In this document: positions 1 to 64,000 of the stretch, piece by piece
Numbering within the stretch: the first letter of the stretch is position 1
How the letters are laid out: every line of letters begins with the position of its first letter
NCBI GenBank assembly: GCA_029881805.1
Contig: JAOULW010000001.1
Location: 310,001 to 374,000, forward strand
Source of the DNA: Candidatus Bathyarchaeota archaeon
GTDB lineage: Archaea > Thermoproteota > Bathyarchaeia > Bathyarchaeales > Bathycorpusculaceae
Direction of reading: 5' to 3'
DNA length: 64,000 nucleotides
Program-made: the position numbers and the translations under genes
Notes under the pieces: generated by a model
The model's input: the letters and a program-made list of their open reading frames with translations, nothing else
Told to the model about the DNA's origin: nothing
The model's database searches: none

Positions 1-60
1 CTCCAACCAACTCTCTAGAATAAATTGTTAATTAGCGGTGTTTTGAAAAGGATATAAGGG

Positions 61-828
61 ATGTTCTTGCGTAAGATGAGAGGCATAAAGAAAGAATGGA
101 ATGATGCAGCAGAATCTTGGGCAGAGTTTGTGAGAAAAGGCAAGGACTATTACAGAGACGAACTAAACAATCCCGCGACTTTTAAGTTGATAGGAGACGT
201 GAAGGACAAGAGAGTATTAGACTTGGCGTGTGGAGAAGGATACAGCACAAGAATCTTGGCGACAAAAGGCGCCAAGGTGATAGGAGCGGACTTCTCGGAA
301 AAGATGATAGAACTTGCAAGACGAGAAGAAGCAAGAATGAAACAGGATATAAATTACTATGTTTTGGATGCTTCTAATCTTGAGAAGTTTCCAAGCAACT
401 ATTTTGACCTCGTAACTTGTTTCATGTCTCTTCAAGATATGAAAAACTATAAGAAAGCGATATCTGAAGTATCGAGGGTTTTGAGGAACCAAGGTCGATT
501 TGTTTTCTCGATTCCTCATCCATGCTTTGAAACAATAGCTGTGAAAGGGAAGAGAATAAGCGCTGGAGAAAGATATTTTGGAGCTGTGAAATATCCTATT
601 CAATGGAATATGGAGAGACTTAAAAGCCCATTTAGAACCTCGAGTTTCCACAGAACGTTGACGGACTATTTTGAAGCACTTTTTAGAAATAAGTTGTTTG
701 TATCGAGACTTGTCGAACCAAAACCAACAAAGAAAGGATTACAAAAATATCCTGCGCTCAGACAAGTTTTGACGAGACCACAGTCAATAGTCATCGAATC
801 AGTAGAAATCATAGTTGACTTGCAGTAA
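61..828 (+). CDS. Class I SAM-dependent methyltransferase
   Basis: Probably transfers a methyl group from S-adenosylmethionine to an unidentified small molecule or macromolecule in the cytoplasm. The Rossmann-fold motif I (VLDLACGEG, residues 52-60) and the acidic motif II (GADFS, about 75-79) are clear, and an FDLVTC stretch follows at the expected distance, as in the UbiE/Methyltransf_11 group. The length of 255 residues is normal for a single-domain enzyme. The ATG is preceded by a purine-rich ggatataaggg. Nothing in the C-terminal half identifies the substrate. The gene stands alone, followed by 232 bases without a recognisable gene. The family call is firm; the function is unknown. Confidence 0.85.
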   Translation: MFLRKMRGIKKEWNDAAESWAEFVRKGKDYYRDELNNPATFKLIGDVKDKRVLDLACGEGYSTRILATKGAKVIGADFSEKMIELARREEARMKQDINYYVLDASNLEKFPSNYFDLVTCFMSLQDMKNYKKAISEVSRVLRNQGRFVFSIPHPCFETIAVKGKRISAGERYFGAVKYPIQWNMERLKSPFRTSSFHRTLTDYFEALFRNKLFVSRLVEPKPTKKGLQKYPALRQVLTRPQSIVIESVEIIVDLQ

Positions 829-1060
829 CCAGCCTAAACCTGTTCGCTTTCGTCGTGCAAATCAGAACTCATGAGAATAGTACACGTGTGATTCATACGT
901 CAATGAAAATCGAAGAATCATGAACTTGAAGAGTTTTTAGGGATTTGTGTGTGTTTGGGATAAAACTTTACCCTAACCAACCGAAATTGCGATGAACAAA
1001 CTATGCGGAAAAGTTATAGCTGAATCGAAGTGATTTGTTGTTGAGAAATGAGTTGATTTC

Positions 1061-1498
1061 GTGGCGACAGAACATCAACGAATGATAGATGGAACACATA
1101 CACCTATTGAAAAAGAAATAACAGATTTTATTGGAGAGCCAGCAAAAGGGGCTTGGGTGAGGCTAAGACAGTTTCTCAAAGAAAACTATGACATCGTGCC
1201 AGAAATGATTTTCGACAAAAAACATGGATGGGACGTTCGTTACCGCAAAAGTGGCAAAACTCTAGTCACGCTTACACCAGAGAAGGGAGCCATTAGAATC
1301 CTCATAGTCCTTGGCAGAAAAGAATCTGAAAAAGCTCTTTCAATGCGGAATGAATTAAGCCCCAAGATGTATAAGCTAATAGAAAACACAAAGCAGCTAC
1401 ACGATGGACGCTGGTTATGGATTAGGCTATTTCAAATCAAGGATGCCGGGGACGTAGAAAAACTATTGCCGCTAAAGAGAAAACCAAAGAAAACGTAG
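1061..1498 (+). CDS. DUF3788-family protein
   Basis: A soluble protein of 145 residues that resembles the DUF3788 family, whose members have no established biochemical role. The recognisable part is the central block with KHGWDVRYRKSGKTLVTL and then a run that includes RILIVLGRKE. The last ten residues are strongly basic (KRKPKK). The longest reading starts at a GTG. An in-frame ATG at 1082 is an alternative that would remove only seven residues, and no strong ribosome-binding site decides between them. No operon partner is evident. Confidence 0.65.
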   Translation: MATEHQRMIDGTHTPIEKEITDFIGEPAKGAWVRLRQFLKENYDIVPEMIFDKKHGWDVRYRKSGKTLVTLTPEKGAIRILIVLGRKESEKALSMRNELSPKMYKLIENTKQLHDGRWLWIRLFQIKDAGDVEKLLPLKRKPKKT

Positions 1499-1663
1499 CT
1501 CTTGAATCGAGTGCTTTTTGGTTTACGGAAGTTTTATTATTCCAGCTCCAGCTTCCTTCTCAGCTTCAGAACCAATGCGCGCGCGCACCAAATTCCAATA
1601 AAACAGACAACAGTTTAGTTATGATATTGCAGCATACGATAACTGTGTTAAAAAGCCAATTTT

Positions 1664-1876
1664 TCAAAGGCTCATTGGGAAACGATAGTTTCTTCTTCTG
1701 CCGATCCAATCGCCTATAAATGCTCCTATTATGTAGGGCACCGTGAAAGTTATTAGTGTTGAGACTGGGGTTCCTAAATGGCTGCGGACATAGCCACCAA
1801 GGGTTACGGCATAAACTAGGGATAGAATGAATCCGATTGGAGTGATTCCAAAAAGGATGTAAGCCGCTCTGTTCAC
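1664..1876 (-). CDS. Small membrane protein, two predicted TM segments
   Basis: A 70-residue protein of unknown function with two hydrophobic segments (about residues 5-28 and 40-56) separated by a short polar loop, and a basic tail rich in Arg (GRRRNYR). The topology suggests both ends on the same side of the membrane. Its ATG overlaps the stop of the upstream small membrane gene by four bases (ATGA), so the two are very likely translated together and may form one complex. No known family is recognised. Confidence 0.6.
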   Translation of the reverse strand: MNRAAYILFGITPIGFILSLVYAVTLGGYVRSHLGTPVSTLITFTVPYIIGAFIGDWIGRRRNYRFPMSL

Positions 1877-2136
1877 TCCATTCCCTCGTCTACTTCGCCC
1901 ATTTCGCTTTCTTCGTACACTTCCTCTATTCCGTTCACTCTGTTTGCTTTCATGGAGGGTCTAATGCGAAGGTAGTAGGCGATACCTGTGCAGAATAGGA
2001 TTAGAACAAACCAGCCTGCCGCTCTCTCTAAAGAATAATGCAGAAAAAAGTAATTGAAAACTGCCAAAGCTATAGCGTTTAGGAAAATACCTATCCATAG
2101 AGGCTTCCACCACCAAGGCCTAGTATCCTTGACCAT
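1873..2136 (-). CDS. Small membrane protein with acidic tail
   Basis: An 87-residue protein with a Trp-rich N-terminus (PWWWKPLW), two hydrophobic segments (about residues 12-32 and 40-57) and a markedly acidic C-terminus with many Glu. A gaaggcac sequence just before the ATG may act as ribosome-binding site. It is the first gene of a two-gene unit with the next small membrane protein, with a four-base overlap. The opposite charges of the two C-termini (acidic here, basic in the partner) make a direct contact plausible, but that is only an inference. Confidence 0.6.
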   Translation of the reverse strand: MVKDTRPWWWKPLWIGIFLNAIALAVFNYFFLHYSLERAAGWFVLILFCTGIAYYLRIRPSMKANRVNGIEEVYEESEMGEVDEGME

Positions 2137-2450
2137 GTGCCTTCAGAAGACAATTATCTCAATAGTTTAATTTAAGAGTTTCCTTCTTAGCCTCGTAGCC
2201 ATGGCATGTGTTCCTGAGAATTTTCGTGCTCTGAGCTGTGTCTCCGAATTATGTACTTCTCTTTCACACTAGAGCAGCTCCATTCTCTGACCTTCACAAG
2301 CTTTTTTCAATTTGGTCCAGCTATGATTTTTTCGCAAGAATCGAAAACTGAATTCTGTAAAGTGACAGAAGTCAGATTCAATCACTGGAAGTTAATTTGA
2401 TATGCAGTTGATTCCTATAAGTGTTCAAGAGAGGACCTAGGTTGGTTGGA
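2137..2450. other. Intergenic stretch with no recognised gene
   Basis: These 314 bases separate two minus-strand genes. Both strands carry several stops in every frame. The only readable pieces are fragments of about 20-35 residues on the minus strand, without recognisable similarity and without a convincing start. No tRNA, hairpin terminator or repeat was found. It could contain a decayed gene, but nothing here supports a specific identity. Confidence 0.4.
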
Positions 2451-2876
2451 TTAAACTTCAACCACTAGCGTAATTTTCACTTTTTGCTTTGAGCTTCTTA
2501 GCTTTTCGACAAGCCTTCTTGAGAAATCATTTGCCGCTTTCGTAGCTTGAATCGCCAACGTTCGACCACAAATGTGATTGCTTTTTCTTACAACCATATC
2601 TGTAGGATGCGTCAAAATCATTCGTGGATCTCCATAGGCGCTTATCACTTCCATGATTCCTCCAGCCTCGACTAGAATGGTTAGTTTCGCCTTTTCTTTG
2701 CATAGGCTTTTCTTAAACTCACTGCTTAAATCAACTAGAGCCTTATCTGCTGACGCTGCGATTATGCAGTCGCCCTTCTTTGATAACACTGCGTCTTTCG
2801 TGATTTCAAAAGTTGTTTTATGTGTGGCTTGAATGTTCTCATGCCCGTAGGCAATGACGGTTTCAGATAACTTCAT
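2451..2876 (-). CDS. DUF371-family protein
   Basis: A 141-residue archaeal protein matching DUF371, a family without known activity. Typical features are the N-terminal AYGHENIQATHKTT block, the GDCIIAASADKA segment, and the later HPTDMVVRKS and HICGRTLAI pieces. The many alternating beta-strand and helix segments suggest a compact single-domain fold. The sequence aaggtt lies shortly before the ATG. The acetyltransferase gene lies downstream on the opposite side of a short gap and is not obviously co-transcribed in function. Family call good; role unknown. Confidence 0.75.
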   Translation of the reverse strand: MKLSETVIAYGHENIQATHKTTFEITKDAVLSKKGDCIIAASADKALVDLSSEFKKSLCKEKAKLTILVEAGGIMEVISAYGDPRMILTHPTDMVVRKSNHICGRTLAIQATKAANDFSRRLVEKLRSSKQKVKITLVVEV

Positions 2877-2902
2877 ATAAGTAACCTTGCGGCCAGCGTT
2901 CC

Positions 2903-3349
2903 TTACAGTTCTTTGGCTAGGTATATAGCTGTCTTTCCATTTCGGTAAATTTTGTCATTGTATCCGCATATTTTGAAACCACTTTTTAAACACAGTTGTA
3001 AGGCTGGCATGTTGTCGGAGGCAGCGTCAAAAGTCATTACTCTGGATTTGCCTTTTTGCGCGAAATCTTCCATAGCCTCTAATAGCCGAGTTCCTATGCC
3101 TTTACGCCTATTTCTAGCATCCACGAGAACCGTTATGACATAGGCACTGTTGTTCCATCGGTAAAAATGCATGCGAGAATAGCCAACAACTTTCCCATTT
3201 TCCTCCGCCACAAAAAACCTGCATTTTTCATTCGGATTGTCGACCTCGAACAGGACGCGCAAATCTTCGTTTGTAGGCTCGCCATTCCTTTTTTCCAACT
3301 GCTGTATACTCGGTAAATCTTTGATCGTAGCTAATCTGATTTCCAGCAA
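2903..3349 (-). CDS. GNAT-family N-acetyltransferase
   Basis: Transfers an acetyl group from acetyl-CoA to an unidentified amine. The acetyl-CoA-binding motif A is visible as NRRKGIGTRLLEAME, and the preceding strand contains VITVLVDARN; the C-terminal LCLKSGFKICGY matches motif B. The reading frame is open to a TTG at 3361, but a GGTGG lies five bases before a TTG at 3349, giving the usual GNAT beginning MLEIRLATIKD, so 3349 is preferred. The gene begins about 20 bases after the stop of the HTH/S-layer-like gene on the same strand, which suggests co-transcription. It could act on proteins (RimI-like), but the substrate cannot be read from the sequence. Confidence 0.8.
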   Translation of the reverse strand: MLEIRLATIKDLPSIQQLEKRNGEPTNEDLRVLFEVDNPNEKCRFFVAEENGKVVGYSRMHFYRWNNSAYVITVLVDARNRRKGIGTRLLEAMEDFAQKGKSRVMTFDAASDNMPALQLCLKSGFKICGYNDKIYRNGKTAIYLAKEL

Positions 3350-3367
3350 TCTAACCACCAAACAAAA

Positions 3368-4333
3368 CTATTCCAAAATTTCTATAGAATCAACTTTTCC
3401 ATCGCCATCCAAGTCGAATCCCTGTATAACCGCTGCAAACGTATCCTCACCTCTATAGCCTTTGAGCGTTTTTCTCCAAAAGTTTGTCAAAGCCAAAACA
3501 CATGCTTTTGTGCCTACAGCCTTGTTTCCCGCCAAAACTATGATCTGCTTACTGTTGTCCCATGGATTTGCGATTTTGGCTATTAGCCCGGCGGTGTCTG
3601 CGGTGTAGACATTTGAGGTTTTCTTTGAAACCAATCCGCCGAATAGGAAGCCCTGCTCTGAGGGCTGCATGTTGAATCTTATCGGTAAAAATTCATTCAA
3701 TTCTTGTGTTAGAAGATTAGTTCCAGGTCCGCCTACGAGGATGAGGTTGTTTTTCTCTTCTTTTTCTGCCTTCATGTCAACATCGAGTTTTATGATAAAT
3801 TCTTCGGGCATTACGGTGAATTGTCCTAGGAAAAACGTCAGGTGAGACGCATAATGTCCGTCCCTCGCGCTTGTCTTGAAAGGTCCATGTGGTGTTGGGC
3901 TTCCAACGACTATTTTTCCCTCGAATGTGCCATTTTCTCGGATAAATTCTTTGAAGAATTTCTGAACCTGTTCATCCATACTTAGAAGAGACAGTCTCTT
4001 TACCGTCCTGTATTTCTGCGGAAGTTCTATTCCGAACGCTGGTGAAGTCGCTCTGTAGTACTTTGCTATTGCCCCTTTCTTTTCCTCCTCCCTGACAACG
4101 ATTATAGCCCCGGCTTTTGCAAGTTTCCTTACATGATAGTAAACTTTCTGCTCATGAATCTTCAATTTTTTAGCTATTTCCAAAGGATACATTTCCTTCT
4201 CGGAAAGCATGACCAAAATGTTCCAGCTCAACCTATTCAAAATCATTTTGAGTCTTTGGGGATCCTTTACTATAGTAATTCCTTTGACCTTTTGTGTTTT
4301 ATTTTCTTCTTGAAGTAGCAGTTTCTTGTCCAT
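3368..4333 (-). CDS. Winged-HTH protein fused to S-layer-like domain and EF-hand-like tail
   Basis: Residues about 30-110 form an ArsR-like winged helix (ILVMLSEKEMYPLEIAKKL, then VYYHVRKLAKAGAI), a DNA-binding architecture. The rest, from about 140, resembles the paired halves of archaeal S-layer protein domains: VVGSPTPHGP, then ILVGGPGTNLLTQEL, and near the end IIVLAGNKAVGTKACVLAL. The last residues (FDLDGDGKVDSIE) read like a calcium-binding EF-hand/dockerin loop with Asp at alternate positions. There is no signal peptide or membrane segment, so the protein is predicted to be cytoplasmic despite its surface-type domain. Archaeal regulators with such a C-terminal domain exist as unexplained architectures. 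Upstream lies a 333-base region shared with glmS, read in the opposite direction. Confidence 0.7.
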   Translation of the reverse strand: MDKKLLLQEENKTQKVKGITIVKDPQRLKMILNRLSWNILVMLSEKEMYPLEIAKKLKIHEQKVYYHVRKLAKAGAIIVVREEEKKGAIAKYYRATSPAFGIELPQKYRTVKRLSLLSMDEQVQKFFKEFIRENGTFEGKIVVGSPTPHGPFKTSARDGHYASHLTFFLGQFTVMPEEFIIKLDVDMKAEKEEKNNLILVGGPGTNLLTQELNEFLPIRFNMQPSEQGFLFGGLVSKKTSNVYTADTAGLIAKIANPWDNSKQIIVLAGNKAVGTKACVLALTNFWRKTLKGYRGEDTFAAVIQGFDLDGDGKVDSIEILE

Positions 4334-4666
4334 TATTCTTCATAAGCATAAGGTCTTATCCATTATTAAAATTTTTATTATGGTAAACAAACACAGTGCT
4401 AAAGATAACTCTACAAAGCCTCAGAGAGTTAAAATATGGTTTTGGGGGTTGAACAGGCAAGAATGGTGGTGAAATAGACACTGCTATAAGATTTTTATCG
4501 GTAGTTTCAAGAAACAATCACTCGTTTCAAGACAGAATACACCAAAAAATGGGAAAAAACCCTAAAAATTTTTTAGAACTAAAATTTTTCTCCTAAAAAT
4601 GCTTATTAAAACCAAACACATTTGAATAAGGCTTGCAGTAGCCATAACAACAATGAGGCCTAAAAA
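4334..4666. promoter_or_regulatory. Divergent intergenic region upstream of glmS
   Basis: These 333 AT-rich bases separate the HTH/S-layer-like gene from glmS and must hold both promoters. On the plus strand a TATA-like cttattaaaa near 4600-4610 and a GAGG at about 4652, followed by an A-run just before the ATG, suit glmS. On the minus strand the A/T block at about 4345-4375 is a candidate for the other gene. A 30-residue open frame at 4380-4474 has no recognisable features. No glmS ribozyme-like element is expected in archaea and none was seen. Confidence 0.45.
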
Positions 4667-6496
4667 ATGTGCGGAATATTCGGTTGCGTTTTAAAGGATG
4701 GAAACGCTGCGCCTCTTATACATGCAGCTTTGAAACGACTTGAATATCGAGGATACGACTCGGTAGGAGAAGCAACCCTTTTTGAGGGCAAGCTTTACGT
4801 AAAAAAGGACCGTGGAATGATCGATGAAGTTCATAAGGTTCACAATTTAGATGATTTACCAGGAACCATCGGCGTTGGGCATACGAGATGGGCTACACAT
4901 GGCGCTCCATTGGAGGTTAATGCGCATCCGCATGTTGATTGCAGCGGGCAAATAGCGGTTGTTCACAATGGGATTATCGAAAACTTTTCTGAGTTGAAAT
5001 TGGAGCTTGAGAATCGCGGTCACACGTTCCAGTCTAAAACTGATACTGAAGTAATAGCGCACCTCATTGAAGAGACTCTGAAGGCAAATCCTAGTCTAAG
5101 CCTTGCAGACGCTGTTCTTGAAACTGTGAAAAAGCTTGAAGGCTCGTATGCGGTTGCCGCGTTGTCGCAAAGGGAACCAGACAAAATAGTATGTGTTAGA
5201 AATGAGAGTCCACTCGTTGTTGGAATTAATGAAAACGCAATTTACTGTGCTTCTGACATCCCTGCGTTTTTGCCTTTAACAAACAAAGCAGTCATAATTG
5301 ACGATGGCGAAATTGTGATACTATCATTAAAGGGCTATGAGATTAAGAAGATTGCCGATTCGAGTCTAGTTTCACGAGAGCCAAAACTTATTGACTGGTC
5401 GCCCGAAATGGCTGTCAAGCAGGGTTATCCACATTTCATGCTCAAGGAAATTCATGAACAACCAGAATGTTTGCGGAACACACTTCGGGTGCAAGAGCAT
5501 TATATTGATTTGATGTCTAGCTTTCTTGACCGCGCTCGAGAATGTTTCCTTGTGGCTTGCGGAACATCGTATCATGCTTGTTTGGCTTCGTCCTACATGT
5601 TTTCTAAGCTTGCCTTTCTGGCAACTTACCCAGTAATAGCCTCTGAATTCGTTGAGCAACATGGCAAATCAGTCAACATCGACAGCACAATTCTTGCAGT
5701 AAGTCAGTCTGGCGAAACAACAGATACACTCGCTGCTCTGAACTGTGCTCGTCAAAGAGCCGCAACAGTCCTTGGACTAACGAATGCTATCGGCTCAACC
5801 TTGACAAGGATTTCAAGAGTTTACATTTGTCAGCAGTCGGGTCCAGAAATAGGAGTGGCAGCAACGAAAACATTCACGTCTCAGCTTTCAGTGTTGGCAC
5901 AACTAGCTTTAGGGCTTGCAAAGAAAAGGGGCAAAATTTCTCAAGATGAAATGGACTTTTTGAAGGAAAAACTGAAGAAATTGCCTGCAACTGTCGAAAC
6001 CATAATTCAGACGCAAGAAGAAAAAATGAAACAGATTGCCAAGAAATACAAAGATGCAAAAGGATTCTTTTTCTTAGGTCGCGGAATAAGCACGGCTACG
6101 GCTTACGAGGGCAGACTTAAGCTTATGGAGATAGCATACGTGCCAGCCATTGCCTTTCCAGCAGGAGAAAGCAAGCACGGACCAATAAGCTTGGTGGAAC
6201 CTGGCTTTCCTGTAGTTTTCATATGCCCGAAGGACGAGACCTACAAGACATTGATTGGCAACATAATGGAAATGAAAGCTAGAGGGGCCTCAATAATTGC
6301 GGTCATAGAAGAAGGCGACGAGGAAGTCAGGAGACTGGCTGACGATTACGTTGAGGTTCCAAAAGGAATCCCTGAAGTTTTGTCTCCGATACCCTTCGTC
6401 ATTCCGTTACAGCTTCTAGCGTACTATATGGCTATCGAAAGAGGTCACACTCCAGACACACCAAGAAACTTGGCGAAATCCGTCACAGTGAAATGA
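4667..6496 (+). CDS. glmS: Glutamine--fructose-6-phosphate aminotransferase (isomerizing)
   Basis: Makes glucosamine-6-phosphate from fructose-6-phosphate and glutamine, the first step to UDP-GlcNAc for surface glycans. The start MCGIFGC places the nucleophilic cysteine at residue 2 after Met removal. The class II glutaminase domain continues with GHTRWATHG and NGIIEN to about residue 230. Two SIS sugar-isomerase domains follow, with CGTSYHA, SQSGETTDT and the C-terminal KHGPISLV and ESKHGP region; the protein ends NLAKSVTVK, the canonical GlmS terminus. The length of 609 residues is typical. It is the only gene of its pathway in this window and stands alone behind a long upstream region. Confidence 0.97.
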   Translation: MCGIFGCVLKDGNAAPLIHAALKRLEYRGYDSVGEATLFEGKLYVKKDRGMIDEVHKVHNLDDLPGTIGVGHTRWATHGAPLEVNAHPHVDCSGQIAVVHNGIIENFSELKLELENRGHTFQSKTDTEVIAHLIEETLKANPSLSLADAVLETVKKLEGSYAVAALSQREPDKIVCVRNESPLVVGINENAIYCASDIPAFLPLTNKAVIIDDGEIVILSLKGYEIKKIADSSLVSREPKLIDWSPEMAVKQGYPHFMLKEIHEQPECLRNTLRVQEHYIDLMSSFLDRARECFLVACGTSYHACLASSYMFSKLAFLATYPVIASEFVEQHGKSVNIDSTILAVSQSGETTDTLAALNCARQRAATVLGLTNAIGSTLTRISRVYICQQSGPEIGVAATKTFTSQLSVLAQLALGLAKKRGKISQDEMDFLKEKLKKLPATVETIIQTQEEKMKQIAKKYKDAKGFFFLGRGISTATAYEGRLKLMEIAYVPAIAFPAGESKHGPISLVEPGFPVVFICPKDETYKTLIGNIMEMKARGASIIAVIEEGDEEVRRLADDYVEVPKGIPEVLSPIPFVIPLQLLAYYMAIERGHTPDTPRNLAKSVTVK

Positions 6497-6579
6497 CCAG
6501 TTTGTTTTATTCCACATACTTCTTTCAAATGCAAATACGTTAAAAGTCTATTTCGCTATTATCTGTTTGGTGCTCTGAT

Positions 6580-7289
6580 TTGGAGAATAGAGAATGGGGA
6601 AAACTCGTTGACGCCTTAATAAAAGAAGGCATTCTCCGCTCGCCAAAAGTTATCAAGGCAATCCGTTCCATGCCACGAGCAAAATTCCTTCCGGAAAACA
6701 TGCAGTCCTACAGTGCCGCGGATTCGCCGCTTCCAATTGGTTTTGGGCAAACGATTTCGGCGCCACATAGTTTCAGCACTACTGCTGAGCTAGGCGAAAC
6801 ATGGTTTCAATTATGAACGAAGCCCTCCAACTGGAAGTCGGTCACAAAGTGCTGGAAGTCGGAGCGGGATCCGGGTGGCATGCCGCCACAATAGCAGAGA
6901 TAATAGCTCCTAAGGACGCGCCTAGAAGCGAATGGGGACACGTATATACAGTGGAGATTGTTCAAGGGTTAGCTGAATTCGCGAGAAAAAACGTTATGAA
7001 CACTGGATACAGTGACCGCGTAACAATAATTTGCGCAGACGGTTCTATAGGACATGCAGAAAAAGCTCCTTACGACAGAGTCTTGGTGACGGCAGCAGCA
7101 CCAACCGTTCCTGAACCGTTAATCGACCAACTAAAGCCTGGTGGAATCATGCTAATTCCCGTTGGAAGCGTATCCCTATTCCAAAACCTCATGAAGATCA
7201 CTAAAGGAGCTGACGGAAAAATTAAGGAGGAAAACCTCGGCGGAGTAGCCTTCGTACCCTTAACTGGACGTTGCGGTCACGAATTTTAG
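6580..7289 (+). pseudogene. pcm: Protein-L-isoaspartate O-methyltransferase, frame-disrupted
   Basis: The two halves of a PCMT (repair methyltransferase for isoaspartyl residues) are in different frames. The first frame (6580-6816, TTG start, 78 residues) carries the N-terminal part up to IGFGQTISAPH at residue 63. The family expects Met-Val-x-Ile-Met next. Those residues occur in the -1 frame from an ATG at 6801, which continues through the SAM motif VLEVGAGSGWHAA to the C-terminus at 7289 (162 residues). Joined directly, the halves give about 225 residues, the normal size. The interruption is 32 bases (6769-6800) that encode nothing PCMT-like and contain an inverted repeat. It is flanked by near-identical ACATaGTTTCA / ACATgGTTTCA copies 34 bases apart. 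It may be a pseudogene, a split gene translated from two starts, or an assembly error. Confidence 0.75.
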
Positions 7290-7291
7290 GG

Positions 7292-8593
7292 CTATTCCAT
7301 CGAAAGTTTTTCCTTGTAGGCTTGTAGGTCCAAGAAGCCATGACCACTTATGTTCATGCAAATTACCTTTTCCTTCCCTGCCTTTTCAGCTTTTAATGCT
7401 TCATCTATACCTGCTCGCACTGCATAGCTAGATTCGGGTGCTATGAGCCATCCCTCTGTTTGAAGGAAAATTCTTGCTGCCTCAAAGATTGCTTTTTCAT
7501 TTGCTGGGTAGGCAATTGCTTTCACAAGGTTATGGTGTCTAAGGGCGCTGATCAGCGGAGCCGCTGCATGATAACGTAAGCCATCAGCCTTTATCGGCAC
7601 CATCTCTGTTTTGTGCCCGAGTGTAAACATTTTAAGTAGAGGTGTATGCTCTGCTACGTCGCCAAAGTCGTAACGGTATTCTCCTTTAACAAGGTTAGGT
7701 GCAGCTTCAGATTGTGCGGCCAAAAACTCGCATTTGCGCTTTTTCTGAAGAACTTCACCCGCGAAGGGCAAAGCTATTCCGCCGAAGTTTGAGCCTCCGC
7801 CTAAGCAGCCAATAATTAAGTCTGGAGAGTCATCAACAAGCTCAAACTGTTTTATGGATTCTAAACCAATGATCGATTGATGTATGAGAACGTGGTTGAG
7901 AACAGAACCCAAGCAGTAAACACTTCCATCATGAGTTTCAGCGTATTCTAAACCTTCTGAAACAGCTATGCCCAATGATCCTTGATGATTCGAGTTTTTA
8001 GCTAGAAGTGACCGTCCAAAGTTTGTTTCCTTGCTTGGTGAAGAATGCACTTCTGCTCCCATGAGTTTCATTAGCGTGCGTCTGTCGGTTTTCCAGTTGT
8101 ATACGGCTCGAACCCAAAAAACCACGCAGTCAAGTCCCATGACAGTGGCTGCATAGGAAAGAGCGCTGCCCCATTGACCTGCGCCGGTCTCAGTTACCAA
8201 GGTTGTTTTCCCCTCTTTTGCTGCGTAATAAGCTTGAGCCAAAGCTGTGTTCACCTTATGCGAGCCGGTAGGCGACAGGTCTTCACGTTTGTAGTACAGT
8301 CTTACATTTCTCAGTCTCAAATGCTTCTCCAGTCTTTTAGCTCTGTAAAGCGGGCGAGGTCGCCCAGCTTGAATGTACAGACTCCTTATTTCCTCAGGAA
8401 TTGGGGTCCACCTTTCAGTTGCTTTCTCTTGTTTCAGACATTCATGCGTCATTGTTTTGCCAAGAAACTCCATGCGGGAGGGGCCTGACTCAGGTTCCTT
8501 TGGTGCTGGTAACGGTTCAGGCAAGTCTGGCGCAATGTTATACCATTTTGTTGGCAAATCATCTATCGATAGCGCGATTTGATTCTTCTCCAT
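7292..8593 (-). CDS. trpB2: TrpB2-type tryptophan synthase beta chain
   Basis: A PLP enzyme that condenses indole (or phosphoserine/serine) to tryptophan. The catalytic lysine lies in SPTGSHKVNTA, followed by VTETGAGQWGSAL and the glycine-rich phosphate-binding loop GCLGGGSNFGG. The N-terminal extension and overall size (433 residues) are those of the TrpB2 branch, which in many archaea does not pair with TrpA. No trp operon genes are near, which agrees with a stand-alone role. The frame is open to a GTG at 8602, but GGGTGA lies six bases before an ATG at 8593, so that start is used. It converges with the broken pcm gene two bases away. Confidence 0.9.
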   Translation of the reverse strand: MEKNQIALSIDDLPTKWYNIAPDLPEPLPAPKEPESGPSRMEFLGKTMTHECLKQEKATERWTPIPEEIRSLYIQAGRPRPLYRAKRLEKHLRLRNVRLYYKREDLSPTGSHKVNTALAQAYYAAKEGKTTLVTETGAGQWGSALSYAATVMGLDCVVFWVRAVYNWKTDRRTLMKLMGAEVHSSPSKETNFGRSLLAKNSNHQGSLGIAVSEGLEYAETHDGSVYCLGSVLNHVLIHQSIIGLESIKQFELVDDSPDLIIGCLGGGSNFGGIALPFAGEVLQKKRKCEFLAAQSEAAPNLVKGEYRYDFGDVAEHTPLLKMFTLGHKTEMVPIKADGLRYHAAAPLISALRHHNLVKAIAYPANEKAIFEAARIFLQTEGWLIAPESSYAVRAGIDEALKAEKAGKEKVICMNISGHGFLDLQAYKEKLSME

Positions 8594-8685
8594 GATTTTC
8601 ACCCTTTTGAAGGACTTTTATTATTGACACACTTTCAAGTTAAAGATTTCTATTCAGAACATTTCATTACAATCGAGGGCGAGCG

Positions 8686-9720
8686 TTAAACAAACCATTT
8701 TTCCAGTGTTGTTTTTCCCTTCAGTTTTTCTGTTCCTTTCAGCATTTTTTCTATGGCTTTTCTGACGCGCTCTTCGGAAAAGTCTCTTTCTCGGCAGATG
8801 AAGTCTATTACGCCTTCCGTGTTCGGTTCTTTCCACTCTATCCTGTAATTGTCTGTTACTTTTGGGCGTAGAAAGATCTCCCTAATTCTTTGAGGTTCAG
8901 CCGGAAACTCGGCATTTTTTAAATGTGGCAACGCGTTCTCTAGCGTTTCATGCTCTTTTATTAGTTTTAAGGCAGTTTTAGGTCCTAAACCTTTTATGCC
9001 ATCTGGATTGAAGTCTGTTCCTATTAGTATACCTACATCGATAAGTTGTTCATAGGTTATTCCGCATCCTTTCAGAACGTTTTCCATTTCTACCACTTCT
9101 GGTATAACTTCGATGTAGATGTTCTTGCTCGGAAGCTTTCTGCGACCTGTGATCGTCAAGTTTCTCACAAGTTTGGGCGCTCCGAAAAGCAAACTGTCGT
9201 AATCTTGGCTGGCGCAGAAATCCGTGTCTCCGCGTTTCACTAGATGCGCAGCTTGTGCTTCGCCTTCACTTGGAGCTTGAACCCATGGAATACCCATCAA
9301 ATCCAAGAGTTTCTTGCTGTCTTCTGCCATGTAATCCTTTAAATGTGATGTAGCTTGTGCGTACACGCGGGCTTCTTCGGTTTTGCCTTCTCTCAAGGCT
9401 TGCTCGTACCTTACTAAGGCTTCCTCTTTTACCTTCATGCGTCTCTTAATCTCAACTTCTTTAAGGGCGGGTGGCGCTCCATCAAAAACGTATACTGGTT
9501 TTATACCCATCTCTACAAGATTGCTTGTTCTATAAAGAAGACCACTTAAGTGACTTGTAATTCTTCCACCAGCATCTTTTAACGGCGTACCATCTGGCTG
9601 CCGGATTATGGCCAGAAACTGATATAAGGCGTTATAAGCATCGATAGCTATGGACTTTCCACTCAAATCCTCAAGCTTAACAATCGTTTTTGGAACAAGA
9701 TCACGGAGATTTACGCCCAA
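8686..9720 (-). CDS. fen: Flap endonuclease 1
   Basis: Structure-specific 5' nuclease that removes flaps during Okazaki-fragment maturation and repair. The N-terminal nuclease block has IAIDAYNALYQFL and VYVFDGAPPALK, and the internal block has APSEGEAQAAHL, ASQDYDSLLFG and the helix-hairpin-helix IGTDFNPDGIKGLGPKTAL. The Asp/Glu metal ligands are in place. The end, KTTLEKWF, is a PCNA-interacting peptide. The open frame extends 20 residues upstream to 9780, but these are hydrophobic and alien to the family. The family N-terminus MGVNLRDL begins at a TTG at 9720, preceded by a GGGGT, giving 344 residues, the usual length. Divergent from the zinc-ribbon/aEF1B genes. Confidence 0.93.
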   Translation of the reverse strand: MGVNLRDLVPKTIVKLEDLSGKSIAIDAYNALYQFLAIIRQPDGTPLKDAGGRITSHLSGLLYRTSNLVEMGIKPVYVFDGAPPALKEVEIKRRMKVKEEALVRYEQALREGKTEEARVYAQATSHLKDYMAEDSKKLLDLMGIPWVQAPSEGEAQAAHLVKRGDTDFCASQDYDSLLFGAPKLVRNLTITGRRKLPSKNIYIEVIPEVVEMENVLKGCGITYEQLIDVGILIGTDFNPDGIKGLGPKTALKLIKEHETLENALPHLKNAEFPAEPQRIREIFLRPKVTDNYRIEWKEPNTEGVIDFICRERDFSEERVRKAIEKMLKGTEKLKGKTTLEKWFV

Positions 9721-9831
9721 AACGACCCCGGTAAAATATAGGCATGAAACTGAAATAATAAACTTGCGAAGACGAGGCATAGAAAATATAAGTAGGTCTT
9801 ACAATTAGAGAACCATCTCCGAGGAATGATG

Positions 9832-10020
9832 ATGACAGAAAAGACAGCAACATTAACCTTGGTTACTTGCTCAAGTTGCGGTAAACCAATTCCACCAGGA
9901 ACCGAAGCCACAAAGTTTCTCTGCCCAAACTGTGGAGAAATTCAGATAAAACGTTGTAGCAAGTGCAGGAAGTTTGGACGACCATATAGGTGTCCAAAGT
10001 GCGGCTTCATTGGACCATAA
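9832..10020 (+). CDS. Small zinc-ribbon protein (HVO_2753-like)
   Basis: A 62-residue protein made almost entirely of four CxxC-type knuckles: CSSCGK, CPNCGE, CSKCRK and CPKCGF, enough to bind two zinc ions. Such zinc ribbons are conserved in archaea directly before the elongation factor 1-beta gene, as here, where the next start is 20 bases away. Their role is not established; an RNA- or protein-binding function linked to translation is a reasonable inference. Three ATG codons lie in a row (9826, 9829, 9832); a GAGG at 9821-9824 is spaced seven bases from the third, which is therefore preferred. Confidence 0.8.
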
Positions 10021-10040
10021 AAATGTTAGGGGAACGTGAA

Positions 10041-10316
10041 ATGGGTAGTGTTATAATTTTCTACAAAATATTTCCAACAGATATAACCGTAGACTTCGAT
10101 GTTTTGAAAAAGAAAATTGAATCAGCTCTACCCGAGTTTGCCACGGTTTACGGGTATGGTGAAGAACCAGTGGCTTTCGGTTTGAAATTGTTACTAGTTC
10201 AAATCAAGTTTCCAGAAGATAAGAGCGGCGTGCTTGAAGAGCTGGAAAAGAAACTGGAAGGAATAAGTGAAATAAGCCAATTGCAGACGGTTATGGTGCG
10301 CAGAATAAGTAGATAA
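10041..10316 (+). CDS. ef1b: Elongation factor 1-beta (aEF1B)
   Basis: The guanine nucleotide exchange factor that recharges aEF1A with GTP in translation. The 91 residues correspond to the single ferredoxin-like domain of archaeal aEF1B, with IFYKIFPTDITVD at the start, the AFGLKLLLVQI strand and the C-terminal QTVMVRRISR. The frame is open upstream to 9990, but an AGGGGAAC just before the ATG at 10041 and the family N-terminus MGSVIIFYK fix the start there. The preceding zinc-ribbon gene and the following Cdc48 gene form a conserved archaeal neighbourhood. Confidence 0.93.
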   Translation: MGSVIIFYKIFPTDITVDFDVLKKKIESALPEFATVYGYGEEPVAFGLKLLLVQIKFPEDKSGVLEELEKKLEGISEISQLQTVMVRRISR

Positions 10317-10400
10317 CCTTAAAGGAATGTTTAACATTTGTATAGAAATGAGACATTGTTGCGAGACGTATCATGCAATGACTTGTGGGAAGGATTTTAG

Positions 10401-12572
10401 TTGAGTGAAATACAGTTACGTGTTGGCGATGCAAGGCAGCGGGATGTTGGAAGAGGGATAGCCCGCATAGACCAAAGAACAATGCAAAAACTGGGCATCA
10501 GCGCTGGCGACGTAGTAGAAATTATTGGCAAAAGGGCAACCTCAGCCATAGCTTGGCCAGCTTACAGCGAAGATCAAAACCGCGAACTATTACGAATTGA
10601 CGGGTTCACGCGCAAAAACGCAGGAGTAGCCATAAACGAATATGTAGTTGTCAGACCAGCTAAAGTTAAAAACGCTTTAAGCATCACGTTCGCACCAGTT
10701 GACATGCGACTCAATGTCGACGAAGACTTCACAAACTTCGTCAGAAACCGCCTAATGGAAAGAACTCTTGTTGAAGGCGACACCACGCTCGTTATGATGC
10801 TTGGGCACGCTATTCCCTTCACAGTAACAAAAACCCGCCCACACGGCATAACCAAGGTCACAGCCGAAACAAAGCTCACAATCTTAAATGAACCAGCGCC
10901 TGAAGGAAAAGGGTTACCACGTACAACGTATGAAGATGTTGGAGGACTACATGAGGAGATTCAACGAGTAAGGGAGATGGTTGAACTCCCACTAAGACAC
11001 CCTGAACTTTTCCAAAGACTTGGAATAGAACCTCCCAAGGGCGTGCTTCTCCACGGTCCACCGGGATGCGGTAAAACTCTTTTGGCTAGAGCAGTGGCAA
11101 ACGAATCAGAGGCCAACTTCTTCTCAATCAATGGACCTGAAATAATGAGCAAGTTCTATGGAGAGTCTGAGGCTCGCCTTCGGGAAATCTTTCAGCAAGC
11201 TCAACAGAATGCTCCAAGTATAATATTTATCGACGAACTAGACGCACTAGCACCGAAGAGGGAAGAGGTCACAGGCGAAGTTGAAAGGCGTGTGGTTGCT
11301 CAACTTCTCGCATTGATGGACGGCTTATCAGGTAGAGGAAACGTAATAGTCATAGGCGCCACTAACAGACCTGGCGCGCTTGACCCAGCTCTACGTAGAC
11401 CAGGCAGATTTGACAGAGAAATAGAGATAGGCGTTCCTGACAAGCAGGGGAGACACGAAATTTTCCAAATTCACACTCGGGGAATGCCATTAGCAGAAGG
11501 CGTTGACCTCAAGAAACTTTCAGAAATGGCTCATGGATACACAGGCGCAGATGTTGCTGCTCTATGTAGAGAGACAGCCATGAAAGCTTTGCGTAGGTAT
11601 CTGCCGCAAATTAACCTTGAAGAAGAGCGCATACCGCCAAGTGTGCTGGAAAAAATGGAGGTCAAAATGGAGGACTTCATGGACGGCTACAAAGAAGTGA
11701 CGCCAACAGCGATGCGTGAGGTCTACATAGAGGTGCCTACAATTCACTGGGAAGACATCGGTGGACTGGAATATGTCAAACAAGAGCTTAAAGAAGCAGT
11801 AGAATGGCCTTTGAAAAATCCAGAAATATTCGAGAGGCTCGGCATAAAACCGCCAAAAGGAATAGTTCTCTATGGGCCTCCTGGCTGCGGTAAGACGCTT
11901 CTGGCAAGGGCCGTCGCTACGGAGAGCGAAGCTAATTTCATAACGATTAAAGGTCCTGAAGTGTTCTCAAAATGGGTTGGCGAGTCAGAAAAAGCCATAA
12001 GAGAAGTTTTCAGAAAAGCTAGAATGGCAGCGCCTGCGGTAGTTTTCTTCGACGAAATGGATTCGCTCGTTCCTCGCCGAGGATTAGGCTTTGCTGATAG
12101 CGGAGTGACAGAACGCGTAATCAGTCAACTCCTAACCGAGATGGACGGAATCCTAACCTTGGAAGACATAGTTGTCATAGGAGCCACAAACAGACCTGAC
12201 ATTGTCGATCCAGCAGTGCTTAGACCAGGGAGATTTGACAGGCTGATTTATGTACCGGAACCCGATGAGAAAAGTAGGCTTCTAATCTTCAAAATCTACA
12301 CCAAAAATATGCCTTTAACTAAGGATGTGGACTTAGCACAGTTGGCCACCATGACCAAGAGCTATTCAGGTGCGGACATCGAAGCTCTCTGCAGAGAAGC
12401 AGCAATGCATGCCTTGAGAAGGGACATAAACTCGAAAGAAGTAACACTGAAAGATTTTCAAGAAGCAATCAAGGAGACTGGACCGTCAGTCACACCAGAT
12501 ATGGAGAAATGGTACAAGGGCTTTATGCGGCAAGTTCGGCAAGTGCAAAAACCCGCCACACCAATTGCTTAG
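10401..12572 (+). CDS. Cdc48/VAT-type AAA+ ATPase
   Basis: A hexameric unfoldase that extracts and unfolds proteins, feeding the archaeal proteasome. Residues 1-180 form the VAT-N substrate domain ([17 protein letters not shown]). Two AAA modules follow, each with Walker [14 protein letters not shown] (about 218 and 491), Walker B ([11 protein letters not shown] and [11 protein letters not shown]) and a second-region-of-homology ATNRP with arginine fingers in RRPGRFDR and LRPGRFDR. The 723 residues are the usual size. Translation starts at TTG with GGGAAGGA upstream. The C-terminus ends PATPIA and lacks the HbYX motif that docks onto proteasomes, so coupling must use another contact or an adaptor. 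Confidence 0.97.
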
Positions 12573-12583
12573 GAGCGTTACCT

Positions 12584-12811
12584 ATGCCTATTAGAACATG
12601 GAAACCCCGTGCAACTTACTCTGTTTTGTTGGAGATTTTAGGTAAGAAAGGCGCTATGACGGATGTTGAGCTTTTTGATGCTTTAAATGAAGAGTACGAG
12701 GATTTGGGCTTTAAGGACTTTAACGAATTGCTAATGCGACTGGAAATTGGTGGAAAGGTGCGCGTAACTTCTATGGCTCGTGGGAAGCGACGGGTTGAGC
12801 TTGTAGCATAA
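12584..12811 (+). CDS. Small conserved archaeal winged-helix-like protein
   Basis: 75 residues with predicted helix-helix-turn-helix-wing character: VLLEILGKKGAMTDVELFDAL, then FNELLMRLEIGGKVRVTSM and a basic end (ARGKRRVEL). The ATG lies about ten bases after a TTAGGAGC that spans the Cdc48 stop, so this start is used although the frame is open further upstream. It follows Cdc48 by 11 bases and is probably cotranscribed. It may bind DNA or RNA, or be a Cdc48 partner; no function is established. Confidence 0.7.
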   Translation: MPIRTWKPRATYSVLLEILGKKGAMTDVELFDALNEEYEDLGFKDFNELLMRLEIGGKVRVTSMARGKRRVELVA

Positions 12812-12842
12812 CCTTTTCAGGTAACGCATCTGCGTGTAACGT

Positions 12843-14069
12843 ATGCAATCTTTTTCTGATGTGGTCGTCGTTGGAGGCGGACCATGCGGTTCCTTTGCGG
12901 CTCTGAATCTTGGGAAGTTCGGAGTCAAAGTAACAGTTTTCGAGGAACATGACGAAATTGGTGTGCCATCCCACTGTACTGGGCACATAAGCATCAAAGG
13001 TCTTAAGCATTTAGGATTGTATCCACTTCCGTCCCAAATCGTTGAGAATACTTTTTATGGAGCCAATTTCTATTCGCCAAAAGGTGGAAAGTTTTCAATT
13101 CGTTTCTCTTCGCCAGTAACGTGCGTTGTTAATCGTGTTCTATTTGACAAATACATTGCCAAGATAGCAGAAACCTTTGGTGTTCGCTATCATCTAAGTT
13201 CCCGTGTCGAATCGTTATTTATTGAAAATGGTTTCGTCAAAGGAGTAAATGCTAACCAAAATGGAAAAGACACAGAAAAGTTTCTGTCAAAAATGGTTAT
13301 AGATGCCGAGGGAACATCTTCCAAGATTTTAAGGCAGACTGGCTTAACTACGTTTGACAGTCTTATGCTTGTTAATGGGGTTCAGGCAGAAGTTGAAAAT
13401 GTTGAAGACGCTGAATCTGATATGGTCGACGTCTTTCTTGGAAGGGATTATGCTCCGGGCTTTTATGCGTGGCTGGTTCCCAAGTCTGGCGGCAAAGCAA
13501 AAGTTGGATTAGCTGCAAAAAAAGGGAATCCGAAAGAGCTTCTGCGAAGGTTCATGTTTAAACATCCTGTTGCTTCAAGAAAACTACACAATGCAAGAAT
13601 TCTGCAGACCGAGTTCCATCCTTTACCGCTCGGAGGATCAATTCTAAAACTTTATTCAAACGGGTTCTTAGCCGTGGGTGATGTAGCCTCTCAAGTGAAA
13701 CCCACTACAGGCGGCGGCGTAATTCTCGGCATGATTTGCGCAAAAGTCGCTTCTGAAGTGGCTCGCGTGGCTCTGTGTGCCAATGATTTTTCTTCTGAGC
13801 TTCTGGGAACATATCAAAAGCGATGTGAAGAGATTTTAGGCTTTGACCTAACAGTTATGCTTGCGGTGAGGAGGATGCTCAGTGCAATGTCTGATAAGAA
13901 GATTGACGACGTAATTGGTTTCTGTGCAAAATTTGGCTTGGGTGAAACTCTCCAAAATTTTAGAGACATAGATTTTCAAGGACAAGCCATCCTTAAGACT
14001 TTGCGAAGCCCTAAAATGTTGATTACCATCATTTACTTTTTCTTCCTCTACTTGTCTGCAAATATTTAA
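12843..14069 (+). CDS. Geranylgeranyl-reductase-family flavoprotein
   Basis: An FAD-dependent reductase of the family that saturates the isoprenoid chains of archaeal membrane lipids. The N-terminal dinucleotide-binding motif is VVVVGGGPCGSFAALNL, followed by VFEEHDEIGVPSHCTGH, where the Cys sits as in the family. The second FAD contact is GFLAVGDVASQVKPTTGGGV. The 408 residues are standard. The last ~15 residues (TIIYFFFLYLSANI) are hydrophobic and may anchor the protein in the membrane. It sits 31 bases after a small gene of the Cdc48 block. Whether it acts on lipid, menaquinone or another polyprenyl substrate cannot be told. Confidence 0.85.
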   Translation: MQSFSDVVVVGGGPCGSFAALNLGKFGVKVTVFEEHDEIGVPSHCTGHISIKGLKHLGLYPLPSQIVENTFYGANFYSPKGGKFSIRFSSPVTCVVNRVLFDKYIAKIAETFGVRYHLSSRVESLFIENGFVKGVNANQNGKDTEKFLSKMVIDAEGTSSKILRQTGLTTFDSLMLVNGVQAEVENVEDAESDMVDVFLGRDYAPGFYAWLVPKSGGKAKVGLAAKKGNPKELLRRFMFKHPVASRKLHNARILQTEFHPLPLGGSILKLYSNGFLAVGDVASQVKPTTGGGVILGMICAKVASEVARVALCANDFSSELLGTYQKRCEEILGFDLTVMLAVRRMLSAMSDKKIDDVIGFCAKFGLGETLQNFRDIDFQGQAILKTLRSPKMLITIIYFFFLYLSANI

Positions 14070-14114
14070 AATCTCTGAAAAATAGATTGATGAGAAGAAG
14101 ATGGTTGAAGACGC

Positions 14115-14477
14115 ATGAGCGAATTTCGTTATAAGCAAGTCATTGTTTTTCGTTCAGACTTAGGATTAAGTAAAGGCAAGGTTGCTGCTCAAGGCGGGCA
14201 CGCTGCAGTTTCCGCGGCAGAAGAGGCTCGCAAGCATAAGAAAGCATGGTGGGAAGCTTGGATAAATGAAGGGCAACGTAAGATAGCTGTTAAAGTGAAA
14301 AGCGAAAAAGAACTGTTAGAATTGGAAAAACAAGCGAAGGAGTTGGCGCTGCCTACTGCCTTGATAATAGATAGGGGTCTTACAGAAATCCCCCCAGACA
14401 CGATAACATGTTTGGGAATAGGCCCAGCCCCTACTGAGAAGGTAGACAAGCTAACAGGCGAGCTTACTCTTCTCTGA
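14115..14477 (+). CDS. pth2: Peptidyl-tRNA hydrolase, archaeal type
   Basis: Releases tRNA from peptidyl-tRNA that dropped off the ribosome. The Pth2 fold is clear: YKQVIVFRSDLGLSKGKVAAQ with the catalytic region GGHAAVSA, the basic patch, and the C-terminal DRGLTEIPPDTITCLGIGPAP. The 120 residues are the usual Pth2 size. It precedes truD by 17 bases, the same tRNA-quality theme, and the two are likely cotranscribed. Confidence 0.95.
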   Translation: MSEFRYKQVIVFRSDLGLSKGKVAAQGGHAAVSAAEEARKHKKAWWEAWINEGQRKIAVKVKSEKELLELEKQAKELALPTALIIDRGLTEIPPDTITCLGIGPAPTEKVDKLTGELTLL

Positions 14478-14494
14478 ATAAAGGCGTAAACAAA

Positions 14495-15871
14495 TTGCTG
14501 GTTCCTAAACTAGAGCGAATGATAGGCGTTGAGGTGTATGTCACACCGTCTGTAGGCATCGATGGAGCCATTCGTCAACTTGTTGAGGATTTTGTTGTTG
14601 AGGAAACGCTTGTCGACGGTTCCAGAGCCGAAAAAGCCTCATCTAAAACGCGTGCGGTCTTAGGTTCTTCTTCCATCAAGAGCCACTATCTACTATGTGT
14701 CTTGACTAAACGAGATTGGGATATGTTTAAAGCTCTCAAAACGGTTGCTGAACAACTTGGCACAAACGTGCGGCGAATTCAAATTGCCGGCATAAAGGAC
14801 GCTAGAGCCTTAACTTCCCAGTACATCACAATTGAAGGAGTGTCGGCTGAAGACGTTCAAAAAGTCAACGCAAAAGACATAAATATTCATCCTGTGGGTT
14901 ATCTTCGCTACAAGCTGTCGTCGTATTATCTTCTTGGAAACAATTTCAAAATTGCAATCAGAGCCACAAAGAATTCAGAATCCACTATTAGAAAGAGAAT
15001 AAAGGAGACTATTGAACAACTCGAGACAGTGGGTGGCGTTCCAAACTTTTTCGGTCATCAACGTTTCGGCACGGTTCGTCCAATAACGCATCTCGTCGGA
15101 AAAGCCATGGTTGAAGGCAGCTTTCAGAAAGCAGCGATGCAGTTTCTGGCCAAGCCGAGCCGCTTTGAACATCCAGAATCTAGACAAGCCCGCATGCAAT
15201 TGCAGGCTACACAAGACTTTGAAAAAGGATTGAAAAATTTTCCGAAAAAGCTGCGCTACGAACGGCTAATGTTGAAACACTTAGTCAGCAAACCAGACGA
15301 TTTCATAGGCGCCTTCAGGAGACTGCCAATAAAACTACAGAAGCTTTTTCCACAAGCTTATCAGGCCTATATTTTCAACAAGTTCCTAAGCAGAAGAATT
15401 GCAAGTGGTTTTCGCCTGAATAGAGCCGAGATTGGAGATTATGCTGTAAGTGTTGAGCGTTCTGGACTACCTCTGTCAACAATGTACAAAATCGCAAACT
15501 CTGAAACGTTAACAGAGATTAATAAAGCGATAGCAGCTGGAAAAATGCGGGTGGCCATTCCACTGGTTGGTTTCAGGCAGCGCCTTTCTTTTGGTATTCA
15601 AGGAGAAATTGAGAAACGAATACTTGAGAAAGAAGGCACTATGCTAGGCAACTTCAAAGTCAACGGCATGTTGGAAGTCTCCTGCAGAGGAGAATTGCGA
15701 ACTGTGATGACTCCACTGAATAACTTTTCCTTGGTTGAAATTTCAAGTGATTCTGTAAATCCGTCAAAATACAAGACCAAAGTGCACTTTATGCTACATC
15801 GAGGCTCCTATGCTACAATACTTCTCAGAGAACTCGTTAAGCCACGTAACCTGATAAAAGCTGGATTTTAA
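14495..15871 (+). CDS. truD: tRNA pseudouridine(13) synthase TruD
   Basis: Isomerises uridine 13 in tRNA (and related sites) to pseudouridine. The N-terminal part reads DFVVEETLVDG and later LTKRDWDMFKAL. The active-site block is IAGIKDARALTSQYITIEG with the catalytic Asp in GIKDARA, and the TRUD insertion follows with NFFGHQRFGT. The length of 458 residues is that of archaeal TruD. The start codon is TTG, 17 bases after the pth2 stop. The C-terminal FMLHRGSYATILLRELVKP is also family-typical. Confidence 0.95.
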   Translation: MLVPKLERMIGVEVYVTPSVGIDGAIRQLVEDFVVEETLVDGSRAEKASSKTRAVLGSSSIKSHYLLCVLTKRDWDMFKALKTVAEQLGTNVRRIQIAGIKDARALTSQYITIEGVSAEDVQKVNAKDINIHPVGYLRYKLSSYYLLGNNFKIAIRATKNSESTIRKRIKETIEQLETVGGVPNFFGHQRFGTVRPITHLVGKAMVEGSFQKAAMQFLAKPSRFEHPESRQARMQLQATQDFEKGLKNFPKKLRYERLMLKHLVSKPDDFIGAFRRLPIKLQKLFPQAYQAYIFNKFLSRRIASGFRLNRAEIGDYAVSVERSGLPLSTMYKIANSETLTEINKAIAAGKMRVAIPLVGFRQRLSFGIQGEIEKRILEKEGTMLGNFKVNGMLEVSCRGELRTVMTPLNNFSLVEISSDSVNPSKYKTKVHFMLHRGSYATILLRELVKPRNLIKAGF

Positions 15872-15960
15872 CCGTTTCTTGGACTCTAGGAAACAAGCAA
15901 ACAAAAATAGAACGCAAAAGCTTTATTTTCTGATCTCAGTTAGCAAGAAACGGGGCACTT

Positions 15961-16707
15961 ATGAAACATTCAAAAGACAAGGTGTGGCTCGCCGAGCTAA
16001 GCATGGAGGAACTGAAGCAAGCTGCAGAAGTAGGAAAAGTTATCATCATTCCAGTCGGAAGTGTCGAAGAGCATGGTCCTCACCTGCCATTGTGCACGGA
16101 CAGCCTACAACCTGAGTATGTTGCATTGGAGGTGGCTAAAAAAACTGACAGCCTCCTTGCCTCACCACTGAAATATGGCGTCTGCAGTACGACTCGTATT
16201 TTTCCAGGGACAATTTCGATAAGTTTTCACTCTCTATACAGAATTACACGTGAGGTTGTTGAGGAATTTATTCGTAACGGGTTTAAGCGATTCTTAATAC
16301 TTAGCGGACATGCCGATGAAGAACAGATGGTTGCGCTGAGGCTTGCGGCAGAACATGTATTATGGAGACGAAGAGAAGAGAGCCAAAAGCGAAAGATTAG
16401 GATAATGGTTTGTACTGATTACGATTTTGCATACGCACTTAGAGGAAAATACTTTGATGAAAAAGATGGACACGGAGGCACCATCGAAACTTCTCGTGTA
16501 ATGGCAATAAGACCCGACTTAATAAAGGGAAAAGGAAAAAAGAACTTTCAAAAAATTCCCAAGTTTGAGATAGTCGTGAACCCCCGAGACTTTTTACCGG
16601 AAGGAATCATTGGAGATCCAACAATTGCTTCAGCTGAAAAGGGGCGATTCATAAATGACTATATTATAAAAGAAATGGTCAAGCTAATAGACGAATTAAA
16701 AAGCTAA
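15961..16707 (+). CDS. Creatininase-family metal-dependent amidohydrolase
   Basis: A member of the creatininase family, which includes creatinine amidohydrolase and the archaeal formamide hydrolase ArfB of the riboflavin/F420 pathway. Metal-binding residues are visible in PVGSVEEHGPHLPLCTDS (Glu, His and Asp), in LSGHADEEQ, and as Glu in GHGGTIETSR. The canonical SGHGGN loop is replaced by SGHADEE, so the substrate loop is divergent. The 248 residues fit. An ArfB-like role is plausible in an organism that probably uses F420, but it is not shown by neighbours. An ATG with CGGGGC upstream is used. Confidence 0.75.
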   Translation: MKHSKDKVWLAELSMEELKQAAEVGKVIIIPVGSVEEHGPHLPLCTDSLQPEYVALEVAKKTDSLLASPLKYGVCSTTRIFPGTISISFHSLYRITREVVEEFIRNGFKRFLILSGHADEEQMVALRLAAEHVLWRRREESQKRKIRIMVCTDYDFAYALRGKYFDEKDGHGGTIETSRVMAIRPDLIKGKGKKNFQKIPKFEIVVNPRDFLPEGIIGDPTIASAEKGRFINDYIIKEMVKLIDELKS

Positions 16708-16801
16708 ATCTAGAACTATTATTGCTTCTCTCGTTTCTTAACTCTATGGTGGCACGTGTTATTTTGCTTTGAACTCTTCTAATTGCATATAATACTGCCT
16801 T

Positions 16802-17416
16802 TCAGCCGATTGTTTTTAGGAGATCTGACCGTGTTATTATGCCCACAACATCTTTGCCTTTTGTAACTAATACTCCTTGATGTCTTTCCAGCAACGTGCG
16901 GATGGCCTGAACTGTCGTTTCCTCTGATACCATAGGCAGAGGCGGATCCATGATGTTCCTAACGTTCTTCTTTGCTATGTCTGAACCTAAATTCCTGATT
17001 ATGCTTTCCTCAGTTATTGTACCAACAACTCTGTTTCCATTCAATATGGGCATCTGAGAAATGGCGTGTCTCACCATTACTTCACTTACTTCCAGAATGC
17101 TATTGTTTGGCTTTGCGAAGAGCACGCCTTCCGTCATTATGTCTTTGCATTTCACTCTTTTCCCTTCCGCTAGAACTTCTAAAATTCTGTTGATTGTTGA
17201 GAGTCTGGGATCAACCTTTCCCAGCTCTATTTTTGCTATGTGAGCTTGTGATACACCAACAAGCTCAGCTAGTCTTTTTTGGGTTAGACTCGATTCTACT
17301 CTTAATTTTTTAAGTGAAGCCCCTGTTATGGCCAGATATAACCACCAGTTATTTTTGATTAATAAATAATACAGTAAAATATATATTTGTCGGTGTGCAT
17401 ACACCCTAAACTTCAC
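16802..17416 (-). CDS. HTH-CBS regulator
   Basis: A DNA-binding XRE-type helix-turn-helix (LKKLRVESSLTQKRLAEL, then VSQAHIAKIE) joined to a pair of CBS domains (KDIMTEGVLFAKPNNS and NIMDPPLPMVSEETT), which in other proteins bind AMP, ATP or SAM. The predicted role is a ligand-sensing transcription factor. The frame extends to an ATG at 17416, but the first ~27 residues overlap the probable TATA region and look non-family. A GGTGG lies six bases before a CTG at 17335, the place where the HTH normally begins, so the true start is unresolved. It is divergent from the SAM synthetase. Confidence 0.8.
   Translation of the reverse strand: MKFRVYAHRQIYILLYYLLIKNNWWLYLAITGASLKKLRVESSLTQKRLAELVGVSQAHIAKIELGKVDPRLSTINRILEVLAEGKRVKCKDIMTEGVLFAKPNNSILEVSEVMVRHAISQMPILNGNRVVGTITEESIIRNLGSDIAKKNVRNIMDPPLPMVSEETTVQAIRTLLERHQGVLVTKGKDVVGIITRSDLLKTIG
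17377..17387. promoter_or_regulatory. TATA-like box between HTH-CBS gene and mat
   Basis: The near-palindromic aaatatatatt is the only strong TATA-like sequence between the two divergent genes. Read rightwards it would place transcription start near 17408, about 25 bases before the SAM synthetase ATG. Read leftwards it would place it near 17357, downstream of the longest possible start of the HTH-CBS gene. It may serve both directions. Confidence 0.45.
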
Positions 17417-17431
17417 TAAGGAAGCCTCAAA

Positions 17432-18640
17432 ATGAGGAACATAGTTGTAGAAGGGCTAACGCATATTCCACTCGAAAAGCAACGTTTGGAAATAGTTGAA
17501 AGAAAAGGTCTCGGGCATCCAGACTACATATGTGACGCGATCATGGATCATATTTCTATACGTTTAAGTAAAGAATACATTGAGAAGGCAGGCTCCATAC
17601 TACACCATAATGTTGACAAGTCTTTGCTTGTGGCTGGCGAGGCTGAACCGAGATTTGGCGGGGGGATCGTGAAGCAACCGATACTCTTCGTGTTCGGTGA
17701 CAGAGCAACATCAGAATTCAACGGCACAAAAATAGACATCAACGGGATAGCCACGAACGTCGCTAAGGAATGGTTTACAAAGAACATGCGATTTGTAGAC
17801 CCTGAAAAGCACGTGAAATATCAAGTCGAATTGAAGTCAGGCTCCGTAGGTCTCACAGACATCTTCAAGCGCAAAGGAAAATTTCTAGGCGCCAATGACA
17901 CTTCAGCGGCTGTTGGTTATGCACCGATGACCAGAACAGAAAAAATAGTTTTGCAGACCGAAAATTTTCTTAATTCTAAGCAGTTCAAGAGTCGCTTTCC
18001 TGAATCTGGTGAAGACATAAAAGTCATGGGCTTCAGAATAAACAATGACTTAAGATTAACGATTGCCATGGCTTTTGTCGATCGTTTCATAACCAGCGAA
18101 GAAGACTATTTTGAAAAGAAAGCGAAAATCCTTGATGACATTCACACGTTTGTTGCAGTAAATACAGATTTCGAAGCCATTGATGTGCAACTAAACACTT
18201 TAGACGTGAAAGGAAGAGGGCTAAGCGGGTTATACTTAACTGTCTTGGGTACAAGCGCAGACAGTGGCGACTCCGGACAAGTGGGCAGAGGAAACCGTGT
18301 AAACGGCTTGATATCATTAAACAGACCGTTCTGTTCAGAGGCTGCAGCCGGCAAGAACCCAATAAGCCACGTAGGAAAAATCTACAATGCCCTCACATAC
18401 AAAATAGCGCAACATGTTCATGATGAAGTGCCAGAAGTTGAAGAAGTCTACATCTGGTTGCTAAGTAAAATAGGCAGTCCGATTGACCATCCCGCAGTTG
18501 CAGCGGCTCAAGTCATAATGAAGGACAATAACAACTTGGCTGAAGTCAAACATAAAATAAATGATGTTCTCGACTACGAACTCACGAACATAGATAACTT
18601 CTGCATGGAGCTGGCACAAGGAAAAATTTCGACCTATTAA
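17432..18640 (+). CDS. mat: S-adenosylmethionine synthetase, archaeal type
   Basis: Makes SAM from methionine and ATP. This is the archaeal MAT family, distinct from bacterial MetK: the N-terminus ERKGLGHPDYICDAIMD, the core GRGNRVNGLISLNRP with SADSGDSGQVG, and the end with KIGSPIDHP are typical. The 402 residues match. AAGGAAG lies upstream of the ATG. Its divergent neighbour has CBS domains, a fold known to bind adenosyl compounds, so feedback control of this gene is a reasonable idea but unproved. Confidence 0.96.
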   Translation: MRNIVVEGLTHIPLEKQRLEIVERKGLGHPDYICDAIMDHISIRLSKEYIEKAGSILHHNVDKSLLVAGEAEPRFGGGIVKQPILFVFGDRATSEFNGTKIDINGIATNVAKEWFTKNMRFVDPEKHVKYQVELKSGSVGLTDIFKRKGKFLGANDTSAAVGYAPMTRTEKIVLQTENFLNSKQFKSRFPESGEDIKVMGFRINNDLRLTIAMAFVDRFITSEEDYFEKKAKILDDIHTFVAVNTDFEAIDVQLNTLDVKGRGLSGLYLTVLGTSADSGDSGQVGRGNRVNGLISLNRPFCSEAAAGKNPISHVGKIYNALTYKIAQHVHDEVPEVEEVYIWLLSKIGSPIDHPAVAAAQVIMKDNNNLAEVKHKINDVLDYELTNIDNFCMELAQGKISTY

Positions 18641-18860
18641 AAGCAACTTGCGATTTTTGCTCAGCAACTTCAACCTGCTGACATGCTTAACAGAAACAAC
18701 AAGCCAGAAACCAAGTAATTTTTTGGGTTCCAAAATTACTATAAAAGCCCCTCTATAAGATAGACAGAGTCAAGGAGGGCGTTTTCTACAGTAATAGTTC
18801 AGATTAATTTAAAAACTCAAATTATCAAAATTGGCCTATTGATAGTAGGCGAAATAAACG

Positions 18861-19121
18861 ATGGCTGAAGCAGACGAAAAACTTCCCGTATCTGAATTCT
18901 ACAAGGTAGTCGATCACGCTACAGTTTTCAAAAGCGAAAAATGGTGGGAGGCAATAGTTGTCTTCGAATCCTTCGGAAAACGTTCGATAGGCTTGTATTT
19001 GTGGCAGAAAAGAGATGGCGAATGGAAAAGAAAACACAAATTTAACATACGAAACTTGGACGAATGGAATAGACTTAAAACCGCAATAGAACAGTTCGCG
19101 CCCAAACTTCTTTCCAAATAG
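18861..19121 (+). CDS. Small soluble protein of unknown function
   Basis: 86 residues, rich in Trp and Lys (KSEKWWEAIVVFESFGKR, LYLWQKRDGEWKRKHKF), read as two or three beta strands followed by a C-terminal helix (LKTAIEQFAPKLL). Similar short proteins are found in related archaea as hypothetical genes; no function is known. Two TATA-like elements lie upstream (actataaaagc near 18738 and attaatttaaaaac near 18805). The second suits the ATG. Confidence 0.6.
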   Translation: MAEADEKLPVSEFYKVVDHATVFKSEKWWEAIVVFESFGKRSIGLYLWQKRDGEWKRKHKFNIRNLDEWNRLKTAIEQFAPKLLSK

Positions 19122-19179
19122 TCCCCCTTAATAACTCCGCCGATTTTTCTTTTTGAATGTGAATATTTTTTCCAATAGC

Positions 19180-19188
19180 TTTAAAAGT
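19180..19188 (+). promoter_or_regulatory. TATA-like box, probable leaderless promoter
   Basis: The sequence tttaaaagt has its centre about 25 bases before the ATG at 19209, the distance at which archaeal transcription begins. No ribosome-binding site precedes that ATG, so the mRNA is probably leaderless. Confidence 0.4.
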
Positions 19189-19208
19189 TTATTATTCTAG
19201 ATTCTGGT

Positions 19209-19742
19209 ATGCTTGGCAGGATACAAAGAAGCCTTTACAAGCTGAAGAAGCTTCTACTCAAAGTTCATGAGAAAGATGGACTTGAAGAGCCTTCTGCTTT
19301 AGCATCTTTATCTAGACGCAAAACTGTCGAAGAACGTAGAGAGGAAGCAGTGACTTTTATAATAGAAAAATATTTTGATTTGAAAAAGCGCGAAGAAGAT
19401 TACCTAAGAAAACTGGAAAGTTATGGCAGATTTCGAAGATGGATATTTGAAAAGAGTAGAAGCTTGAGAACTGCTGGTATGATTTTTAAGGAGACTGTGG
19501 TAAAGCCTTCAATAATAGTTATGATGGTGTTTTCATGCTTCTTTTCGATTTGGCTTGGAACGGTTGTGGGACAACCTACGACAAAGTTTACTCAAACGTA
19601 TGTACCGTTCCCATTCAACTATGCGCTTGATGTTTTGATTCTCTTTCCTATTGGTTTTGCCCCAGGAATATTAAGTATAGTCCTAAGCTATTACTGGGAA
19701 AAGAAGAAACTGCTTAGACTGTTCCAAGATTATGGGGTATAA
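19209..19742 (+). CDS. Membrane protein with charged N-terminal coil
   Basis: 177 residues. The first ~95 are highly charged and helical (EERREEAVTFIIEKYF, then KKREEDYLRKLES) and may form a coiled coil; two membrane segments follow (about 100-118 and 140-165), with a periplasm-side-type loop containing several Thr and Pro. The C-terminus is basic and probably cytoplasmic. No known domain is recognised. A TATA-like box 25 bases before the ATG suggests a leaderless mRNA. Confidence 0.6.
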   Translation: MLGRIQRSLYKLKKLLLKVHEKDGLEEPSALASLSRRKTVEERREEAVTFIIEKYFDLKKREEDYLRKLESYGRFRRWIFEKSRSLRTAGMIFKETVVKPSIIVMMVFSCFFSIWLGTVVGQPTTKFTQTYVPFPFNYALDVLILFPIGFAPGILSIVLSYYWEKKKLLRLFQDYGV

Positions 19743-19871
19743 ATGTTTTTTGCACGCGGGTTTACCGAATGACTCTTTCAATTATTATCAATTCTTATTC
19801 TAAATTAGAATCCATAATTGAATAATTTTATTAATTTACCCTCACAACAAAACAAGAGAAGGGCAAACATT

Positions 19872-20288
19872 ATGGAAACGGAGCAAGGAGCACTTGAAGA
19901 CACACACTACGAAGAAGAGACAAGTGAAGAAAGTGTTCCGTTTGAGGAAATTCAACACGAGAACGAATCAGAAGCATACGTAGTTCCAGAAGAACCTTCG
20001 AAAGAGCAAAAGCAAGAAGAACCGAAGGAAGATGACCTGGATGCAAACACTGAAAACAGGAGCAGCTTCGTTCATGGTCTTTCTGTCGGACTTGGAATTG
20101 GTTGCATTGCAACTTTTGTCATAATGTGGATAACTGTGTTCTTTACACCACAATTGCCATCAATGATCACTTACGAGGCTATGCTTTCAATTTTCATATA
20201 TCCGCTTATCTACCTGCTAACAGTAGGTTTAATTGCGCTAACTGCAGGTATAGTCAGAGAATACTTTACCCGAAAAGGCAACTTGTAA
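19872..20288 (+). CDS. Acidic N-tail two-TM membrane protein
   Basis: 138 residues from the ATG at 19872. The first ~70 residues are extremely acidic with almost no hydrophobics (many Glu, Asp), likely disordered. Two hydrophobic segments follow (GIGCIATFVIMWITVFF and SIFIYPLIYLLTVGLIAL), and the end is basic (YFTRKGN). GAAGGGC lies just before this ATG, so it is preferred over the upstream ATG at 19818. Function unknown; the acidic tail suggests a protein-docking surface. Confidence 0.6.
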   Translation: METEQGALEDTHYEEETSEESVPFEEIQHENESEAYVVPEEPSKEQKQEEPKEDDLDANTENRSSFVHGLSVGLGIGCIATFVIMWITVFFTPQLPSMITYEAMLSIFIYPLIYLLTVGLIALTAGIVREYFTRKGNL

Positions 20289-20369
20289 AAAAACAATCCC
20301 AGTGTCTAAGCATTTCTAATCTGTAATAGTTAATAAACCAAAGGTTTAAACTATACATTGTGAAGGTTC

Positions 20370-21005
20370 ATGCCTTATATGTTTAAACAGCTTTTGGAGA
20401 AAATCATCGGGGAAAAGGCGCCAGGCCCATCTCCGACATTTTCCATGGTCCACATGTTGCTGGCGTTAGATCTTATGGCAGAAAAAACAATCGGTCGTAG
20501 CAAACTGGCTTATAGTCTAGATGTTGGAGAAGGCGCAATTCGTACGATAATAGGTCGACTGAAAGAAGCTGGATTGATTACAACTTCAAAAGCTGGATGT
20601 ACACTAACAAACAAGGGTCTGAAGCTCTGGGAAGAACATAAATCGATTTTTAAGAAGAAGAGTAAAATTGTGGAAAATGAGCTGACTCTTGGCACCCACA
20701 ACTTCGCAATTCTAGTTAAAAACTGTGGGCATAAAGTCAAGTCTGGAATGGGACTCCGTGACACAGCAATAATGGCAGGTGCAAGAAGCGCCACTACCAT
20801 TCTCTTCCAAGACGGACGCTTAGTAATTCCTTCAGTAAGTGATAACGTGACCAAGGATTTTCCAAAAGCGGCAGGTCAAATAGTCACGCTTTTGAAGCCA
20901 GAAGAGAACGATGTAGTAATCATTGTAAGCGCAGATAATATGCGACAAGCTGAATATGGCGCGTTAACAGCTGCTTGGACACTTATTAATGACCTTAGGA
21001 AATAA
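20370..21005 (+). CDS. DUF4443 HTH protein
   Basis: 211 residues. The N-terminal half is a winged helix (IGRSKLAYSL, EGAIRTIIGRLKEAGLIT, then a TNKG wing). The C-terminal half, with NCGHKVKSGMGLRDTAIMAGA and VIIVSADNMRQAEYGALTAAW, matches the DUF4443 domain of archaeal proteins. It probably binds DNA and senses an unknown ligand through the C-terminal domain. TTTAAAC lies about 22 bases upstream of the ATG and GAAGG directly before it. The gene converges with the GPN GTPase gene eight bases away. Confidence 0.8.
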   Translation: MPYMFKQLLEKIIGEKAPGPSPTFSMVHMLLALDLMAEKTIGRSKLAYSLDVGEGAIRTIIGRLKEAGLITTSKAGCTLTNKGLKLWEEHKSIFKKKSKIVENELTLGTHNFAILVKNCGHKVKSGMGLRDTAIMAGARSATTILFQDGRLVIPSVSDNVTKDFPKAAGQIVTLLKPEENDVVIIVSADNMRQAEYGALTAAWTLINDLRK

Positions 21006-21013
21006 TTTTTTGA

Positions 21014-21775
21014 CTAGGTGGTGTATTTTTCTCCTTCAGCCAAGATGCGTTCTAAGGTCATGTTGAAATTTGTCATTCCCTCATTGGTTTTCGCTGAAAC
21101 TGGGATCAACAGAAATCTTAGACCAAGCTGGTAGATTGCCTTCATCATGTTTCTGCTTAGTAAACGCTTTGTTCCTTCAAGTTTTTGATCAACCGCATTT
21201 TCTAGGGCGTTTGGATCAGCTGACCACTGTACAATTCTTTCGGTTTCATGTTTCGGAAGCAAATCACATTTTGATAATAGATACACTTGGGGTAACAGAA
21301 AACGGTTGTAAATTGCTGCTGAAAGGAAAAGGTTTGAAACATAATTAAGTGGATTAACTGAGAAAACACTATCGAACAAGTAAACTATGGCTTTCGACTC
21401 CTTTGTGAGCTCGCTAGCAATATATGGTCCGCTGGCTCTGAAAGCGAAAAGTTCCATCTGTCCAGATGTGTCCACCAGAACAATATCAGATTTTAACTCT
21501 TCAATTTCTTTCGAGATCTGCTCAATTTCATCTGCAATCAAGTCGGCGGCCATTACTAATGCACCGTTTGGACCTAAACCATATTCTTCCATTAGACTTC
21601 CGACATTTACGTAGTTTCGAACGTCAACATCTGGAGAATACGGAATTTTTAACGCGCCTGGGTCAAGGTTGACTAAAGCAACATCTTGCTTGGATATTTT
21701 CAGCCATTCATTAAATGCTGCTGTAAGCAGAGACTTACCCGATCCAGCGGTACCTATAATGAAGACTATAAACAT
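21014..21775 (-). CDS. GPN-loop GTPase
   Basis: A homodimeric GTPase of the GPN family, whose eukaryotic members help assemble RNA polymerase II. Walker A is GTAGSGKSLL, the diagnostic GPN loop is LGPNGAL, the Walker B/G3 region reads IVLVDTSGQME, and G4 is LLSKCDL. The 253 residues are normal. The archaeal role is undefined; a chaperone role for RNA polymerase or another complex is inferred from the family. Confidence 0.92.
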   Translation of the reverse strand: MFIVFIIGTAGSGKSLLTAAFNEWLKISKQDVALVNLDPGALKIPYSPDVDVRNYVNVGSLMEEYGLGPNGALVMAADLIADEIEQISKEIEELKSDIVLVDTSGQMELFAFRASGPYIASELTKESKAIVYLFDSVFSVNPLNYVSNLFLSAAIYNRFLLPQVYLLSKCDLLPKHETERIVQWSADPNALENAVDQKLEGTKRLLSRNMMKAIYQLGLRFLLIPVSAKTNEGMTNFNMTLERILAEGEKYTT

Positions 21776-21851
21776 TATCGAATCATCCCCTTTAACTAAG
21801 AAATGCCATATTAAGTATCAAACTTCGACCTTTAAGTAAAAAGTTTTTCTA

Positions 21852-23000
21852 TCAATATGGAATTTCTGGAGGCACGGGCTCTTGAAACCCTGGCTGAGTC
21901 TGTCTTGATGTGAGGAATATAATCAGACCTACACAGACCAAGATTGCTGTAATGGCTATTAACAAAACAAAGAATGTAGACAAAATCGTTAACGTTTGTA
22001 TTCGGCTGTCCGCTCCTGCATAGTCTTCGTCGCCGGACCAGCTTACACGAATATAGCATATGCCTGCTGTTTCTGCGTTCCAAATATATTCGAACTGTCC
22101 CATGAAATCTGTCGTGACAGTGCCCAAGGCTATCCATGGTGAATTGTTCATTTTTATATAAACTGTGAGAGTTTTGTTTTGCAGGATTGGTGAGAGCTGT
22201 CCGTAGAGTGTGACCATGCCACTTTGAATCAAAAATGTCGGTGAAACGGTCAGAGATATGGTTGAAGATTCCAAGGTTTTATAACTTGCAGAAACCTGTC
22301 CTGGGGCCCATTGTTCGCAGTTTTCTAGCGTGATTACTTGCATTGAGGCTTGTTTTAAGTCGTCTGGGCACTCACCAACCCTCCACCCGTCTTGCCAGTT
22401 TCCACCTGTGCATTCCGCTATGTAATATTCAGTTTGATTATACGTCACGTAGTACGCCGGTTCTCTTGAGTCACGAGGGGTGTGAGAAAGACTGACACCA
22501 ATGTTCATGTGGGCTTGGCTGTCGTAGTATAGAAGCACAGCGTCAAGTCCGCCCGCCTTAATGATTGAAGCTACAATGTAGGAGAAGAGGTCACAATCTC
22601 CCTTATTTTCGACTAATGTTTCTACGGGGTATTTTGCTGGGGTAGTTGCCTCATATGGTATTTGGTGTACAATCATCAACACTCCGTTTACAAAATCCTC
22701 GTCGTCTGTGTAAATTCTCCAGAGGCTATCAGCGATTGGTGCTACGGCGTAAGGCGTTACAAATTTTGCGAAATCATTGTTTGAATTTAGTACGTGGCTT
22801 TTTTCATTGTAGTATTCGTACAGCGACTGTTGCACAGTGACGTTCAACCTATAATATGTGGAACCATTCGGTTGATTTAGAAGTTGGTATGAATGACTGT
22901 AGCTTTGTGCCCAAACTTCTGGAAGCAAATAAGAAATCACAAGCAAAATTGTTGTTGTTGTTAAGAGCAGTTTGGACGACTCTATTTTGGGCTTTTTCAT
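21852..23000 (-). CDS. Secreted, membrane-anchored transglutaminase-like protein
   Basis: An exported protein of 382 residues: a signal peptide (about 1-32), a transglutaminase-like core with Cys in NKGDCDLFSYIVASI and His in QAHMNIGVSL, then an immunoglobulin-like region (VTVYIKMNNSPWIALGTV) and a C-terminal membrane segment (about 340-362) with a short Pro-rich cytoplasmic tail. Such proteins are thought to be peptidases or cross-linkers acting on surface proteins. The third catalytic residue is probably the Asp/Asn in the strand after the His, but I cannot assign it surely. Not linked to an evident operon. Confidence 0.8.
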   Translation of the reverse strand: MKKPKIESSKLLLTTTTILLVISYLLPEVWAQSYSHSYQLLNQPNGSTYYRLNVTVQQSLYEYYNEKSHVLNSNNDFAKFVTPYAVAPIADSLWRIYTDDEDFVNGVLMIVHQIPYEATTPAKYPVETLVENKGDCDLFSYIVASIIKAGGLDAVLLYYDSQAHMNIGVSLSHTPRDSREPAYYVTYNQTEYYIAECTGGNWQDGWRVGECPDDLKQASMQVITLENCEQWAPGQVSASYKTLESSTISLTVSPTFLIQSGMVTLYGQLSPILQNKTLTVYIKMNNSPWIALGTVTTDFMGQFEYIWNAETAGICYIRVSWSGDEDYAGADSRIQTLTILSTFFVLLIAITAILVCVGLIIFLTSRQTQPGFQEPVPPEIPY

Positions 23001-23176
23001 AGAAAACTTTGTTGCGAGTTTGATTTATGGCATTTATGAAATGTCAATCAGTAGTCGAAAGTAGTTTGGACAACTGCATCGAACACTCGGATTTCCAATC
23101 GTCTCTACTGCGTGTTTAGCCTTCCATCATCGCAACCACATATATGTCAATGTCCTGTAAACAAGACTTTTTCGAT

Positions 23177-23956
23177 TCAAGTCTCCACGAATTTTCTTTT
23201 TCTATCGTTAAAAACACAGGTTTGAGTATAACCCACTTTTTTGGCTAGATTTATTGCTTCTTCAAAATTTCTTCCCACATCATCTGGTTCATGAGCGTCT
23301 GAGCCAAAGACTATTGGAACATCATAACTATACATAATCTTCAAGAACTCTTCGTTGGGATATATTTCTGAACATGGTCTTCTCAATCCTGCAGTATTGA
23401 TTTCTGCACAAATGTTAGATTCTGCCATGGTTTCAACAGTTTCTATAAGGATATCAGAAAAGTCACAGTTGGGTTTAAACCCGAAAATTTTGATGAGATC
23501 TGGATGCGCCAAGATATCAAAAAGCTGGGACTTGCACATTTTCCTAACGAGGCTAAAATATTCCTCGTAAACCTGCAAAATATCCCTCTTCAAATATTCA
23601 TGCATCTGAGAGCGGTAGTCAACGCCCCAGCCTCCAATGAAATGAACAGCTCCTATGACATAATCAAACGGGTGTCTTTGAACAAAATCTTCGATTTTCT
23701 GAGCATCGCTGGGAACAAAATCCACTTCAACGCCTAGCTTTATAGGAAGATTTGAGCTCTCCTTGAAAGCAAGAAAATTCTGAACGTAAGCTGGCATAAA
23801 GTCGGGCGACGCCCATGGGTAACCGCTAATAGGACTGACTAAGATGTGTTCTGAAAAGCCTATTTCACTAATGTTTCTTTCTTTGGCCTTTCGAACATGT
23901 TCTTCCATGTTCCCTTTGGCGTCTGGTGAAGCCTTCGTGTGGATATGATAATCCAT
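23177..23956 (-). CDS. PHP-domain phosphoesterase, histidinol-phosphatase-like
   Basis: A PHP-family metal-dependent phosphatase. Metal ligands appear in DYHIHTKASPDAKG, in GFSEHI, in the internal GAVHFIGG, and in ILAHPDLI; the end carries FGSDAHEP. The nearest described relatives are HisK/HisJ-type histidinol-phosphate phosphatases, and a histidine-pathway role is plausible but no his gene is near. The frame is open from 23974, but a GGTGAG suits the ATG at 23956 (MDYHIHT). It follows the CinA-like gene. Confidence 0.85.
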   Translation of the reverse strand: MDYHIHTKASPDAKGNMEEHVRKAKERNISEIGFSEHILVSPISGYPWASPDFMPAYVQNFLAFKESSNLPIKLGVEVDFVPSDAQKIEDFVQRHPFDYVIGAVHFIGGWGVDYRSQMHEYLKRDILQVYEEYFSLVRKMCKSQLFDILAHPDLIKIFGFKPNCDFSDILIETVETMAESNICAEINTAGLRRPCSEIYPNEEFLKIMYSYDVPIVFGSDAHEPDDVGRNFEEAINLAKKVGYTQTCVFNDRKRKFVET

Positions 23957-23977
23957 AATCGTTTTGCTCACCAACTT

Positions 23978-24790
23978 CTACTTTAATTTAGTTTTCCCAC
24001 CGATTTTCTTTACAAGCTCCGATAACTGAACTATAGTTTTTCCTAGGCGGTCCTTTGCAGTTTTAGAGTTCCTTGCTGTCGTTGAGAAGTGGATCTCGAT
24101 ATGGGGTTTTTTCTCTTCACCTTTTGGATGGGATTTTATATAGACATATGGATTGCCACGCATTACTTCATCAACTAATGGAGCCAACGTTGATTCCATA
24201 ATGTTATCTGCATGTATGCTTGCCTCATAAAATGTAACCTCTCCAGCTCTTCTCCTGAGCAATGGAGCCACGGATTCTTCAAAAATAGCTTCCATTTCTG
24301 GAGGCACGCCAGGCAAAGCAATTAGAACGATTCCTTTAACATTCATCATTACTCCAGGGGCTGTTCCAACAGAGTTCGGCAATGGTGCTGCGTCTTTTGG
24401 AAGTGTTGCCATTTTAATTCTCGGCGGTGTCAGTTCAACTTTTTCCATTCTTCCAGATTTTACATAGGCCTCATATTTTTCTCTGACCATTTTCAAAGCT
24501 TTTCGATTAACTTTCAGCTTGCTGTTTAAGGCTTTAGCGATTCCCTCTAATGTTTTATCGTCAAAGGTTGGGCCTAATCCGCCTGTCGTTATTATGAACC
24601 CTGGTTTTCGCTGTAGCGCTCCACGAATGGCCTTTACAATTTCGTCCACATCATCGCCTACAATAGTTATCCGCTTGACTATTGTGCCTAGCGAAGTTGC
24701 GCGTTTGGCAATCCAATGAGCGTTTGTGTTCAGTGTCTTGCCTATTAACAGTTCATTGCCAACGCAGATTATTTCCATTTGCTGACTCAT
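23978..24790 (-). CDS. CinA-like N-terminal (molybdopterin-binding) domain protein
   Basis: 270 residues with the MoCF_biosynth/CinA fold: EIICVGNELLIGKTLNTNAHWIA, then the conserved FIITTGGLGPTFDD and LPGVPPEM. In bacteria the full CinA couples this domain to NMN deamidase; here only the N-terminal domain with a short archaeal C-terminal extension is present, the usual archaeal form. Some family members hydrolyse ADP-ribose. GGAAGGTGAG directly before the ATG supports the start. It is probably cotranscribed with the PHP gene downstream. Confidence 0.85.
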   Translation of the reverse strand: MSQQMEIICVGNELLIGKTLNTNAHWIAKRATSLGTIVKRITIVGDDVDEIVKAIRGALQRKPGFIITTGGLGPTFDDKTLEGIAKALNSKLKVNRKALKMVREKYEAYVKSGRMEKVELTPPRIKMATLPKDAAPLPNSVGTAPGVMMNVKGIVLIALPGVPPEMEAIFEESVAPLLRRRAGEVTFYEASIHADNIMESTLAPLVDEVMRGNPYVYIKSHPKGEEKKPHIEIHFSTTARNSKTAKDRLGKTIVQLSELVKKIGGKTKLK

Positions 24791-24887
24791 TTTCTCACCT
24801 TCCTAAGCTTAGGCGATAGAAAAATAAAGTTGTCGCGTTCTCTTTATGCGGTTTGCTGCTTTATTGTTCAGAAAAGCTGCAGGCAAA

Positions 24888-25094
24888 CTATTTCTTCTTG
24901 CTAAGCCACCATTTCAAGTATTCTTTCCTTCGCTTTTCCTGCTCATCTTCTTTAGATTCTATGGATGGTCGCAGTTTTTCCCTTAGTTCCATTAGTTCCT
25001 GTTGTGTTACAGACAATCCGCAGCTTTTACAGGCATAATGCTTAGTGGCTATAATATATTTCATTTCGCCACCACACTCTGGACAGTATGGCAT
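24888..25094 (-). CDS. Small zinc-ribbon protein with charged helix
   Basis: 68 residues. Two knuckles, CPECGG and CKSCGL, bind one zinc near the N-terminus; the rest is a long, highly charged helix (LREKLRPSIES, EQEKRRKEYLKWWL) ending in lysines. GGTGA lies at the right distance before the ATG at 25094, so the shorter start MPYCPECG is chosen. The architecture suggests an RNA- or protein-binding adaptor; no family name is recognised. Confidence 0.65.
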   Translation of the reverse strand: MPYCPECGGEMKYIIATKHYACKSCGLSVTQQELMELREKLRPSIESKEDEQEKRRKEYLKWWLSKKK

Positions 25095-25166
25095 TTCAAT
25101 CACCATCTATGTCTAAAAGTAAACCTTCTTTGAGAAATAGCTTTCGCTTACGAATTTGCGTATGAT

Positions 25167-26270
25167 TCAGGTTATGAAATTTGCAAGTTTTGCTTTTCTA
25201 GCCAGTTGAACGGCTCTTTCTATTTCATCTCTCGTAAGTCTTCTGCGCAGTTCTGGGATCTCATACGCCAGCCATTCAGGTCTATACTGAAACATTAGGT
25301 TGACCCTAGTTCCTGTGCCCAGATTCGCTGCTATCCAATTCACAATTGGTTGTACACAACATTCCAGATGATCTGGCAGAACAAGTACGCGTATAAGAAG
25401 GTCACCATATTTTTTTGCTTCCAGATGGTTATATGTGCATACCTTCCAATAGTTTGGCGCTCCAGAAATCTTTTCTGCACATCCTTGTGATCCATACTTA
25501 AAATCTAATAGATAGACATCAGCGAATCCAGCTAAAAGTTGCGCTGTTTCCGGACTGTAGTAGCTGTTTGAGTTCCAGACAATTGGAATATTCGCATTTA
25601 CATACTTGAAGGTTTCAAGCCATTGCCAAAGCCACGGTGTGGGTTCTCCGCCTACTAAATTGACATTTCTGCAACTGTTCGCACGTAGATGTTCGACTTC
25701 GTTTGCCAATTCCTTCAGCCCGTAAACTTTTCCTTTTTCTATCCATTGAGAAATTGTCCAGTTTTGACAATGTTTACAGCGCATTGTACAACCCATAGTG
25801 AAAATAGTTCCAGAAGGCACAAGCTCCGGTTCTTCACCTACATGCTCGAAAATGCTCGAAACAGAAATTTCTGTTCCGCATTTGCAGAAGCCTAATTCGC
25901 CCTGAATCCTGTTGATTCCACATCTGCGCGCACAAAAATGGCAATCGAAAAGGGTTCTTCTTGCGATTTCAATTTTCAAGTCTAGGTATGATTTCTCTGG
26001 AGTCGACATATCCTGCAAAATTTTTCTTTCAGTGTCAACTTTTCTTTGAGTTTCATAGAATTCTTGCGTAAGTTCAGCGTGTTTTTGCCAAAGTTCTTCT
26101 GCGGACTCGTTTGCGTTGAATTGTGCAGGAATTTTCTTCGTTATCATAAATTTTGCTGGTTTTTCGTTCTGCATGACAGAGAAATATCTGGCTAAGCTTT
26201 TACATGCCTTCTCGTCCTTCAACACTGCAATTGCGTCTGGGCGGAGAAGCTTCCACATCGTTGTCAACAT
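25167..26270 (-). CDS. Radical SAM enzyme, PflA-like (COG1313 type)
   Basis: 367 residues. The radical SAM cluster motif is CTMRCKHC, preceded by a cysteine-rich segment CHFCARRCGINR and CKCGTE that may hold an extra cluster or zinc. The partial TIM barrel then reads VNLVGGEPTPW, VWNSNSYY and LLDFKYG, typical of pyruvate-formate-lyase-activase-like proteins. The ~90 N-terminal residues are specific and of unknown function. It lies 21 bases downstream of the AmrS gene, so two PflA-like enzymes are probably expressed together. The substrate is unknown. Confidence 0.85.
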   Translation of the reverse strand: MLTTMWKLLRPDAIAVLKDEKACKSLARYFSVMQNEKPAKFMITKKIPAQFNANESAEELWQKHAELTQEFYETQRKVDTERKILQDMSTPEKSYLDLKIEIARRTLFDCHFCARRCGINRIQGELGFCKCGTEISVSSIFEHVGEEPELVPSGTIFTMGCTMRCKHCQNWTISQWIEKGKVYGLKELANEVEHLRANSCRNVNLVGGEPTPWLWQWLETFKYVNANIPIVWNSNSYYSPETAQLLAGFADVYLLDFKYGSQGCAEKISGAPNYWKVCTYNHLEAKKYGDLLIRVLVLPDHLECCVQPIVNWIAANLGTGTRVNLMFQYRPEWLAYEIPELRRRLTRDEIERAVQLARKAKLANFIT

Positions 26271-26291
26271 GAACCTAGTCTAGCGCGTTTA

Positions 26292-27347
26292 TTAAAATAG
26301 GGCGTATGGGTAAGTGTATCCGCTTGGATGCAGTTTGCCCTTGATTGGAATTTCTCGTCCGCACACTGGGCAATGCATGTCCTTTGTTAAATTCCACCGC
26401 GTTATTTCAAAGCTGAAACGCTTAATTAGCAATTCGTTACAGCCAGGACAGTAGGTGTTTTCACTTGGGTGACCGGGCACATTTCCAATATAAACATAGT
26501 TCAAGCCCGTGTCTTTTGCAGCAATGTATGCTTTTTCCATGGTCTCGATGGGCGTGGATGGGGTCGTAGTTAACCGATAATCAGGATGAAAACGTAGCAG
26601 ATGAAAAGGCGTGTCCTTGCCAAGTGAATCCCTTATCCAGGCTGCAAGTCCATTTATTCTCTCAATCGAGTCTCCTATCCTTGGCACGACCAAGTTTGTG
26701 ATTTCTATGTGAATATCGTTTCTTCTCATTTCCTTCAAAGCCTCAAAAATCGGTTCGACTGTGGGAACCGACGAAAAAGTTTTGTAGAAGTCTGGGTCTC
26801 CGCCGCCTTTGAAATCCACTGTTGCTGCATCCAAGTAAGGCGCTATGATATTGACTGCTTCTGGTGTCATATACCCATTCGTCACAAAAGTGTTGAAAAA
26901 TCCCACTTGATGCGCAAGCTTAGCTGTGTCATAAGCGTATTCAAAAAATATTGTTGGTTCAGTATACGTATAGCTTATTCCTTGGCAGGCGTTATCCCTT
27001 GTGGCGTTGACCACCTCCTGTGGAGGGAAATTCCTACCGGCTATTTTTTTCTCCTGACTAATCATCCAGTTATCGCAAAATTGGCAGCGAAAGTTGCAAC
27101 CAACTGTGGCAACGGACATAATCAGCGCTCCTGGATTGAAATGAGAAAGAGGCTTCTTCTCGATAGGGTCTACGCACGCCGAAATCGCCTTGGCATAGAC
27201 AAGAGAATAAAGCGTTCCACCCTCATTCTTTCTCACCAAACAAAAACCTGTTCCACCGTCATTTATTGTGCATCTTCTCCCGCACAAGTTGCATTTGACT
27301 TTATTCTTTTCCAATTTTTCGTAAAGCATAGCCTCATACAATGACAT
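26292..27347 (-). CDS. amrS: AmmeMemoRadiSam-system radical SAM enzyme
   Basis: 351 residues of the AmrS group (COG1180), which in other genomes is encoded with AMMECR1 (AmrA) and MEMO (AmrB) proteins. The N-terminal C-rich piece CNLCGRRCTI precedes the radical SAM motif CNFRCQFCDNW, then YTYTEPTIFFEY and DAATVDFKGG. The C-terminus has a zinc-finger-like pair, CPGCNE and CPVCGR. Neither AmrA nor AmrB is encoded in this window. The system's chemistry is unsettled, so the reaction is not stated. Confidence 0.88.
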   Translation of the reverse strand: MSLYEAMLYEKLEKNKVKCNLCGRRCTINDGGTGFCLVRKNEGGTLYSLVYAKAISACVDPIEKKPLSHFNPGALIMSVATVGCNFRCQFCDNWMISQEKKIAGRNFPPQEVVNATRDNACQGISYTYTEPTIFFEYAYDTAKLAHQVGFFNTFVTNGYMTPEAVNIIAPYLDAATVDFKGGGDPDFYKTFSSVPTVEPIFEALKEMRRNDIHIEITNLVVPRIGDSIERINGLAAWIRDSLGKDTPFHLLRFHPDYRLTTTPSTPIETMEKAYIAAKDTGLNYVYIGNVPGHPSENTYCPGCNELLIKRFSFEITRWNLTKDMHCPVCGREIPIKGKLHPSGYTYPYALF

Positions 27348-27409
27348 TCAATTTTCTCCGTTAACCTTCTAAGCTAAACTTTCGTGTAAACCTTTCCTTT
27401 GTATTTGAT

Positions 27410-28024
27410 TTATCTGTTTGTCGCGGAATCAGCTTCTTTAATTTCAAAAACGAATGGTGGAACAGGAGTTTTTATATCTAGCTCTGTTCCTAGTAAGCCT
27501 TCTAAGAAGCCAGCCCAGATTTCAGATTCACTGATGAATGGCGCTTTTATGAGAATATACTTGTCTTTTATATAAAAGTCGCCGAATCCTTGCACTCTCA
27601 AGCGTTTGAAAACGTCCTGCCATTTTTCCTGATTTTCTGTTTGAATGCCGAGGGTCGTTTCTATAGAGATCTTTATAGCTTCACCTGTTTTTCTTCCAAT
27701 TTTCCGCCTTTCTTCTTTTGGGATGTGCTGAATGAAGATGTTAATAAGCTCTACATTCACGAAGGCTATGCGGCTTATGCCACAATAATACTCGCCTGGG
27801 AAGCGCCAATCATAAATCATCATACTCCGGTAAACATCAAGCATTTTGGAGATGAGGGGTTTGATGCCTGGTTCCTTTCCTTCTCTAATGAGGGAATCAA
27901 TAAATTCCCGTTCTTCCTTCTCTAGTATTATCGTTGTTCTTTTTGCTGAATCGTTGCTCTTTTTCATCATTTCTTCGAGTTTTTTCTCCTTGTCTTCTTG
28001 CATAATTGTTATATCTTTCAGCAT
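27410..28024 (-). CDS. Conserved hypothetical protein
   Basis: 204 residues, no membrane segment. After a charged start (EDKEKKLEEMMKK), a short segment TTIILEKEEREFIDSLI resembles the N-terminal arm of ribbon-helix-helix regulators. The middle and end, with FVNVELINIFIQHI and GFGDFYIKDKYILI, look like an alpha/beta ligand-binding domain. The ATG at 28024 is the longest start; an ATG at 28003 is equally possible. No family with known function is recognised; a regulator is my best guess. Confidence 0.6.
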   Translation of the reverse strand: MLKDITIMQEDKEKKLEEMMKKSNDSAKRTTIILEKEEREFIDSLIREGKEPGIKPLISKMLDVYRSMMIYDWRFPGEYYCGISRIAFVNVELINIFIQHIPKEERRKIGRKTGEAIKISIETTLGIQTENQEKWQDVFKRLRVQGFGDFYIKDKYILIKAPFISESEIWAGFLEGLLGTELDIKTPVPPFVFEIKEADSATNR

Positions 28025-28090
28025 ATCTTATATGCTTTGCTGACTTGCCCTTCACAACCGAACATTTTTTACACAGCTATGAGCAATTAA

Positions 28091-28152
28091 TATTTGCCGA
28101 TGAAGAATTTGCTTATCTGAAAAGATGATGCACCCTGGGGTATCTGAGGCGC
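28091..28152 (+). ncRNA. Candidate C/D box sRNA
   Basis: An intergenic element with the order and spacing of an archaeal C/D guide RNA: box C-like CCGATGA (28097-28103), 13-nt guide, box D' CTGA (28117-28120), 4-nt spacer, box C'-like ATGATGC (28125-28131), 12-nt guide (28132-28143) and box D CTGA (28144-28147). A TGCC/GGCG pair could close the ends. Each C-type box has one departure from RUGAUGA. The guides have no target that I could identify. A CTGGGG/CCCCAG hairpin followed by six Ts overlaps its 3' end and may be the terminator. Confidence 0.45.
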
Positions 28153-28170
28153 AAATCCCCAGTTTTTTGC

Positions 28171-28419
28171 CTAAGAAATGACTTTGTTCCTAATCAGATA
28201 CCATATAAGCACTAAACCAGCTACGAAAAGAACAAATCCAGAAAACATCGAGATTACATAGTTTATTTCAAGGATTCTTATGCTTACATAAACTATGTAG
28301 GTAGGTCCGACAAAGGTCAAAAAAGCTGCTAATATCACAAAAAATGTCTTCCAGTATCTTGAGCTAAGACGTAATCTACCAGGGATTTTATCTTTGCTTT
28401 CCTGTTTTTCCTCCGTCAT
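28171..28419 (-). CDS. Small two-TM membrane protein
   Basis: 82 residues with a charged N-terminus (EEKQESKDKIPGR) and two membrane segments (about 25-47 and 53-75), which leaves both ends in the cytoplasm. No known family is recognised. It is upstream of a candidate guide RNA on the other strand and downstream of a PAC2 gene, with no obvious functional link. Confidence 0.6.
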   Translation of the reverse strand: MTEEKQESKDKIPGRLRLSSRYWKTFFVILAAFLTFVGPTYIVYVSIRILEINYVISMFSGFVLFVAGLVLIWYLIRNKVIS

Positions 28420-28461
28420 AAGTTCACGGCCTAGTGACTTTTTCTAGTAATTTGTTTTCTC

Positions 28462-29106
28462 TTATAACCCTTCCTTTACCTCATTGCCCAGAGCCTTCAT
28501 TAGAAACTTGAAAACGGAAAAGCCAGCACCACGGTCTGCTCTAAAACCTGTTGTTGCTCCTAGCAAGCATATGCCTTCCAAGTTGTGCTCTTTTGCGAAC
28601 CCCAGCATAAGACCCGTAGCTCCTGCGATTCTTCCCTTACTGTATATTACTGCACCTTTCTCCATGAACTCTAGGGCAAGTCTGGTTGAAGTGGCAGCCA
28701 CATACACTTGTGTTTTCTCCTCTGTGATCGGCACTCCGCCCATTGTCACGATCAAGCTGCAACCTTGTTTTTCGACAAACTCCAGTGTTTCGCTGCAAAG
28801 CTTATAATGGGCGATGACGTCCTCAAAAGAAGGCTGTGCATCTCCGGTCATTATTATGAAGTCATTTTTATCCATAGGTGCTGCATAGAATTCATATCGG
28901 GGCAAGTGGCAGATTCCTTTTGAATTAACTGAAACATAATCAGGAAAAGACGGCGAATACAACTCTGCAAAAGGTTTCGCCCCACAGAACTTTATCAAAA
29001 GATGAGCCGCAATCTTTCCGACATTGCCGAAGCCTGGAAGCCCCTGAACAAATATAGGATCTTTAAGCACCGGATTGAGTATCTGACGAAGGTACGATTT
29101 GTCCAT
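28462..29106 (-). CDS. PAC2-family protein (proteasome-assembly-chaperone-like)
   Basis: 214 residues with the PAC2 fold: FVQGLPGFGNVGKIAAHLLI, then the FIIMTGDAQPS strand, LIVTMGGVP and ATGLMLGFA. Eukaryotic PAC2 domains chaperone proteasome alpha-ring assembly; archaeal members (PbaB/PbaA type) have related or unknown roles. No proteasome gene is in this window, but a Cdc48 unfoldase is. The family call is good; the partner is not known. Confidence 0.85.
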   Translation of the reverse strand: MDKSYLRQILNPVLKDPIFVQGLPGFGNVGKIAAHLLIKFCGAKPFAELYSPSFPDYVSVNSKGICHLPRYEFYAAPMDKNDFIIMTGDAQPSFEDVIAHYKLCSETLEFVEKQGCSLIVTMGGVPITEEKTQVYVAATSTRLALEFMEKGAVIYSKGRIAGATGLMLGFAKEHNLEGICLLGATTGFRADRGAGFSVFKFLMKALGNEVKEGL

Positions 29107-29248
29107 TCAATCTGACTCCAAACCTACAAATTACAATGCTCTCTAAAATGCTTTTGCCGTTGTTTATTTGAAAAAATCAGCCACTAATATTGAAATAGTA
29201 GTTTGCTAGTAAAAGATTTAAGAAAGCATTCGTTCAGCATAAAGGATC

Positions 29249-29324
29249 AGCGGGGTGGGGTAGCCAGGATTAACCCGCTGGGCTCATAACCCAGAGATCG
29301 GTTGTTCAAATCAACCCCCCGCTA
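29249..29324 (+). tRNA. Initiator tRNA-Met (CAU)
   Basis: A full cloverleaf: acceptor AGCGGGG pairs with CCCCGCT, the anticodon stem/loop is CTGGG-CTCATAA-CCCAG with CAT at 29285-29287, and the T arm is GGTTG-TTCAAAT-CAACC. The A1-U72 pair and the three G-C pairs next to the anticodon loop are hallmarks of the initiator. The discriminator is A; CCA is not encoded. No intron. Confidence 0.93.
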
Positions 29325-29521
29325 CTATACCTTCGTGTATAAATAATCCGTATTTCCAATTTATTCACATCATTATTGTACATTTAGCAAGAGTCTAAAG
29401 GAGGAAAGGGAAAGACGAAGCTAGGTTTCTGAGTGTAAGAAGCTGTTTTTCCTGATAGAGGATTTTTCCACAAGATTAAAATGGCTGCAAGAATAATAGA
29501 AGTTTTTTGAGAGGATGTCTT

Positions 29522-31027
29522 ATGAAAGTAAAAATCTCATTGTTAGTGCTTCTCTTCGCATCTGCGCTAGTAGTTACGATGGTACCAATGCAGTCAGCAA
29601 GATCGACAGAACCAGAGGCATTAGAAATTGCAGGAACATGGGATGTGAAAAGTGTCCCATGGTATGGAGTCTCTCCCGTGCAATGTATACTATATGAAGA
29701 TGCTGGTCCACCTGAAATTGTAGGCGATATCGCATACAATCTAGATATGATTGACGTGGAAAACGTGGGTGAAACTGGTGAGGACATCTATGTTGCAGTG
29801 CTTGACACTGGTTTGATGTATAACTGGATGAACTATCTTCCAGTAGAAAGAATTCGCACGGACCTAGGCAAAGGCTTCAGCTATAATACTATTTACTGGG
29901 ATGAAGAATACCAAGACTTCTTCCTAGATGACTTCTACGACACAAGAGGCTTCATCACAGAGCTTGGACAACCATGGAATGACTATGGAGCTCCATATGG
30001 CGATGGTCATGGTACCCATGTTACAAGTATAATAACTGGCTACAACTACGTGAGTACATACTGGGGACAAGAATTCTGGGTAGGAGGAGTGGCTCCAAAT
30101 GTCTATATAATACCAGTGTTGGTGCTCGATACATGGATTGGATACGTTCCACCAGGCCAGACGGTCGATCCAGGGTACTATTTGGTGGGTGGCGGTTCCT
30201 ACGAGATGGTTGCTGCAGGTATTCGCTACTGTGCTGACTTGGCCAAGCAATTAGACATAAAAATAGTTATCAGCATGAGTCTTGGAGGTCGAAGCCTTGG
30301 GAAAGTGGAAAAGAGGGCAATTGACTACGCTATTAGAAACGGCTGCATAGTAGTTGCTGCTGCAGGTAACGAAGGACAGGAACAGATAACCTATCCTGGA
30401 GCTTACTCTCCAGTCATATGTGTCGCTTCAGGCGGTTGGACTTTAGAGAACATTGGCACAGGTTCTTCACCCCACTCTCCACCATATAGATGGTGGCTAA
30501 GCGACGTTCCTGAAAACTTCTACACACTAGATGAAAACGGTAACGAATTCCAACTCTTTGTAAATGATTTCAGTGGACGACCAAATCCTGAACTTGGACA
30601 AAGCTGGTGCGACCTTGATGTTTGTGGCCCGGGCTCTTGGATAGTAGGTCCATACAGTCCCTATGGATCTTTAATTGGAGGCGGTGCGTACTTTGGATAC
30701 TATTACGTGGGCGGTACAAGCCAAGCTACACCTCATGTCTCTGGAATAGCTTCCTTGGTGTTACAGAAATACCCTGATCTTGTTCAATGGCAAATGCAAA
30801 TGATCCTTAAAATAGCAGGGATTGCAAATAAAATGACAAAAGGATACAAAGATGGATCCGCAATTGTCTACGCATGGCAAGATGGCTTTTACGATTACGA
30901 AGAATTCACTTGGACGGCATGGGACTACGGTACAGGATTCCTACAAGCCGACGCTGCTCTCTGCACAGCATTTCTTTTCAAACTGACTATGAACCGCTGT
31001 AGTTTCTATAGTCTTTACATGCATTAA
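29522..31027 (+). CDS. Secreted subtilisin-like serine peptidase (S8)
   Basis: A 501-residue exported protease. A signal peptide (about 1-27) precedes a propeptide-free start to the catalytic domain. The triad is visible: Asp in YVAVLDTGL, His in GHGTHVTS and Ser in GGTSQATPHVSG; the oxyanion Asn is in AAAGNEGQ. A long insertion rich in Tyr/Trp lies between the Asp and His blocks. GAGGAT is placed before the ATG at 29522, so the upstream TTG is not used. The C-terminus ends soon after the Ser domain without an anchor, so the enzyme is probably released. A T8 run at about 31056 may end the transcript. Confidence 0.92.
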   Translation: MKVKISLLVLLFASALVVTMVPMQSARSTEPEALEIAGTWDVKSVPWYGVSPVQCILYEDAGPPEIVGDIAYNLDMIDVENVGETGEDIYVAVLDTGLMYNWMNYLPVERIRTDLGKGFSYNTIYWDEEYQDFFLDDFYDTRGFITELGQPWNDYGAPYGDGHGTHVTSIITGYNYVSTYWGQEFWVGGVAPNVYIIPVLVLDTWIGYVPPGQTVDPGYYLVGGGSYEMVAAGIRYCADLAKQLDIKIVISMSLGGRSLGKVEKRAIDYAIRNGCIVVAAAGNEGQEQITYPGAYSPVICVASGGWTLENIGTGSSPHSPPYRWWLSDVPENFYTLDENGNEFQLFVNDFSGRPNPELGQSWCDLDVCGPGSWIVGPYSPYGSLIGGGAYFGYYYVGGTSQATPHVSGIASLVLQKYPDLVQWQMQMILKIAGIANKMTKGYKDGSAIVYAWQDGFYDYEEFTWTAWDYGTGFLQADAALCTAFLFKLTMNRCSFYSLYMH

Positions 31028-31175
31028 TACTGGAGAGAATCCGAATCTTACAATCCTCTTTTTTTTATGAACATCAATGTAAATGTTTAAACTGCCCTTA
31101 TGTTCTTGACTCGAGCATTTGTGTAATTTCTACAATTTTGATTCTCAACAGTCATTCATAAAAAAGTGATGAGAT

Positions 31176-31409
31176 CTATAGGTTTCTTAGTACTTCGCTG
31201 AAGGAAAGCCCTTTAAGGTTGACGCACTCACGGCTGATTGCTTCTCCGTTTATAGTTAGATTTTCGGCTTCGATAAAAGACTTCCAAAGTTTTTCCTCTA
31301 CGATTTTTTGTCGGAGCTTCTGCCTAACGTCCCTGATCAATTTGATCTTCTCGGCATCTGTCATCTTCAGTAAGTCAATCTTTTTTTGTTTCTTGTTTTT
31401 TTTGCGCAT
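31176..31409 (-). CDS. Small charged hypothetical protein
   Basis: 77 residues, very basic at the N-terminus (MRKKNKKQKKIDLL), mostly helical, with SRECVNLKGLSFSEVL near the end. The reading frame and start ATG are ordinary, but there is no recognised family and no strong ribosome-binding site. It lies convergent with the subtilase and divergent from the SPASM gene. It could be a short RNA- or ribosome-binding protein, or a spurious frame. Confidence 0.45.
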   Translation of the reverse strand: MRKKNKKQKKIDLLKMTDAEKIKLIRDVRQKLRQKIVEEKLWKSFIEAENLTINGEAISRECVNLKGLSFSEVLRNL

Positions 31410-31556
31410 TTTGGTTGCCTCTCAGGATATGATTTCGCATGTCTTAATAAATCAGTTCTTTCAAAGGTTGATATGTGTCAAGAAGCGATACATAGACGTA
31501 ATTCTTCATCTGCCGCGAAAAATTATAATAACTAATATTTGGCATGCATAGATTGT

Positions 31557-33104
31557 ATGAGTGACTCAGACATGCTGATTGACCAAGTCGAGAATGCGTT
31601 GTTTTCAGTCACCGTCAATCCTTTACTTAAATCGCTAATCAGCCTTTTTGACAAAGAATGCTCAGAAGATGGAAGCTTGCTCCTAAACTCTCTGAAAGAC
31701 TTCCTAGGCGCTCCAGTTTTCTTATGTCCCACATGTCAACACATAAGCAGTAAAATTGCCAAACCCTTCTACGAGCTTGGAAGCCGCTTTTTGCATATAG
31801 ACAAAAAATTCATGAACAATCAGTTCTTGAACGACCAGTACGGCGAATCTTGGCTCAGAGGCTTTGGCCTGATGATGAAGGGTATAGAAAAATATGGTGT
31901 ACGAATACCATTTGTCCCCGCAGGACCTTTTGAAATTGTTTGGAATATTACTTATCAATGCAATCTGCGATGCAAACATTGCTATGAGAATGCAGGCAGC
32001 GGGAAACGTTCAGAACTATCTACAGATGAGGCAAAACAGGTTTTGGACACTCTCTCTAGGATAGCAGGCGTAGGATTGCCAGCGCTTTCTTTTAGTGGAG
32101 GTGAGCCTCTCGTAAGAAAGGACTTCTTTGAACTCGCCGCATATGCCAAGAAACGCATAGGTTACGTGAGCATAGCCTCTAATGGAACGGTAATCACCCG
32201 AGACAATGCAAGAAGAATCAAAGATGTTGGAATTGATTATGTGGAGATAAGTGTCGACGGGGCGACACCCCAAGTTCATGATGAATTTAGGGGTATAACT
32301 AACGCATTCGAAAGGGCAATGAAAGGAGTCACGAATTGCTTGGAAGAGGGCATAGACACATGTATTGCAACTGTCTTGCACAGAGACAACCTGTTTGAAC
32401 TCGACAGACTGATAGACTTATCAAAGCAATTAGGAGTAAGGTTCATGCATTTCAATTTCATCCCAACTGGAAGAGCAAAAGCTTACGTCGAGTTGGACTT
32501 AACCCCAGATGAGAGGCTTCATGTGCTAGAAACCATTGGAAAAGAGATAATTGAATTATATCTAGAAGCGAAAGAGAAGGAAATTAAACGTGGGGCGTCA
32601 GATCTAAAGGTTGACCGGTTTCTCAGCACATGCCCCCAATATGCAAGCGTGACCAAAGAACTTTCACAGAGACATGGCGAAAAATTCATGGTTGAAGCAC
32701 ATTATGCGGCAAAAAAGGGTATCGAGAGCGTCGCAAACTTTCTGGGCGGATGCGGAGCCGGACGTTTGTATTGTTGCCTTGAACCCAACGGTGATGTAAA
32801 ACCATGTGTCTTCTTCCCAACGAGCGAGGACACAGTTTTAGGCAATGTGCTGAAGGACAGCTTCGAAGAAATATGGAATAACGATCCACTTTTGTGGAAA
32901 CTTCGCATAAGAGAAAACCTAGAAAATTATATTGTTAACGGAAAAAGAGTGGGCTGCGGAGAATGCTCCGATAAATACATATGTGGAGGATGCCGGGCAA
33001 GAGCCTACGGCTACTTCAATGGGAAGGTGACTAAACCAGACATAGGGTGCATCCACAACAAACCAATCTGGGAAAAAATCGCCATAAACGAAAAAGGTAG
33101 TTGA
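31557..33104 (+). CDS. Radical SAM/SPASM-domain enzyme
   Basis: About 515 residues. The radical SAM motif is CNLRCKHCYEN; then SFSGGEPLVRKDF, IASNGTV and EISVDGATPQVHDEFRG follow, as in AhbD/NirJ and peptide-modifying SPASM enzymes. The C-terminal SPASM region has Cys at GGCGAGRLYCCLEPNGDVKPCVF and ends CGECSDKYICGGCRARA, enough for two extra 4Fe-4S clusters. An unusual ~125-residue N-terminal domain has a CPTC pair. No peptide precursor or heme gene is adjacent. A TATA-like aattataata lies about 30 bases before the ATG at 31557, which favours this start over the TTG at 31539. Confidence 0.88.
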   Translation: MSDSDMLIDQVENALFSVTVNPLLKSLISLFDKECSEDGSLLLNSLKDFLGAPVFLCPTCQHISSKIAKPFYELGSRFLHIDKKFMNNQFLNDQYGESWLRGFGLMMKGIEKYGVRIPFVPAGPFEIVWNITYQCNLRCKHCYENAGSGKRSELSTDEAKQVLDTLSRIAGVGLPALSFSGGEPLVRKDFFELAAYAKKRIGYVSIASNGTVITRDNARRIKDVGIDYVEISVDGATPQVHDEFRGITNAFERAMKGVTNCLEEGIDTCIATVLHRDNLFELDRLIDLSKQLGVRFMHFNFIPTGRAKAYVELDLTPDERLHVLETIGKEIIELYLEAKEKEIKRGASDLKVDRFLSTCPQYASVTKELSQRHGEKFMVEAHYAAKKGIESVANFLGGCGAGRLYCCLEPNGDVKPCVFFPTSEDTVLGNVLKDSFEEIWNNDPLLWKLRIRENLENYIVNGKRVGCGECSDKYICGGCRARAYGYFNGKVTKPDIGCIHNKPIWEKIAINEKGS

Positions 33105-33130
33105 AAGGCAGACTTTTCTTCCTAAAGCTC

Positions 33131-33328
33131 TTAAGCTCTTCCTTTCTCTTCCTTCCCGAAGTATTTTGTCCATTTAAGCTTTCGAGAATCTCTTCTGAAC
33201 TCTAAAGAACTTCTTCTGCATTTGCTTGAACAGAACCATAATACTGAGCCATCGTTCTTGACGTACATCATGCCTGTGCCAGCCAGAAATTCGTTGCCGC
33301 AAAATGAACATTTTCTAGCTCTGGGCAA
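33131..33328 (-). CDS. rpl24e: Ribosomal protein L24e
   Basis: 65-residue zinc-binding large-subunit protein. Two cysteine pairs, CSFCGNEF and CSSKCRRSS, flank the strand [11 protein letters not shown], as in L24e. It is the last gene of the conserved L7Ae-S28e-L24e operon, 32 bases after S28e. Confidence 0.95.
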
Positions 33329-33360
33329 AGGTAATCCCTCAAATTACTTCTAGTCCCTTG

Positions 33361-33594
33361 CTATCTGGTAATCTTCCTTGCTTCTCTTTCAGTCTCTCTG
33401 AGCATCAAGATGTCCTGAACTCGGATTGGTCCCTTAACATTACGTGTTATTATCCGTCCTTTATCCTTTCCCTCTAAAATACGCACCCTAACTTGTGCAA
33501 TCTCGCCAGTTACACCAGTGCGTCCAATAACTTGAATTACTTCTGCAGGGATAAGTTCTTCTTCTGCGGTCGTTTTTTCTTCCTTGCTCATCAT
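33361..33594 (-). CDS. rps28e: Ribosomal protein S28e
   Basis: 77 residues. The OB-fold block [23 protein letters not shown] and the [11 protein letters not shown]-type end (here [12 protein letters not shown]) are diagnostic for this small-subunit protein near the mRNA exit. The first ATG overlaps the L7Ae stop by four bases (ATGA); a second ATG follows immediately. It is part of the operon with L7Ae and L24e. Confidence 0.95.
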
Positions 33595-33971
33595 TTTGCT
33601 CCTCTTTTAATCTGCTCGATTCTTGAAACTATTTCCTTCACTAACCCTACAGCATTTCCTTCCTTAACAATGCATGCGGCAGCAGCAGAAACGTCGATGC
33701 CTAAGGAGTTGCCAATCTTCTCCTTGCCTGGCACAAATATGTATGGTATCTTTCTTTCTTCGCAGAGTAGTGGAAGATGAGCCACGACCTCTGGTGGGTC
33801 AACATCCTCAGCTATTATCACTAGTTTTGCTTGAGCTCTTTCGATAGCTTTTGTTGTTTCATTTGTGCCTTTTCTAACCATGCCTGTTTTTGCCGCTACT
33901 TGTAGGGCTTCATAGGCCGCATCTGCGATCTCTTTAGGGACTTCATATTTTACGTAGAATGGTCTGGACAT
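33591..33971 (-). CDS. rpl7ae: Ribosomal protein L7Ae
   Basis: Kink-turn-binding protein of the large subunit, also the core protein of C/D and H/ACA RNPs and RNase P in archaea. Visible are [34 protein letters not shown] and [11 protein letters not shown], with the RNA-contacting GTNE. The frame is open to a GTG at 33980, but GGTGAGG suits the ATG at 33971 ([10 protein letters not shown]). It heads the L7Ae-S28e-L24e operon and is divergent from Gar1, another RNP protein. Confidence 0.96.
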
Positions 33972-34075
33972 AAGCCTCACCCTTCAAATGCACAGTCTTA
34001 TCGACATTTCTTGTTTATGAATGTTTCGACTAAAATTACACGAAGACGCTTCATTCGCAAACTAAAGCAGAAAAG

Positions 34076-34084
34076 TTTAAATAA
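34076..34084 (+). promoter_or_regulatory. TATA-like box for gar1-tfb
   Basis: The sequence tttaaataa is centred about 23 bases before the gar1 ATG, with no ribosome-binding site between. The gar1-tfb mRNA is thus probably leaderless. Confidence 0.5.
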
Positions 34085-34102
34085 AATGCTTCATTTGAAC
34101 CA

Positions 34103-34384
34103 ATGCACTTTTCGCGAGGGGAATTCAAAAATTTGCGGAGACTAGGCCGAATCCTTCACGTAACTCCAAGCAAGAATTTCGTAATAAACATCGAAAATCT
34201 CCCGAGAATTGGTGAAATAGTCGTTGATGAAGATTTAAGAACTGTCGGAAAGATTTCTGACATATTTGGCCCAGTAGATTCACCCTATGCAACGGTGAAA
34301 CCCACAATCCGAGAACTCCAGAAACTGGTGCATAAGATGCTATATGTGGCCCCCTCAAGAGGAGAGAGGAGAAAATCTGAATGA
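34103..34384 (+). CDS. gar1: H/ACA RNP protein Gar1
   Basis: 93 residues with the Gar1/Naf1 beta-barrel: [44 protein letters not shown] and a short tail. The FGPVDSPY motif is diagnostic. The protein regulates substrate RNA turnover by the Cbf5 pseudouridine synthase in H/ACA particles. Its stop overlaps the TFB start by four bases (ATGA), a conserved archaeal pair. Confidence 0.92.
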
Positions 34385-35355
34385 GCGATGATGAAGAAGG
34401 GCGCGAAGGTTCCGATCCTGCATTGTCAACTCAGCACATTGAATCTGTGAGGGTTCAATGTTGCCCAGAATGTGGCAGTACAAGAATTATGCGCGATTAT
34501 GAATCCGCGGAGATAGTTTGCATGGACTGTGGCATTGTTGTAGCATCCAAAATCGCTGATAGAGGACCGGAGTGGAGAGCTTTCGATGACGAACAAAGAG
34601 CAAAACGCACAAGAGTCGGTGCCCCACTCACTTATACAATTCACGATAAAGGCCTATCGACAATGATTGATTGGCATGACAGAGACATTTATGGAAAAAG
34701 CCTGTCACCAGGGCAGAAGGCACAAGTCTATCGACTTAGGAAATGGCAACGCCGAATAAGAGTTTCAGACGCAACAGAACGTAATCTTGCCTTTGCACTA
34801 TCTGAGATTACAAAGATTGCTAATAACCTAAATCTTCCCAAAAATATTCTTGAAACAGCCTCAGTGATCTATCGTAAAGCCGTAAAGGAACGCCTAATCC
34901 GCGGTAGATCAATTCAAGGCGTAACTGCCGCAGCAATTTACCTAGCGTGTAGACAATGCAGATTAGCCAGAACATTGGAGGAGATAGCTCAATCGTCGAG
35001 TGTAAACAAGAAAGAAGTTGGGCGCAGTTATCGCTTTCTCATTAAAGAACTCAACTACTTTGTCCCGCCTCTCAAGCCAAGCCAGTACATAACAAAGTTT
35101 TCAAACCAGTTAACAATGCAGGGAAAGGTTGAAGAAATCGCCCATAAAATTTTGGCGGCAGCAAAAGAACTCAAACTTACCTCAGGTCGTGGCCCAACCG
35201 GCATTGCAGCCGCGGCAAGTTACATAGCTTCTGTTTTGACTGGTGAAAGGAAGACTCAAAGGGAAATAGCGGAAATAGCACAAGTGACCGAAGTTACCAT
35301 TCGAAACCGTTACAAAGAGCTTGTCGAACGATTAATGTTCTCAATAACTGTTTAA
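34381..35355 (+). CDS. tfb: Transcription initiation factor TFB
   Basis: Archaeal TFIIB homologue that binds the BRE-TATA-TBP complex and brings in RNA polymerase. The N-terminal zinc ribbon reads CPECGST and CMDCGIV, followed by the B-finger/reader region ([12 protein letters not shown]). Two cyclin repeats follow ([15 protein letters not shown] and the second from [13 protein letters not shown]). 324 residues. A T-run right after the stop (35360-35375) is a likely terminator. Confidence 0.97.
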
Positions 35356-35495
35356 CCCCTTTCCTTTTTTTATCTTTGCTCCCATTAAGCAATTCATTTT
35401 TAAGTATTTTACGCGATTATTTGTGGTACTAGCGAGCGTGCGGGAGACATTATGAAAGATATCTGATAACTAGTAATAGTCGAGAGTAGCCTTGG

Positions 35496-35536
35496 TTGAT
35501 GAGTTCTTTTTTCAAATGATGAACATCTCCAACTGA
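35496..35536 (+). ncRNA. Weak candidate C/D box sRNA
   Basis: Between tfb and the next gene, TTGATGA (35496-35502) and a perfect ATGATGA (35516-35522) are followed by a 10-nt spacer and CTGA (35533-35536). This fits C, C' and D boxes, but no proper D' box lies between the two C-type boxes and no closing stem is clear. It may be chance in AT-rich DNA. Confidence 0.25.
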
Positions 35537-35617
35537 CACTACAATTTTGGCTGATCAAGATACGCGCAAAACACATTTTAGACTCTGGGAATCACAATAA
35601 TAAGAGGCGCTTATGAA

Positions 35618-36040
35618 TTGATTACATGTCCGAAGTGCGGGGCTGAGGCGGCTACTCCGTATAAGACGTGGATTATTCCTTCTAGGGAAGCATTACAGAA
35701 AGGCGAAGAACCTAAACTTGTTGTTGGATTATTTGAGTGCCCAGACTGTGAGGCTAGGTTTAGAACTGCGCTGAAATTTGAGGGGAAAATTGAAGAGACA
35801 GCAAGTATTAAAAATATGGTTGAAAGAATTAAGGGTATAAGGGAAGAGCTTATGCAGACTTTGAAAAATCTTCGCGAAAAAATAAAGACTTTGGAAACTG
35901 AGCGTGCGAACTTGATAATCGAGATTGAAAAATTGAGGAAAGTTGCAGAATCAAGGGTTAATGTGCTTGAAAGCGAAGTAGGCATGCTCAGAGAAGAAGT
36001 GAATTCTCTTAGAAATCTTTTGGGCTACGCTGACGAGTAA
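35618..36040 (+). CDS. Zinc-ribbon coiled-coil protein
   Basis: 140 residues. A zinc ribbon at the start (CPKCGA and CPDCEA, about residues 4-50) is followed by a long heptad-rich helix (about 60-135) that should form a coiled coil, ending NSLRNLLGYADE. GAGGCG lies upstream of the TTG start. The design is that of an adaptor or chromosome-associated structural protein; no function is known. Confidence 0.65.
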   Translation: MITCPKCGAEAATPYKTWIIPSREALQKGEEPKLVVGLFECPDCEARFRTALKFEGKIEETASIKNMVERIKGIREELMQTLKNLREKIKTLETERANLIIEIEKLRKVAESRVNVLESEVGMLREEVNSLRNLLGYADE

Positions 36041-36095
36041 GAAAAATAGTGAGATGACGCTGCTTCGCTTCCGCACATTTTTGCAAATTCTAGAA

Positions 36096-36500
36096 CTATG
36101 CTTTTGGCGATTTCTTATAGTATTCCTGTGCCTTGGTCACGGCTTTGTCAGGGTTTTTTAATATAGTGTATTTTTTGTCTGGCAGAATTTTTTCACATAC
36201 ACTAAAAAATTCCACGACCTTCTTTACATTTCCTTCATAAATTGCCAAACCCCCGGCAATCTCGTACCATGTTCTGGCTTTTGTGAAATCCTTTGCTTTC
36301 TCAGATTTTTGGGCATTTTCTGCAGCGTCCTTCAGTGAAGTTTCAATTCTAGTCGGGTCCAAGAACATTGTGTTAACTAAAGCTTCGTATGTTTCCTTAT
36401 CGTCTCCGCAAAGTTGTTCAAGTTCGGAGATTGACTTTGAGGTTTCCTCGCCAAGTTTCTCTTCTATTTTCTTTTTTCTAAATCGATCCAGTAAACCCAA
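36096..36500 (-). CDS. Hypothetical helical protein
   Basis: 134 residues from a TTG at 36500. The reading frame is open further to 36647, but a GGAGG lies seven bases before this TTG, and the resulting start MGLLDRFRKKKIEEKLGEE looks natural, whereas the upstream part overlaps the DUF116 gene on the other strand. The protein is helical with a probable TPR-like repeat (FTKARTWYEIAGGLAIYEG, then a KVVEFFSVCEKILPD helix). No family or function is recognised. Confidence 0.6.
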   Translation of the reverse strand: MGLLDRFRKKKIEEKLGEETSKSISELEQLCGDDKETYEALVNTMFLDPTRIETSLKDAAENAQKSEKAKDFTKARTWYEIAGGLAIYEGNVKKVVEFFSVCEKILPDKKYTILKNPDKAVTKAQEYYKKSPKA

Positions 36501-36582
36501 CACTAGGCCTCCATAGCTTTCAGACTTGGGACTAAATATGCAACAGTTAATCTTAAAGGTTTGTCCATCTATCCTATAAGTT

Positions 36583-37197
36583 ATGCCATACAAATTCACC
36601 TTTGACCTTTCGAGAATTTCGCGTTTCTTTTTCACCGAAATTGCCAAAGTTGGCTACGAGAAAGGCGTGCACAAGAAAGTTGGCAAAACGACACAGGAAA
36701 TGATAAAGAAATTTAAGATTCAAGAGGCAACCGGTCTCAACTTATCTGATGCTGTGGTTCTTCTTCAAGATCTTGTTGATTTGCAGGTTAGAAATCTTTT
36801 AGAAAGAGAAAGATTCGTGCAAACAAGAAAGAGAGCGCTTTTTCTGCCGCATTGTTCCCGGAAATACATGGATAATCGTTGCAAAGCAGTTTTTGACCCG
36901 AATATCCCATCTTACTTTTGTGCACGCTGTTCTCCGGATTGCTTAATCAACAAGGCAGTGTCCATTGCAAAGAAAGAAAACTATGATGTATACATCCTGC
37001 CTGGAGGCTCTTGTGTAGCAAGAATTTTGATGAATAAGCATTATGATGGTATTGTTGGGGTTGCTTGTGGAGAGGAGATAAGGATTAGCTCGGAAATGTT
37101 GAAAGACATCGGTGTGGCTGGTCAGGCAATTCCGTTAATAAAAAATGGTTGCGCGAACACGGCCTTTAACATCGAAACTTTGCATAGAATTCTTTGA
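36583..37197 (+). CDS. DUF116-family protein
   Basis: 204 residues. The diagnostic DUF116 parts are LLPHCSRKYMDNRCKA, FCARCSPDCLIN and YILPGGSCVARIL, followed by GVACGEEI and the end KNGCANTAF. The many Cys suggest a metal or iron-sulfur site. The function of the family is unknown. The ATG at 36583 gives MPYKFTFDLS, which looks family-like, so it is kept, although a GTG at 36667 is possible. It converges with the L40e gene. Confidence 0.8.
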   Translation: MPYKFTFDLSRISRFFFTEIAKVGYEKGVHKKVGKTTQEMIKKFKIQEATGLNLSDAVVLLQDLVDLQVRNLLERERFVQTRKRALFLPHCSRKYMDNRCKAVFDPNIPSYFCARCSPDCLINKAVSIAKKENYDVYILPGGSCVARILMNKHYDGIVGVACGEEIRISSEMLKDIGVAGQAIPLIKNGCANTAFNIETLHRIL

Positions 37198-37242
37198 TGG
37201 GGAAAGAATTGAAAAAGTTTCTCTGGATCTCTTTGAGGAAGG

Positions 37243-37404
37243 TCACTTTACAAGTTCTCTTTTCTTCCATCGTAAATTACCGCTTCGGCATTTTCTGCAT
37301 TTGCTAGCGGTTGCTGCATTTCTGGCTCCGCATTCTCTGCAAATTTTCATGTAGAGCCTATGCCTTTGAGCGATGGTTTTTTTAAGAGGATCCATGATCG
37401 GCAT
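37243..37404 (-). CDS. rpl40e: Ribosomal protein L40e
   Basis: A 53-residue zinc-binding ribosomal protein. It starts MPIMDPLKKTIAQRHRLYM and then carries the zinc knuckles CRECGAR and CRKCRSGN, followed by the basic end LRWKKREL. This order and size are those of archaeal L40e. An ATG at 37404 with a GGTAAGGTC upstream supports the start. The gene lies between DUF116 (convergent) and sucD, and is easy to miss because it is so short. Confidence 0.9.
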   Translation of the reverse strand: MPIMDPLKKTIAQRHRLYMKICRECGARNAATASKCRKCRSGNLRWKKRELVK

Positions 37405-37527
37405 TTTTTGACCTTACCTTTTTGTAGTCTAACTGAGATAATCCCCTATCAAATATACTTTTTGCCGTTTATGAGGAGAAAAAAAGGCTTCTTCAGAACT
37501 TGTGTTTATCTATTATTTGAAAGCATA

Positions 37528-38415
37528 TCAACCATTTTCGTATATATAGGCAAGTTCTTTCAGTGATTCTGCTACTTCATTTGGTTTTTCTGCTACTTTT
37601 ACGTCAGCATTTTTCAAAGCATCGATTTTGCTATTAGCCGTTCCCGCCTTACCCATTACTATTGCACCTGCATGTCCCATACGCTTTCCTGGTGGAGCTG
37701 AACGTCCAGCTATGAATGCAACAATGGGTTTTGGATACTTCTCTTCTACAATATATTGTGCTGTTAGTTCTTCTAGTTTGCCTCCGATTTCTCCTATCAG
37801 AACGACGGCTTTCGTCTGTCGATCTTTCTCAAACATTTTAAGTGCATTGATAAAGTTAAGACCTGTTATTGGGTCTCCTCCCAAGCCGAGGCATGTTGAC
37901 TGTCCAAGATTCTTTCTGGTTAGGCTAGCGGCTATCTCGTATGTGAGCGTTCCGCTTCGCGAGACAATTCCTATGTTGCCGGGTTTGAAAATGTGAGTTG
38001 GCATTATTCCAAGTTTGCTTTGTCCTGGGGTTATTATGCCTGGAGTGTTCGGTCCAATTATCGTTGCGTTGGCCTGCTTCGCATATGCCATTACGTTTAT
38101 TGCGTCTTTTATCGGGATGTGTTCCGTTATTATTATGAGTGTTTTTATTTCGTTTTCTAAGGCTTCTAGCGCAGCGTCCGCAGCAAATGGAGCTGGTACA
38201 AAAATTATTGAAGCGTTTGCTGGGTACTTCTTTTGCGCTTCCTCGACCGTGTCGTATACTGGGACACCATGGACTTGTGTTCCGCCTTTTCCAGGGGATG
38301 TTCCCGCCACAATCTTTGTTCCATATTCCAGCATAAGCTTAGCGTGAAATCTTCCCTGAGTTCCAGTTATTCCTTGAACAATTGCGTGCGTTTTTTTGTT
38401 AATCAATATTCCCAA
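37528..38415 (-). CDS. sucD: Succinate--CoA ligase, alpha subunit
   Basis: Forms the enzyme that interconverts succinyl-CoA and succinate with ATP/GTP formation. The N-terminal CoA-binding domain reads VQGITGTQGRFHAKLM, and the phosphohistidine region is in GHAGAIVMGKAG, with the His of RMGHAGA. 295 residues, standard length. The TTG start follows sucC by two bases, with GGAGGC as ribosome-binding site inside the sucC end. Confidence 0.94.
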   Translation of the reverse strand: MGILINKKTHAIVQGITGTQGRFHAKLMLEYGTKIVAGTSPGKGGTQVHGVPVYDTVEEAQKKYPANASIIFVPAPFAADAALEALENEIKTLIIITEHIPIKDAINVMAYAKQANATIIGPNTPGIITPGQSKLGIMPTHIFKPGNIGIVSRSGTLTYEIAASLTRKNLGQSTCLGLGGDPITGLNFINALKMFEKDRQTKAVVLIGEIGGKLEELTAQYIVEEKYPKPIVAFIAGRSAPPGKRMGHAGAIVMGKAGTANSKIDALKNADVKVAEKPNEVAESLKELAYIYENG

Positions 38416-38417
38416 AT

Positions 38418-39566
38418 CTATTTGCCTCCATGCTTGGAAATCTCGACAGCTCGTTGCGCTGCCTCTTCCATGCTTTCCAACATATGGATTCCAGCTTTGG
38501 TTAGAATTGTTTTTCCTTCTTCTTCATTTGTGCCCACAAGTCTGATTACCATGGGCTTTGTTACTCCAACTTCTTCTTTTGCTTCTAGTATTCCGCGTGC
38601 AACCTCGTCGCAGCGGGTGATTCCGCCCAGAATGTTTATGAAGAGTGTGTCGACATTTGGGTCTGAAAGTACTATTTTCAGGGCGGTGGCTATTTTTTCT
38701 GCAGGGGCACCGCCTCCGACGTCTAGGAAGTTTGCCGGTTTTCCGCCGTAATGTTGGATTGTGTCCAGCGTTGCCATTACTAGACCTGCGCCATTACCAA
38801 TGACGCCTATATTTCCATCTAGCTTGACGTATGCCAAATCGCTCTTCAAAGCCTCTAATTCTTGTGAAGTGAGTTCGCTTTCGTCTTCTAGGAGTCTCTT
38901 TTTGTATTCAGGGTGGCGGAACAATGCGCTGTCATCTAATATTATGCGCGCGTCTGCTGCAACGAATTTTCCGTCGATGGTTTCCACCAGGGGGTTCATT
39001 TCAATCAGCTCTACGTCATAGTCCATGCTTGCAGCGTAAAACCTTTCAAGAATTTTTCCCAGTTCAAGAATTTGGCAACCTGCATATCCCATTGTCCGCG
39101 CGATTTGTCTGGTGTGGAAAGAGCGAAGGCCTTTTTGAGGATTTATGTAAAACATTACAACCTTTTCTGGCGTCTTGGCGGCTATCTCTTCTATTTCTAT
39201 TCCGCCGAATTCTGAAGCGATTGCAACGTAGCTTTGATTGAATCTGTCGGTTGTTATGCCGAAGTAGAGTTCTTTCTTGATTTGTAGCTTCTCTTCGATC
39301 CATACGCTTTTGACTGGTATGCTTTTTATCTGCATGTTCAGCAGTTTCTCTGCTGTTTTCTCAGCTTCTTCTACAGAATTGGCAAATAATATTCCACCTG
39401 CTTTTCCTCTTCCTGCAACAAGTACTTGCGCCTTAACTACAAACGGTGGTTTTAGTTTGGTTGCGACTTCTTCGGCTTCGCTTCTGTTTGTTGCTAGTCC
39501 ACCTTTGGGAGTTGGGATCCCATACTTCCTAAGTATGTTTTTTGTTTCATATTCAAAGAGTTTCAT
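38418..39566 (-). CDS. sucC: Succinate--CoA ligase, beta subunit
   Basis: The ATP-grasp subunit of succinyl-CoA synthetase. The nucleotide-binding part is VVKAQVLVAGRGKAGG, and the metal/CoA part includes IEMNPLVET and GNGAGLVMATLDTI. 382 residues, normal size. The ATG follows GAGAAAG. It is 13 bases downstream of the Lrp-like regulator gene and just before sucD, so the three are probably one operon. Confidence 0.94.
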   Translation of the reverse strand: MKLFEYETKNILRKYGIPTPKGGLATNRSEAEEVATKLKPPFVVKAQVLVAGRGKAGGILFANSVEEAEKTAEKLLNMQIKSIPVKSVWIEEKLQIKKELYFGITTDRFNQSYVAIASEFGGIEIEEIAAKTPEKVVMFYINPQKGLRSFHTRQIARTMGYAGCQILELGKILERFYAASMDYDVELIEMNPLVETIDGKFVAADARIILDDSALFRHPEYKKRLLEDESELTSQELEALKSDLAYVKLDGNIGVIGNGAGLVMATLDTIQHYGGKPANFLDVGGGAPAEKIATALKIVLSDPNVDTLFINILGGITRCDEVARGILEAKEEVGVTKPMVIRLVGTNEEEGKTILTKAGIHMLESMEEAAQRAVEISKHGGK

Positions 39567-39579
39567 TGTGGCTTTCTCC

Positions 39580-40038
39580 TTACTTTATAGCTTCTATGGC
39601 CACGTATGATCTTGTGTCTTGTATGCCGTCAATAGAGGACAACTTCTTCAAGGCTTCGTCAAGTTTCTCTCTTTCAACAATTAAGAGGGCATCGACATCG
39701 CCTGCCACCCTGAAGGCTCTTTGAACTGTGAGTTCTCTTATTTTTTTGTAGGCGTACATTCTTTTGTGTGGTGACACTTTGATAAATATGAAGGCTGGTG
39801 TGGAGAACATTCCAAGGATGTTTAATCCGTTCTCGGTTACGTCTATGAAACCTCTGCCCGTGCGTATGTAGTTCAAGTCTCTAAGTTTTCTCAAATGAAC
39901 GTTTAATGCTTGCCTGCTTATGCCTAATTGTTTTGCGAATTCGTCTTGTTTCACATGAAGTGTGTATGTGTTTGTGGATTTGCCTTTTTCATAAAGCATT
40001 CTTAGAATCTGCATTGAACGTCTTGTGAGTGCCTCCAC
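39580..40038 (-). CDS. Lrp/AsnC-like regulator
   Basis: 152 residues. The N-terminal helix-turn-helix (KQDEFAKQLGISRQALNVHLRKL) resembles a CRP-type winged helix, and the C-terminal half, with FRVAGDVDALLIVEREKLDEALKKLSS, is the RAM/AsnC ligand-binding ferredoxin fold found in Lrp proteins. A GTG start with GGAG upstream is used. It lies 13 bases before sucC, so it is likely the first gene of a sucCD operon, and may control it, perhaps by sensing an amino acid or CoA compound. Confidence 0.8.
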   Translation of the reverse strand: MEALTRRSMQILRMLYEKGKSTNTYTLHVKQDEFAKQLGISRQALNVHLRKLRDLNYIRTGRGFIDVTENGLNILGMFSTPAFIFIKVSPHKRMYAYKKIRELTVQRAFRVAGDVDALLIVEREKLDEALKKLSSIDGIQDTRSYVAIEAIK

Positions 40039-40251
40039 GTTATCGTCTCCTGTGTAGTAATTTGTTAAGTTTAGCTTTTACAATAGTAGGGATTATTTAA
40101 AAGTTTAGCAAACCCAAAAACGAAAAGTCGTAAACATTTTAGCTTCTGATTTCTATCGAATAGAAGTATAAACCGTAATGTATTTATTTATCGATAAAAA
40201 TGCTTATGAAGCTATAGAAAAAGTGAAAACTAGGAGTGAGGCGGTACAAAA
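40039..40251. promoter_or_regulatory. Divergent promoter region, Lrp-like gene and alba
   Basis: 213 bases with a TATA-like cttttaaataa on the minus strand (about 40093-40103), and on the plus strand gtataaacc (about 40166-40174), with TAGGAGTGAG before alba. No gene is seen inside. Confidence 0.45.
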
Positions 40252-40530
40252 ATGTCAGAAAGCAACTCAGTGTTGATCGGAAATAAGCCAGTAATGAACT
40301 ATGTACTGGCTTGCATAACCCTCTTTCACGGCGGAGCAAAAGAAGTGAATGTAAAGGCGCGAGGGAGATCAATAAGCCGAGCAGTTGACGTTGTTGAAGT
40401 CGTTAGACGCAGATTCCTACCAGACGTAAAAATCAGAAAAGTCGGCATTGGAACACAGCAGATGGCACCCAGAGAAGAGGGTAGCACGCCAACAAACGTT
40501 AGCACGATCGAAATAACGTTGGAAAGCTAA
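40252..40530 (+). CDS. albA: DNA/RNA-binding protein Alba
   Basis: 92 residues of the archaeal chromatin protein. The core reads [19 protein letters not shown], with the acetylatable Lys in GNKPVMNY, then [21 protein letters not shown] and VGIGTQQM. It binds DNA and RNA without much sequence preference. The promoter is divergent from an Lrp-like regulator. Confidence 0.95.
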
Positions 40531-40563
40531 AGCAGCGTTTCAGCATGAATTTGGCAATGCTCC

Positions 40564-40596
40564 GCCGCCCCTCCTTTATTTGCGGAGGGCGCTTTT
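40564..40596 (+). terminator. Hairpin with T-run after alba
   Basis: CCCTCC (40569-40574) pairs with GGAGGG (40584-40589) over a 9-nt loop, and a TTTT follows at 40593-40596. It lies in the 70 bases between alba and the next GTG at 40601. It could end alba transcription, or act as a partial attenuator for the downstream gene. The GGAGG within it is twelve bases before the GTG, too far for a good ribosome-binding site, so a role in translation is uncertain. Confidence 0.45.
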
Positions 40597-40600
40597 CTAG

Positions 40601-41110
40601 GTGAAAACAACACTATGCAGTTTCTGTTTAAAGAGCGGGATACTGTGCCAAAAGTGTTTAGCTAAACTTAAATCTGGAGAATTTAACAACGTAGACCTGA
40701 AAATTGCTCGTGTTTTGCTGTCCTTGGAGGAAAAATATCCTTCGCTTCAGAATGTTTATTTTCACAAGACTGTAGATGCTGATAAAACTCTGGCAATAAT
40801 TGTTGGGAAAGGCGATGTCCCTCGTCTCTTGGGTTATGGTGGGAAGATCATGAAAGCCTTAAGCGAGGAGACTGGCAAGGCCATTCGTGTTTTAGAATTT
40901 GGAGTTGATGATAGAAAGTTCTTGGAGGATTTGTTTGCTCCCTTACATATATTGACGATTAACACGATTTGGTTGCCCGATGGAACGACTGAAACGAGGG
41001 TCATTTTGAAGAAGAGGTATAGGCGACAGCCCCCTTTTAATGTAAAGGCTTTAAAGGAGATTGCTAGTAGAGTTCGCAACATAACATTGCGAGTTGAGTT
41101 CGCAGATTAG
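40601..41110 (+). CDS. Archaeal KH-domain NusA-like protein with zinc finger
   Basis: 169 residues. An N-terminal zinc finger (CSFCLKSGILCQKC) precedes a KH-type RNA-binding core (TLAIIVGKGDVPRLLGYGGKIMKALSEETG), where the GYGG is the KH loop. This matches archaeal proteins annotated as NusA-like elongation factors. The GTG start follows the alba hairpin. The gene is 12 bases before aspS and likely cotranscribed with it. Its role in transcription is inferred from the family. Confidence 0.8.
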   Translation: MKTTLCSFCLKSGILCQKCLAKLKSGEFNNVDLKIARVLLSLEEKYPSLQNVYFHKTVDADKTLAIIVGKGDVPRLLGYGGKIMKALSEETGKAIRVLEFGVDDRKFLEDLFAPLHILTINTIWLPDGTTETRVILKKRYRRQPPFNVKALKEIASRVRNITLRVEFAD

Positions 41111-41122
41111 GTTGGCGAGCCT

Positions 41123-42442
41123 ATGAAGTTAGATCTCATTGGCGATTGGTTTAGGACACATTACTCTGTTGATGTTACGCCTAGTATGGATGGCGAAGAG
41201 GTTACGCTTTTCGGCTGGGTTCGAGAGATTCGAGATTTGGGAGGAATTCGTTTCTTAATATTGCAGGACAGGGAGGGCACCATTCAAGTCACGATCCTGC
41301 GTAAAGAAGTAGGCAGCGAAGTCTCGTCGAAGTCTGATATTCTGCAGAAGAGGTATAGCATAGGCGTTAAGGGCACTGTGAAAAAGACTGAAATGACCCC
41401 TAGAGGTGTCGAAGTAGTCCCGAAGGAGATCAAGGTTTTGGCTACTGCTACGCCTCAATTGCCTATCGATATAGCTGGAAAAACACCTGCAAAGTTGGAT
41501 GTTCGCTTGGATGCGCGGGCTTTGGATCTTTCACAAGAAAAGAACATAGCGATTTTTAAGATTCAACACACAGCCTTGAACGCAATACGAGTTTTCCTAT
41601 TTGAAAAAGGCTTTATCGAAGTACATACTCCTCGCATAATCGCTTCAGCAACCGAAGGTGGCGCAGCCCTCTTTTCTTTCGATTACTTCAAGAGAAAAGC
41701 GTTTCTTGCACAAAGCCCCCAATTATACAAAGAACAGCTCGTGATGAGTCTCGAAAAGGTTTTTGAAGTAGGACCTTTTTTCCGAGCAGAAGAATCACAT
41801 ACACGCATCCACTCAAGCGAATTCGTCTCTATAGATATTGAGCAAGCATTTGCAGACGCTGAGGAAGTGATGAAATTGCTTGAATGGTTGACTCAATATG
41901 TTTGCGAAACTGTTGTTGGCAGATGTCAAAAAGAGCTATCAACACTGAAACACAAAATAAAAGTGCCAGAGGTTCCCTTCAGACGCTTAACCTATGACGA
42001 AGTTCTACACAACTTAAAACGCGAGAACATTGAGGTTCCTTGGGGGGAGGACATACCAACAACAGCCCTCAGAACTTTAGGTAAGATTCACCCGTACTTC
42101 TTCTTCATAACTGATTGGCCCACGCATTGCAAAGCCTTCTATATTAAACCACGAGACGACAATCCAACAATATGCGAAGGCTTCGATCTAATGTGGTCTT
42201 GGATAGAACTGGTTTCAGGTGGTACGAGAATAGCCACAAAAGAGCTTTTGATCAAACGGCTAGGAGAGAAGGGGCTAAACCCAGAATCTTTTAGACATCA
42301 TTTGCAGGCTTTCGATTATGGAATGCCACCTCATGCAGGCTGGGCTATAGGCTTGGGAAGATTAACAATGATGTTGACTGGGAAGAGGAATATACGAGAA
42401 GTTACGCTCTATCCAAGAGACAAGTTCAGATTGACACCATGA
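41123..42442 (+). CDS. aspS: Aspartyl-tRNA synthetase, archaeal type
   Basis: A class IIb synthetase. The N-terminal OB-fold anticodon domain (FGWVREIRDLGGIRFL), motif 2 (FRAEESHTR), and motif 3 (GMPPHAGWAIGLGRL) are clear. 439 residues is the usual archaeal length. Whether it also charges tRNA-Asn cannot be told from the window; no gatCAB genes are present here. Confidence 0.95.
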   Translation: MKLDLIGDWFRTHYSVDVTPSMDGEEVTLFGWVREIRDLGGIRFLILQDREGTIQVTILRKEVGSEVSSKSDILQKRYSIGVKGTVKKTEMTPRGVEVVPKEIKVLATATPQLPIDIAGKTPAKLDVRLDARALDLSQEKNIAIFKIQHTALNAIRVFLFEKGFIEVHTPRIIASATEGGAALFSFDYFKRKAFLAQSPQLYKEQLVMSLEKVFEVGPFFRAEESHTRIHSSEFVSIDIEQAFADAEEVMKLLEWLTQYVCETVVGRCQKELSTLKHKIKVPEVPFRRLTYDEVLHNLKRENIEVPWGEDIPTTALRTLGKIHPYFFFITDWPTHCKAFYIKPRDDNPTICEGFDLMWSWIELVSGGTRIATKELLIKRLGEKGLNPESFRHHLQAFDYGMPPHAGWAIGLGRLTMMLTGKRNIREVTLYPRDKFRLTP

Positions 42443-42599
42443 AATCTTTTTCCCTTTTGTCTCTGCGAGAGCTTGGGTCCTTTTTATACAGGTTGAATTG
42501 AGAATTCTTATGAATCGTTCTATTATTATGTTATAGAGGTTTTCTACAGAATGGATAAAGCTGGGTGTTTCCAATTATTTCTTAAAGGAGATATGGAGA

Positions 42600-43031
42600 A
42601 TGATGAAAAGGTTTGTCTTGTCATCTCTTTTAGTGGTTGTCTTAGCCGTTGTTGGTCTTTCAAACGTAGGCTCAGGTAATAAATCCTTGGCTTGTTTGGC
42701 ATGTGACAGTGGCGTTGTTGATAAGGCGCCATGTGAGGCGTTCATAGTGAAAATCGCATTAGAAAATACTGGAGAATCTGAGGGTACGTGGTCTGTTAAC
42801 GTAGCCTTTGAAGGTGAAAAATGGATTTGGAGTGGAACACCGCAAAACTTAACGCTTAGACCCTGCCAGGCGAAGACTTTGAGATGGCATGGAAACGTTC
42901 CATGTAACGCCACAATAAATTCAGTTGCGAGACTCATAGTCTATTATAACGATTCCTTTACCCCATTAAACTGGTGGATTCGAGTGGTTCAAGGCGCAGA
43001 GCTAACGATAACCTCAAGCACTGTGGAATAG
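42600..43031 (+). CDS. Small secreted protein
   Basis: 143 residues with a signal peptide (about 1-25: FVLSSLLVVVLAVVGLS) and no other membrane segment. The mature part has cysteines in CLACDSG, APCEAF, RPCQAK and VPCNATI and a beta-rich pattern like a CARDB/immunoglobulin sheet (EAFIVKIALENTGESEGTWSV without a close match). AAAGGAGATATGGAG lies before the double ATG. No function is recognised. Confidence 0.6.
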   Translation: MMKRFVLSSLLVVVLAVVGLSNVGSGNKSLACLACDSGVVDKAPCEAFIVKIALENTGESEGTWSVNVAFEGEKWIWSGTPQNLTLRPCQAKTLRWHGNVPCNATINSVARLIVYYNDSFTPLNWWIRVVQGAELTITSSTVE

Positions 43032-43097
43032 AAGCTAAGCGCAAGTATTGTTTCGCATCGTTCTTGTAAAAAGCAATATGGTTTTTAGTTAAAAATG

Positions 43098-43105
43098 TTA
43101 TAAAA
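43098..43105 (+). promoter_or_regulatory. TATA-like box for purF
   Basis: The sequence ttataaaa lies about 27 bases before a TTG at 43128 and 36 before the ATG at 43137 of purF. With the usual spacing transcription starts at or just after 43126, so the mRNA has almost no leader. Confidence 0.5.
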
Positions 43106-43136
43106 GCTGATAAACACCCATTTCTTATTGCGTCAC

Positions 43137-44645
43137 ATGGGTGAGCAATTAAGAATCGCGTGTGGGGTCTTCGCTGCCATAAATTTCGATAAACAACCTA
43201 TATTTCCATATATATACTGGGGTTTGAGGGCCCAAAACCACAGGGGCCACCAATCCCATGGCTTTCTCACATATGATGGTGGCAAGTTTCATGCTCACCG
43301 AAGCTTGGACCTTGTGCCAAAAATAAAAACAAGTGCAATTCAAGAATGGTTTGGACGGTTGCCTGGGTACATCGGCATCGGAAACGTCAGATACACAACC
43401 TCAGGGAAATGTGATGAAAAATCGCTGATAAGTGGAACGCAACCAGTCACGGCCTCAAAAAACGGGTTGAAACTAGCAATTTCGTTCAATGGTAATGTTG
43501 TCAACACATTTCAACTCAAGAAGGAAATAGGAGAGCACTTTCGAGACTTCTCATACGAATGTGACGCAGACCTGATCAGCCACAAACTCCTAATTGAGCT
43601 GTTGAAAGGCAAAGACCTTACTTCCGCTGTCAAAACATGTATGCAAGAAATAGAAGGAGCCTTTTCTGTAGCTGGAATAACAAAAGACGGCGATTTCTTC
43701 GCGTTCAAGGACCCGCATTCAATAAGACCGTTATGCGCCGGTCACGGTTTAGACAGCAAAACCTATGCTTTCTCATCAGAGACCGTAAGCCTAGACGTAA
43801 ACGGCTTAGAAAGAGACTTTGAACTAGAAGCCGGGGAGCTTGTAAGAGTCACAGAAGATGGATTCGAACGAGAACAGCTCGTGAAGGAGCCGCGGAAAGC
43901 CTTTTGTGCCTTCGAATTTGCATACTTTGCAAGACCCGACTCACGTTTTGACGATAAATATGTATATGAAATCCGCGAAGAGTTTGGAAGAAACATTGTC
44001 CGAGAAAATCCAAACATTGTCAAAGACGCTGATACTGTTCTTTCTATACCTGAGACAGGCGATGATTCAGCCATGGGTGTACACGAGGAATCTGGGCTAA
44101 GATGGGAAAGGGCCTCTCGCAGACATCGTTACGTGACAGAACGCGCTTTCATCCTTCTCAACAAAGAGCGTTATGCCACAATAGACAAGAAAATCAATAT
44201 TCTTGCATCCAAGATTAAGGGAAAACGTGTCATAATAACCGAAGACAGCATAGTGCGTGGAGACACTACAAGAGTTACAATTGAAAAACTTCGCAGAATG
44301 GGTGCTAAGAAAGTCTATGTATTCGTTACTTTCCCCCGCATAATCGGACCGTGCTTCTATGGCATTGACATGTCCACATATGGTCAACTAATCGGCTCCA
44401 AACACAACACCGAAGAAATAGCAAAAATCATAGGCGCAAATGCGATCTGCTATCAATCAATTGAAGGTCTTATAAAAGCAACTGGCTTCTCTCGCGATCA
44501 ACTATGCTTAGCTTGCATAACCGGCAGATACCCAACGCCTCTGGGGCAAAGGATAGCTGAGGAAATGAAAAAAAGGTTCTTGGAGGGCTATGAGGAAACT
44601 GGAAGACTTTACGAACTAGAAGAAGCGGTCCAAAACGTTTATTGA
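43137..44645 (+). CDS. purF: Amidophosphoribosyltransferase
   Basis: First committed step of purine synthesis: glutamine and PRPP give phosphoribosylamine. The N-terminal nucleophile is the Cys in RIACGVFAAIN, after a short propeptide; NHRGHQSHG and TSGKCDEK follow in the glutaminase part. The PRPP loop reads VIITEDSIVRGDTTR. About 500 residues. The frame may start at TTG 43128; ATG at 43137 is used. It is followed by purD and the rest of the cluster. Confidence 0.94.
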   Translation: MGEQLRIACGVFAAINFDKQPIFPYIYWGLRAQNHRGHQSHGFLTYDGGKFHAHRSLDLVPKIKTSAIQEWFGRLPGYIGIGNVRYTTSGKCDEKSLISGTQPVTASKNGLKLAISFNGNVVNTFQLKKEIGEHFRDFSYECDADLISHKLLIELLKGKDLTSAVKTCMQEIEGAFSVAGITKDGDFFAFKDPHSIRPLCAGHGLDSKTYAFSSETVSLDVNGLERDFELEAGELVRVTEDGFEREQLVKEPRKAFCAFEFAYFARPDSRFDDKYVYEIREEFGRNIVRENPNIVKDADTVLSIPETGDDSAMGVHEESGLRWERASRRHRYVTERAFILLNKERYATIDKKINILASKIKGKRVIITEDSIVRGDTTRVTIEKLRRMGAKKVYVFVTFPRIIGPCFYGIDMSTYGQLIGSKHNTEEIAKIIGANAICYQSIEGLIKATGFSRDQLCLACITGRYPTPLGQRIAEEMKKRFLEGYEETGRLYELEEAVQNVY

Positions 44646-44698
44646 CAAAGCAAATTAGGCTTTCACATTTACTCTTCAATCTTGAAGGTTGTATAGCT

Positions 44699-46114
44699 AT
44701 GGAGAAGATAGGTGTACTTGTCATCTCATACGGCGCAAGAGAAACCGCAATGGTTGACATTTTTGCCAGAAGCCCAAACTACAAAGTCGAGCTCTACGTT
44801 GCAGACAAACAGCGAAATCCGTTCAACGTGAAAAAATCGGCTAAGCATGTCGTCATGCCCGATTTGAATGTAAAAGATATCTGTAAATTCGCAGAGAAGA
44901 ACAAAGACAGATTAGACTTCGGCATAGTTGGTCCAGAAAAGCCAATAATCGAAGGTATACGTAACCTAGTGGAAAAGCGGACTGGCATACCAATGATTTG
45001 TCCAACAAAGGAATGCGCCATAGAAGCAAGCAAAATCCAACAGCGATTATTGTTTCATGAGATCGTGCCTGAAGCAAACCCACGTTATAAAATCTTCAAT
45101 CCAAAAGACTATGGAAGTCAAGAGAAAGTGAAAAGTGCTGTTTACAAATGGCTCGACGAACTCGAGAATAAGGCTGTTGTTAAACCAGACGAGCCGGCCG
45201 CCGGAAAAGGTGTTGGTGTGTGGGGAGATCACTTCACGAGCCGCGAACAACTCTTCGAACATTTTTTATCAAACTTCCAACATGGGCAAGTGATAATAGA
45301 GGAAAAAATCGAAGGAGAAGAATCAAGTTTCCAAGCCTTCTGCGATGGCAAACACATCACTCCATTGCCCGACACGAGGGACTATAAGCGAGCTTTCGAC
45401 GACGACATGGGCCCAAATACCGGCGGAATGGGTTCCTACAAAGCTAAAGGCGACGTTTTACCTTTTCTAACATACTCCGAAAGACGTAAAGAGGTGACGA
45501 TCGTCAACACACTTTTCGAGAAATGGAGAAAGACGGCGCTAAACGACGCTGGCTTGAGAGGGGTCCCGTTCTATATGGCTTTTATGCATACGGGCAAAGA
45601 GTCGAAAATTCTTGAAAACAACAGCCGACCTGGAGACCCTGAAATAATAAACATTCTGCCCATCTTGAAAGACGATTTTGTGGATGTTTGCTTCAAAATA
45701 TTGGAAGGCAATCTAACACGTGTTGAATTGGAGAGGGCAGCGACTGTTCTAACCTACAAGGTTCCACTAAGCTACGGCGGCTACCTAGACACTTTTCCAA
45801 ACCTCGCAAACAAAAGCGAAATCGACACGCCTGTTGACTTGAAAAAGGCATATGAACTAACAAAGAAGCACGGCGACAGAATTTGCGTTTACCCAGCATC
45901 TCTTGAACTGCGAGATGGAGAAACATACGCTCTGAAATCCAGAGCCGTGGGCGTCTTGGGCGTAGGTGACACTATCGAAGAAGCTAGGCAAATCTCTCTG
46001 GAAGGGATGGAAGCAATAAGTGGCGGGGCTCTTTGGCACAGAACAGACATAGCCTCAAAACAACACATACAAAAAAGCGCAAAACACATGGAAGAACTGA
46101 GGCGCAGAAAGTGA
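44699..46114 (+). CDS. purD: Phosphoribosylamine--glycine ligase
   Basis: Adds glycine to phosphoribosylamine (GAR synthesis). The ATP-grasp fold shows in VVKPDEPAAGKGVGVW and VIIEEKIEGEESSFQAF, and GPNTGGMGSY plus ENNSRPGDPE are typical. From the ATG at 44699 (GAAGGT upstream) the protein has 471 residues. The frame is open from 44642. Its stop overlaps the next gene by four bases (GTGA), so translation is probably coupled. Confidence 0.94.
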   Translation: MEKIGVLVISYGARETAMVDIFARSPNYKVELYVADKQRNPFNVKKSAKHVVMPDLNVKDICKFAEKNKDRLDFGIVGPEKPIIEGIRNLVEKRTGIPMICPTKECAIEASKIQQRLLFHEIVPEANPRYKIFNPKDYGSQEKVKSAVYKWLDELENKAVVKPDEPAAGKGVGVWGDHFTSREQLFEHFLSNFQHGQVIIEEKIEGEESSFQAFCDGKHITPLPDTRDYKRAFDDDMGPNTGGMGSYKAKGDVLPFLTYSERRKEVTIVNTLFEKWRKTALNDAGLRGVPFYMAFMHTGKESKILENNSRPGDPEIINILPILKDDFVDVCFKILEGNLTRVELERAATVLTYKVPLSYGGYLDTFPNLANKSEIDTPVDLKKAYELTKKHGDRICVYPASLELRDGETYALKSRAVGVLGVGDTIEEARQISLEGMEAISGGALWHRTDIASKQHIQKSAKHMEELRRRK

Positions 46115-47193
46115 AAAAAATCTTCGTATCAGACTGCGAAGGACCGATATCCAAAAATGATAACGCCTTCGAAATAACATCCAGTTTCATACCAGACGGC
46201 AAAAAGCTGTTCACACTAATAAGCAAGTATGACGATGTGCTTGCAGACGTTTTGAAAAGGCCACACTACGAGGCTGGCGACACTTTAAAACTCGTTCTGC
46301 CTTTCCTCAAAGCTCATGATATTACAGATCGCAAAATGCAAGAATTCTCAACCAAAAATCTGATTCTAATTGCAAACATTAAGGACACACTAAATCATGT
46401 AAGGAATACTGCAAAAGTATTCATCGTGAGCACAAGTTACGAACATTACATAAAGGCGCTGTGCCAAACCATAGCTTTTCCCTATGAAAGCACCTACTGC
46501 ACACGACTCAACATCGACAAATATGCGTTAACTAAAAAAGAAAAGGCAAAGTTGAAGCAAATTGCAGAAGAAATCACGCAGATGCCTCTGATTGAAATTC
46601 CTCAAAAAGCTAAATCCCTTCAAGACTTTTCCGAAAAAAACCAGAAAACAATTCGACGACTTGACGAAATTTTCTTGAAGGAGATAGCGAACATGGATTC
46701 TGGCAGGATTTTGGAAGAAGTTAACCCTGTAGGCGGAAGCGAAAAGGCTGAGGCTACAAGAGATGCAGTAAAGAAAGTAGGCGCGGCGCTGTCTGACTTG
46801 ATGTACGTTGGCGATAGCATAACAGATGTAGACGCTTTCAAGCTTGCGAAAGACGGCAACGGGTTAGCTGTTTCCTTTAACGGCAATCAATATGCCATAA
46901 AAAACGCCGAGGTTGCTGTTCTCTCCGAGAATAGTTTAACAACTGCCGTGATTGCTGACGTCTTCTGCAGATTTGGAAAACAACAAACCCTGAACCTAAT
47001 CGAAAACTGGAACCATGAAGGCTTGAATAAAAGCCGTGTAAACAAAGCCTTGCTTAACAATTTTTTCGAACTATACCCAGAGAAATTGCCTAAAGTTAAA
47101 ATAATAACAAGCGAAAATATGGAGGTTCTAGCCAAAGAAAGTAGCGAATTTAGGAAAAAGGTTAGAGGAGAAGCAATCGGGAGATTAGGATAA
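46111..47193 (+). CDS. HAD-superfamily phosphatase-like protein
   Basis: 360 residues starting at GTG in the GTGA overlap with purD. The first motif is [17 protein letters not shown]: Asp at the nucleophile site but Glu instead of the usual Asp two residues on. The last motif is [11 protein letters not shown]. Similar proteins in methanogens are annotated as EhaR, a name based on neighbours and not on activity. In this cluster it may act on a phosphorylated purine or C1 intermediate. It lies two bases before the Ftr-like gene. Confidence 0.8.
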
Positions 47194-47195
47194 AA

Positions 47196-48107
47196 ATGGT
47201 TAAAAAAACCCTGATTGAATACACGTATGCGGAGGCTTTTGAAGGGATCCTTTGCAGAGTAATAGTTACTGCAGACGATGAAGAAACGTTGAGAAAAGCC
47301 GCCGAAGACGCGACGGCTACACCATCAATAGTTATAGGCCGCGTGGAAGGCGGAATCGAAAAGTGGCTCAGCGAAAAAGAAACCCCAGACAGACGCAAGG
47401 GCGCCATACTGCAGTTTTGGGGAGGAATAGACTTCAAAAAACCCTTTTCCGATTCCTTGAAAAAGTTCGAGATTGAACTATCCTACAGAATCCGTCAGGA
47501 TATACTTGTCAAGCCTTTCACAGCAGTTTTTGATGCCTCGCAGAAAGCGAGAGGAAAAATGGACATGATGGAGCGTGTTGGACATTGCGGAGACGGCTAC
47601 GAGTGGGTGGAAAAACGTCACGGACGCGAAGTAATAATCGTGCCCATCATGGTTCCAGACTTCATAATTGAACGTTATTTGGGCTACGCCAACGGAGTCA
47701 TGGGAGCAAACTTCTGGATAATGTGCAGAAACAAAAAAGCACTCAAAGAAGCTGGCGAGCAAGCCTTAGAAGCAATACACAAAATAGAAGGCGTAGTAAC
47801 ATCCTTTGACATTTGCTCGGCTGGTTCAAAACCCGAAACGCGGTATCCATGGATAGGACCAACAACAAACCACACTTACTGCCCGTCACTAAAGCGAAAA
47901 CTTATGAAAGAATCAAAAGTTCCGGAAAGCGTTGGTTACATTCCAGAAATAGTGATTAACGGAGTCTCGCTGGAAGCCGTAAAGCGCGCCATGAAAATTG
48001 GCATTGAAGCAACTCTAAACGTTGATGGCGTTGTGAAGATTTCTGCTGGAAATTACGGCGGAAAACTTGGCAAACACAAGATTTACCTGCACGAGCTGTT
48101 CAAATGA
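47196..48107 (+). CDS. ftr: Formylmethanofuran:tetrahydromethanopterin formyltransferase (Ftr) homologue
   Basis: Ftr moves a formyl group from formylmethanofuran to tetrahydromethanopterin in archaeal C1 metabolism. This 303-residue protein matches it over its full length: [27 protein letters not shown], then [10 protein letters not shown] and TTNHTYCPS, and the end reads [36 protein letters not shown]-like (YLHELF). The identity is clear but diverged from methanogen enzymes as I recall them. It overlaps the pfkB gene by four bases (ATGA) and is two bases from the HAD gene, inside a purine cluster. Confidence 0.88.
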
Positions 48108-49024
48108 ACCGCTTTGATGTTGTCGGATTCGGCGCCCTAAACGTTGATAAGCTTTTCCGAGTGAACAAAATAGCTGGAGCCGAAGAGGAAGGCTTCATAA
48201 TAGACTGTGAAGAGGCTTGTGGCGGCTCAGCAGCTAACACCATCGTGGGTTTGTCAAGGCTTGGCTGCAAAGTGGGCTTTATCGGAAAAATAGCAGAAGA
48301 CAGAGAAGGCAGAATGTTGATCGAAGATTTTTGCAGGGAAGGCGTCGACACAAGCGGCATAATTATTAGAAAAAAAGTCAGAACCGGTGCAGTTATGGGT
48401 TTTGTGGACAAGAAAGGTGGAAGGGCATTATACGTTGATCCAGGCGTGAATGACACGATAGAGTTTGACGAAATAAACAAGAAACAAGTGGTTCAAACAA
48501 GGTTTCTGCATGTAACATCCTTTGTTGGAGAAAAATCTTTCCAAACACAGAAAAAACTGGTTGAAACGCTCCCTAAAAATGTCAAAGTAAGTCTTGACCC
48601 TGGAGAATTATATGCCAGAAAAGGATTAACGACCTTGGGGTCCATAACAAAGCGAATGTCTGTTTTAATGCCGAATCTAAACGAACTTAAACTTCTAACA
48701 GGCATGTCAAACTATCAAAAAGGCGCCGAGTTTTTGCTTAAAAAAGGTGCAAAGATAGTCGCAGCAAAATTGGGCAGCAAAGGTTGTTATGTGACCAATG
48801 GAAAAGAAAGGCACTTAATTGAGGCTTTTAAGGTGAAAGTTGTAGACACCACTGGCGCCGGCGATGCCTTTTGTGCTGGTTTCCTTTATGGTTTGATTAA
48901 TGACAAGAGCCTTTATGAGTGTGGAAGTATAGGCAATTTTGTGGCTTCAAGGTGCATAATGAGAATGGGCGCCAGACCTGGGTTGCCGGTAATTAAAGAT
49001 TTGATAAAGAACACACTGGCATGA
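48104..49024 (+). CDS. PfkB-family carbohydrate/nucleoside kinase
   Basis: 306 residues of the ribokinase family. The N-terminal substrate block is [11 protein letters not shown], with [16 protein letters not shown]; the catalytic anion-hole motif is [14 protein letters not shown] with the base Asp in [15 protein letters not shown] is also typical. Its substrate may be ribose, a nucleoside or another sugar; in archaea this family includes nucleoside kinases, which fits the purine neighbours. The ATG overlaps the Ftr stop by four bases. Confidence 0.88.
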
Positions 49025-49038
49025 CTGCGAATGGGTAA

Positions 49039-49538
49039 ATGCTCGACGAAAAACAAAAGCCGTTAACAATAAGAGAGGCAATTGAAACTGACGCTACGGC
49101 GATAAGGGACATTGTTAACAGCATTACGGCAGAAAAATGACATTTTGTTCCAGAGAAGATTGGAATGAGGCAATCAAAGACATAAAGAGCAACAAAGGAT
49201 TAATCATAGTCGCGCAAGTTGATGCAAATATTGTCGGCATGGCGACTTTAGCCAGAGGCAGATTGGAGAAGAACAAGCATACTGCGCATTTAGGCATAGG
49301 CATTTTGAAGGAATTTGGAGGAATAGGCATTGGAACGGCAATGATAAATTACCTTATGGAATGGGCGAGAAAACAGGAAGGATTAGAAAAAATCGCGTTA
49401 ACTGTCTTCTCAACAAATGAACCAGCAATAAACCTCTACCGGAAATTCGGATTCGTAATGGAAGGAATAAACGAAAAACAGTACAAAATCGAAGGAAAAT
49501 ATGTTGACGATATAATAATGGGAAGATTTTTGACTTAA
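49039..49538 (+). pseudogene. GNAT acetyltransferase with a -1 frame break
   Basis: A GNAT enzyme split between two frames. The N-terminal piece (49039-49140) reads REAIETDATAIRDIVNSI and ends in TGA. At the five As before that TGA, the -1 frame opens at an ATG (49137) and gives the rest: IIVAQVDANIVGMATL, HLGIGILKEFGGIGIGTAM and FSTNEPAINLYRKFGF. Joined there the protein is about 166 residues, the normal size. The possible explanations are a programmed -1 shift, coupling through the ATGA overlap, a real mutation, or a homopolymer sequencing error. Reading through the TGA as selenocysteine fails because that frame closes shortly after. Confidence 0.75.
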
Positions 49539-50353
49539 CTTTTCTTTTCCAGATAGTTAATTAAGCTTTCGAAGATTAGTTTTCCATCACCGTATTGTGG
49601 CATCCGCTTTTGTCTTGTCCAGTTTGGTTGTTGCCACCAGTAGAAGGCTCTTTCCGGATGTGGCATCAATCCAAATATTGTTCCTTCAGAATTGCATATT
49701 CCCGCAATGTCATGAAAAGAGCCATTCGGATTCATTGGGTAATTTCCCTCCGCATATTCGCCGGTTCTGTCACAGTAGCGAAAAACCAGTTGGTCATTTT
49801 CATAAAGCTTTTCTAGAAGCTTCTTTTCCTGTTCTTTTGTAAATATGAATCTGCCTTCCGAATGCGCTACCGGAACTCGCAAAACTTTTCCTTTCGGAAT
49901 TTTCCCCGAGAATATGCACTTTCCATTGTTCTCACACTTAAGATAAACCCAACGGCAATTATATCCCGGAGGAAGGTTAGTCGCTAAAGCAGCCTCTGGA
50001 TACTGGCTTAAGCCTTCGAAGCCAGGAAGCAAACCAGCCTCAACCAGCACTTGAAAACCGTTACAAATACCAAATACTGGGCGATCATCCTCAACGAACG
50101 CCTTCAGCTCTTTGCCTAACTTTGCTAAAATCCAGTTTGCCCATATCACTCCCGCCCGCACATAATCTCCGTAAGAGAAGCCTCCAGGAAAAACCAGAAC
50201 TTGATATTCCAGCAAGTTTTGGCTCTTAACCACCTCGTTTATGTGCAGAATCTCCGCTTGAACACCCAAATTTTCGAACGCACGTTTCGTTTCCGCATCA
50301 CAATTGGTTCCGCCCACGCGCAAAACACAAACTCTAATCTCTTCAAGCTTCAT
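49535..50353 (-). CDS. purQ: Phosphoribosylformylglycinamidine synthase subunit PurQ
   Basis: The glutaminase subunit of FGAM synthase. The nucleophile is Cys in GICNGFQVLVEAG, and the His/Glu of the triad lie in GLMPHPERAF. 272 residues, a typical archaeal size. It begins two bases after purL and its end overlaps the end of the acetyltransferase gene from the other strand by four bases. Confidence 0.95.
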   Translation of the reverse strand: MKLEEIRVCVLRVGGTNCDAETKRAFENLGVQAEILHINEVVKSQNLLEYQVLVFPGGFSYGDYVRAGVIWANWILAKLGKELKAFVEDDRPVFGICNGFQVLVEAGLLPGFEGLSQYPEAALATNLPPGYNCRWVYLKCENNGKCIFSGKIPKGKVLRVPVAHSEGRFIFTKEQEKKLLEKLYENDQLVFRYCDRTGEYAEGNYPMNPNGSFHDIAGICNSEGTIFGLMPHPERAFYWWQQPNWTRQKRMPQYGDGKLIFESLINYLEKKS

Positions 50354-50355
50354 AG

Positions 50356-52737
50356 CTACACCTCACTGCTTGACGTTCTTTTCCAAAATGCCGACAAATC
50401 CTTCAGTGACGCATCAACGACTACTCTTCCGTTGAGTCCTTTGATTTTCAATCTTGGAATATCAGTAACCTCACCTATCCTAGCAAAAGACTTTCCTTTC
50501 ATCAGAACCTCAAAATCCTTTTTCGACTTTTCGGAGACCTCCACGAGAAAGCGACTGTTGGATTCCGCGAATAAAACAAAATCATTACGGTCTAAAGCTT
50601 TGCCAGGAACTTTCCTCAAATCCAATTCAATGCCGTAACCACCAGCAAAAGCCATCTCCGCGGCAGCCACGGCTAAACCGCCCTCAGACAAATCATGACA
50701 CGCCTTAACAAACCCAGAATCAATAGCCTTCGTAATCGTTCTGAAAGTTTTTTTAGCATGGGCTTTTTGCACTTTTGGAACAGTTTTTCCCAGAAAACCT
50801 TTCAGTCTGTAATACTCCGAGCCACCCAGTTCCTTGAAAGTCTGTCCAACAATATACATTAAGTTATTCGGTGTTTTAACATCCATCGAAACTGCCAATC
50901 GAACGTCTGGAATCATACCCAAAGCTGTAATCAACAAGGTTGGCGTCACTGGTCCAAGTGGAGACTCGTTGTAAAGGCTATCCTTTCCAGAAATAAACGG
51001 CGTCTTGAAAGCGGTCGCAAAATCATGGCAGGCTTCGCAAGCCTTTAAGAGACTGCCTAATCTTTCCGGCTCTTCTGGGTTGCCCCAAGTGAAATTGTCT
51101 AGTAAAGCTATTCTTCTGCCTCCGACCGCCAAATTATTCCTTATAGCCTCATCTATTGCGGAAGCTGCCATCCAATAAGCATCAATCTTCCCATAATTCG
51201 GATTAATTCCGCATGAGATTGTTACGCCTTTCCAAGATTCATCTAAAGGCTTTATGATTGCTGCATCATTAGGTCCACCATGTTCACCGTGCAAAGGTTT
51301 AAGCACCGTATTCCCTTTCACTTCATGGTCATAGGTGCGTATTACACTCTCTTTGCTTCCAATGTTGGGCGAAGTCAGAAGTCGCAGAAGTGTGTGAGTT
51401 AGGTTTTCCGGTTCTGGATATGTTGGTTCCTTGAAATTTGCAGGCTTATACACTGCAATACGCGTGGCTTTTGGCGGTTCAAAGAGGAAGGAAATTTTCA
51501 GTTCAGCGACTTTTTCTCTGTTATAATAAATTCGCAGAACTCCATCTGCAGTGAATTTTCCAATAGCTGTGGCCTCAACATCCTCTTCCGCAAAAATTTC
51601 TAGAACTTTTTCAAGGTTCTTGGGCGGCACAGTTAGTAGCATCCTTTCTTGTGATTCGGAAACATAGATTTCCCACGGAGCTAAACCCGCGTATTTCAGC
51701 GGAACTTTCTCAAGATCAACAGTTGCGCCACACCCAAACTTTTTTGCAGTCTCGCCGACGGCAGACGACAAGCCGCCGCCACCTAGGTCCGTTATTGCCG
51801 AAGCCAACTCACGATCTCGAATTTCAATTATGGCCCTTTTCAGCTTCTCCTCCTCAATAGGATTTGCAATCTGAACCGCCGGTCTAGAGATTTCTTCCGA
51901 TTCCTTCGTGAGCACAGCAGATGCGAAGGTAACGCCGTGAATGCCATCGCGACCAGTTTTTCCTCCAGCCAAAACAATCGTATCATCTGGTTTTGCGTTC
52001 TTCATGAACTTTTTCAATGGCAAAATTCCGACGCATCCGCAATAGACGACGACATTTCCGACGTAACTTTCATCGAAATATATGGCTCCATTAACTGTGG
52101 GGATTCCCATGTTATTACCATAACTTCCTATGCCTGCGACGACACCCATGTAAACGTATTTCGGATGTTTCACGCCAGACGGAAGTTTATTGTAATCAAA
52201 ATCTAAAGGTCCGAAGCCCAAAATATTCGTGCACGCAATTGGGTCTGCCCATACGCCTAGAATATCGCGAATTACACCGCCAACACCAGTGGCTGCACCT
52301 CCGAAAGGCTCTATGGCAGACGGATGATTGTGAGTTTCTACTTTAACCGCAATTCCATGACCCTTGTCAAAATTGACTATGCCCGCATTATCCTCAAAAA
52401 CAGAGAAACACCAAGAAGGGTCGATTTCTCTTGTGGCTTTTGCAATGTACGTTTTGAAGAGGCTGTCAACCTCGTTCCCATTCATTCTTATTTTGCCTTT
52501 GAAAGTTTTGTGAAAGCAGTGCTCTGACCAAGTTTGTCCTATGGTTTGAAGTTCCACATCTGTGGGATTTCGTCCTTTCTTTCGAAAATAGCTTCTGACA
52601 GCTTCCATTTCATGCGAGTTTAAGCCTAAGCCAAGTTCACTGCTTATTTCCTTAAGCTGTCTTTTTGTAGCATCAATTATCTTTACTTCAAATAATAAAA
52701 ATGGTGCTTCTCTGCAGATGTAGAGGCTTGCTGTCAT
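50356..52737 (-). CDS. purL: Phosphoribosylformylglycinamidine synthase subunit PurL
   Basis: The catalytic subunit that turns FGAR into FGAM with ATP and ammonia from PurQ. The PurL core reads QTWSEHCFHKTF, VKVETHNHPSAIEPFGGAATG and GKTGRDGIHG, and the second half has HDLSEGGLAVAAAEMAF. 793 residues, the small PurL form that needs PurS and PurQ. It overlaps purS by four bases. Confidence 0.96.
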   Translation of the reverse strand: MTASLYICREAPFLLFEVKIIDATKRQLKEISSELGLGLNSHEMEAVRSYFRKKGRNPTDVELQTIGQTWSEHCFHKTFKGKIRMNGNEVDSLFKTYIAKATREIDPSWCFSVFEDNAGIVNFDKGHGIAVKVETHNHPSAIEPFGGAATGVGGVIRDILGVWADPIACTNILGFGPLDFDYNKLPSGVKHPKYVYMGVVAGIGSYGNNMGIPTVNGAIYFDESYVGNVVVYCGCVGILPLKKFMKNAKPDDTIVLAGGKTGRDGIHGVTFASAVLTKESEEISRPAVQIANPIEEEKLKRAIIEIRDRELASAITDLGGGGLSSAVGETAKKFGCGATVDLEKVPLKYAGLAPWEIYVSESQERMLLTVPPKNLEKVLEIFAEEDVEATAIGKFTADGVLRIYYNREKVAELKISFLFEPPKATRIAVYKPANFKEPTYPEPENLTHTLLRLLTSPNIGSKESVIRTYDHEVKGNTVLKPLHGEHGGPNDAAIIKPLDESWKGVTISCGINPNYGKIDAYWMAASAIDEAIRNNLAVGGRRIALLDNFTWGNPEEPERLGSLLKACEACHDFATAFKTPFISGKDSLYNESPLGPVTPTLLITALGMIPDVRLAVSMDVKTPNNLMYIVGQTFKELGGSEYYRLKGFLGKTVPKVQKAHAKKTFRTITKAIDSGFVKACHDLSEGGLAVAAAEMAFAGGYGIELDLRKVPGKALDRNDFVLFAESNSRFLVEVSEKSKKDFEVLMKGKSFARIGEVTDIPRLKIKGLNGRVVVDASLKDLSAFWKRTSSSEV

Positions 52738-52985
52738 TTTTGCTCCTCAACTACGATTGTGTACTTGTCTTTTGTTGGATTCGCCAAAAGTCTCTTGCAC
52801 ATCTCCTCAGCCTTCATCACAGCCTCCTTCCTCGATCTAGCCTCTAGAAACACATTGTAAACCTTGCTGACATTCACAGTTTCAACTTTATAGCCAAGCT
52901 CCTTCAATAATCGCGTTGCAGTTTCGCCTTCTGGGTCACTGTGTCCAGGTTTTAAGGCAACCGCAATTCTCAAACAGTATCTCAT
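52734..52985 (-). CDS. purS: Phosphoribosylformylglycinamidine synthase subunit PurS
   Basis: 83 residues. The small structural subunit that joins PurL and PurQ. LKPGHSDPEGETATRLLKELGY and the YTIVVEEQ end are typical. It heads purS-purL-purQ, with a four-base overlap to purL, a fixed order in archaea. Confidence 0.94.
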   Translation of the reverse strand: MRYCLRIAVALKPGHSDPEGETATRLLKELGYKVETVNVSKVYNVFLEARSRKEAVMKAEEMCKRLLANPTKDKYTIVVEEQK

Positions 52986-53043
52986 AGACTAAAGTTGAAT
53001 TACTAAGGAATTTAAACGCTTTCGTCATCAATGCGGCAAACCG

Positions 53044-54129
53044 TTACTTCAAGATAATTTTTCTCTTTTTATAGAAAACCTTGATTCCTCCAGAATCTGT
53101 TACACGACCCAAATGTTCAGCTGTCACTCCCGTTTTCTCCAAGACGTCTAGTGTCTTGTCTTTGTTCGCTTCGTCCACGATCACAGCAAAACCCCATCCC
53201 ATATTAAAAGTCTTAAACATCTCTTTATCAGTTACCTCACCGCCAAGCTCAGAAGCCGCTTTCTGTATTAACTCAAAAATTGGCTGAGGTTTAAAATTGT
53301 TAAATTCAAAGCCTATGCCTTCCGAAAACTTCGCTAACCTGTTGAATTTCAAATAGGCGTCGCCAGTTATGTGCACAGCAGCTTTAATTTTTAGCTCTTT
53401 TGCAGTCTTAAGCAAAGGTCTAACATAAATCTTGGTTGGCTCCAAAACTTCATAGACTATCTCTCTGTCAAGTTCGTTTGGAATATCATATGGCTCGTAT
53501 TTTCCTCCCCATTGCTTGAAAAGAACTTTCCTAGCAAAAGACATACCATTACTGTGAATTCCAGAACTTATCAAACCTATAATAGTGTCACCAGATTTTA
53601 TGTTCCTTCCAGAAATTATCCTTTCTCTTGCAACTTCTCCGACTGCCGCAACGACCATGTCAAAGCCTTTGTTTTCAACTAAGCCTTTTATCAATTCTTC
53701 CACATCTCCTATTTCCCCACCTGGTACGATGCATTTGGCTTCTTCTGCACCTTTCACGATGCCTTTCATCCATTCTCCAACCAAAGCAGGATTTGAGACT
53801 TGAGCATGTATATTGTCCACAATAGCTAGAGGTTTAGCGCCAGACCTTATGATATCATTAACGACCACCGCTACACCATCAATTCCTATAGTGTCATACT
53901 TCTCAGCTAATTGTGCCACAAGCACTTTTGTACCTATACCTTCAATAGCTAAATCTAAGTAGCGGCTTTTCCCGACTGGAAAAATCTTCCCGTAAGGGAG
54001 TTCAACAACTTCACCGTGACAGCTAAACCTGTAGGTTTTCGCTAAGGCTTGCAGGGATTTCTTAGATTCAGCTCTTAGTATCCTATCAACACCTGCATCG
54101 GCATAGGTGAATTTACGAGTCAATGGCAT
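53044..54129 (-). CDS. purM: Phosphoribosylformylglycinamidine cyclo-ligase
   Basis: Makes aminoimidazole ribonucleotide from FGAM with ATP. YADAGVDRIL, AIVDNIHAQVSN, and HITGDAYLKFNRL are typical, and the C-terminal dimer core has MFKTFNMGWGFAVIV. 361 residues. GAGGAGAAATG supports the start. It lies 58 bases upstream of purS on the same strand and may be part of the same transcript. Confidence 0.94.
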   Translation of the reverse strand: MPLTRKFTYADAGVDRILRAESKKSLQALAKTYRFSCHGEVVELPYGKIFPVGKSRYLDLAIEGIGTKVLVAQLAEKYDTIGIDGVAVVVNDIIRSGAKPLAIVDNIHAQVSNPALVGEWMKGIVKGAEEAKCIVPGGEIGDVEELIKGLVENKGFDMVVAAVGEVARERIISGRNIKSGDTIIGLISSGIHSNGMSFARKVLFKQWGGKYEPYDIPNELDREIVYEVLEPTKIYVRPLLKTAKELKIKAAVHITGDAYLKFNRLAKFSEGIGFEFNNFKPQPIFELIQKAASELGGEVTDKEMFKTFNMGWGFAVIVDEANKDKTLDVLEKTGVTAEHLGRVTDSGGIKVFYKKRKIILK

Positions 54130-54437
54130 TTCTCCTCTAATTCAATGTATTAAGTATTCATTTATAAATGGCGTATAATCCTTTTTTTTAAATCTGACTG
54201 GTTTCTGTTCTGACTCTGACTGTTACAAAGAACGTGTTCATACTGAATTCTTGATTTGTTCAAAATTTGGTATAGGTGAATTATATGACGCGAACTGGTC
54301 TAGAGAATCGTCTAATATTTTGTTATTTGCGGGGCAAGCGGAACTTTTATGAGCCTTCAGGAGAAGGGACTCAAACGTGATAAGGGTTTTATTCCACTTG
54401 CCCTCTCGCTTTTGGTTCATCTATGTAACAAGGCGAA
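54130..54437. other. Intergenic region downstream of the winged-helix gene
   Basis: 308 bases between the purM start and the end of a minus-strand winged-helix gene. A 60-residue open frame on the minus strand (54238-54420) has no ribosome-binding site and no recognised family. The purM promoter should lie close to 54160-54190. Otherwise nothing is seen. Confidence 0.4.
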
Positions 54438-54851
54438 CTACATTTGTCGTGTAGACCTGGTCGTAGAGCGTGTTTCTAGGTTTTTTGATCTGCTGAATGA
54501 AGTTTTTCTTGCTTGGCAAATGATCTGTGGTTGCTTGTTCTGTGTATATGCATTCAGTAAGATTCCTAACAGGACATAGTACTGCCCTAGAAAGTCAAGC
54601 CCCTTCGCCGTTGCCTTATATGAAATCCGACGCTCTTTGATGTGCTTTTCAATGAAATCTATTTTTGTGAGACATTCTAGATACTTCTTGAGCTGTGCAT
54701 AGTTGAAACCTGTGCGCTTCATGAGAGAATATCTGTCTTCACTGTTGTATCTTGCGGCTTCTAATATTGAGGCTATGATTTCAAAGTGGCTTCTATACTT
54801 CTTTCGTAGTGGCAAACCGCATAAATCATAGTCTATTGTGTAATTCGCCAT
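54438..54851 (-). CDS. Winged-helix protein
   Basis: 137 residues. The HTH part reads HFEIIASILEAARYNSED, TGFNYAQLKKYLECLTKIDFI and a wing ISYKATAKGLDFLGQYYVLL; this fits the archaeal HTH_45-type winged helix used as transcription factors. The C-terminal tail is basic and Thr/Ser rich and probably disordered. It is divergent from a membrane-anchored HTH protein gene. Confidence 0.7.
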   Translation of the reverse strand: MANYTIDYDLCGLPLRKKYRSHFEIIASILEAARYNSEDRYSLMKRTGFNYAQLKKYLECLTKIDFIEKHIKERRISYKATAKGLDFLGQYYVLLGILLNAYTQNKQPQIICQARKTSFSRSKNLETRSTTRSTRQM

Positions 54852-55018
54852 GCCTTACTCCTTCAACTAATTTACCTCAGTTTAAATACTTACGAGTTTT
54901 TTCTGTAGAATCTGTTGAAAAGGGTTCTTTGTCTGTTGACAAAGTTGAAACAGAACATTTCTTGAAGCAAAGTATTTATTTATTCTGTCTATTGAAACTG
55001 TTGAATAGGGGAACAACA

Positions 55019-55627
55019 ATGTCCCAGCGCAAGTTACAGCAGAGTGAAGTACAGTTTCTGCAAGAAGCCATGAACGCTGACTATAGCAATGCGGACATAC
55101 GTTTGAGAGAAGGCGAGTATCAGTATGAGCTTGCCAGAACGACAGCGTCCTTTCAACTGGAATTGTGCTTTCCAGACGTTAAAGACATAATAAGAAGGTT
55201 ATATGGAGAGGAAAAAGCAAATGATATTCAATTTGTCCGCAAAATTCAAACGATCTTGAAGAAACTGGAAAAAAACAACATCGTCAAAATTTTGCCAAAG
55301 AGGAAGCCTTGGGAACTACAACGATATGCGCTTCCAAGCTTCAAGTTTCGAGATGTTAACAGAAATTCCGTGATTTTCGCTACAGATCAACAAATAAAAC
55401 AGGCGCAAGACTTATTGCAATCGATATCAGCGCAATATGAAATATCCGCCGTGAGACTAAGAAATTTAAGGATTAGAATTTGCATGCTACTGTTCGCAGT
55501 CGGCGCTTCGTATTTGATGATCTTGTGGAACTTCATGCAACCTATCATTAATCCAGCGGTCTTCATTCTGGCCTTTTCAGTAGCTGTTGCGTGCTCCCTA
55601 ATGCTTGGGAAAACGCTATCTCGATAA
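55019..55627 (+). CDS. Winged-helix protein with C-terminal membrane segments
   Basis: 202 residues from the ATG with AGGGGAAC upstream. The N-terminal ~110 residues are helical, and DIIRRLYGEEKANDIQFVRKI and VKILPKRKPWELQRYAL look like a winged-helix domain. Two membrane segments (about 148-166 and 172-192) follow. A membrane-bound DNA-binding protein is suggested, but a signalling role is a guess. A possible TATA-like tttatttatt lies upstream. Confidence 0.6.
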   Translation: MSQRKLQQSEVQFLQEAMNADYSNADIRLREGEYQYELARTTASFQLELCFPDVKDIIRRLYGEEKANDIQFVRKIQTILKKLEKNNIVKILPKRKPWELQRYALPSFKFRDVNRNSVIFATDQQIKQAQDLLQSISAQYEISAVRLRNLRIRICMLLFAVGASYLMILWNFMQPIINPAVFILAFSVAVACSLMLGKTLSR

Positions 55628-55685
55628 TTGGTATCACTGGATTTCACCTTAATGTTTAATAATTCTGTGCGCGAAAAATGAAGCG

Positions 55686-57380
55686 GTGAACAAATTGAAG
55701 AAATTGATCTTTACCGTCCTCACTGTTCTCTGTTTGTTATTGACATTCTTTTTGAGGGAATGGAACGTGCATGTAATTGCTAGTCCGTCAACACTGACTG
55801 TGGGTCAAGGTGCACAATTCACCACTATTCAAAGCGCTATCAACAATGCAAGCTCAGGAGACACAGTTCTTGTGCTTGACGGGATCTACTATGAAAATCT
55901 TGTCATCAATAAAAGCGTGTCATTGGTAGGAGAAAGCATAGAGTCCACAATTATTGACGGTAACAGGACGGATAACGTCATAAGCATAACGACTAGTAAC
56001 GTATATTTGACTGGCTTTACCATAAGAAGAAGCCGTTCGAGCGAGGGTTACAGTGGAATTCACGTAGAATATTCCAGTGGCAACATAATAACTAACAATA
56101 AAGTGATGGATAACTATCATGGAATTAGCGTTGTTTCTTCGAATGGTAATGTGGTCTCTGACAACACTATAGTTTCGAGTTCCCTAACAGCAATTCGTCT
56201 TTTCTCTTCTGATGATAATGTGGTGTATGGTAACATCATTTCTACTAGTTACGGCGGGATTCGTCTCTATTCCTCTATTCGTAATGAGATTTCTAACAAT
56301 ACTATATCAAGATGCTTACAAGGAATCATTCTTCTAGTCTCTAGAGTCAATGTGATTTCCGACAATTTTCTTTACAGCATTACAGGCGACGGGATATATT
56401 TTTCTTCTTCTGATGATAATGTGGTGTATGGTAACATCATTTCTGCTAGTTACAGCGGGATCTATCTTTGGGTTTCTGGTCGAAATGTGGTTTCTGGCAA
56501 CACAATAGCAAACAATTATCGGGGAATTGCGCTTGAACTTAGTGGAAACAACTCCATTTACCATAATAACCTTGGCGAGAACTACTTTAACAATACAGAA
56601 GTGAAAGGTGATCTTGCGAATTTTTGGGATTATAATGGTGAAGGTAACTATTGGAGTGATTACGTAGTACAAGATTCAAACGAAGATGGAATAGGAGACA
56701 GTCCTTACATTATAAACGTTAATAACCGCGACAACAATCCTCTAATGGGATTGTTCTCTGACTTTCACGTTGCTTTTAAAAATAAAATCTACAGTGCTAC
56801 TGTTGTTTCCAATTCATCAGTCTTTGGGGTATCATTTGAAATCGGATCTGAAACGGGGAACAAAATAATGCGTTTAGATGCCAGAGGGGCGGATGGAACC
56901 GTTGGTTTCTGCAGAATTACCATTCCCACAGTGCTGATGAACTATCCATATTTTCTACTGATTGGCAGTGATATGATTTTCCCATCATTGATTGGGAATT
57001 CAAACGAGACACAAGCTTGTCTGTACTTTACGTACCAACATAATACTCACAATATCTCGATAGTTTCATCTGAAACATGGCGTCTCTACAGCGAATTGCT
57101 CGACAGCTACCTCAAACTGCAAACGGATTTCTATGACTTGAACATAACATACTATAATATGCTCAGCAGTATTCTCGCTAACTATAGCCTTCTCTTGGCC
57201 AACTATAGTCAACTTGAAGAAAGCTATCAAAACCTGAACAGCTCCTATCAAGAACACCTACTAGATTATTCTCAGCAAATAGAAAATCTCCGAAACCTGA
57301 TGTATATTTTTGCGGCAACAGCCGCAATCTTCGTAGCAAGCACAGTTTACCTTTCAAAGCGCGCGCACGCGCGGTCGTAG
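55686..57380 (+). CDS. NosD/CASH-type right-handed beta-helix surface protein
   Basis: 564 residues, exported. A signal peptide (about 1-32) is followed by PbH1 repeats (IQSAINNASSGDTVLVLDG, NVVSDNTIVSS, NEISNNTISRC and more). A second region carries DSNEDGIGDSPYIINVNNRDN, calcium-binding-like, as in NosD proteins. The C-terminus is a coiled-coil of NYSLLLANYSQLEESYQNL-type followed by a membrane segment (about 540-558). The last 10 bases, including the TAG stop, lie inside the tRNA-Gly gene. A 39-base block repeats exactly at 56205-56243 and 56406-56444. It may bind a surface glycan. Confidence 0.85.
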   Translation: MNKLKKLIFTVLTVLCLLLTFFLREWNVHVIASPSTLTVGQGAQFTTIQSAINNASSGDTVLVLDGIYYENLVINKSVSLVGESIESTIIDGNRTDNVISITTSNVYLTGFTIRRSRSSEGYSGIHVEYSSGNIITNNKVMDNYHGISVVSSNGNVVSDNTIVSSSLTAIRLFSSDDNVVYGNIISTSYGGIRLYSSIRNEISNNTISRCLQGIILLVSRVNVISDNFLYSITGDGIYFSSSDDNVVYGNIISASYSGIYLWVSGRNVVSGNTIANNYRGIALELSGNNSIYHNNLGENYFNNTEVKGDLANFWDYNGEGNYWSDYVVQDSNEDGIGDSPYIINVNNRDNNPLMGLFSDFHVAFKNKIYSATVVSNSSVFGVSFEIGSETGNKIMRLDARGADGTVGFCRITIPTVLMNYPYFLLIGSDMIFPSLIGNSNETQACLYFTYQHNTHNISIVSSETWRLYSELLDSYLKLQTDFYDLNITYYNMLSSILANYSLLLANYSQLEESYQNLNSSYQEHLLDYSQQIENLRNLMYIFAATAAIFVASTVYLSKRAHARS

Positions 57381-57447
57381 TCTAGCTTGGCTAGGACATC
57401 GGCCTCCCACGCCGACGACCCGGGTTCAAATCCCGGCGACCGCACCA
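57371..57447 (+). tRNA. tRNA-Gly (CCC)
   Basis: Acceptor GCGGTCG pairs with CGACCGC, the anticodon arm is TCGGC-CTCCCAC-GCCGA with CCC at 57406-57408, and the T arm is CCGGG-TTCAAAT-CCCGG. The discriminator is A and CCA is encoded. The first 10 bases overlap the end of the preceding gene. No intron. Confidence 0.92.
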
Positions 57448-57524
57448 GAAGTTAGGTCAAAAAATCGACTGACTGGGATTTAGTTTGGTTTGTCATAAAA
57501 AAGAGAGGGTGAGAGATTTTTTGG

Positions 57525-60500
57525 TTAGCCTGTCCATCCGTATTCTAAGGCAGCTGCCAGTATGTCTTTTACGTCAATGAAAGCGTCGTTGTTGATGTCA
57601 AGGTTAGGATGGTATTTTGGATGTCCTGGGTAACTACCGTACGCTAGTGCTATAGCAAGTAGGTCTTTTATCTCAACGAAACGGTTGGGGTCTACGTCTC
57701 CTACGTGAACTATCATGACTGTGCCGTCGACATATAGATTGTCAGCGGTGTCTGTTTCGCCTGGAACTGGTGTTGCGTAAGCGCTCAGTGTGTAATTGTC
57801 ATATTCTGTAAGCCCTGACGTATTCCATGTGAACGGTACAATGGCGGTGCTTCCAGCTATCAATGGCACGACTTTTGAGCCGATTAGGTTAGTTGTGTTC
57901 CAAAATACGTCGAGTGTGAAAGTCTCGTCAACTGTGCCTTGGTTCTCTACTGTTACATTTATGTAGCAATTTTGACCGCCGTGGATTATTGTTGCTCCGT
58001 AGCACGCAATTAAATCAGTGACTGCTATGTCGTGAACAGCGAGTGGTGAAGTCACTACAGCGGCTCTTATGAAAGCGTGCATTGAAGGATCATAGCCCAA
58101 TGTTAGTGGGTATCCTACAAGCTCCCAAACTGGGATCATTCCGTATGGTGAAGGCGGTGGAGTCATCCATAGATTAACTGGGTAGCCATCGTGTGAAACA
58201 TACATTGTGTCATTGTGTACATCAGGCGTGTGGGGATATGGATGTGGCATTGGTGAACGTCCGAAGGTTGCTCCTTTTTCAAAAGCGTCTTGAATAGGGT
58301 CGCTGATGAGCAGTTCAAAGGTTGAAGAGTTCACTCCAGCGGAAGTTACGTAGTGACCGAATTCCAAGCTTGGATTGTCGTAAAGTGGCATCCATTCGCC
58401 TTGGCCCAAGTCTTGATAGAATTCTAGGAGGAGCACAACGTCTTGGCATCTTTCGATTTCGTACTCTATCCATTCGAATTCTGGAAACTCTGCGGAATGA
58501 ACCTCAAACAAGTCGTCTACACCCTGGTCTATCAGGTACTGGCTGATTCCGATTTCCATATCCGTCCAACGTGTTCCTGTATGTCCATCTAAACTTCGTA
58601 TGCCATCTGTGTCCATGTACCAAGCTAGGTTGACGACAAGCGGATCCACGTTCTTTACGTCATGGTCGTCCCAAACACCTGGATTGTAGGAGGTCACTAA
58701 ATCAAAACTGTCGCTTATTGTTGGTGGAGGCACCGGAGTAGGATTCATGATTGATTCGTACTCAGAGTCAAGCCACCATAGCGAATTGGAAACTGCCACT
58801 GGACCGCACCACGTGAAGATTCCTGGCGCTGGGCCCCACTTGTCTTGTATCTGATCGAAGTCTGGCATTCCGCTCGGCGCGTAGTCTGGATATGGAGGTT
58901 TAATGTACCATGGTTCAATTATTTCATAGGGTTCTGCGGTCACGTTCCATGGTGGAGGTCGTACAGTTGGAATCCCGGCGCCGACAAAGTCCACGTGGAA
59001 CCATCCGATGGTGGTTTGGTCTACATGAATGATGACGTCCGCCCATTCTGTTGGCCAGACTATTTTCCACCAAGAGCATGGTTCGGGAGTCCAGCCGACT
59101 GGGTCTATTACCTTGAACCAGTCGCATGGCTCTATGTCATCAATTTTCTTTTCTGCTGTTAGCATGTGCGTTATCGGTATTGGGCTTGGTCCAGGTTCTA
59201 CACTGTCTATGTGGAATAAGCCATCGCCTGTTGAATCGTCTACGTGGAACTCCCAACCCGTTGGCTCACCAGTGGTAGGATCTAGTATTTCCCACCATGA
59301 ACAGGGTGTCGGAGTAGTTGCGGGGTCATCGACTTTGAACCAGCTGCACTGCGTAATATCGTCAATTTTCTTTCTAACGGTAACAGTGTACGACGGTGGT
59401 ATGCGGATCACTATGTCTGGGGCTGTACCATCCACGTGGAACAAGGTCATTCCTTCAGTAACGTCTACGTGGAATTCTAAGCCTGTTGCTGCGCCATCAG
59501 CGTCCAGTATTTCCCACCACGTGCATGGCTCTGGCAGATAACCTTGTGGGTCAACAACTACGTACCAGTCGCAACGCGTAATGTTTTCGACTTTCTTTAT
59601 TGCCTGCAAGAAGGGAACCGGATATGGTTCAAACACGTAGATTCCAGAATGGCCATCGATTAGTACTTGGTCTATGTGGAATTCGCAGCTTTCGTTTGTC
59701 CAGTCTACGTGGAATTCTACGCCACTTGCTGCACCAGTGTAGGGATCTATTAATTCCCACCATGTGCAAGGTTCAGGATACCAGCCTGGCGGTTCTTCAA
59801 CAACGAAATAGTCGCATGATTCGATTTTAGGTATTTTCTTTCGCGCCCACATTTCAAACCATGGATATGGCAGTACAACTCCGGGTACGGAGTCACCGTA
59901 AAGTAGTACTTGGTCTATGTGGAATTCGCAGCTTTCGTTTGTCCAGTCTACGTGGAATTCGATACCAGTCAGTTCACTCGTTTCAGGGTCTATTAATTCC
60001 CACCATGTGCAAGGTTCAGGATACCAGCCACTGGGCCAATGAACCTCAAAGAATTGGCAAGGTGCGATGATATCGATCTTCTTTTTAGCTACAATAGGAT
60101 ACCAAGGATAAGGAATCGGACCGCCAGTCGGATTGTAGACTATGTCTACGTGGAATTCAGTTGGTCCTCCCTGGTCAAGGTGAAATTCAAGGCCGGTTCC
60201 TTTACCAGTGACGGGGTCGATTATCTCCCACCATGAACATGGATTGGGAATATAGCCTGGCGGCGATATTATCATTATCCTTTCGCATGCGTCAAGAATG
60301 CCATCAGGGGCTGCTGTCTCGATGAATTGTGCTGTGATGTTTGTTCCGATGAGCATTTCTTCACCAGACCAGAACTGCATCGCTGTTGGATCTCCAAACG
60401 TCATCGTTTCGTCTGTCGTGAAGTTGATTGTTTCTCCAGAAGTGAAAGTCATACTGCTTGGCGTTTGAGCATAAATTGCGTTGAATGAAAATATTGCTAG

Positions 60501-60566
60501 GGAACTCATAAGCAACAATGATATCGACAGCAAAGCAATTGCCTTAACACTATAGTTCTTTTTCAT
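57525..60566 (-). CDS. Secreted six-repeat cysteine peptidase-like protein with CARDB and dockerin
   Basis: 1013 residues: signal peptide (1-33); six repeats of 70-81 residues (94-550), each with Cys, PxPC[ST]WW, EFHVD-like and FHxD motifs; a papain-like/C39-like domain (about 570-835) with Cys587 in TWCGPVAVSN, His738 in FGHYVTS, Asp756 in LISDPIQD; a CARDB domain (about 845-945); and a dockerin (952-1012) with GDVDPNRFVEIKDLLAIA and LDINNDAFIDVKDILAAA. GGAGAAAGGGAG supports the ATG. The 57-base and 41-base exact repeats 243 bases apart show a recent duplication of repeats 2 and 3. It may be anchored to the cell surface by its dockerin, but no cohesin is seen here. Function unknown. Confidence 0.85.
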   Translation of the reverse strand: MKKNYSVKAIALLSISLLLMSSLAIFSFNAIYAQTPSSMTFTSGETINFTTDETMTFGDPTAMQFWSGEEMLIGTNITAQFIETAAPDGILDACERIMIISPPGYIPNPCSWWEIIDPVTGKGTGLEFHLDQGGPTEFHVDIVYNPTGGPIPYPWYPIVAKKKIDIIAPCQFFEVHWPSGWYPEPCTWWELIDPETSELTGIEFHVDWTNESCEFHIDQVLLYGDSVPGVVLPYPWFEMWARKKIPKIESCDYFVVEEPPGWYPEPCTWWELIDPYTGAASGVEFHVDWTNESCEFHIDQVLIDGHSGIYVFEPYPVPFLQAIKKVENITRCDWYVVVDPQGYLPEPCTWWEILDADGAATGLEFHVDVTEGMTLFHVDGTAPDIVIRIPPSYTVTVRKKIDDITQCSWFKVDDPATTPTPCSWWEILDPTTGEPTGWEFHVDDSTGDGLFHIDSVEPGPSPIPITHMLTAEKKIDDIEPCDWFKVIDPVGWTPEPCSWWKIVWPTEWADVIIHVDQTTIGWFHVDFVGAGIPTVRPPPWNVTAEPYEIIEPWYIKPPYPDYAPSGMPDFDQIQDKWGPAPGIFTWCGPVAVSNSLWWLDSEYESIMNPTPVPPPTISDSFDLVTSYNPGVWDDHDVKNVDPLVVNLAWYMDTDGIRSLDGHTGTRWTDMEIGISQYLIDQGVDDLFEVHSAEFPEFEWIEYEIERCQDVVLLLEFYQDLGQGEWMPLYDNPSLEFGHYVTSAGVNSSTFELLISDPIQDAFEKGATFGRSPMPHPYPHTPDVHNDTMYVSHDGYPVNLWMTPPPSPYGMIPVWELVGYPLTLGYDPSMHAFIRAAVVTSPLAVHDIAVTDLIACYGATIIHGGQNCYINVTVENQGTVDETFTLDVFWNTTNLIGSKVVPLIAGSTAIVPFTWNTSGLTEYDNYTLSAYATPVPGETDTADNLYVDGTVMIVHVGDVDPNRFVEIKDLLAIALAYGSYPGHPKYHPNLDINNDAFIDVKDILAAALEYGWTG
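58917..60287 (-). repeat. Six tandem Cys/Trp/His-Asp repeats in the 1013-residue protein
   Basis: Copies begin at residues 94, 170, 251, 332, 407 and 481 (first Cys of each). Every copy keeps a second Cys 15-16 residues on, followed by [ST]WW, then HVD or HLD, and FH[IV]D. Copies 2 and 3 have an extra Cys. Exact DNA repeats: 59661-59717 with 59904-59960, and 59746-59786 with 59989-60029. Confidence 0.9.
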
Positions 60567-60677
60567 TTCTCCCTTTCTCCTTAATTTGATGCATATAAAG
60601 TATATAGAAATAATTTATTAAGCTTGTGTGATAAAGTTCTATCGAGAAACTACCTTTTAAGGCGTTTATTTCCAATT

Positions 60678-63263
60678 TCATTTCAGTTTTCTAAGCATTG
60701 CTAACAAAAAGGTTGCGATTATCAAAATTGACAAGGAAATTACAGGCCAAAACTCGGAAACTATTACTATTTCATGCGTTGAATGCTGATACGTGAAGTA
60801 TATCCATCTGGAAAAACCGTCATCGTAGACACTATAGTTTGAATAAAGAATCTCCGTTAATCCATCGTCAATTAATACCGAGATTTCTGGTTCCATCAAA
60901 GTGTGTGGAACACAAATTCTACAGAATCCATATGTTTGATTGGGGCCATTGATCGTCAGTCTAATTATGTAACTATTGTTTTCATAAGCAAAGCTTAGTA
61001 TAGTTGAGTTACTGATAATCTTGACATTGTATATTCTTCCTTCGTAATCGACTCTGAATTTCTTGAAGATGCTCAAAAGAGGATAGCGGTCATGATTGTA
61101 ATCATCGATAGTTTGGGGAAGGTCGCCTAGGCCGTCTTTGTTAGCGTCAGAATTGGCGCCATTGCTCCAGTAGTTCCCTTCAAGACCATTGTCCCAAACA
61201 TTCGAGTATGAAGCGATCAGATCTGCTTGAATGGCGTTCTCAATCAGATTATTGTGAAAGATTTCATTAGAATGCGAGGAGTACAACCTGATTCCATAAA
61301 GACTGTATAGAATGGTGTTACCTTCGAGGTTGTTGTTGTCAGCTTCATAGAGGGAAATTCCTTTTTCACCATCACCGACAATGTTGCCTTCAACAATATT
61401 ATAGTCTGAATCTTGAAGGCAGATTCCAACCCAATTTTTCAAACAGACGTTATTGTACACAATATTGCCACTTGAATCCTGAAGATAAATACCATAACTG
61501 CTCTCAAGGGCGGTAACATTCTCTATCTTAGAGTTTGTTACATTAAAACAGAACACTCCATGGCCATTTCTTGTCAAATTCAGGTTTCGTACAGTTACGT
61601 TAATGCAGTTGATAAGATAGAGAACACCAATATTTGTTCGGTTTTCGAAGATTTCGTTTTCAACGCCTATCAAATATTGAACTGGTTTTCCATCAACGGT
61701 GTTGCCTACGTCTATGGTATTGTTAAAGTCTGAAAAGCTACCTCCAAAAACTCCAAGATTATACGAGTTATTCGATATCTCATTATGCCTCAGTACGTTG
61801 TTGCCCGAGTACCACAGTAGCATACCATTTTCACGATTTGAGGAAACGATGTTTCGCTCTACAATATTATTTTGTGAAAAGAAAAGATAAATTCCGATTC
61901 GATTGTTCGTTACAAAACAGTCGCTTAACTTGCACCCGGTGCTGTGATTTATAAAAACACCACAATCATCTCCGTAGGTTGGAAATAGCGATCCACTGTT
62001 CTGTATGGCAAATCCAACAACACTAACGTTGTCTGCGTTAACCGACAAAACCGTGCCTATTTCATCACTATCTATGATCGTTGTTGCTTGGTTTTCTCCC
62101 ATGAGTGTTAATGACTTGTAGACATTAACGTTTTCATGATAAACTCCTGAACCAACTCTTAAAGTATGTCCGTTTATTGTTTCAGAAGAATCAATTGCTG
62201 ACTGTATAGTGAGATAAGTCAAGTTTGTATCAAGATTGCGGATAGACCCATACGGATTCATCAGAGGATATCTATCTGCCTCAAAGTAATTCACAGCATA
62301 GTATGTGTCGCCTATTCCGTCTCTACCAGTTTCATTTTGAAAAGGTCCTTTGAAAAAGTCTGTGCCATTGTAATAGCTCCAATAGTTGCCTCCAGAAGGA
62401 TAGCCGTCATCCCAAATGTTGCCACCTGACTGAATGATGAACGGATTTGTATTATTGATGAAGCTGTTGTGAAAAATAGTGTTATCTTCTGGATATCCGT
62501 ATTGTAGGGGATATATCATGCCGCAGTAAGAATTGTTGTAAACTATGTTTGCAGTTATTCTATTGTTTGAAGATGAAGAGTACAAACGTATTCCATCGCT
62601 GTTTCGAGTAACATTGTTACCGACCACCGTGCAATTTGACGAATTTTCAAAGACTATACCTCCAATGTTTTGAGCTACAAAGTTGTTAGAAACTGTGCAG
62701 TTGGTTGATTCTGTTAGTCTAATTCCATAACCCATCTGGTTGACATGGTCTATTTTGTTTCCAGCGACAAAACAATTGCGTGAGCCATTTAGACGGATGT
62801 TATGGCATGTATGAAACAGAATATTGTTTTCGATTCTACAGTTATCAGCACCTTGAGTTTCGATGCCGCTTCGATCCCATCCCCATCCGCTGTTCTGGAT
62901 AGTGAACCCAACTATGGTAACGTTATCCGCTACCACATCCACAACAGTTCCGCCTAAACCACCATCAATAATTGTCGTTACAGCATCTTCTCCAACCAGT
63001 GAAATTGTTTTGTTCACAATTATCCGCTCAAAATACGTGTTAGACGGAACGTTTACAGTAGATCCATTTTCTGCTTCATTTATTGCTTCTTGTATCGAAA
63101 CAAAATTCTGCTGAATGTATTCTCCTCTTGAGTTCACAATCAGAAAACTCTGTGGAGAAATGGCATAAGAAGGAACAAATCGTAGACATGCAAGAATCAA
63201 GGCAGCAAACATCAGAATTCCAACGAGAGAACTTCTGAAACGAAAACCCTTGCCAAACATCAT
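60678..63263 (-). CDS. Large NosD/CASH-type beta-helix surface protein
   Basis: 861 residues from the ATG at 63263, where GGGGGAG is placed before MMFGKG. The frame runs on upstream to 63383 but without a good start. A signal peptide (about 12-33) leads into two right-handed beta-helix blocks (SIQEAINEAENGSTVNVPSN and later TIQSAIDSSETINGHTLRVG) with many NNxI turns. Calcium-type DANKDGLGDLPQTIDDYNHDR and a C-terminal membrane anchor (VISLSILIIATFLLAML) follow. It is a paralogue of the 564-residue protein, with the dockerin protein between. A surface role, perhaps in binding or cleaving glycans, is an inference. Confidence 0.85.
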   Translation of the reverse strand: MMFGKGFRFRSSLVGILMFAALILACLRFVPSYAISPQSFLIVNSRGEYIQQNFVSIQEAINEAENGSTVNVPSNTYFERIIVNKTISLVGEDAVTTIIDGGLGGTVVDVVADNVTIVGFTIQNSGWGWDRSGIETQGADNCRIENNILFHTCHNIRLNGSRNCFVAGNKIDHVNQMGYGIRLTESTNCTVSNNFVAQNIGGIVFENSSNCTVVGNNVTRNSDGIRLYSSSSNNRITANIVYNNSYCGMIYPLQYGYPEDNTIFHNSFINNTNPFIIQSGGNIWDDGYPSGGNYWSYYNGTDFFKGPFQNETGRDGIGDTYYAVNYFEADRYPLMNPYGSIRNLDTNLTYLTIQSAIDSSETINGHTLRVGSGVYHENVNVYKSLTLMGENQATTIIDSDEIGTVLSVNADNVSVVGFAIQNSGSLFPTYGDDCGVFINHSTGCKLSDCFVTNNRIGIYLFFSQNNIVERNIVSSNRENGMLLWYSGNNVLRHNEISNNSYNLGVFGGSFSDFNNTIDVGNTVDGKPVQYLIGVENEIFENRTNIGVLYLINCINVTVRNLNLTRNGHGVFCFNVTNSKIENVTALESSYGIYLQDSSGNIVYNNVCLKNWVGICLQDSDYNIVEGNIVGDGEKGISLYEADNNNLEGNTILYSLYGIRLYSSHSNEIFHNNLIENAIQADLIASYSNVWDNGLEGNYWSNGANSDANKDGLGDLPQTIDDYNHDRYPLLSIFKKFRVDYEGRIYNVKIISNSTILSFAYENNSYIIRLTINGPNQTYGFCRICVPHTLMEPEISVLIDDGLTEILYSNYSVYDDGFSRWIYFTYQHSTHEIVIVSEFWPVISLSILIIATFLLAMLRKLK

Positions 63264-63530
63264 GGTTCTCCCCCTTCCCCTATTATTTTCTACCAAGTAA
63301 TCTGTGCAAACCAAAATATTTACTTTGTTGACTAACATCTGACGGGCCGAGCGGGATTTGGCGCCCGTCCACAGTGGAGACATTTTTGGTTTTCTTATGC
63401 AAATTCCCTTTTTCTATGCGCAGATTAATTATGTTAAACACTCGCGTGCGCTCTGGGTGACTATCCTTCACATACTACTGTTCACAATCTCGATTTACGG
63501 CTTGATATTGGAAAAATGCGTGCACTTGGA

Positions 63531-63603
63531 AGCCGGGGATGGGAATTGAACCCACATATAGCAGCTCTGCAGGCTGCCGCCTGAACCGTTCGGCCACCCC
63601 GGC
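63531..63603 (-). tRNA. tRNA-Cys (GCA)
   Basis: Read on the minus strand: acceptor GCCGGGG pairs with CCCCGGC, the anticodon arm is GCAGC-CTGCAGA-GCTGC with GCA (plus strand 63568-63570), and the T arm contains TTCAATT. The discriminator is U, as expected for Cys. CCA is not encoded. No intron. Confidence 0.92.
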
Positions 63604-63638
63604 ACAATAAAACTCTGAGAAGACTGTAATAAATATTG

Positions 63639-64000
63639 TTAGCTTATTCCTAGCTTCTGGAGAACTTGTCTGTAAACTTCTAGGGCTGATTTTTCATTGT
63701 CAACATTTTTTATGAGCATGCGCCCCCCGTTGAACAGGCTGATCTCGAAAGATTTATAGTCAAAAATTACCGCAAGCGAAGATCTTATTCGAACCTTGAA
63801 ATACCGCTTAATCGTGGCATAAACTTCGTCCAAGTCTAGTTTTAATGGTTTTTCAGGATTTATGTTAGCCGTGTTTCGCCCACATAGCCAAACAAGTTTT
63901 TCTTGTGCCCTTGGAAAGACTATTGTGCCTTGGCATGCCTGGCAGTTTTCTCTTTTGAAAATGTCAATTATAGCGAAGTACATGTCATTGAAGTCGCAAA
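63639..64000 (-). CDS. ThiF/MoeB/HesA-type E1-like protein, C-terminal part
   Basis: A partial gene that runs off the window end: the frame is open upstream past position 64000 and the ATG at 63983 is internal. The visible 114 or more residues contain a zinc pair (CQACQG) with a second Cys nearby (WLCGRN), then a ubiquitin-like C-terminal fold (LDLDEVYATIKRYFKVRIR, FEISLFNGGRMLI). This is the usual end of the archaeal E1-like adenylyltransferases that activate SAMP/MoaD/ThiS proteins. The catalytic part is not in the window. Confidence 0.7.
   Translation of the reverse strand, partial: CDFNDMYFAIIDIFKRENCQACQGTIVFPRAQEKLVWLCGRNTANINPEKPLKLDLDEVYATIKRYFKVRIRSSLAVIFDYKSFEISLFNGGRMLIKNVDNEKSALEVYRQVLQKLGIS

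Follow-up and report, generated by a model that had tools for sequence, protein, structure and literature searches.

A C/D box sRNA gene of Bathyarchaeia with a predicted guide for 23S rRNA C2441 and relatives elsewhere in its phylum

What is encoded in the 146-nt intergenic gap at positions 28025-28170, and if the product is a guide RNA, what does it guide? The gap is flanked by two ORFs on the minus strand (27410-28024 and 28171-28419) of the window, the whole 64,000-nt stretch of a Candidatus Bathyarchaeota contig analysed here. An earlier note had proposed a C/D box sRNA with two guides at this place. On the boxes, the alignment of relatives and the Rfam matches, we delimited the sRNA body to 28096-28150 of the plus strand, which reads GCC-G-ATGAAGA-ATTTGCTTAT-CTGA-AAAG-ATGATGC-ACCCTGGGGTAT-CTGA-GGC. 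The C and D boxes sit beside a closing stem near the ends: its 5' arm GCC (28096-28098) is followed by the C box ATGAAGA (28100-28106), with one departure from RTGATGA, and the D box CTGA (28144-28147) is followed by the 3' arm GGC (28148-28150). Both arms are kept in relatives. Internally, the D' box CTGA (28117-28120) and the C' box ATGATGC (28125-28131) are separated by 4 nt (AAAG), at archaeal spacing, and enclose with the outer boxes a D' guide region of 10 nt (ATTTGCTTAT, 28107-28116) and a D guide of 12 nt (ACCCTGGGGTAT, 28132-28143). The order of the boxes, the arrangement from the D' box to the D box and the short closing pair had all been described correctly. The first guide had been given 13 nt (28104-28116); with ATGAAGA at 28100-28106 as the best C box, only 10 nt are left for the first spacer. 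The alignment of relatives backs this register, in that GCCG-ATGA[A/C]GA is nearly constant and variable sequence comes after it.

The gene appears to carry its own promoter. A TATA element, ATTTTTTA, occupies 28064-28071 (+), about 25-31 nt upstream of the closing stem, and is directly preceded by CCGAAC (28058-28063, +), which we take to be a BRE-like element. When 44 loci were aligned by their closing stems, A/T reached 100% at -28 and -27, TATA-like hexamers clustered at -32 to -29, and an A-rich stretch covered -36 to -33. Archaeal transcription starts about 25 nt downstream of TATA; at this distance, the start would coincide with the sRNA's first bases. Scans of the locus for a sigma-70 promoter and an intrinsic terminator found nothing, as expected for an archaeal host.

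At the 3' end, the hairpin followed by T6 that had been noticed just after the sRNA does exist (arms 28135-28140 with 28157-28162, T6 at 28163-28168, +), but it did not hold up as a terminator. Its 3' arm lies outside the RNA, it is absent from relatives and received no terminator call, it was not more stable than shuffled sequences (z -0.99; RNA folding gave no excess stability), and its formation would occlude the D guide. For these reasons we treated the hairpin as incidental and not as a conserved part of the sRNA. The T-tract, a possible transcription stop that is likewise not conserved, may help termination.

Conservation was assessed with a DNA search of 28025-28200 against 100 genomes (our own and relatives). 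At E<=1, 88 of the 100 gave matches, of which many were short and without significance; those that carried weight centred on query positions 71-126 (28095-28150) at about 75-86% identity, and query positions 100-126 reached about 88-96% in several genomes, some from other families. Sixty loci from this search were examined individually. The complete anatomy, described by one regular expression, was present in 43 of 60 own-family genomes, our own included, the others failing in part through incomplete assemblies and perhaps in part through true loss; the exceptions include one partly masked locus (G007) and two degenerate ones (G013, G015). Within the family, boxes and D guide are kept, and the D' guide differs between genera, that of the locus studied here being unlike the D' regions of its relatives. 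The neighbouring genes, shared within the family, were present at 47-49 of the 60 loci, at 0 of 14 loci from families f7 and f9, and at 0 of 10 Methanomethylicota loci. Outside the family, then, the neighbours differ while the sRNA stays, indicating that it is conserved independently of them.

An exact scan of GTDB genomes with CCCTRGGGTATCTGAGGC, a string that includes the D guide and D box and so cannot gauge their variation, found 64 loci. Two bacterial loci (L168, L177) lack the anatomy and are chance matches, one (L204) is partly masked, and one from Acidilobaceae (L181) has an atypical yet recognisable C/D layout. The rest show the sRNA, at unrelated loci of Bathyarchaeia and Methanomethylicota, a few of the genomes being titled only 'Nitrososphaerota' or 'uncultured archaeon'. 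Judged from sequence, the C/D box sRNA gene at 28096-28150 is real and has a promoter of its own.

We then considered what the D guide would pair with, numbering 23S rRNA after E. coli K-12 rrlB (L207). Guide scans of the relatives' own 23S led to UUACCC[C/U][G/A]GGGAUAAC at 2437-2452, hereafter site B. Read as CCCTGGGGTA, the guide leaves position 1 unpaired, and positions 2-11 (28142 down to 28133) pair with UACCC[C/U][G/A]GGG at 2438-2447. This pairing was uninterrupted in 21 of the 22 Bathyarchaeia for which both pieces were available (18 of 19, plus G111, G115 and G118); in the exception, G030, one guide G is lost and the pairing is broken. Position 5 (28139) faces C2441, the N+5 register of C/D guides, for which the fifth-nucleotide rule (PMC7089733, PMC4644070) and an optimum of about 10 bp (PMC7089733) have been described. 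Guide and target vary together at position 7: A7 occurred only with U2443 (7 of 7 genomes), and G7 with C2443 (9) or with a wobble-paired U2443 (5). Shuffled guides equalled the site-B duplex in 3 and 6 of 1000 cases for two A7 guides and in 30-45 of 1000 for three Bathyarchaeial G7 guides; as the G7 duplex is only mildly unusual against shuffles, the case rests on recurrence and covariation. All five Methanomethylicota genomes with both pieces, and G231, have an A.C mismatch at position 7; for the Methanomethylicota D guide, the 23S offered no site with perfect 2-11 pairing, and site B has one mismatch. The stretch 2438-2447 borders the peptidyl transferase centre, in what we take to be helix 74. 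Very probably, the D guide directs a 2'-O-methyl to C2441.

For the genome studied here, a pattern search of its own contigs did not find the 23S target piece. Its rRNA genes are broken (G000 contigs C31, C12 and C16): the 16S lies on two contigs, and the 23S stops at a contig end with part missing, so that the assembly lacks the predicted target. One contig match to the 23S stops at model position 1945 near a contig end, and another starts after the site. Both 23S alleles of the family would pair with its D guide; we infer the exact target in this genome from its relatives.

The rRNA genes of other genomes showed irregularities of their own. The 23S matches of G134 (C1:1311953-1312934) and G165 (C16:45398-46627) are split by several hundred bases, the break in G134 falling on A2450-A2451 or no more than a few bases away, directly after the D target, in the manner of an rRNA intron. 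In G231 and G339, the 23S is split further downstream. G056 (L075) has the 23S D target twice, 177 bases apart, as a result of partial duplication or an assembly error.

The suggested comparison of both guides with 16S, 23S and tRNAs thus gave a complement for the D guide, in the relatives' 23S, but nothing convincing for the D' guide or in 16S and tRNA. The best 16S matches varied from genome to genome. The tRNA scan covered 33 tRNA predictions from 30 own loci (11 of the 41 own tRNA matches had no locus), and its best results were stretches of 8-12 positions that included wobbles or mismatches. The best 23S match of the own D' guide, GTAAGCAAA, has 8 Watson-Crick pairs and one G.U and stays below the 95% level of shuffled guides; D' matches in Bathyarchaeia were at chance level. 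The reading of this RNA as one with two guides therefore stands for the D guide, with its conserved 23S target, and not for the D' guide. A D' target is not required for membership of the class, sRNAs with one empty guide having been described (PMC4644070).

Did the D' guide ever have a target? A sequence-only model built from 37 RNAs (L181 excluded) matched 106 of 398 phylum genomes at E<=1e-3, comprising 33 matches in the own family, others in further Bathyarchaeia, strong ones in family f20 and weaker ones in many more families. One f20 genome has a 23S stretch identical to that of the Methanomethylicota query. We examined 40 model matches, mostly weaker ones; most have a C/D layout and a D guide like CCTGGGGTA, an invariance of the core that is partly by construction, as the core motif had guided the choice of both the loci and the model. 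Outside Bathyarchaeia, many of the examined matches carry the D' guide GTCATGCC or a variant, and the 23S has, a few nucleotides before the D target, GGGCATGAC at 2421-2429. There, 14 of the 20 outgroup genomes for which both pieces were available show a D' helix of 6-10 pairs; the other six (G204, G312, G142, G264, G134 and G165) have none. The alleles of rRNA and D' guide co-vary, as GGCATGAC/GTCATGCC, AGGTGAC/GTCACCT (f24) and AGATGAC/GTC[A/G]TCT (f28). When guides and targets were exchanged among 17 genomes, one per family, own pairs beat swapped pairs for both the D' guide (p 0.00085) and the D guide (p 0.0033), in a test that ignores kinship and uses genomes found with a model containing the D guide. 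Position 5 of the D' guide falls on C2424 where a clear CTGA sits one or two bases past the helix, and on G2423 in some genomes with a degenerate D' box. Six f6 genomes (G064, G071, G077, G080, G083 and G086) had no model match, and their 23S D target is intact where it could be read; the sRNA seems to be lost there or too diverged. G396 carries two copies of the sRNA (C19 and C3).

In Bathyarchaeia, the 23S at 2421-2429 is mostly GGATGTGTC or GGATATGAC. Their D' guides do not match their own 2421-2429, with the exception of G017, which has one partial D' helix with three wobbles that runs into the C box; as a group, their 23S matches do not go beyond those of shuffled guides. The simplest reading is that the rRNA at 2421-2429 changed, the D' guide drifted and the D guide was kept. 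More broadly, we find it probable that a single sRNA goes back to the ancestor of the phylum (Thermoproteota, broadly defined) and was passed down as a double guide on helices 74-75 beside the peptidyl transferase centre, and that in Bathyarchaeia the change of the 2421-2429 target freed the D' guide while the D guide stayed almost fixed. If true, this would allow one to follow, within an ancient guide RNA, how a guide is lost along with its target. A guide RNA that compensatory changes make traceable through a phylum, and that has retained one guide but not the other, would also help to test what makes certain rRNA methylations last.

The proposal of a C/D box sRNA was borne out by the anatomy, the conservation in the family, the full-length although sub-threshold Rfam matches and the conserved rRNA target of the D guide. 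The anatomy, promoter, conservation and guide-target complementarity with compensatory changes were obtained by computation. We consider it highly likely that this is a stand-alone C/D sRNA gene whose D guide directs a methyl to C2441, the heir of a phylum-wide double guide with one working guide left. From the sequence, we infer transcription, sRNP assembly and methylation of the target as follows. The TATA promoter would drive the gene (28096-28150, +), and the C/D and C'/D' motifs of the RNA would fold into kink-turns and bind L7Ae. The kink-turn protein of C/D sRNPs is encoded in this genome, on the minus strand at 33591-33980 (PF01248, E 1.6e-28), in agreement with the L7Ae gene previously placed at 33.6 kb. 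The RNA would assemble with Nop5 and fibrillarin, the D guide CCCTGGGGTA would form a 10-bp duplex with 23S 2438-2447, and fibrillarin would methylate the 2'-OH of C2441, opposite position 5. In the presumed ancestor, a D' guide GTCATGCC would have paired with 2421-2429; with the change of this stretch and the drift of the D' guide in Bathyarchaeia, a single working guide would have been left. Within a 2-kb stretch of the window (33361-35355), genes for L7Ae (PF01248), Gar1 (PF04410) and a TFB-like factor (PF00382) occur together, so that protein genes of C/D and H/ACA RNPs lie close to each other.

The D guide could instead act at another place in the 23S, AUACCYYRGR (site A, L004:2783), some 66 nt downstream of the conserved AAGCGTAACAGCTCAC motif and opposite GAAGCUGCGG of E. 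coli. The own 23S does contain this second partial complement of the D guide, AUACCUCAGG, and pairs there over positions 1-10 with one G.U; G7 guides in general fit site A well, and in G008, it offers 14 contiguous pairs, two of them G.U. We nevertheless ranked site A below site B because position 7 is mismatched there in 7 of the 9 genomes with A7 guides. Moreover, the near-invariant guide position 10 faces an A at site A in many genomes, site B suits both guide alleles, and in other families the D' target adjoining site B independently places the sRNA there. Site A is thus unlikely to be the main target; additional action there, beside the main target, is conceivable.

Even with site B as the target, the sRNA might serve mainly as a chaperone of rRNA folding that keeps one strand of helix 74 open during assembly, methylation being secondary. 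A long and conserved duplex with one strand of a peptidyl transferase centre helix would suit such a role, which has been published as a proposal for double-guide sRNAs (PMC4644070). The data do not separate the two roles, but position 5 and the 10-bp register, which methylation needs, are kept, and we give a mainly chaperoning function little credence. The most sceptical explanation is that the motif arose by chance or belongs to the untranslated region of an adjacent gene; both C-type boxes depart from the consensus at one position, on account of which chance had earlier been allowed, and the gap measures only 146 nt. A strict C/D motif, however, occurred once in the window (both strands), at the candidate, and in 0 of 60 windows simulated with a first-order Markov model; a looser motif with one mismatch per C-type box also occurred once in the window and in 1 of the 60 simulated windows. 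Boxes, guide and promoter are kept in families with different neighbours. Conservation already refutes this explanation, to which we assign a negligible probability, and makes a chance origin of the motif untenable.

Turning back to the preferred reading, a stand-alone sRNA guiding methylation at C2441, how does it compare with known systems? In an Rfam search with an E-value threshold, many archaeal C/D families matched 28096-28150 (+) at full length, the best being sR41 (8.3e-5) and snoPyro_CD (4e-4). None reached its gathering score, at this locus or in the nine homologue loci tested (snoPyro_CD 26.9 vs 45 bits, sR41 26.4 vs 54 bits). The families snoPyro_CD (RF00095), sR41 (RF01126), sR20 (RF01140) and sR39 (RF01122) share its box order, size, spacing and closing stem, but their guide sequences differ and all the matches are sub-threshold. 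The eukaryotic C/D snoRNAs SNORD24 and SNORD36 are alike in C/D architecture, with Rfam E values of only 1.6 and 7.4, and we claim no sequence relation to them. Searches of the literature by sequence string and topic, which did not extend to supplements and most subscription papers, found no report of this sRNA, and the sole match for Bathyarchaeota and snoRNA concerned RNase P proteins. The closest parallel is with the double-guide sRNAs of Dennis et al. 2015 (PMC4644070), likewise guides found in several species and directed to two nearby sites, among which empty D' guides are known. They act at different sites, for example the E. coli-equivalent 23S C2606 and 16S A535, and not at C2441 (with C2424 in other families); a term search of the main text of that paper found no mention of 2439-2441, and the Sulfolobus and Thermoproteus sets in its supplementary site lists may already hold Sulfolobales or Thermoproteales homologues. 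PMC7994747 describes archaeal C/D guides as fast-evolving, with no site common to all seven species studied. The sRNA described here adds a C/D sRNA for the uncultured Bathyarchaeia. As a C/D methylation guide, the molecule belongs to a common kind, and the case for it at this locus is good; what is unusual is how far this one member can be traced.

Follow-up and report, generated by a model that had tools for sequence, protein, structure and literature searches.

A gene on the reverse strand of the window (the whole stretch of DNA analysed here, 64,000 nucleotides) encodes a protein in which six copies of a genuine new domain family, still to be named and here called the CWW repeat, precede a putative clan CA cysteine peptidase domain, a CARDB domain and a C-terminal dockerin-like domain (Table 1). 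We give about an even chance to the proposal that this protein is an extracellular cysteine peptidase that docks to cohesins and bears its array as an exchangeable targeting arm, tied to a beta-helix partner. According to this proposal, the enzyme would belong to clan CA (C39-like) and would work outside the cell within a cohesin/dockerin surface system of Bathyarchaeia; its dockerin, beyond a CARDB spacer, would attach it to cohesin proteins, and the six all-beta, probably disulfide-closed modules would form an N-terminal arm that positions it on a particular ligand, most likely one linked to the NosD-type beta-helix protein of the adjacent upstream gene. Such an arm would be replaceable, as elsewhere the peptidase backbone bears another six-unit array, or a cohesin, instead. 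New here are the CWW family, the exchange of arrays on a shared peptidase backbone, a dockerin inserted within the peptidase domain of relatives and the tight pairing of the array with one NosD type; the CARDB, dockerin and cohesin domains and the presence of a NosD neighbour are ordinary parts. Statements about the array draw on the five genomes that carry it.

Table 1. Features of the array-bearing gene and its upstream neighbour, in window positions.
Feature	Position	Strand	Remark
Whole gene, 1013 aa, ATG start	57525..60566	(-)	single open frame
Putative signal peptide, residues 1-33 (MKKNYSV..NAIYAQ)	60468..60566	(-)	from sequence: basic start, hydrophobic core
Short N-terminal strand-like repeats (MTFTSGETINF..), residues 36-84	60315..60461	(-)	also in four other genomes
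CWW/HxD repeat 1, residues 85-160	60087..60314	(-)	
CWW/HxD repeat 2, residues 161-241	59844..60086	(-)	third Cys 213
CWW/HxD repeat 3, residues 242-322	59601..59843	(-)	third Cys 294
CWW/HxD repeat 4, residues 323-397	59376..59600	(-)	modelled
CWW/HxD repeat 5, residues 398-471	59154..59375	(-)	modelled
CWW/HxD repeat 6, residues 472-544	58935..59153	(-)	
Pro-rich linker, residues 545-559	58890..58934	(-)	kinship pattern shifts near the linker (segment identities)
Papain/C39-like peptidase domain, residues 560-840 (Cys587, His738, Asp756)	58047..58889	(-)	
CARDB domain region, residues 841-950	57717..58046	(-)	PF07705, 25.8 bits (cut-off 22.7)
C-terminal type I dockerin-like domain, residues 951-1013	57528..57716	(-)	both loops read from sequence
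NosD/beta-helix gene, adjacent upstream, conserved partner	60678..63383	(-)	PF05048, 204.8 bits

The initial annotation had described six repeat copies, each with two Cys, one [ST]WW and two His-x-Asp motifs, and these positions were confirmed in the open reading frame, where each unit of ~75 residues contains one [ST]WW, two H[VIL]D motifs and a Cys pair (94/110, 170/186, 251/267, 332/348, 407/422 and 481/497), with a Cys-to-Cys period between units of 74-81 residues. The array is present in five Bathyarchaeia genomes from three families, namely the window's own (G000), G063 (public record DAOVMU010000001.1), G023 (JALHSY010000134.1), G091 and G121, and it has six copies in each except G023, which has five; in G121 the gene is divided over two contigs, with the break exactly at the peptide FHVDWTNESCEF. 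Across these genomes the repeat shows 53-63% mean identity, a Cys pair spacing of 14-16 residues and eight invariant columns, with both Cys, one Trp, both His, both Asp and a Phe retained in 28 of 28 repeats. The expectation that it belongs to no named family was borne out by searches of Pfam, NCBIfam and PDB sequences, all of which were without a match, and no further convincing carrier emerged when a profile was run against genomes from the class (257) and the phylum (about 400). Weak matches in G071 and G001 (E about 0.009), to a 58-residue frame or a fragment with a stop, were taken as chance.

When two tandem repeats (4-5) were modelled with AlphaFold2, the prediction was all-beta (mean pLDDT 83, pTM 0.64), with a strand beginning just after each Cys and with successive strands carrying the two His-x-Asp motifs, and it had no significant structural match in the PDB or BFVD. 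Given that both Cys are invariant in every repeat, it is plausible that the pair in each unit is disulfide-bonded, and a binding role for the repeats is likewise plausible.

The array is ancient, with only its short WTNESC hairpin homogenised. Copies 2 and 3 had been considered recent duplicates on the strength of exact DNA repeats of 57 and 41 nucleotides that they have in common. Those repeats are indeed present in the DNA, but the duplication is ruled out by comparison of copies across genomes and by the restriction of homogenisation to the hairpin: window copy 2 shares 84% identity with its counterpart in G063 but only 63% with its own neighbour, copy 3, and the best match of the window copies is mostly the same-numbered copy elsewhere, particularly for copies 2, 4, 5 and 6. 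The third Cys common to copies 2 and 3 lies within this hairpin, FHVDWTNESCEF, whose DNA is identical between copies within the window, G091 and G121 each, and differs at 3-8 of 36 nucleotides between them. Since the hairpin is identical within genomes and different between them, local homogenisation explains it better than recent duplication, and the pattern fits local gene conversion.

The region that follows the linker belongs to a strong-scoring family found in about 17 of 257 class genomes. The putative catalytic residues Cys587, His738 and Asp756 are at the places first claimed for them and are conserved in relatives, as Cys587, His738 and a Gln upstream of the Cys are invariant in all 16 aligned domains and the position of Asp756 is occupied by Asp in 15 of these and by Asn in one, which gives the clan CA catalytic series Gln/Cys/His/Asp(Asn) in the right order. 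An AlphaFold2 model of the domain (pTM 0.80, pLDDT 75) places the Cys at a helix start, the His at a strand start and the Asp after the next strand, and the leading Foldseek matches (TDE_0362, staphopains, C39-like 3erv, Alr0975 and cathepsin S) are all clan CA proteins, with a modest fold match (TM 0.3-0.5; best E 1.1e-3, prob 0.95). By sequence, Peptidase_C39_2 (PF13529) gave weak matches below the Pfam cut-off in 10 of 16 members (best E 0.002), with the G115 domain at 15.4 bits against a cut-off of 24; no Pfam family, PF13529 included, exceeded its cut-off for the window domain, and a PDB profile search with dockerin-free peptidase domains gave no useful match. The conserved catalytic residues, the clan CA structural matches and the weak C39_2 matches agree with the original description of this domain as cysteine-peptidase-like, and it looks built like a C39/papain enzyme with putative activity, though below the formal family cut-off.

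The likeness to Peptidase_C39_2 and other papain-like clan CA enzymes (staphopains, 3erv) consists of the Gln-Cys-His-Asp order, a CGP at the nucleophile, the model topology and the Foldseek matches, whereas the differences include a score short of the Pfam cut-off, additional segments rich in Trp or Pro, and the insertion of a dockerin into the domain of most Bathyarchaeia relatives. This second dockerin, an unusual arrangement within a peptidase fold, lies between the Cys and His parts, and is absent from the window protein, G115 and three cohesin-bearing members.

The remaining C-terminal assignments were also upheld, as the CARDB domain scored above its Pfam cut-off and the dockerin was recognised by eye from two calcium loops, DVDPNRFVEIKD and DINNDAFIDVKD, about 31 residues apart, and by weak matches to cellulosomal dockerins, including an alignment to dockerin 2y3n_B. 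This dockerin falls below the PF00404 cut-off and was not reported by the Pfam search; relatives G063 and G004 score above it. Elsewhere in this genome, about 18 further tails are up to 54% identical to the CARDB-dockerin tail. A search for cohesins, which the initial annotation had recommended, found two over the cut-off in G000 and cohesins in all seven relatives tested; three cohesin matches occur in one open reading frame in G115, G121 and G023, and only single-cohesin frames were seen in G000. Secreted proteins that carry cohesin, PKD, CARDB and dockerin domains are clustered at G000 C8 (L044:8716-15139), one of them a 712-residue protein with both cohesin-like and dockerin-like parts; this cluster is the likely docking hub of the genome.

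Comparable arrangements exist in other organisms. For example, RflaF_05439 of Ruminococcus flavefaciens (papain-like modules plus an X-dockerin) is likewise a dockerin-borne papain-like enzyme in a cohesin system, but it is bacterial and NlpC/P60-like, unlike the Bathyarchaeia protein, and the part of its description drawn on here makes no mention of a CWW array, an inserted dockerin or a NosD neighbour (PMC3573020). Similarly, non-cellulosomal cohesin/dockerin systems in ANME archaea, which are not known for cellulose use, also combine dockerins with multi-cohesin proteins, where the dockerin partners are ABC-transporter binding proteins and S-layer proteins and no peptidase with a CWW array is named (PMC9012536). 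In Bathyarchaeia, the replacement of the arm in relatives points to a surface system that may be cellulosome-like and that probably digests protein.

At least three kinds of N-terminal part occur in the peptidase family (the CWW array, a six-unit WHELYP array and a cohesin), and in G155 and G030 the backbone has no N-terminal addition, repeats or adjacent NosD gene. The units of the WHELYP array have the pattern WHELYP...DxCDxI...HVDxV, and alignment of its profile with that of the CWW repeat by hhalign (probability 18%, P 0.0013, 20 columns) is no more than suggestive of homology between the two arrays. Examples of this undescribed array (WHELYP ... PCDxI ... HVDxV) are found at L108:3234-6788, L113:3588-7040 and L115:1398-4427, with profile matches in 13 class genomes. 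An N-terminal cohesin and a beta-propeller accompany the peptidase in G002 and, by similarity, in G035, G006 and G034. The order of cohesin-like part, peptidase and beta-propeller was observed at L112:4123-6342, L117:3972-7097, L116:4170-6053 and L118:2205-5303; one of these proteins has an inserted dockerin, and from its domain content may both offer and seek docking.

The N-terminal arm is a replaceable cassette. A tree of the C39 domains rejected a single clade of CWW-bearing members (AU p 3e-90), so arms have been exchanged. The window C39 domain is 71% identical to that of WHELYP-bearing G103 and about 50-55% identical to those of CWW-bearing G063 and G091, whereas the window repeats are closest to the repeats of G063. 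In addition, a conserved locus by a cdc6-like gene has the CWW form in G121 and the WHELYP form in G115 and G127. A wider proposal, which we put forward only tentatively, is an interchangeable-arm, dockerin-bearing clan CA protease system in which lineages would swap N-terminal six-module arrays, every array having a partner of its own (one NosD beta-helix type in the case of the CWW array), and in which the inserted dockerin would allow docking to control activity.

An orthologous NosD-type beta-helix gene lies directly upstream of the array gene, on the same strand, in all five array genomes; its full-length copies are 52-62% identical, and it is split in two in G121. The initial annotation had noted neither this partner nor the inserted dockerin of relatives nor the exchange of arrays. 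This partner is one of the NosD/right-handed beta-helix proteins (PF05048, PF13229), separate from the peptidase protein, and its likeness to NosD does not imply a copper function. The same NosD type occurs in 7 of 257 class genomes, including all five CWW genomes (hypergeometric p 2e-9, a value that ignores shared ancestry and joint transfer), and the linkage could come from joint transfer rather than contact. The two remaining genomes with this NosD type are G109, whose contig stops 276 nucleotides past the NosD pair, at a locus occupied by the array in G121, and G029, whose NosD gene looks broken and is not followed by an array gene. This apparently broken G029 gene has a secreted beta-helix/dockerin protein upstream (L126:8192-10165). 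The distance matrices of the repeats and NosD proteins showed no significant correlation (n=5, Mantel p 0.3), so with these five genomes we claim synteny and co-occurrence only; the array may contact NosD directly. The NosD protein of G063 (L042:8271-10664) has a dockerin-like tail in place of the membrane anchor of its orthologues, and this tail ties both genes to the cohesin/dockerin system.

Other functions of the array can be considered. The array may be a passive stalk, in which proteolysis-resistant, disulfide-closed beta modules keep the peptidase at a distance from the cell and have no ligand themselves, a reading that we find possible but doubtful; it would accommodate the fixed number (5-6) and order of modules, the all-beta repeat model and the ability of relatives to work with another array or none, but the invariance of His-x-Asp and Trp in 28 of 28 copies exceeds the needs of a stalk, and the array strictly co-occurs with one NosD type. 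These invariant motifs might instead bind a metal ion, for which conservation of both motifs is the support and to which the repeat model adds that they are on consecutive strands and so could lie side by side. Metal binding nevertheless seems improbable, as the CWW repeat matches no metal protein by sequence or fold, the sister WHELYP array does not keep the His, and the YHVD/FHVD motifs could be purely structural.

Clan CA takes in transferases such as Alr0975 and processing C39 enzymes, and the presence of Alr0975 among the Foldseek matches raises the prospect that surface proteins (the repeats or NosD, for example) are the substrates of the C39-like domain, which would then be a maturation enzyme or transpeptidase and not a nutrient-degrading peptidase. 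The dedicated neighbour gene in CWW genomes is also in keeping with a maturation role, which we consider unlikely, since the family is found in G155 and G030 without repeats and without an adjacent NosD gene, so that a dedicated NosD substrate is not general.

As a docked peptidase with a targeting arm, this protein would bear on a known problem in the physiology of these archaea. Bathyarchaeia rank with the most abundant microbes of sediments, and protein is believed to be part of their diet (PMC12694404). Yet a study of 19 metagenome-assembled genomes (MAGs) from Polar Fox Lagoon detected no peptidase from the classes known to be exported, and raised the question of how protein degradation begins (PMC9534799). 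One of the CWW-bearing genomes is a MAG named PFL10 (JALHSY010000134.1), which is probably from that study. Because enzymes like this one fall short of the Pfam cut-off and could easily be missed by MEROPS-type BLAST, the CWW-armed putative peptidase is a concrete candidate for the unexplained first step of sediment protein degradation by Bathyarchaeia.

A viral or plasmid origin of the gene was rejected, as there was no match in viral contigs or plasmids. The possibility of an integrated island, raised by flanking tRNA genes (Gly, Cys), was dropped because in none of the four remaining CWW genomes does a tRNA adjoin the gene. The tRNA-Gly gene (window 57371-57447) overlaps the last 10 bases of a convergent NosD-type open reading frame (55686-57380).
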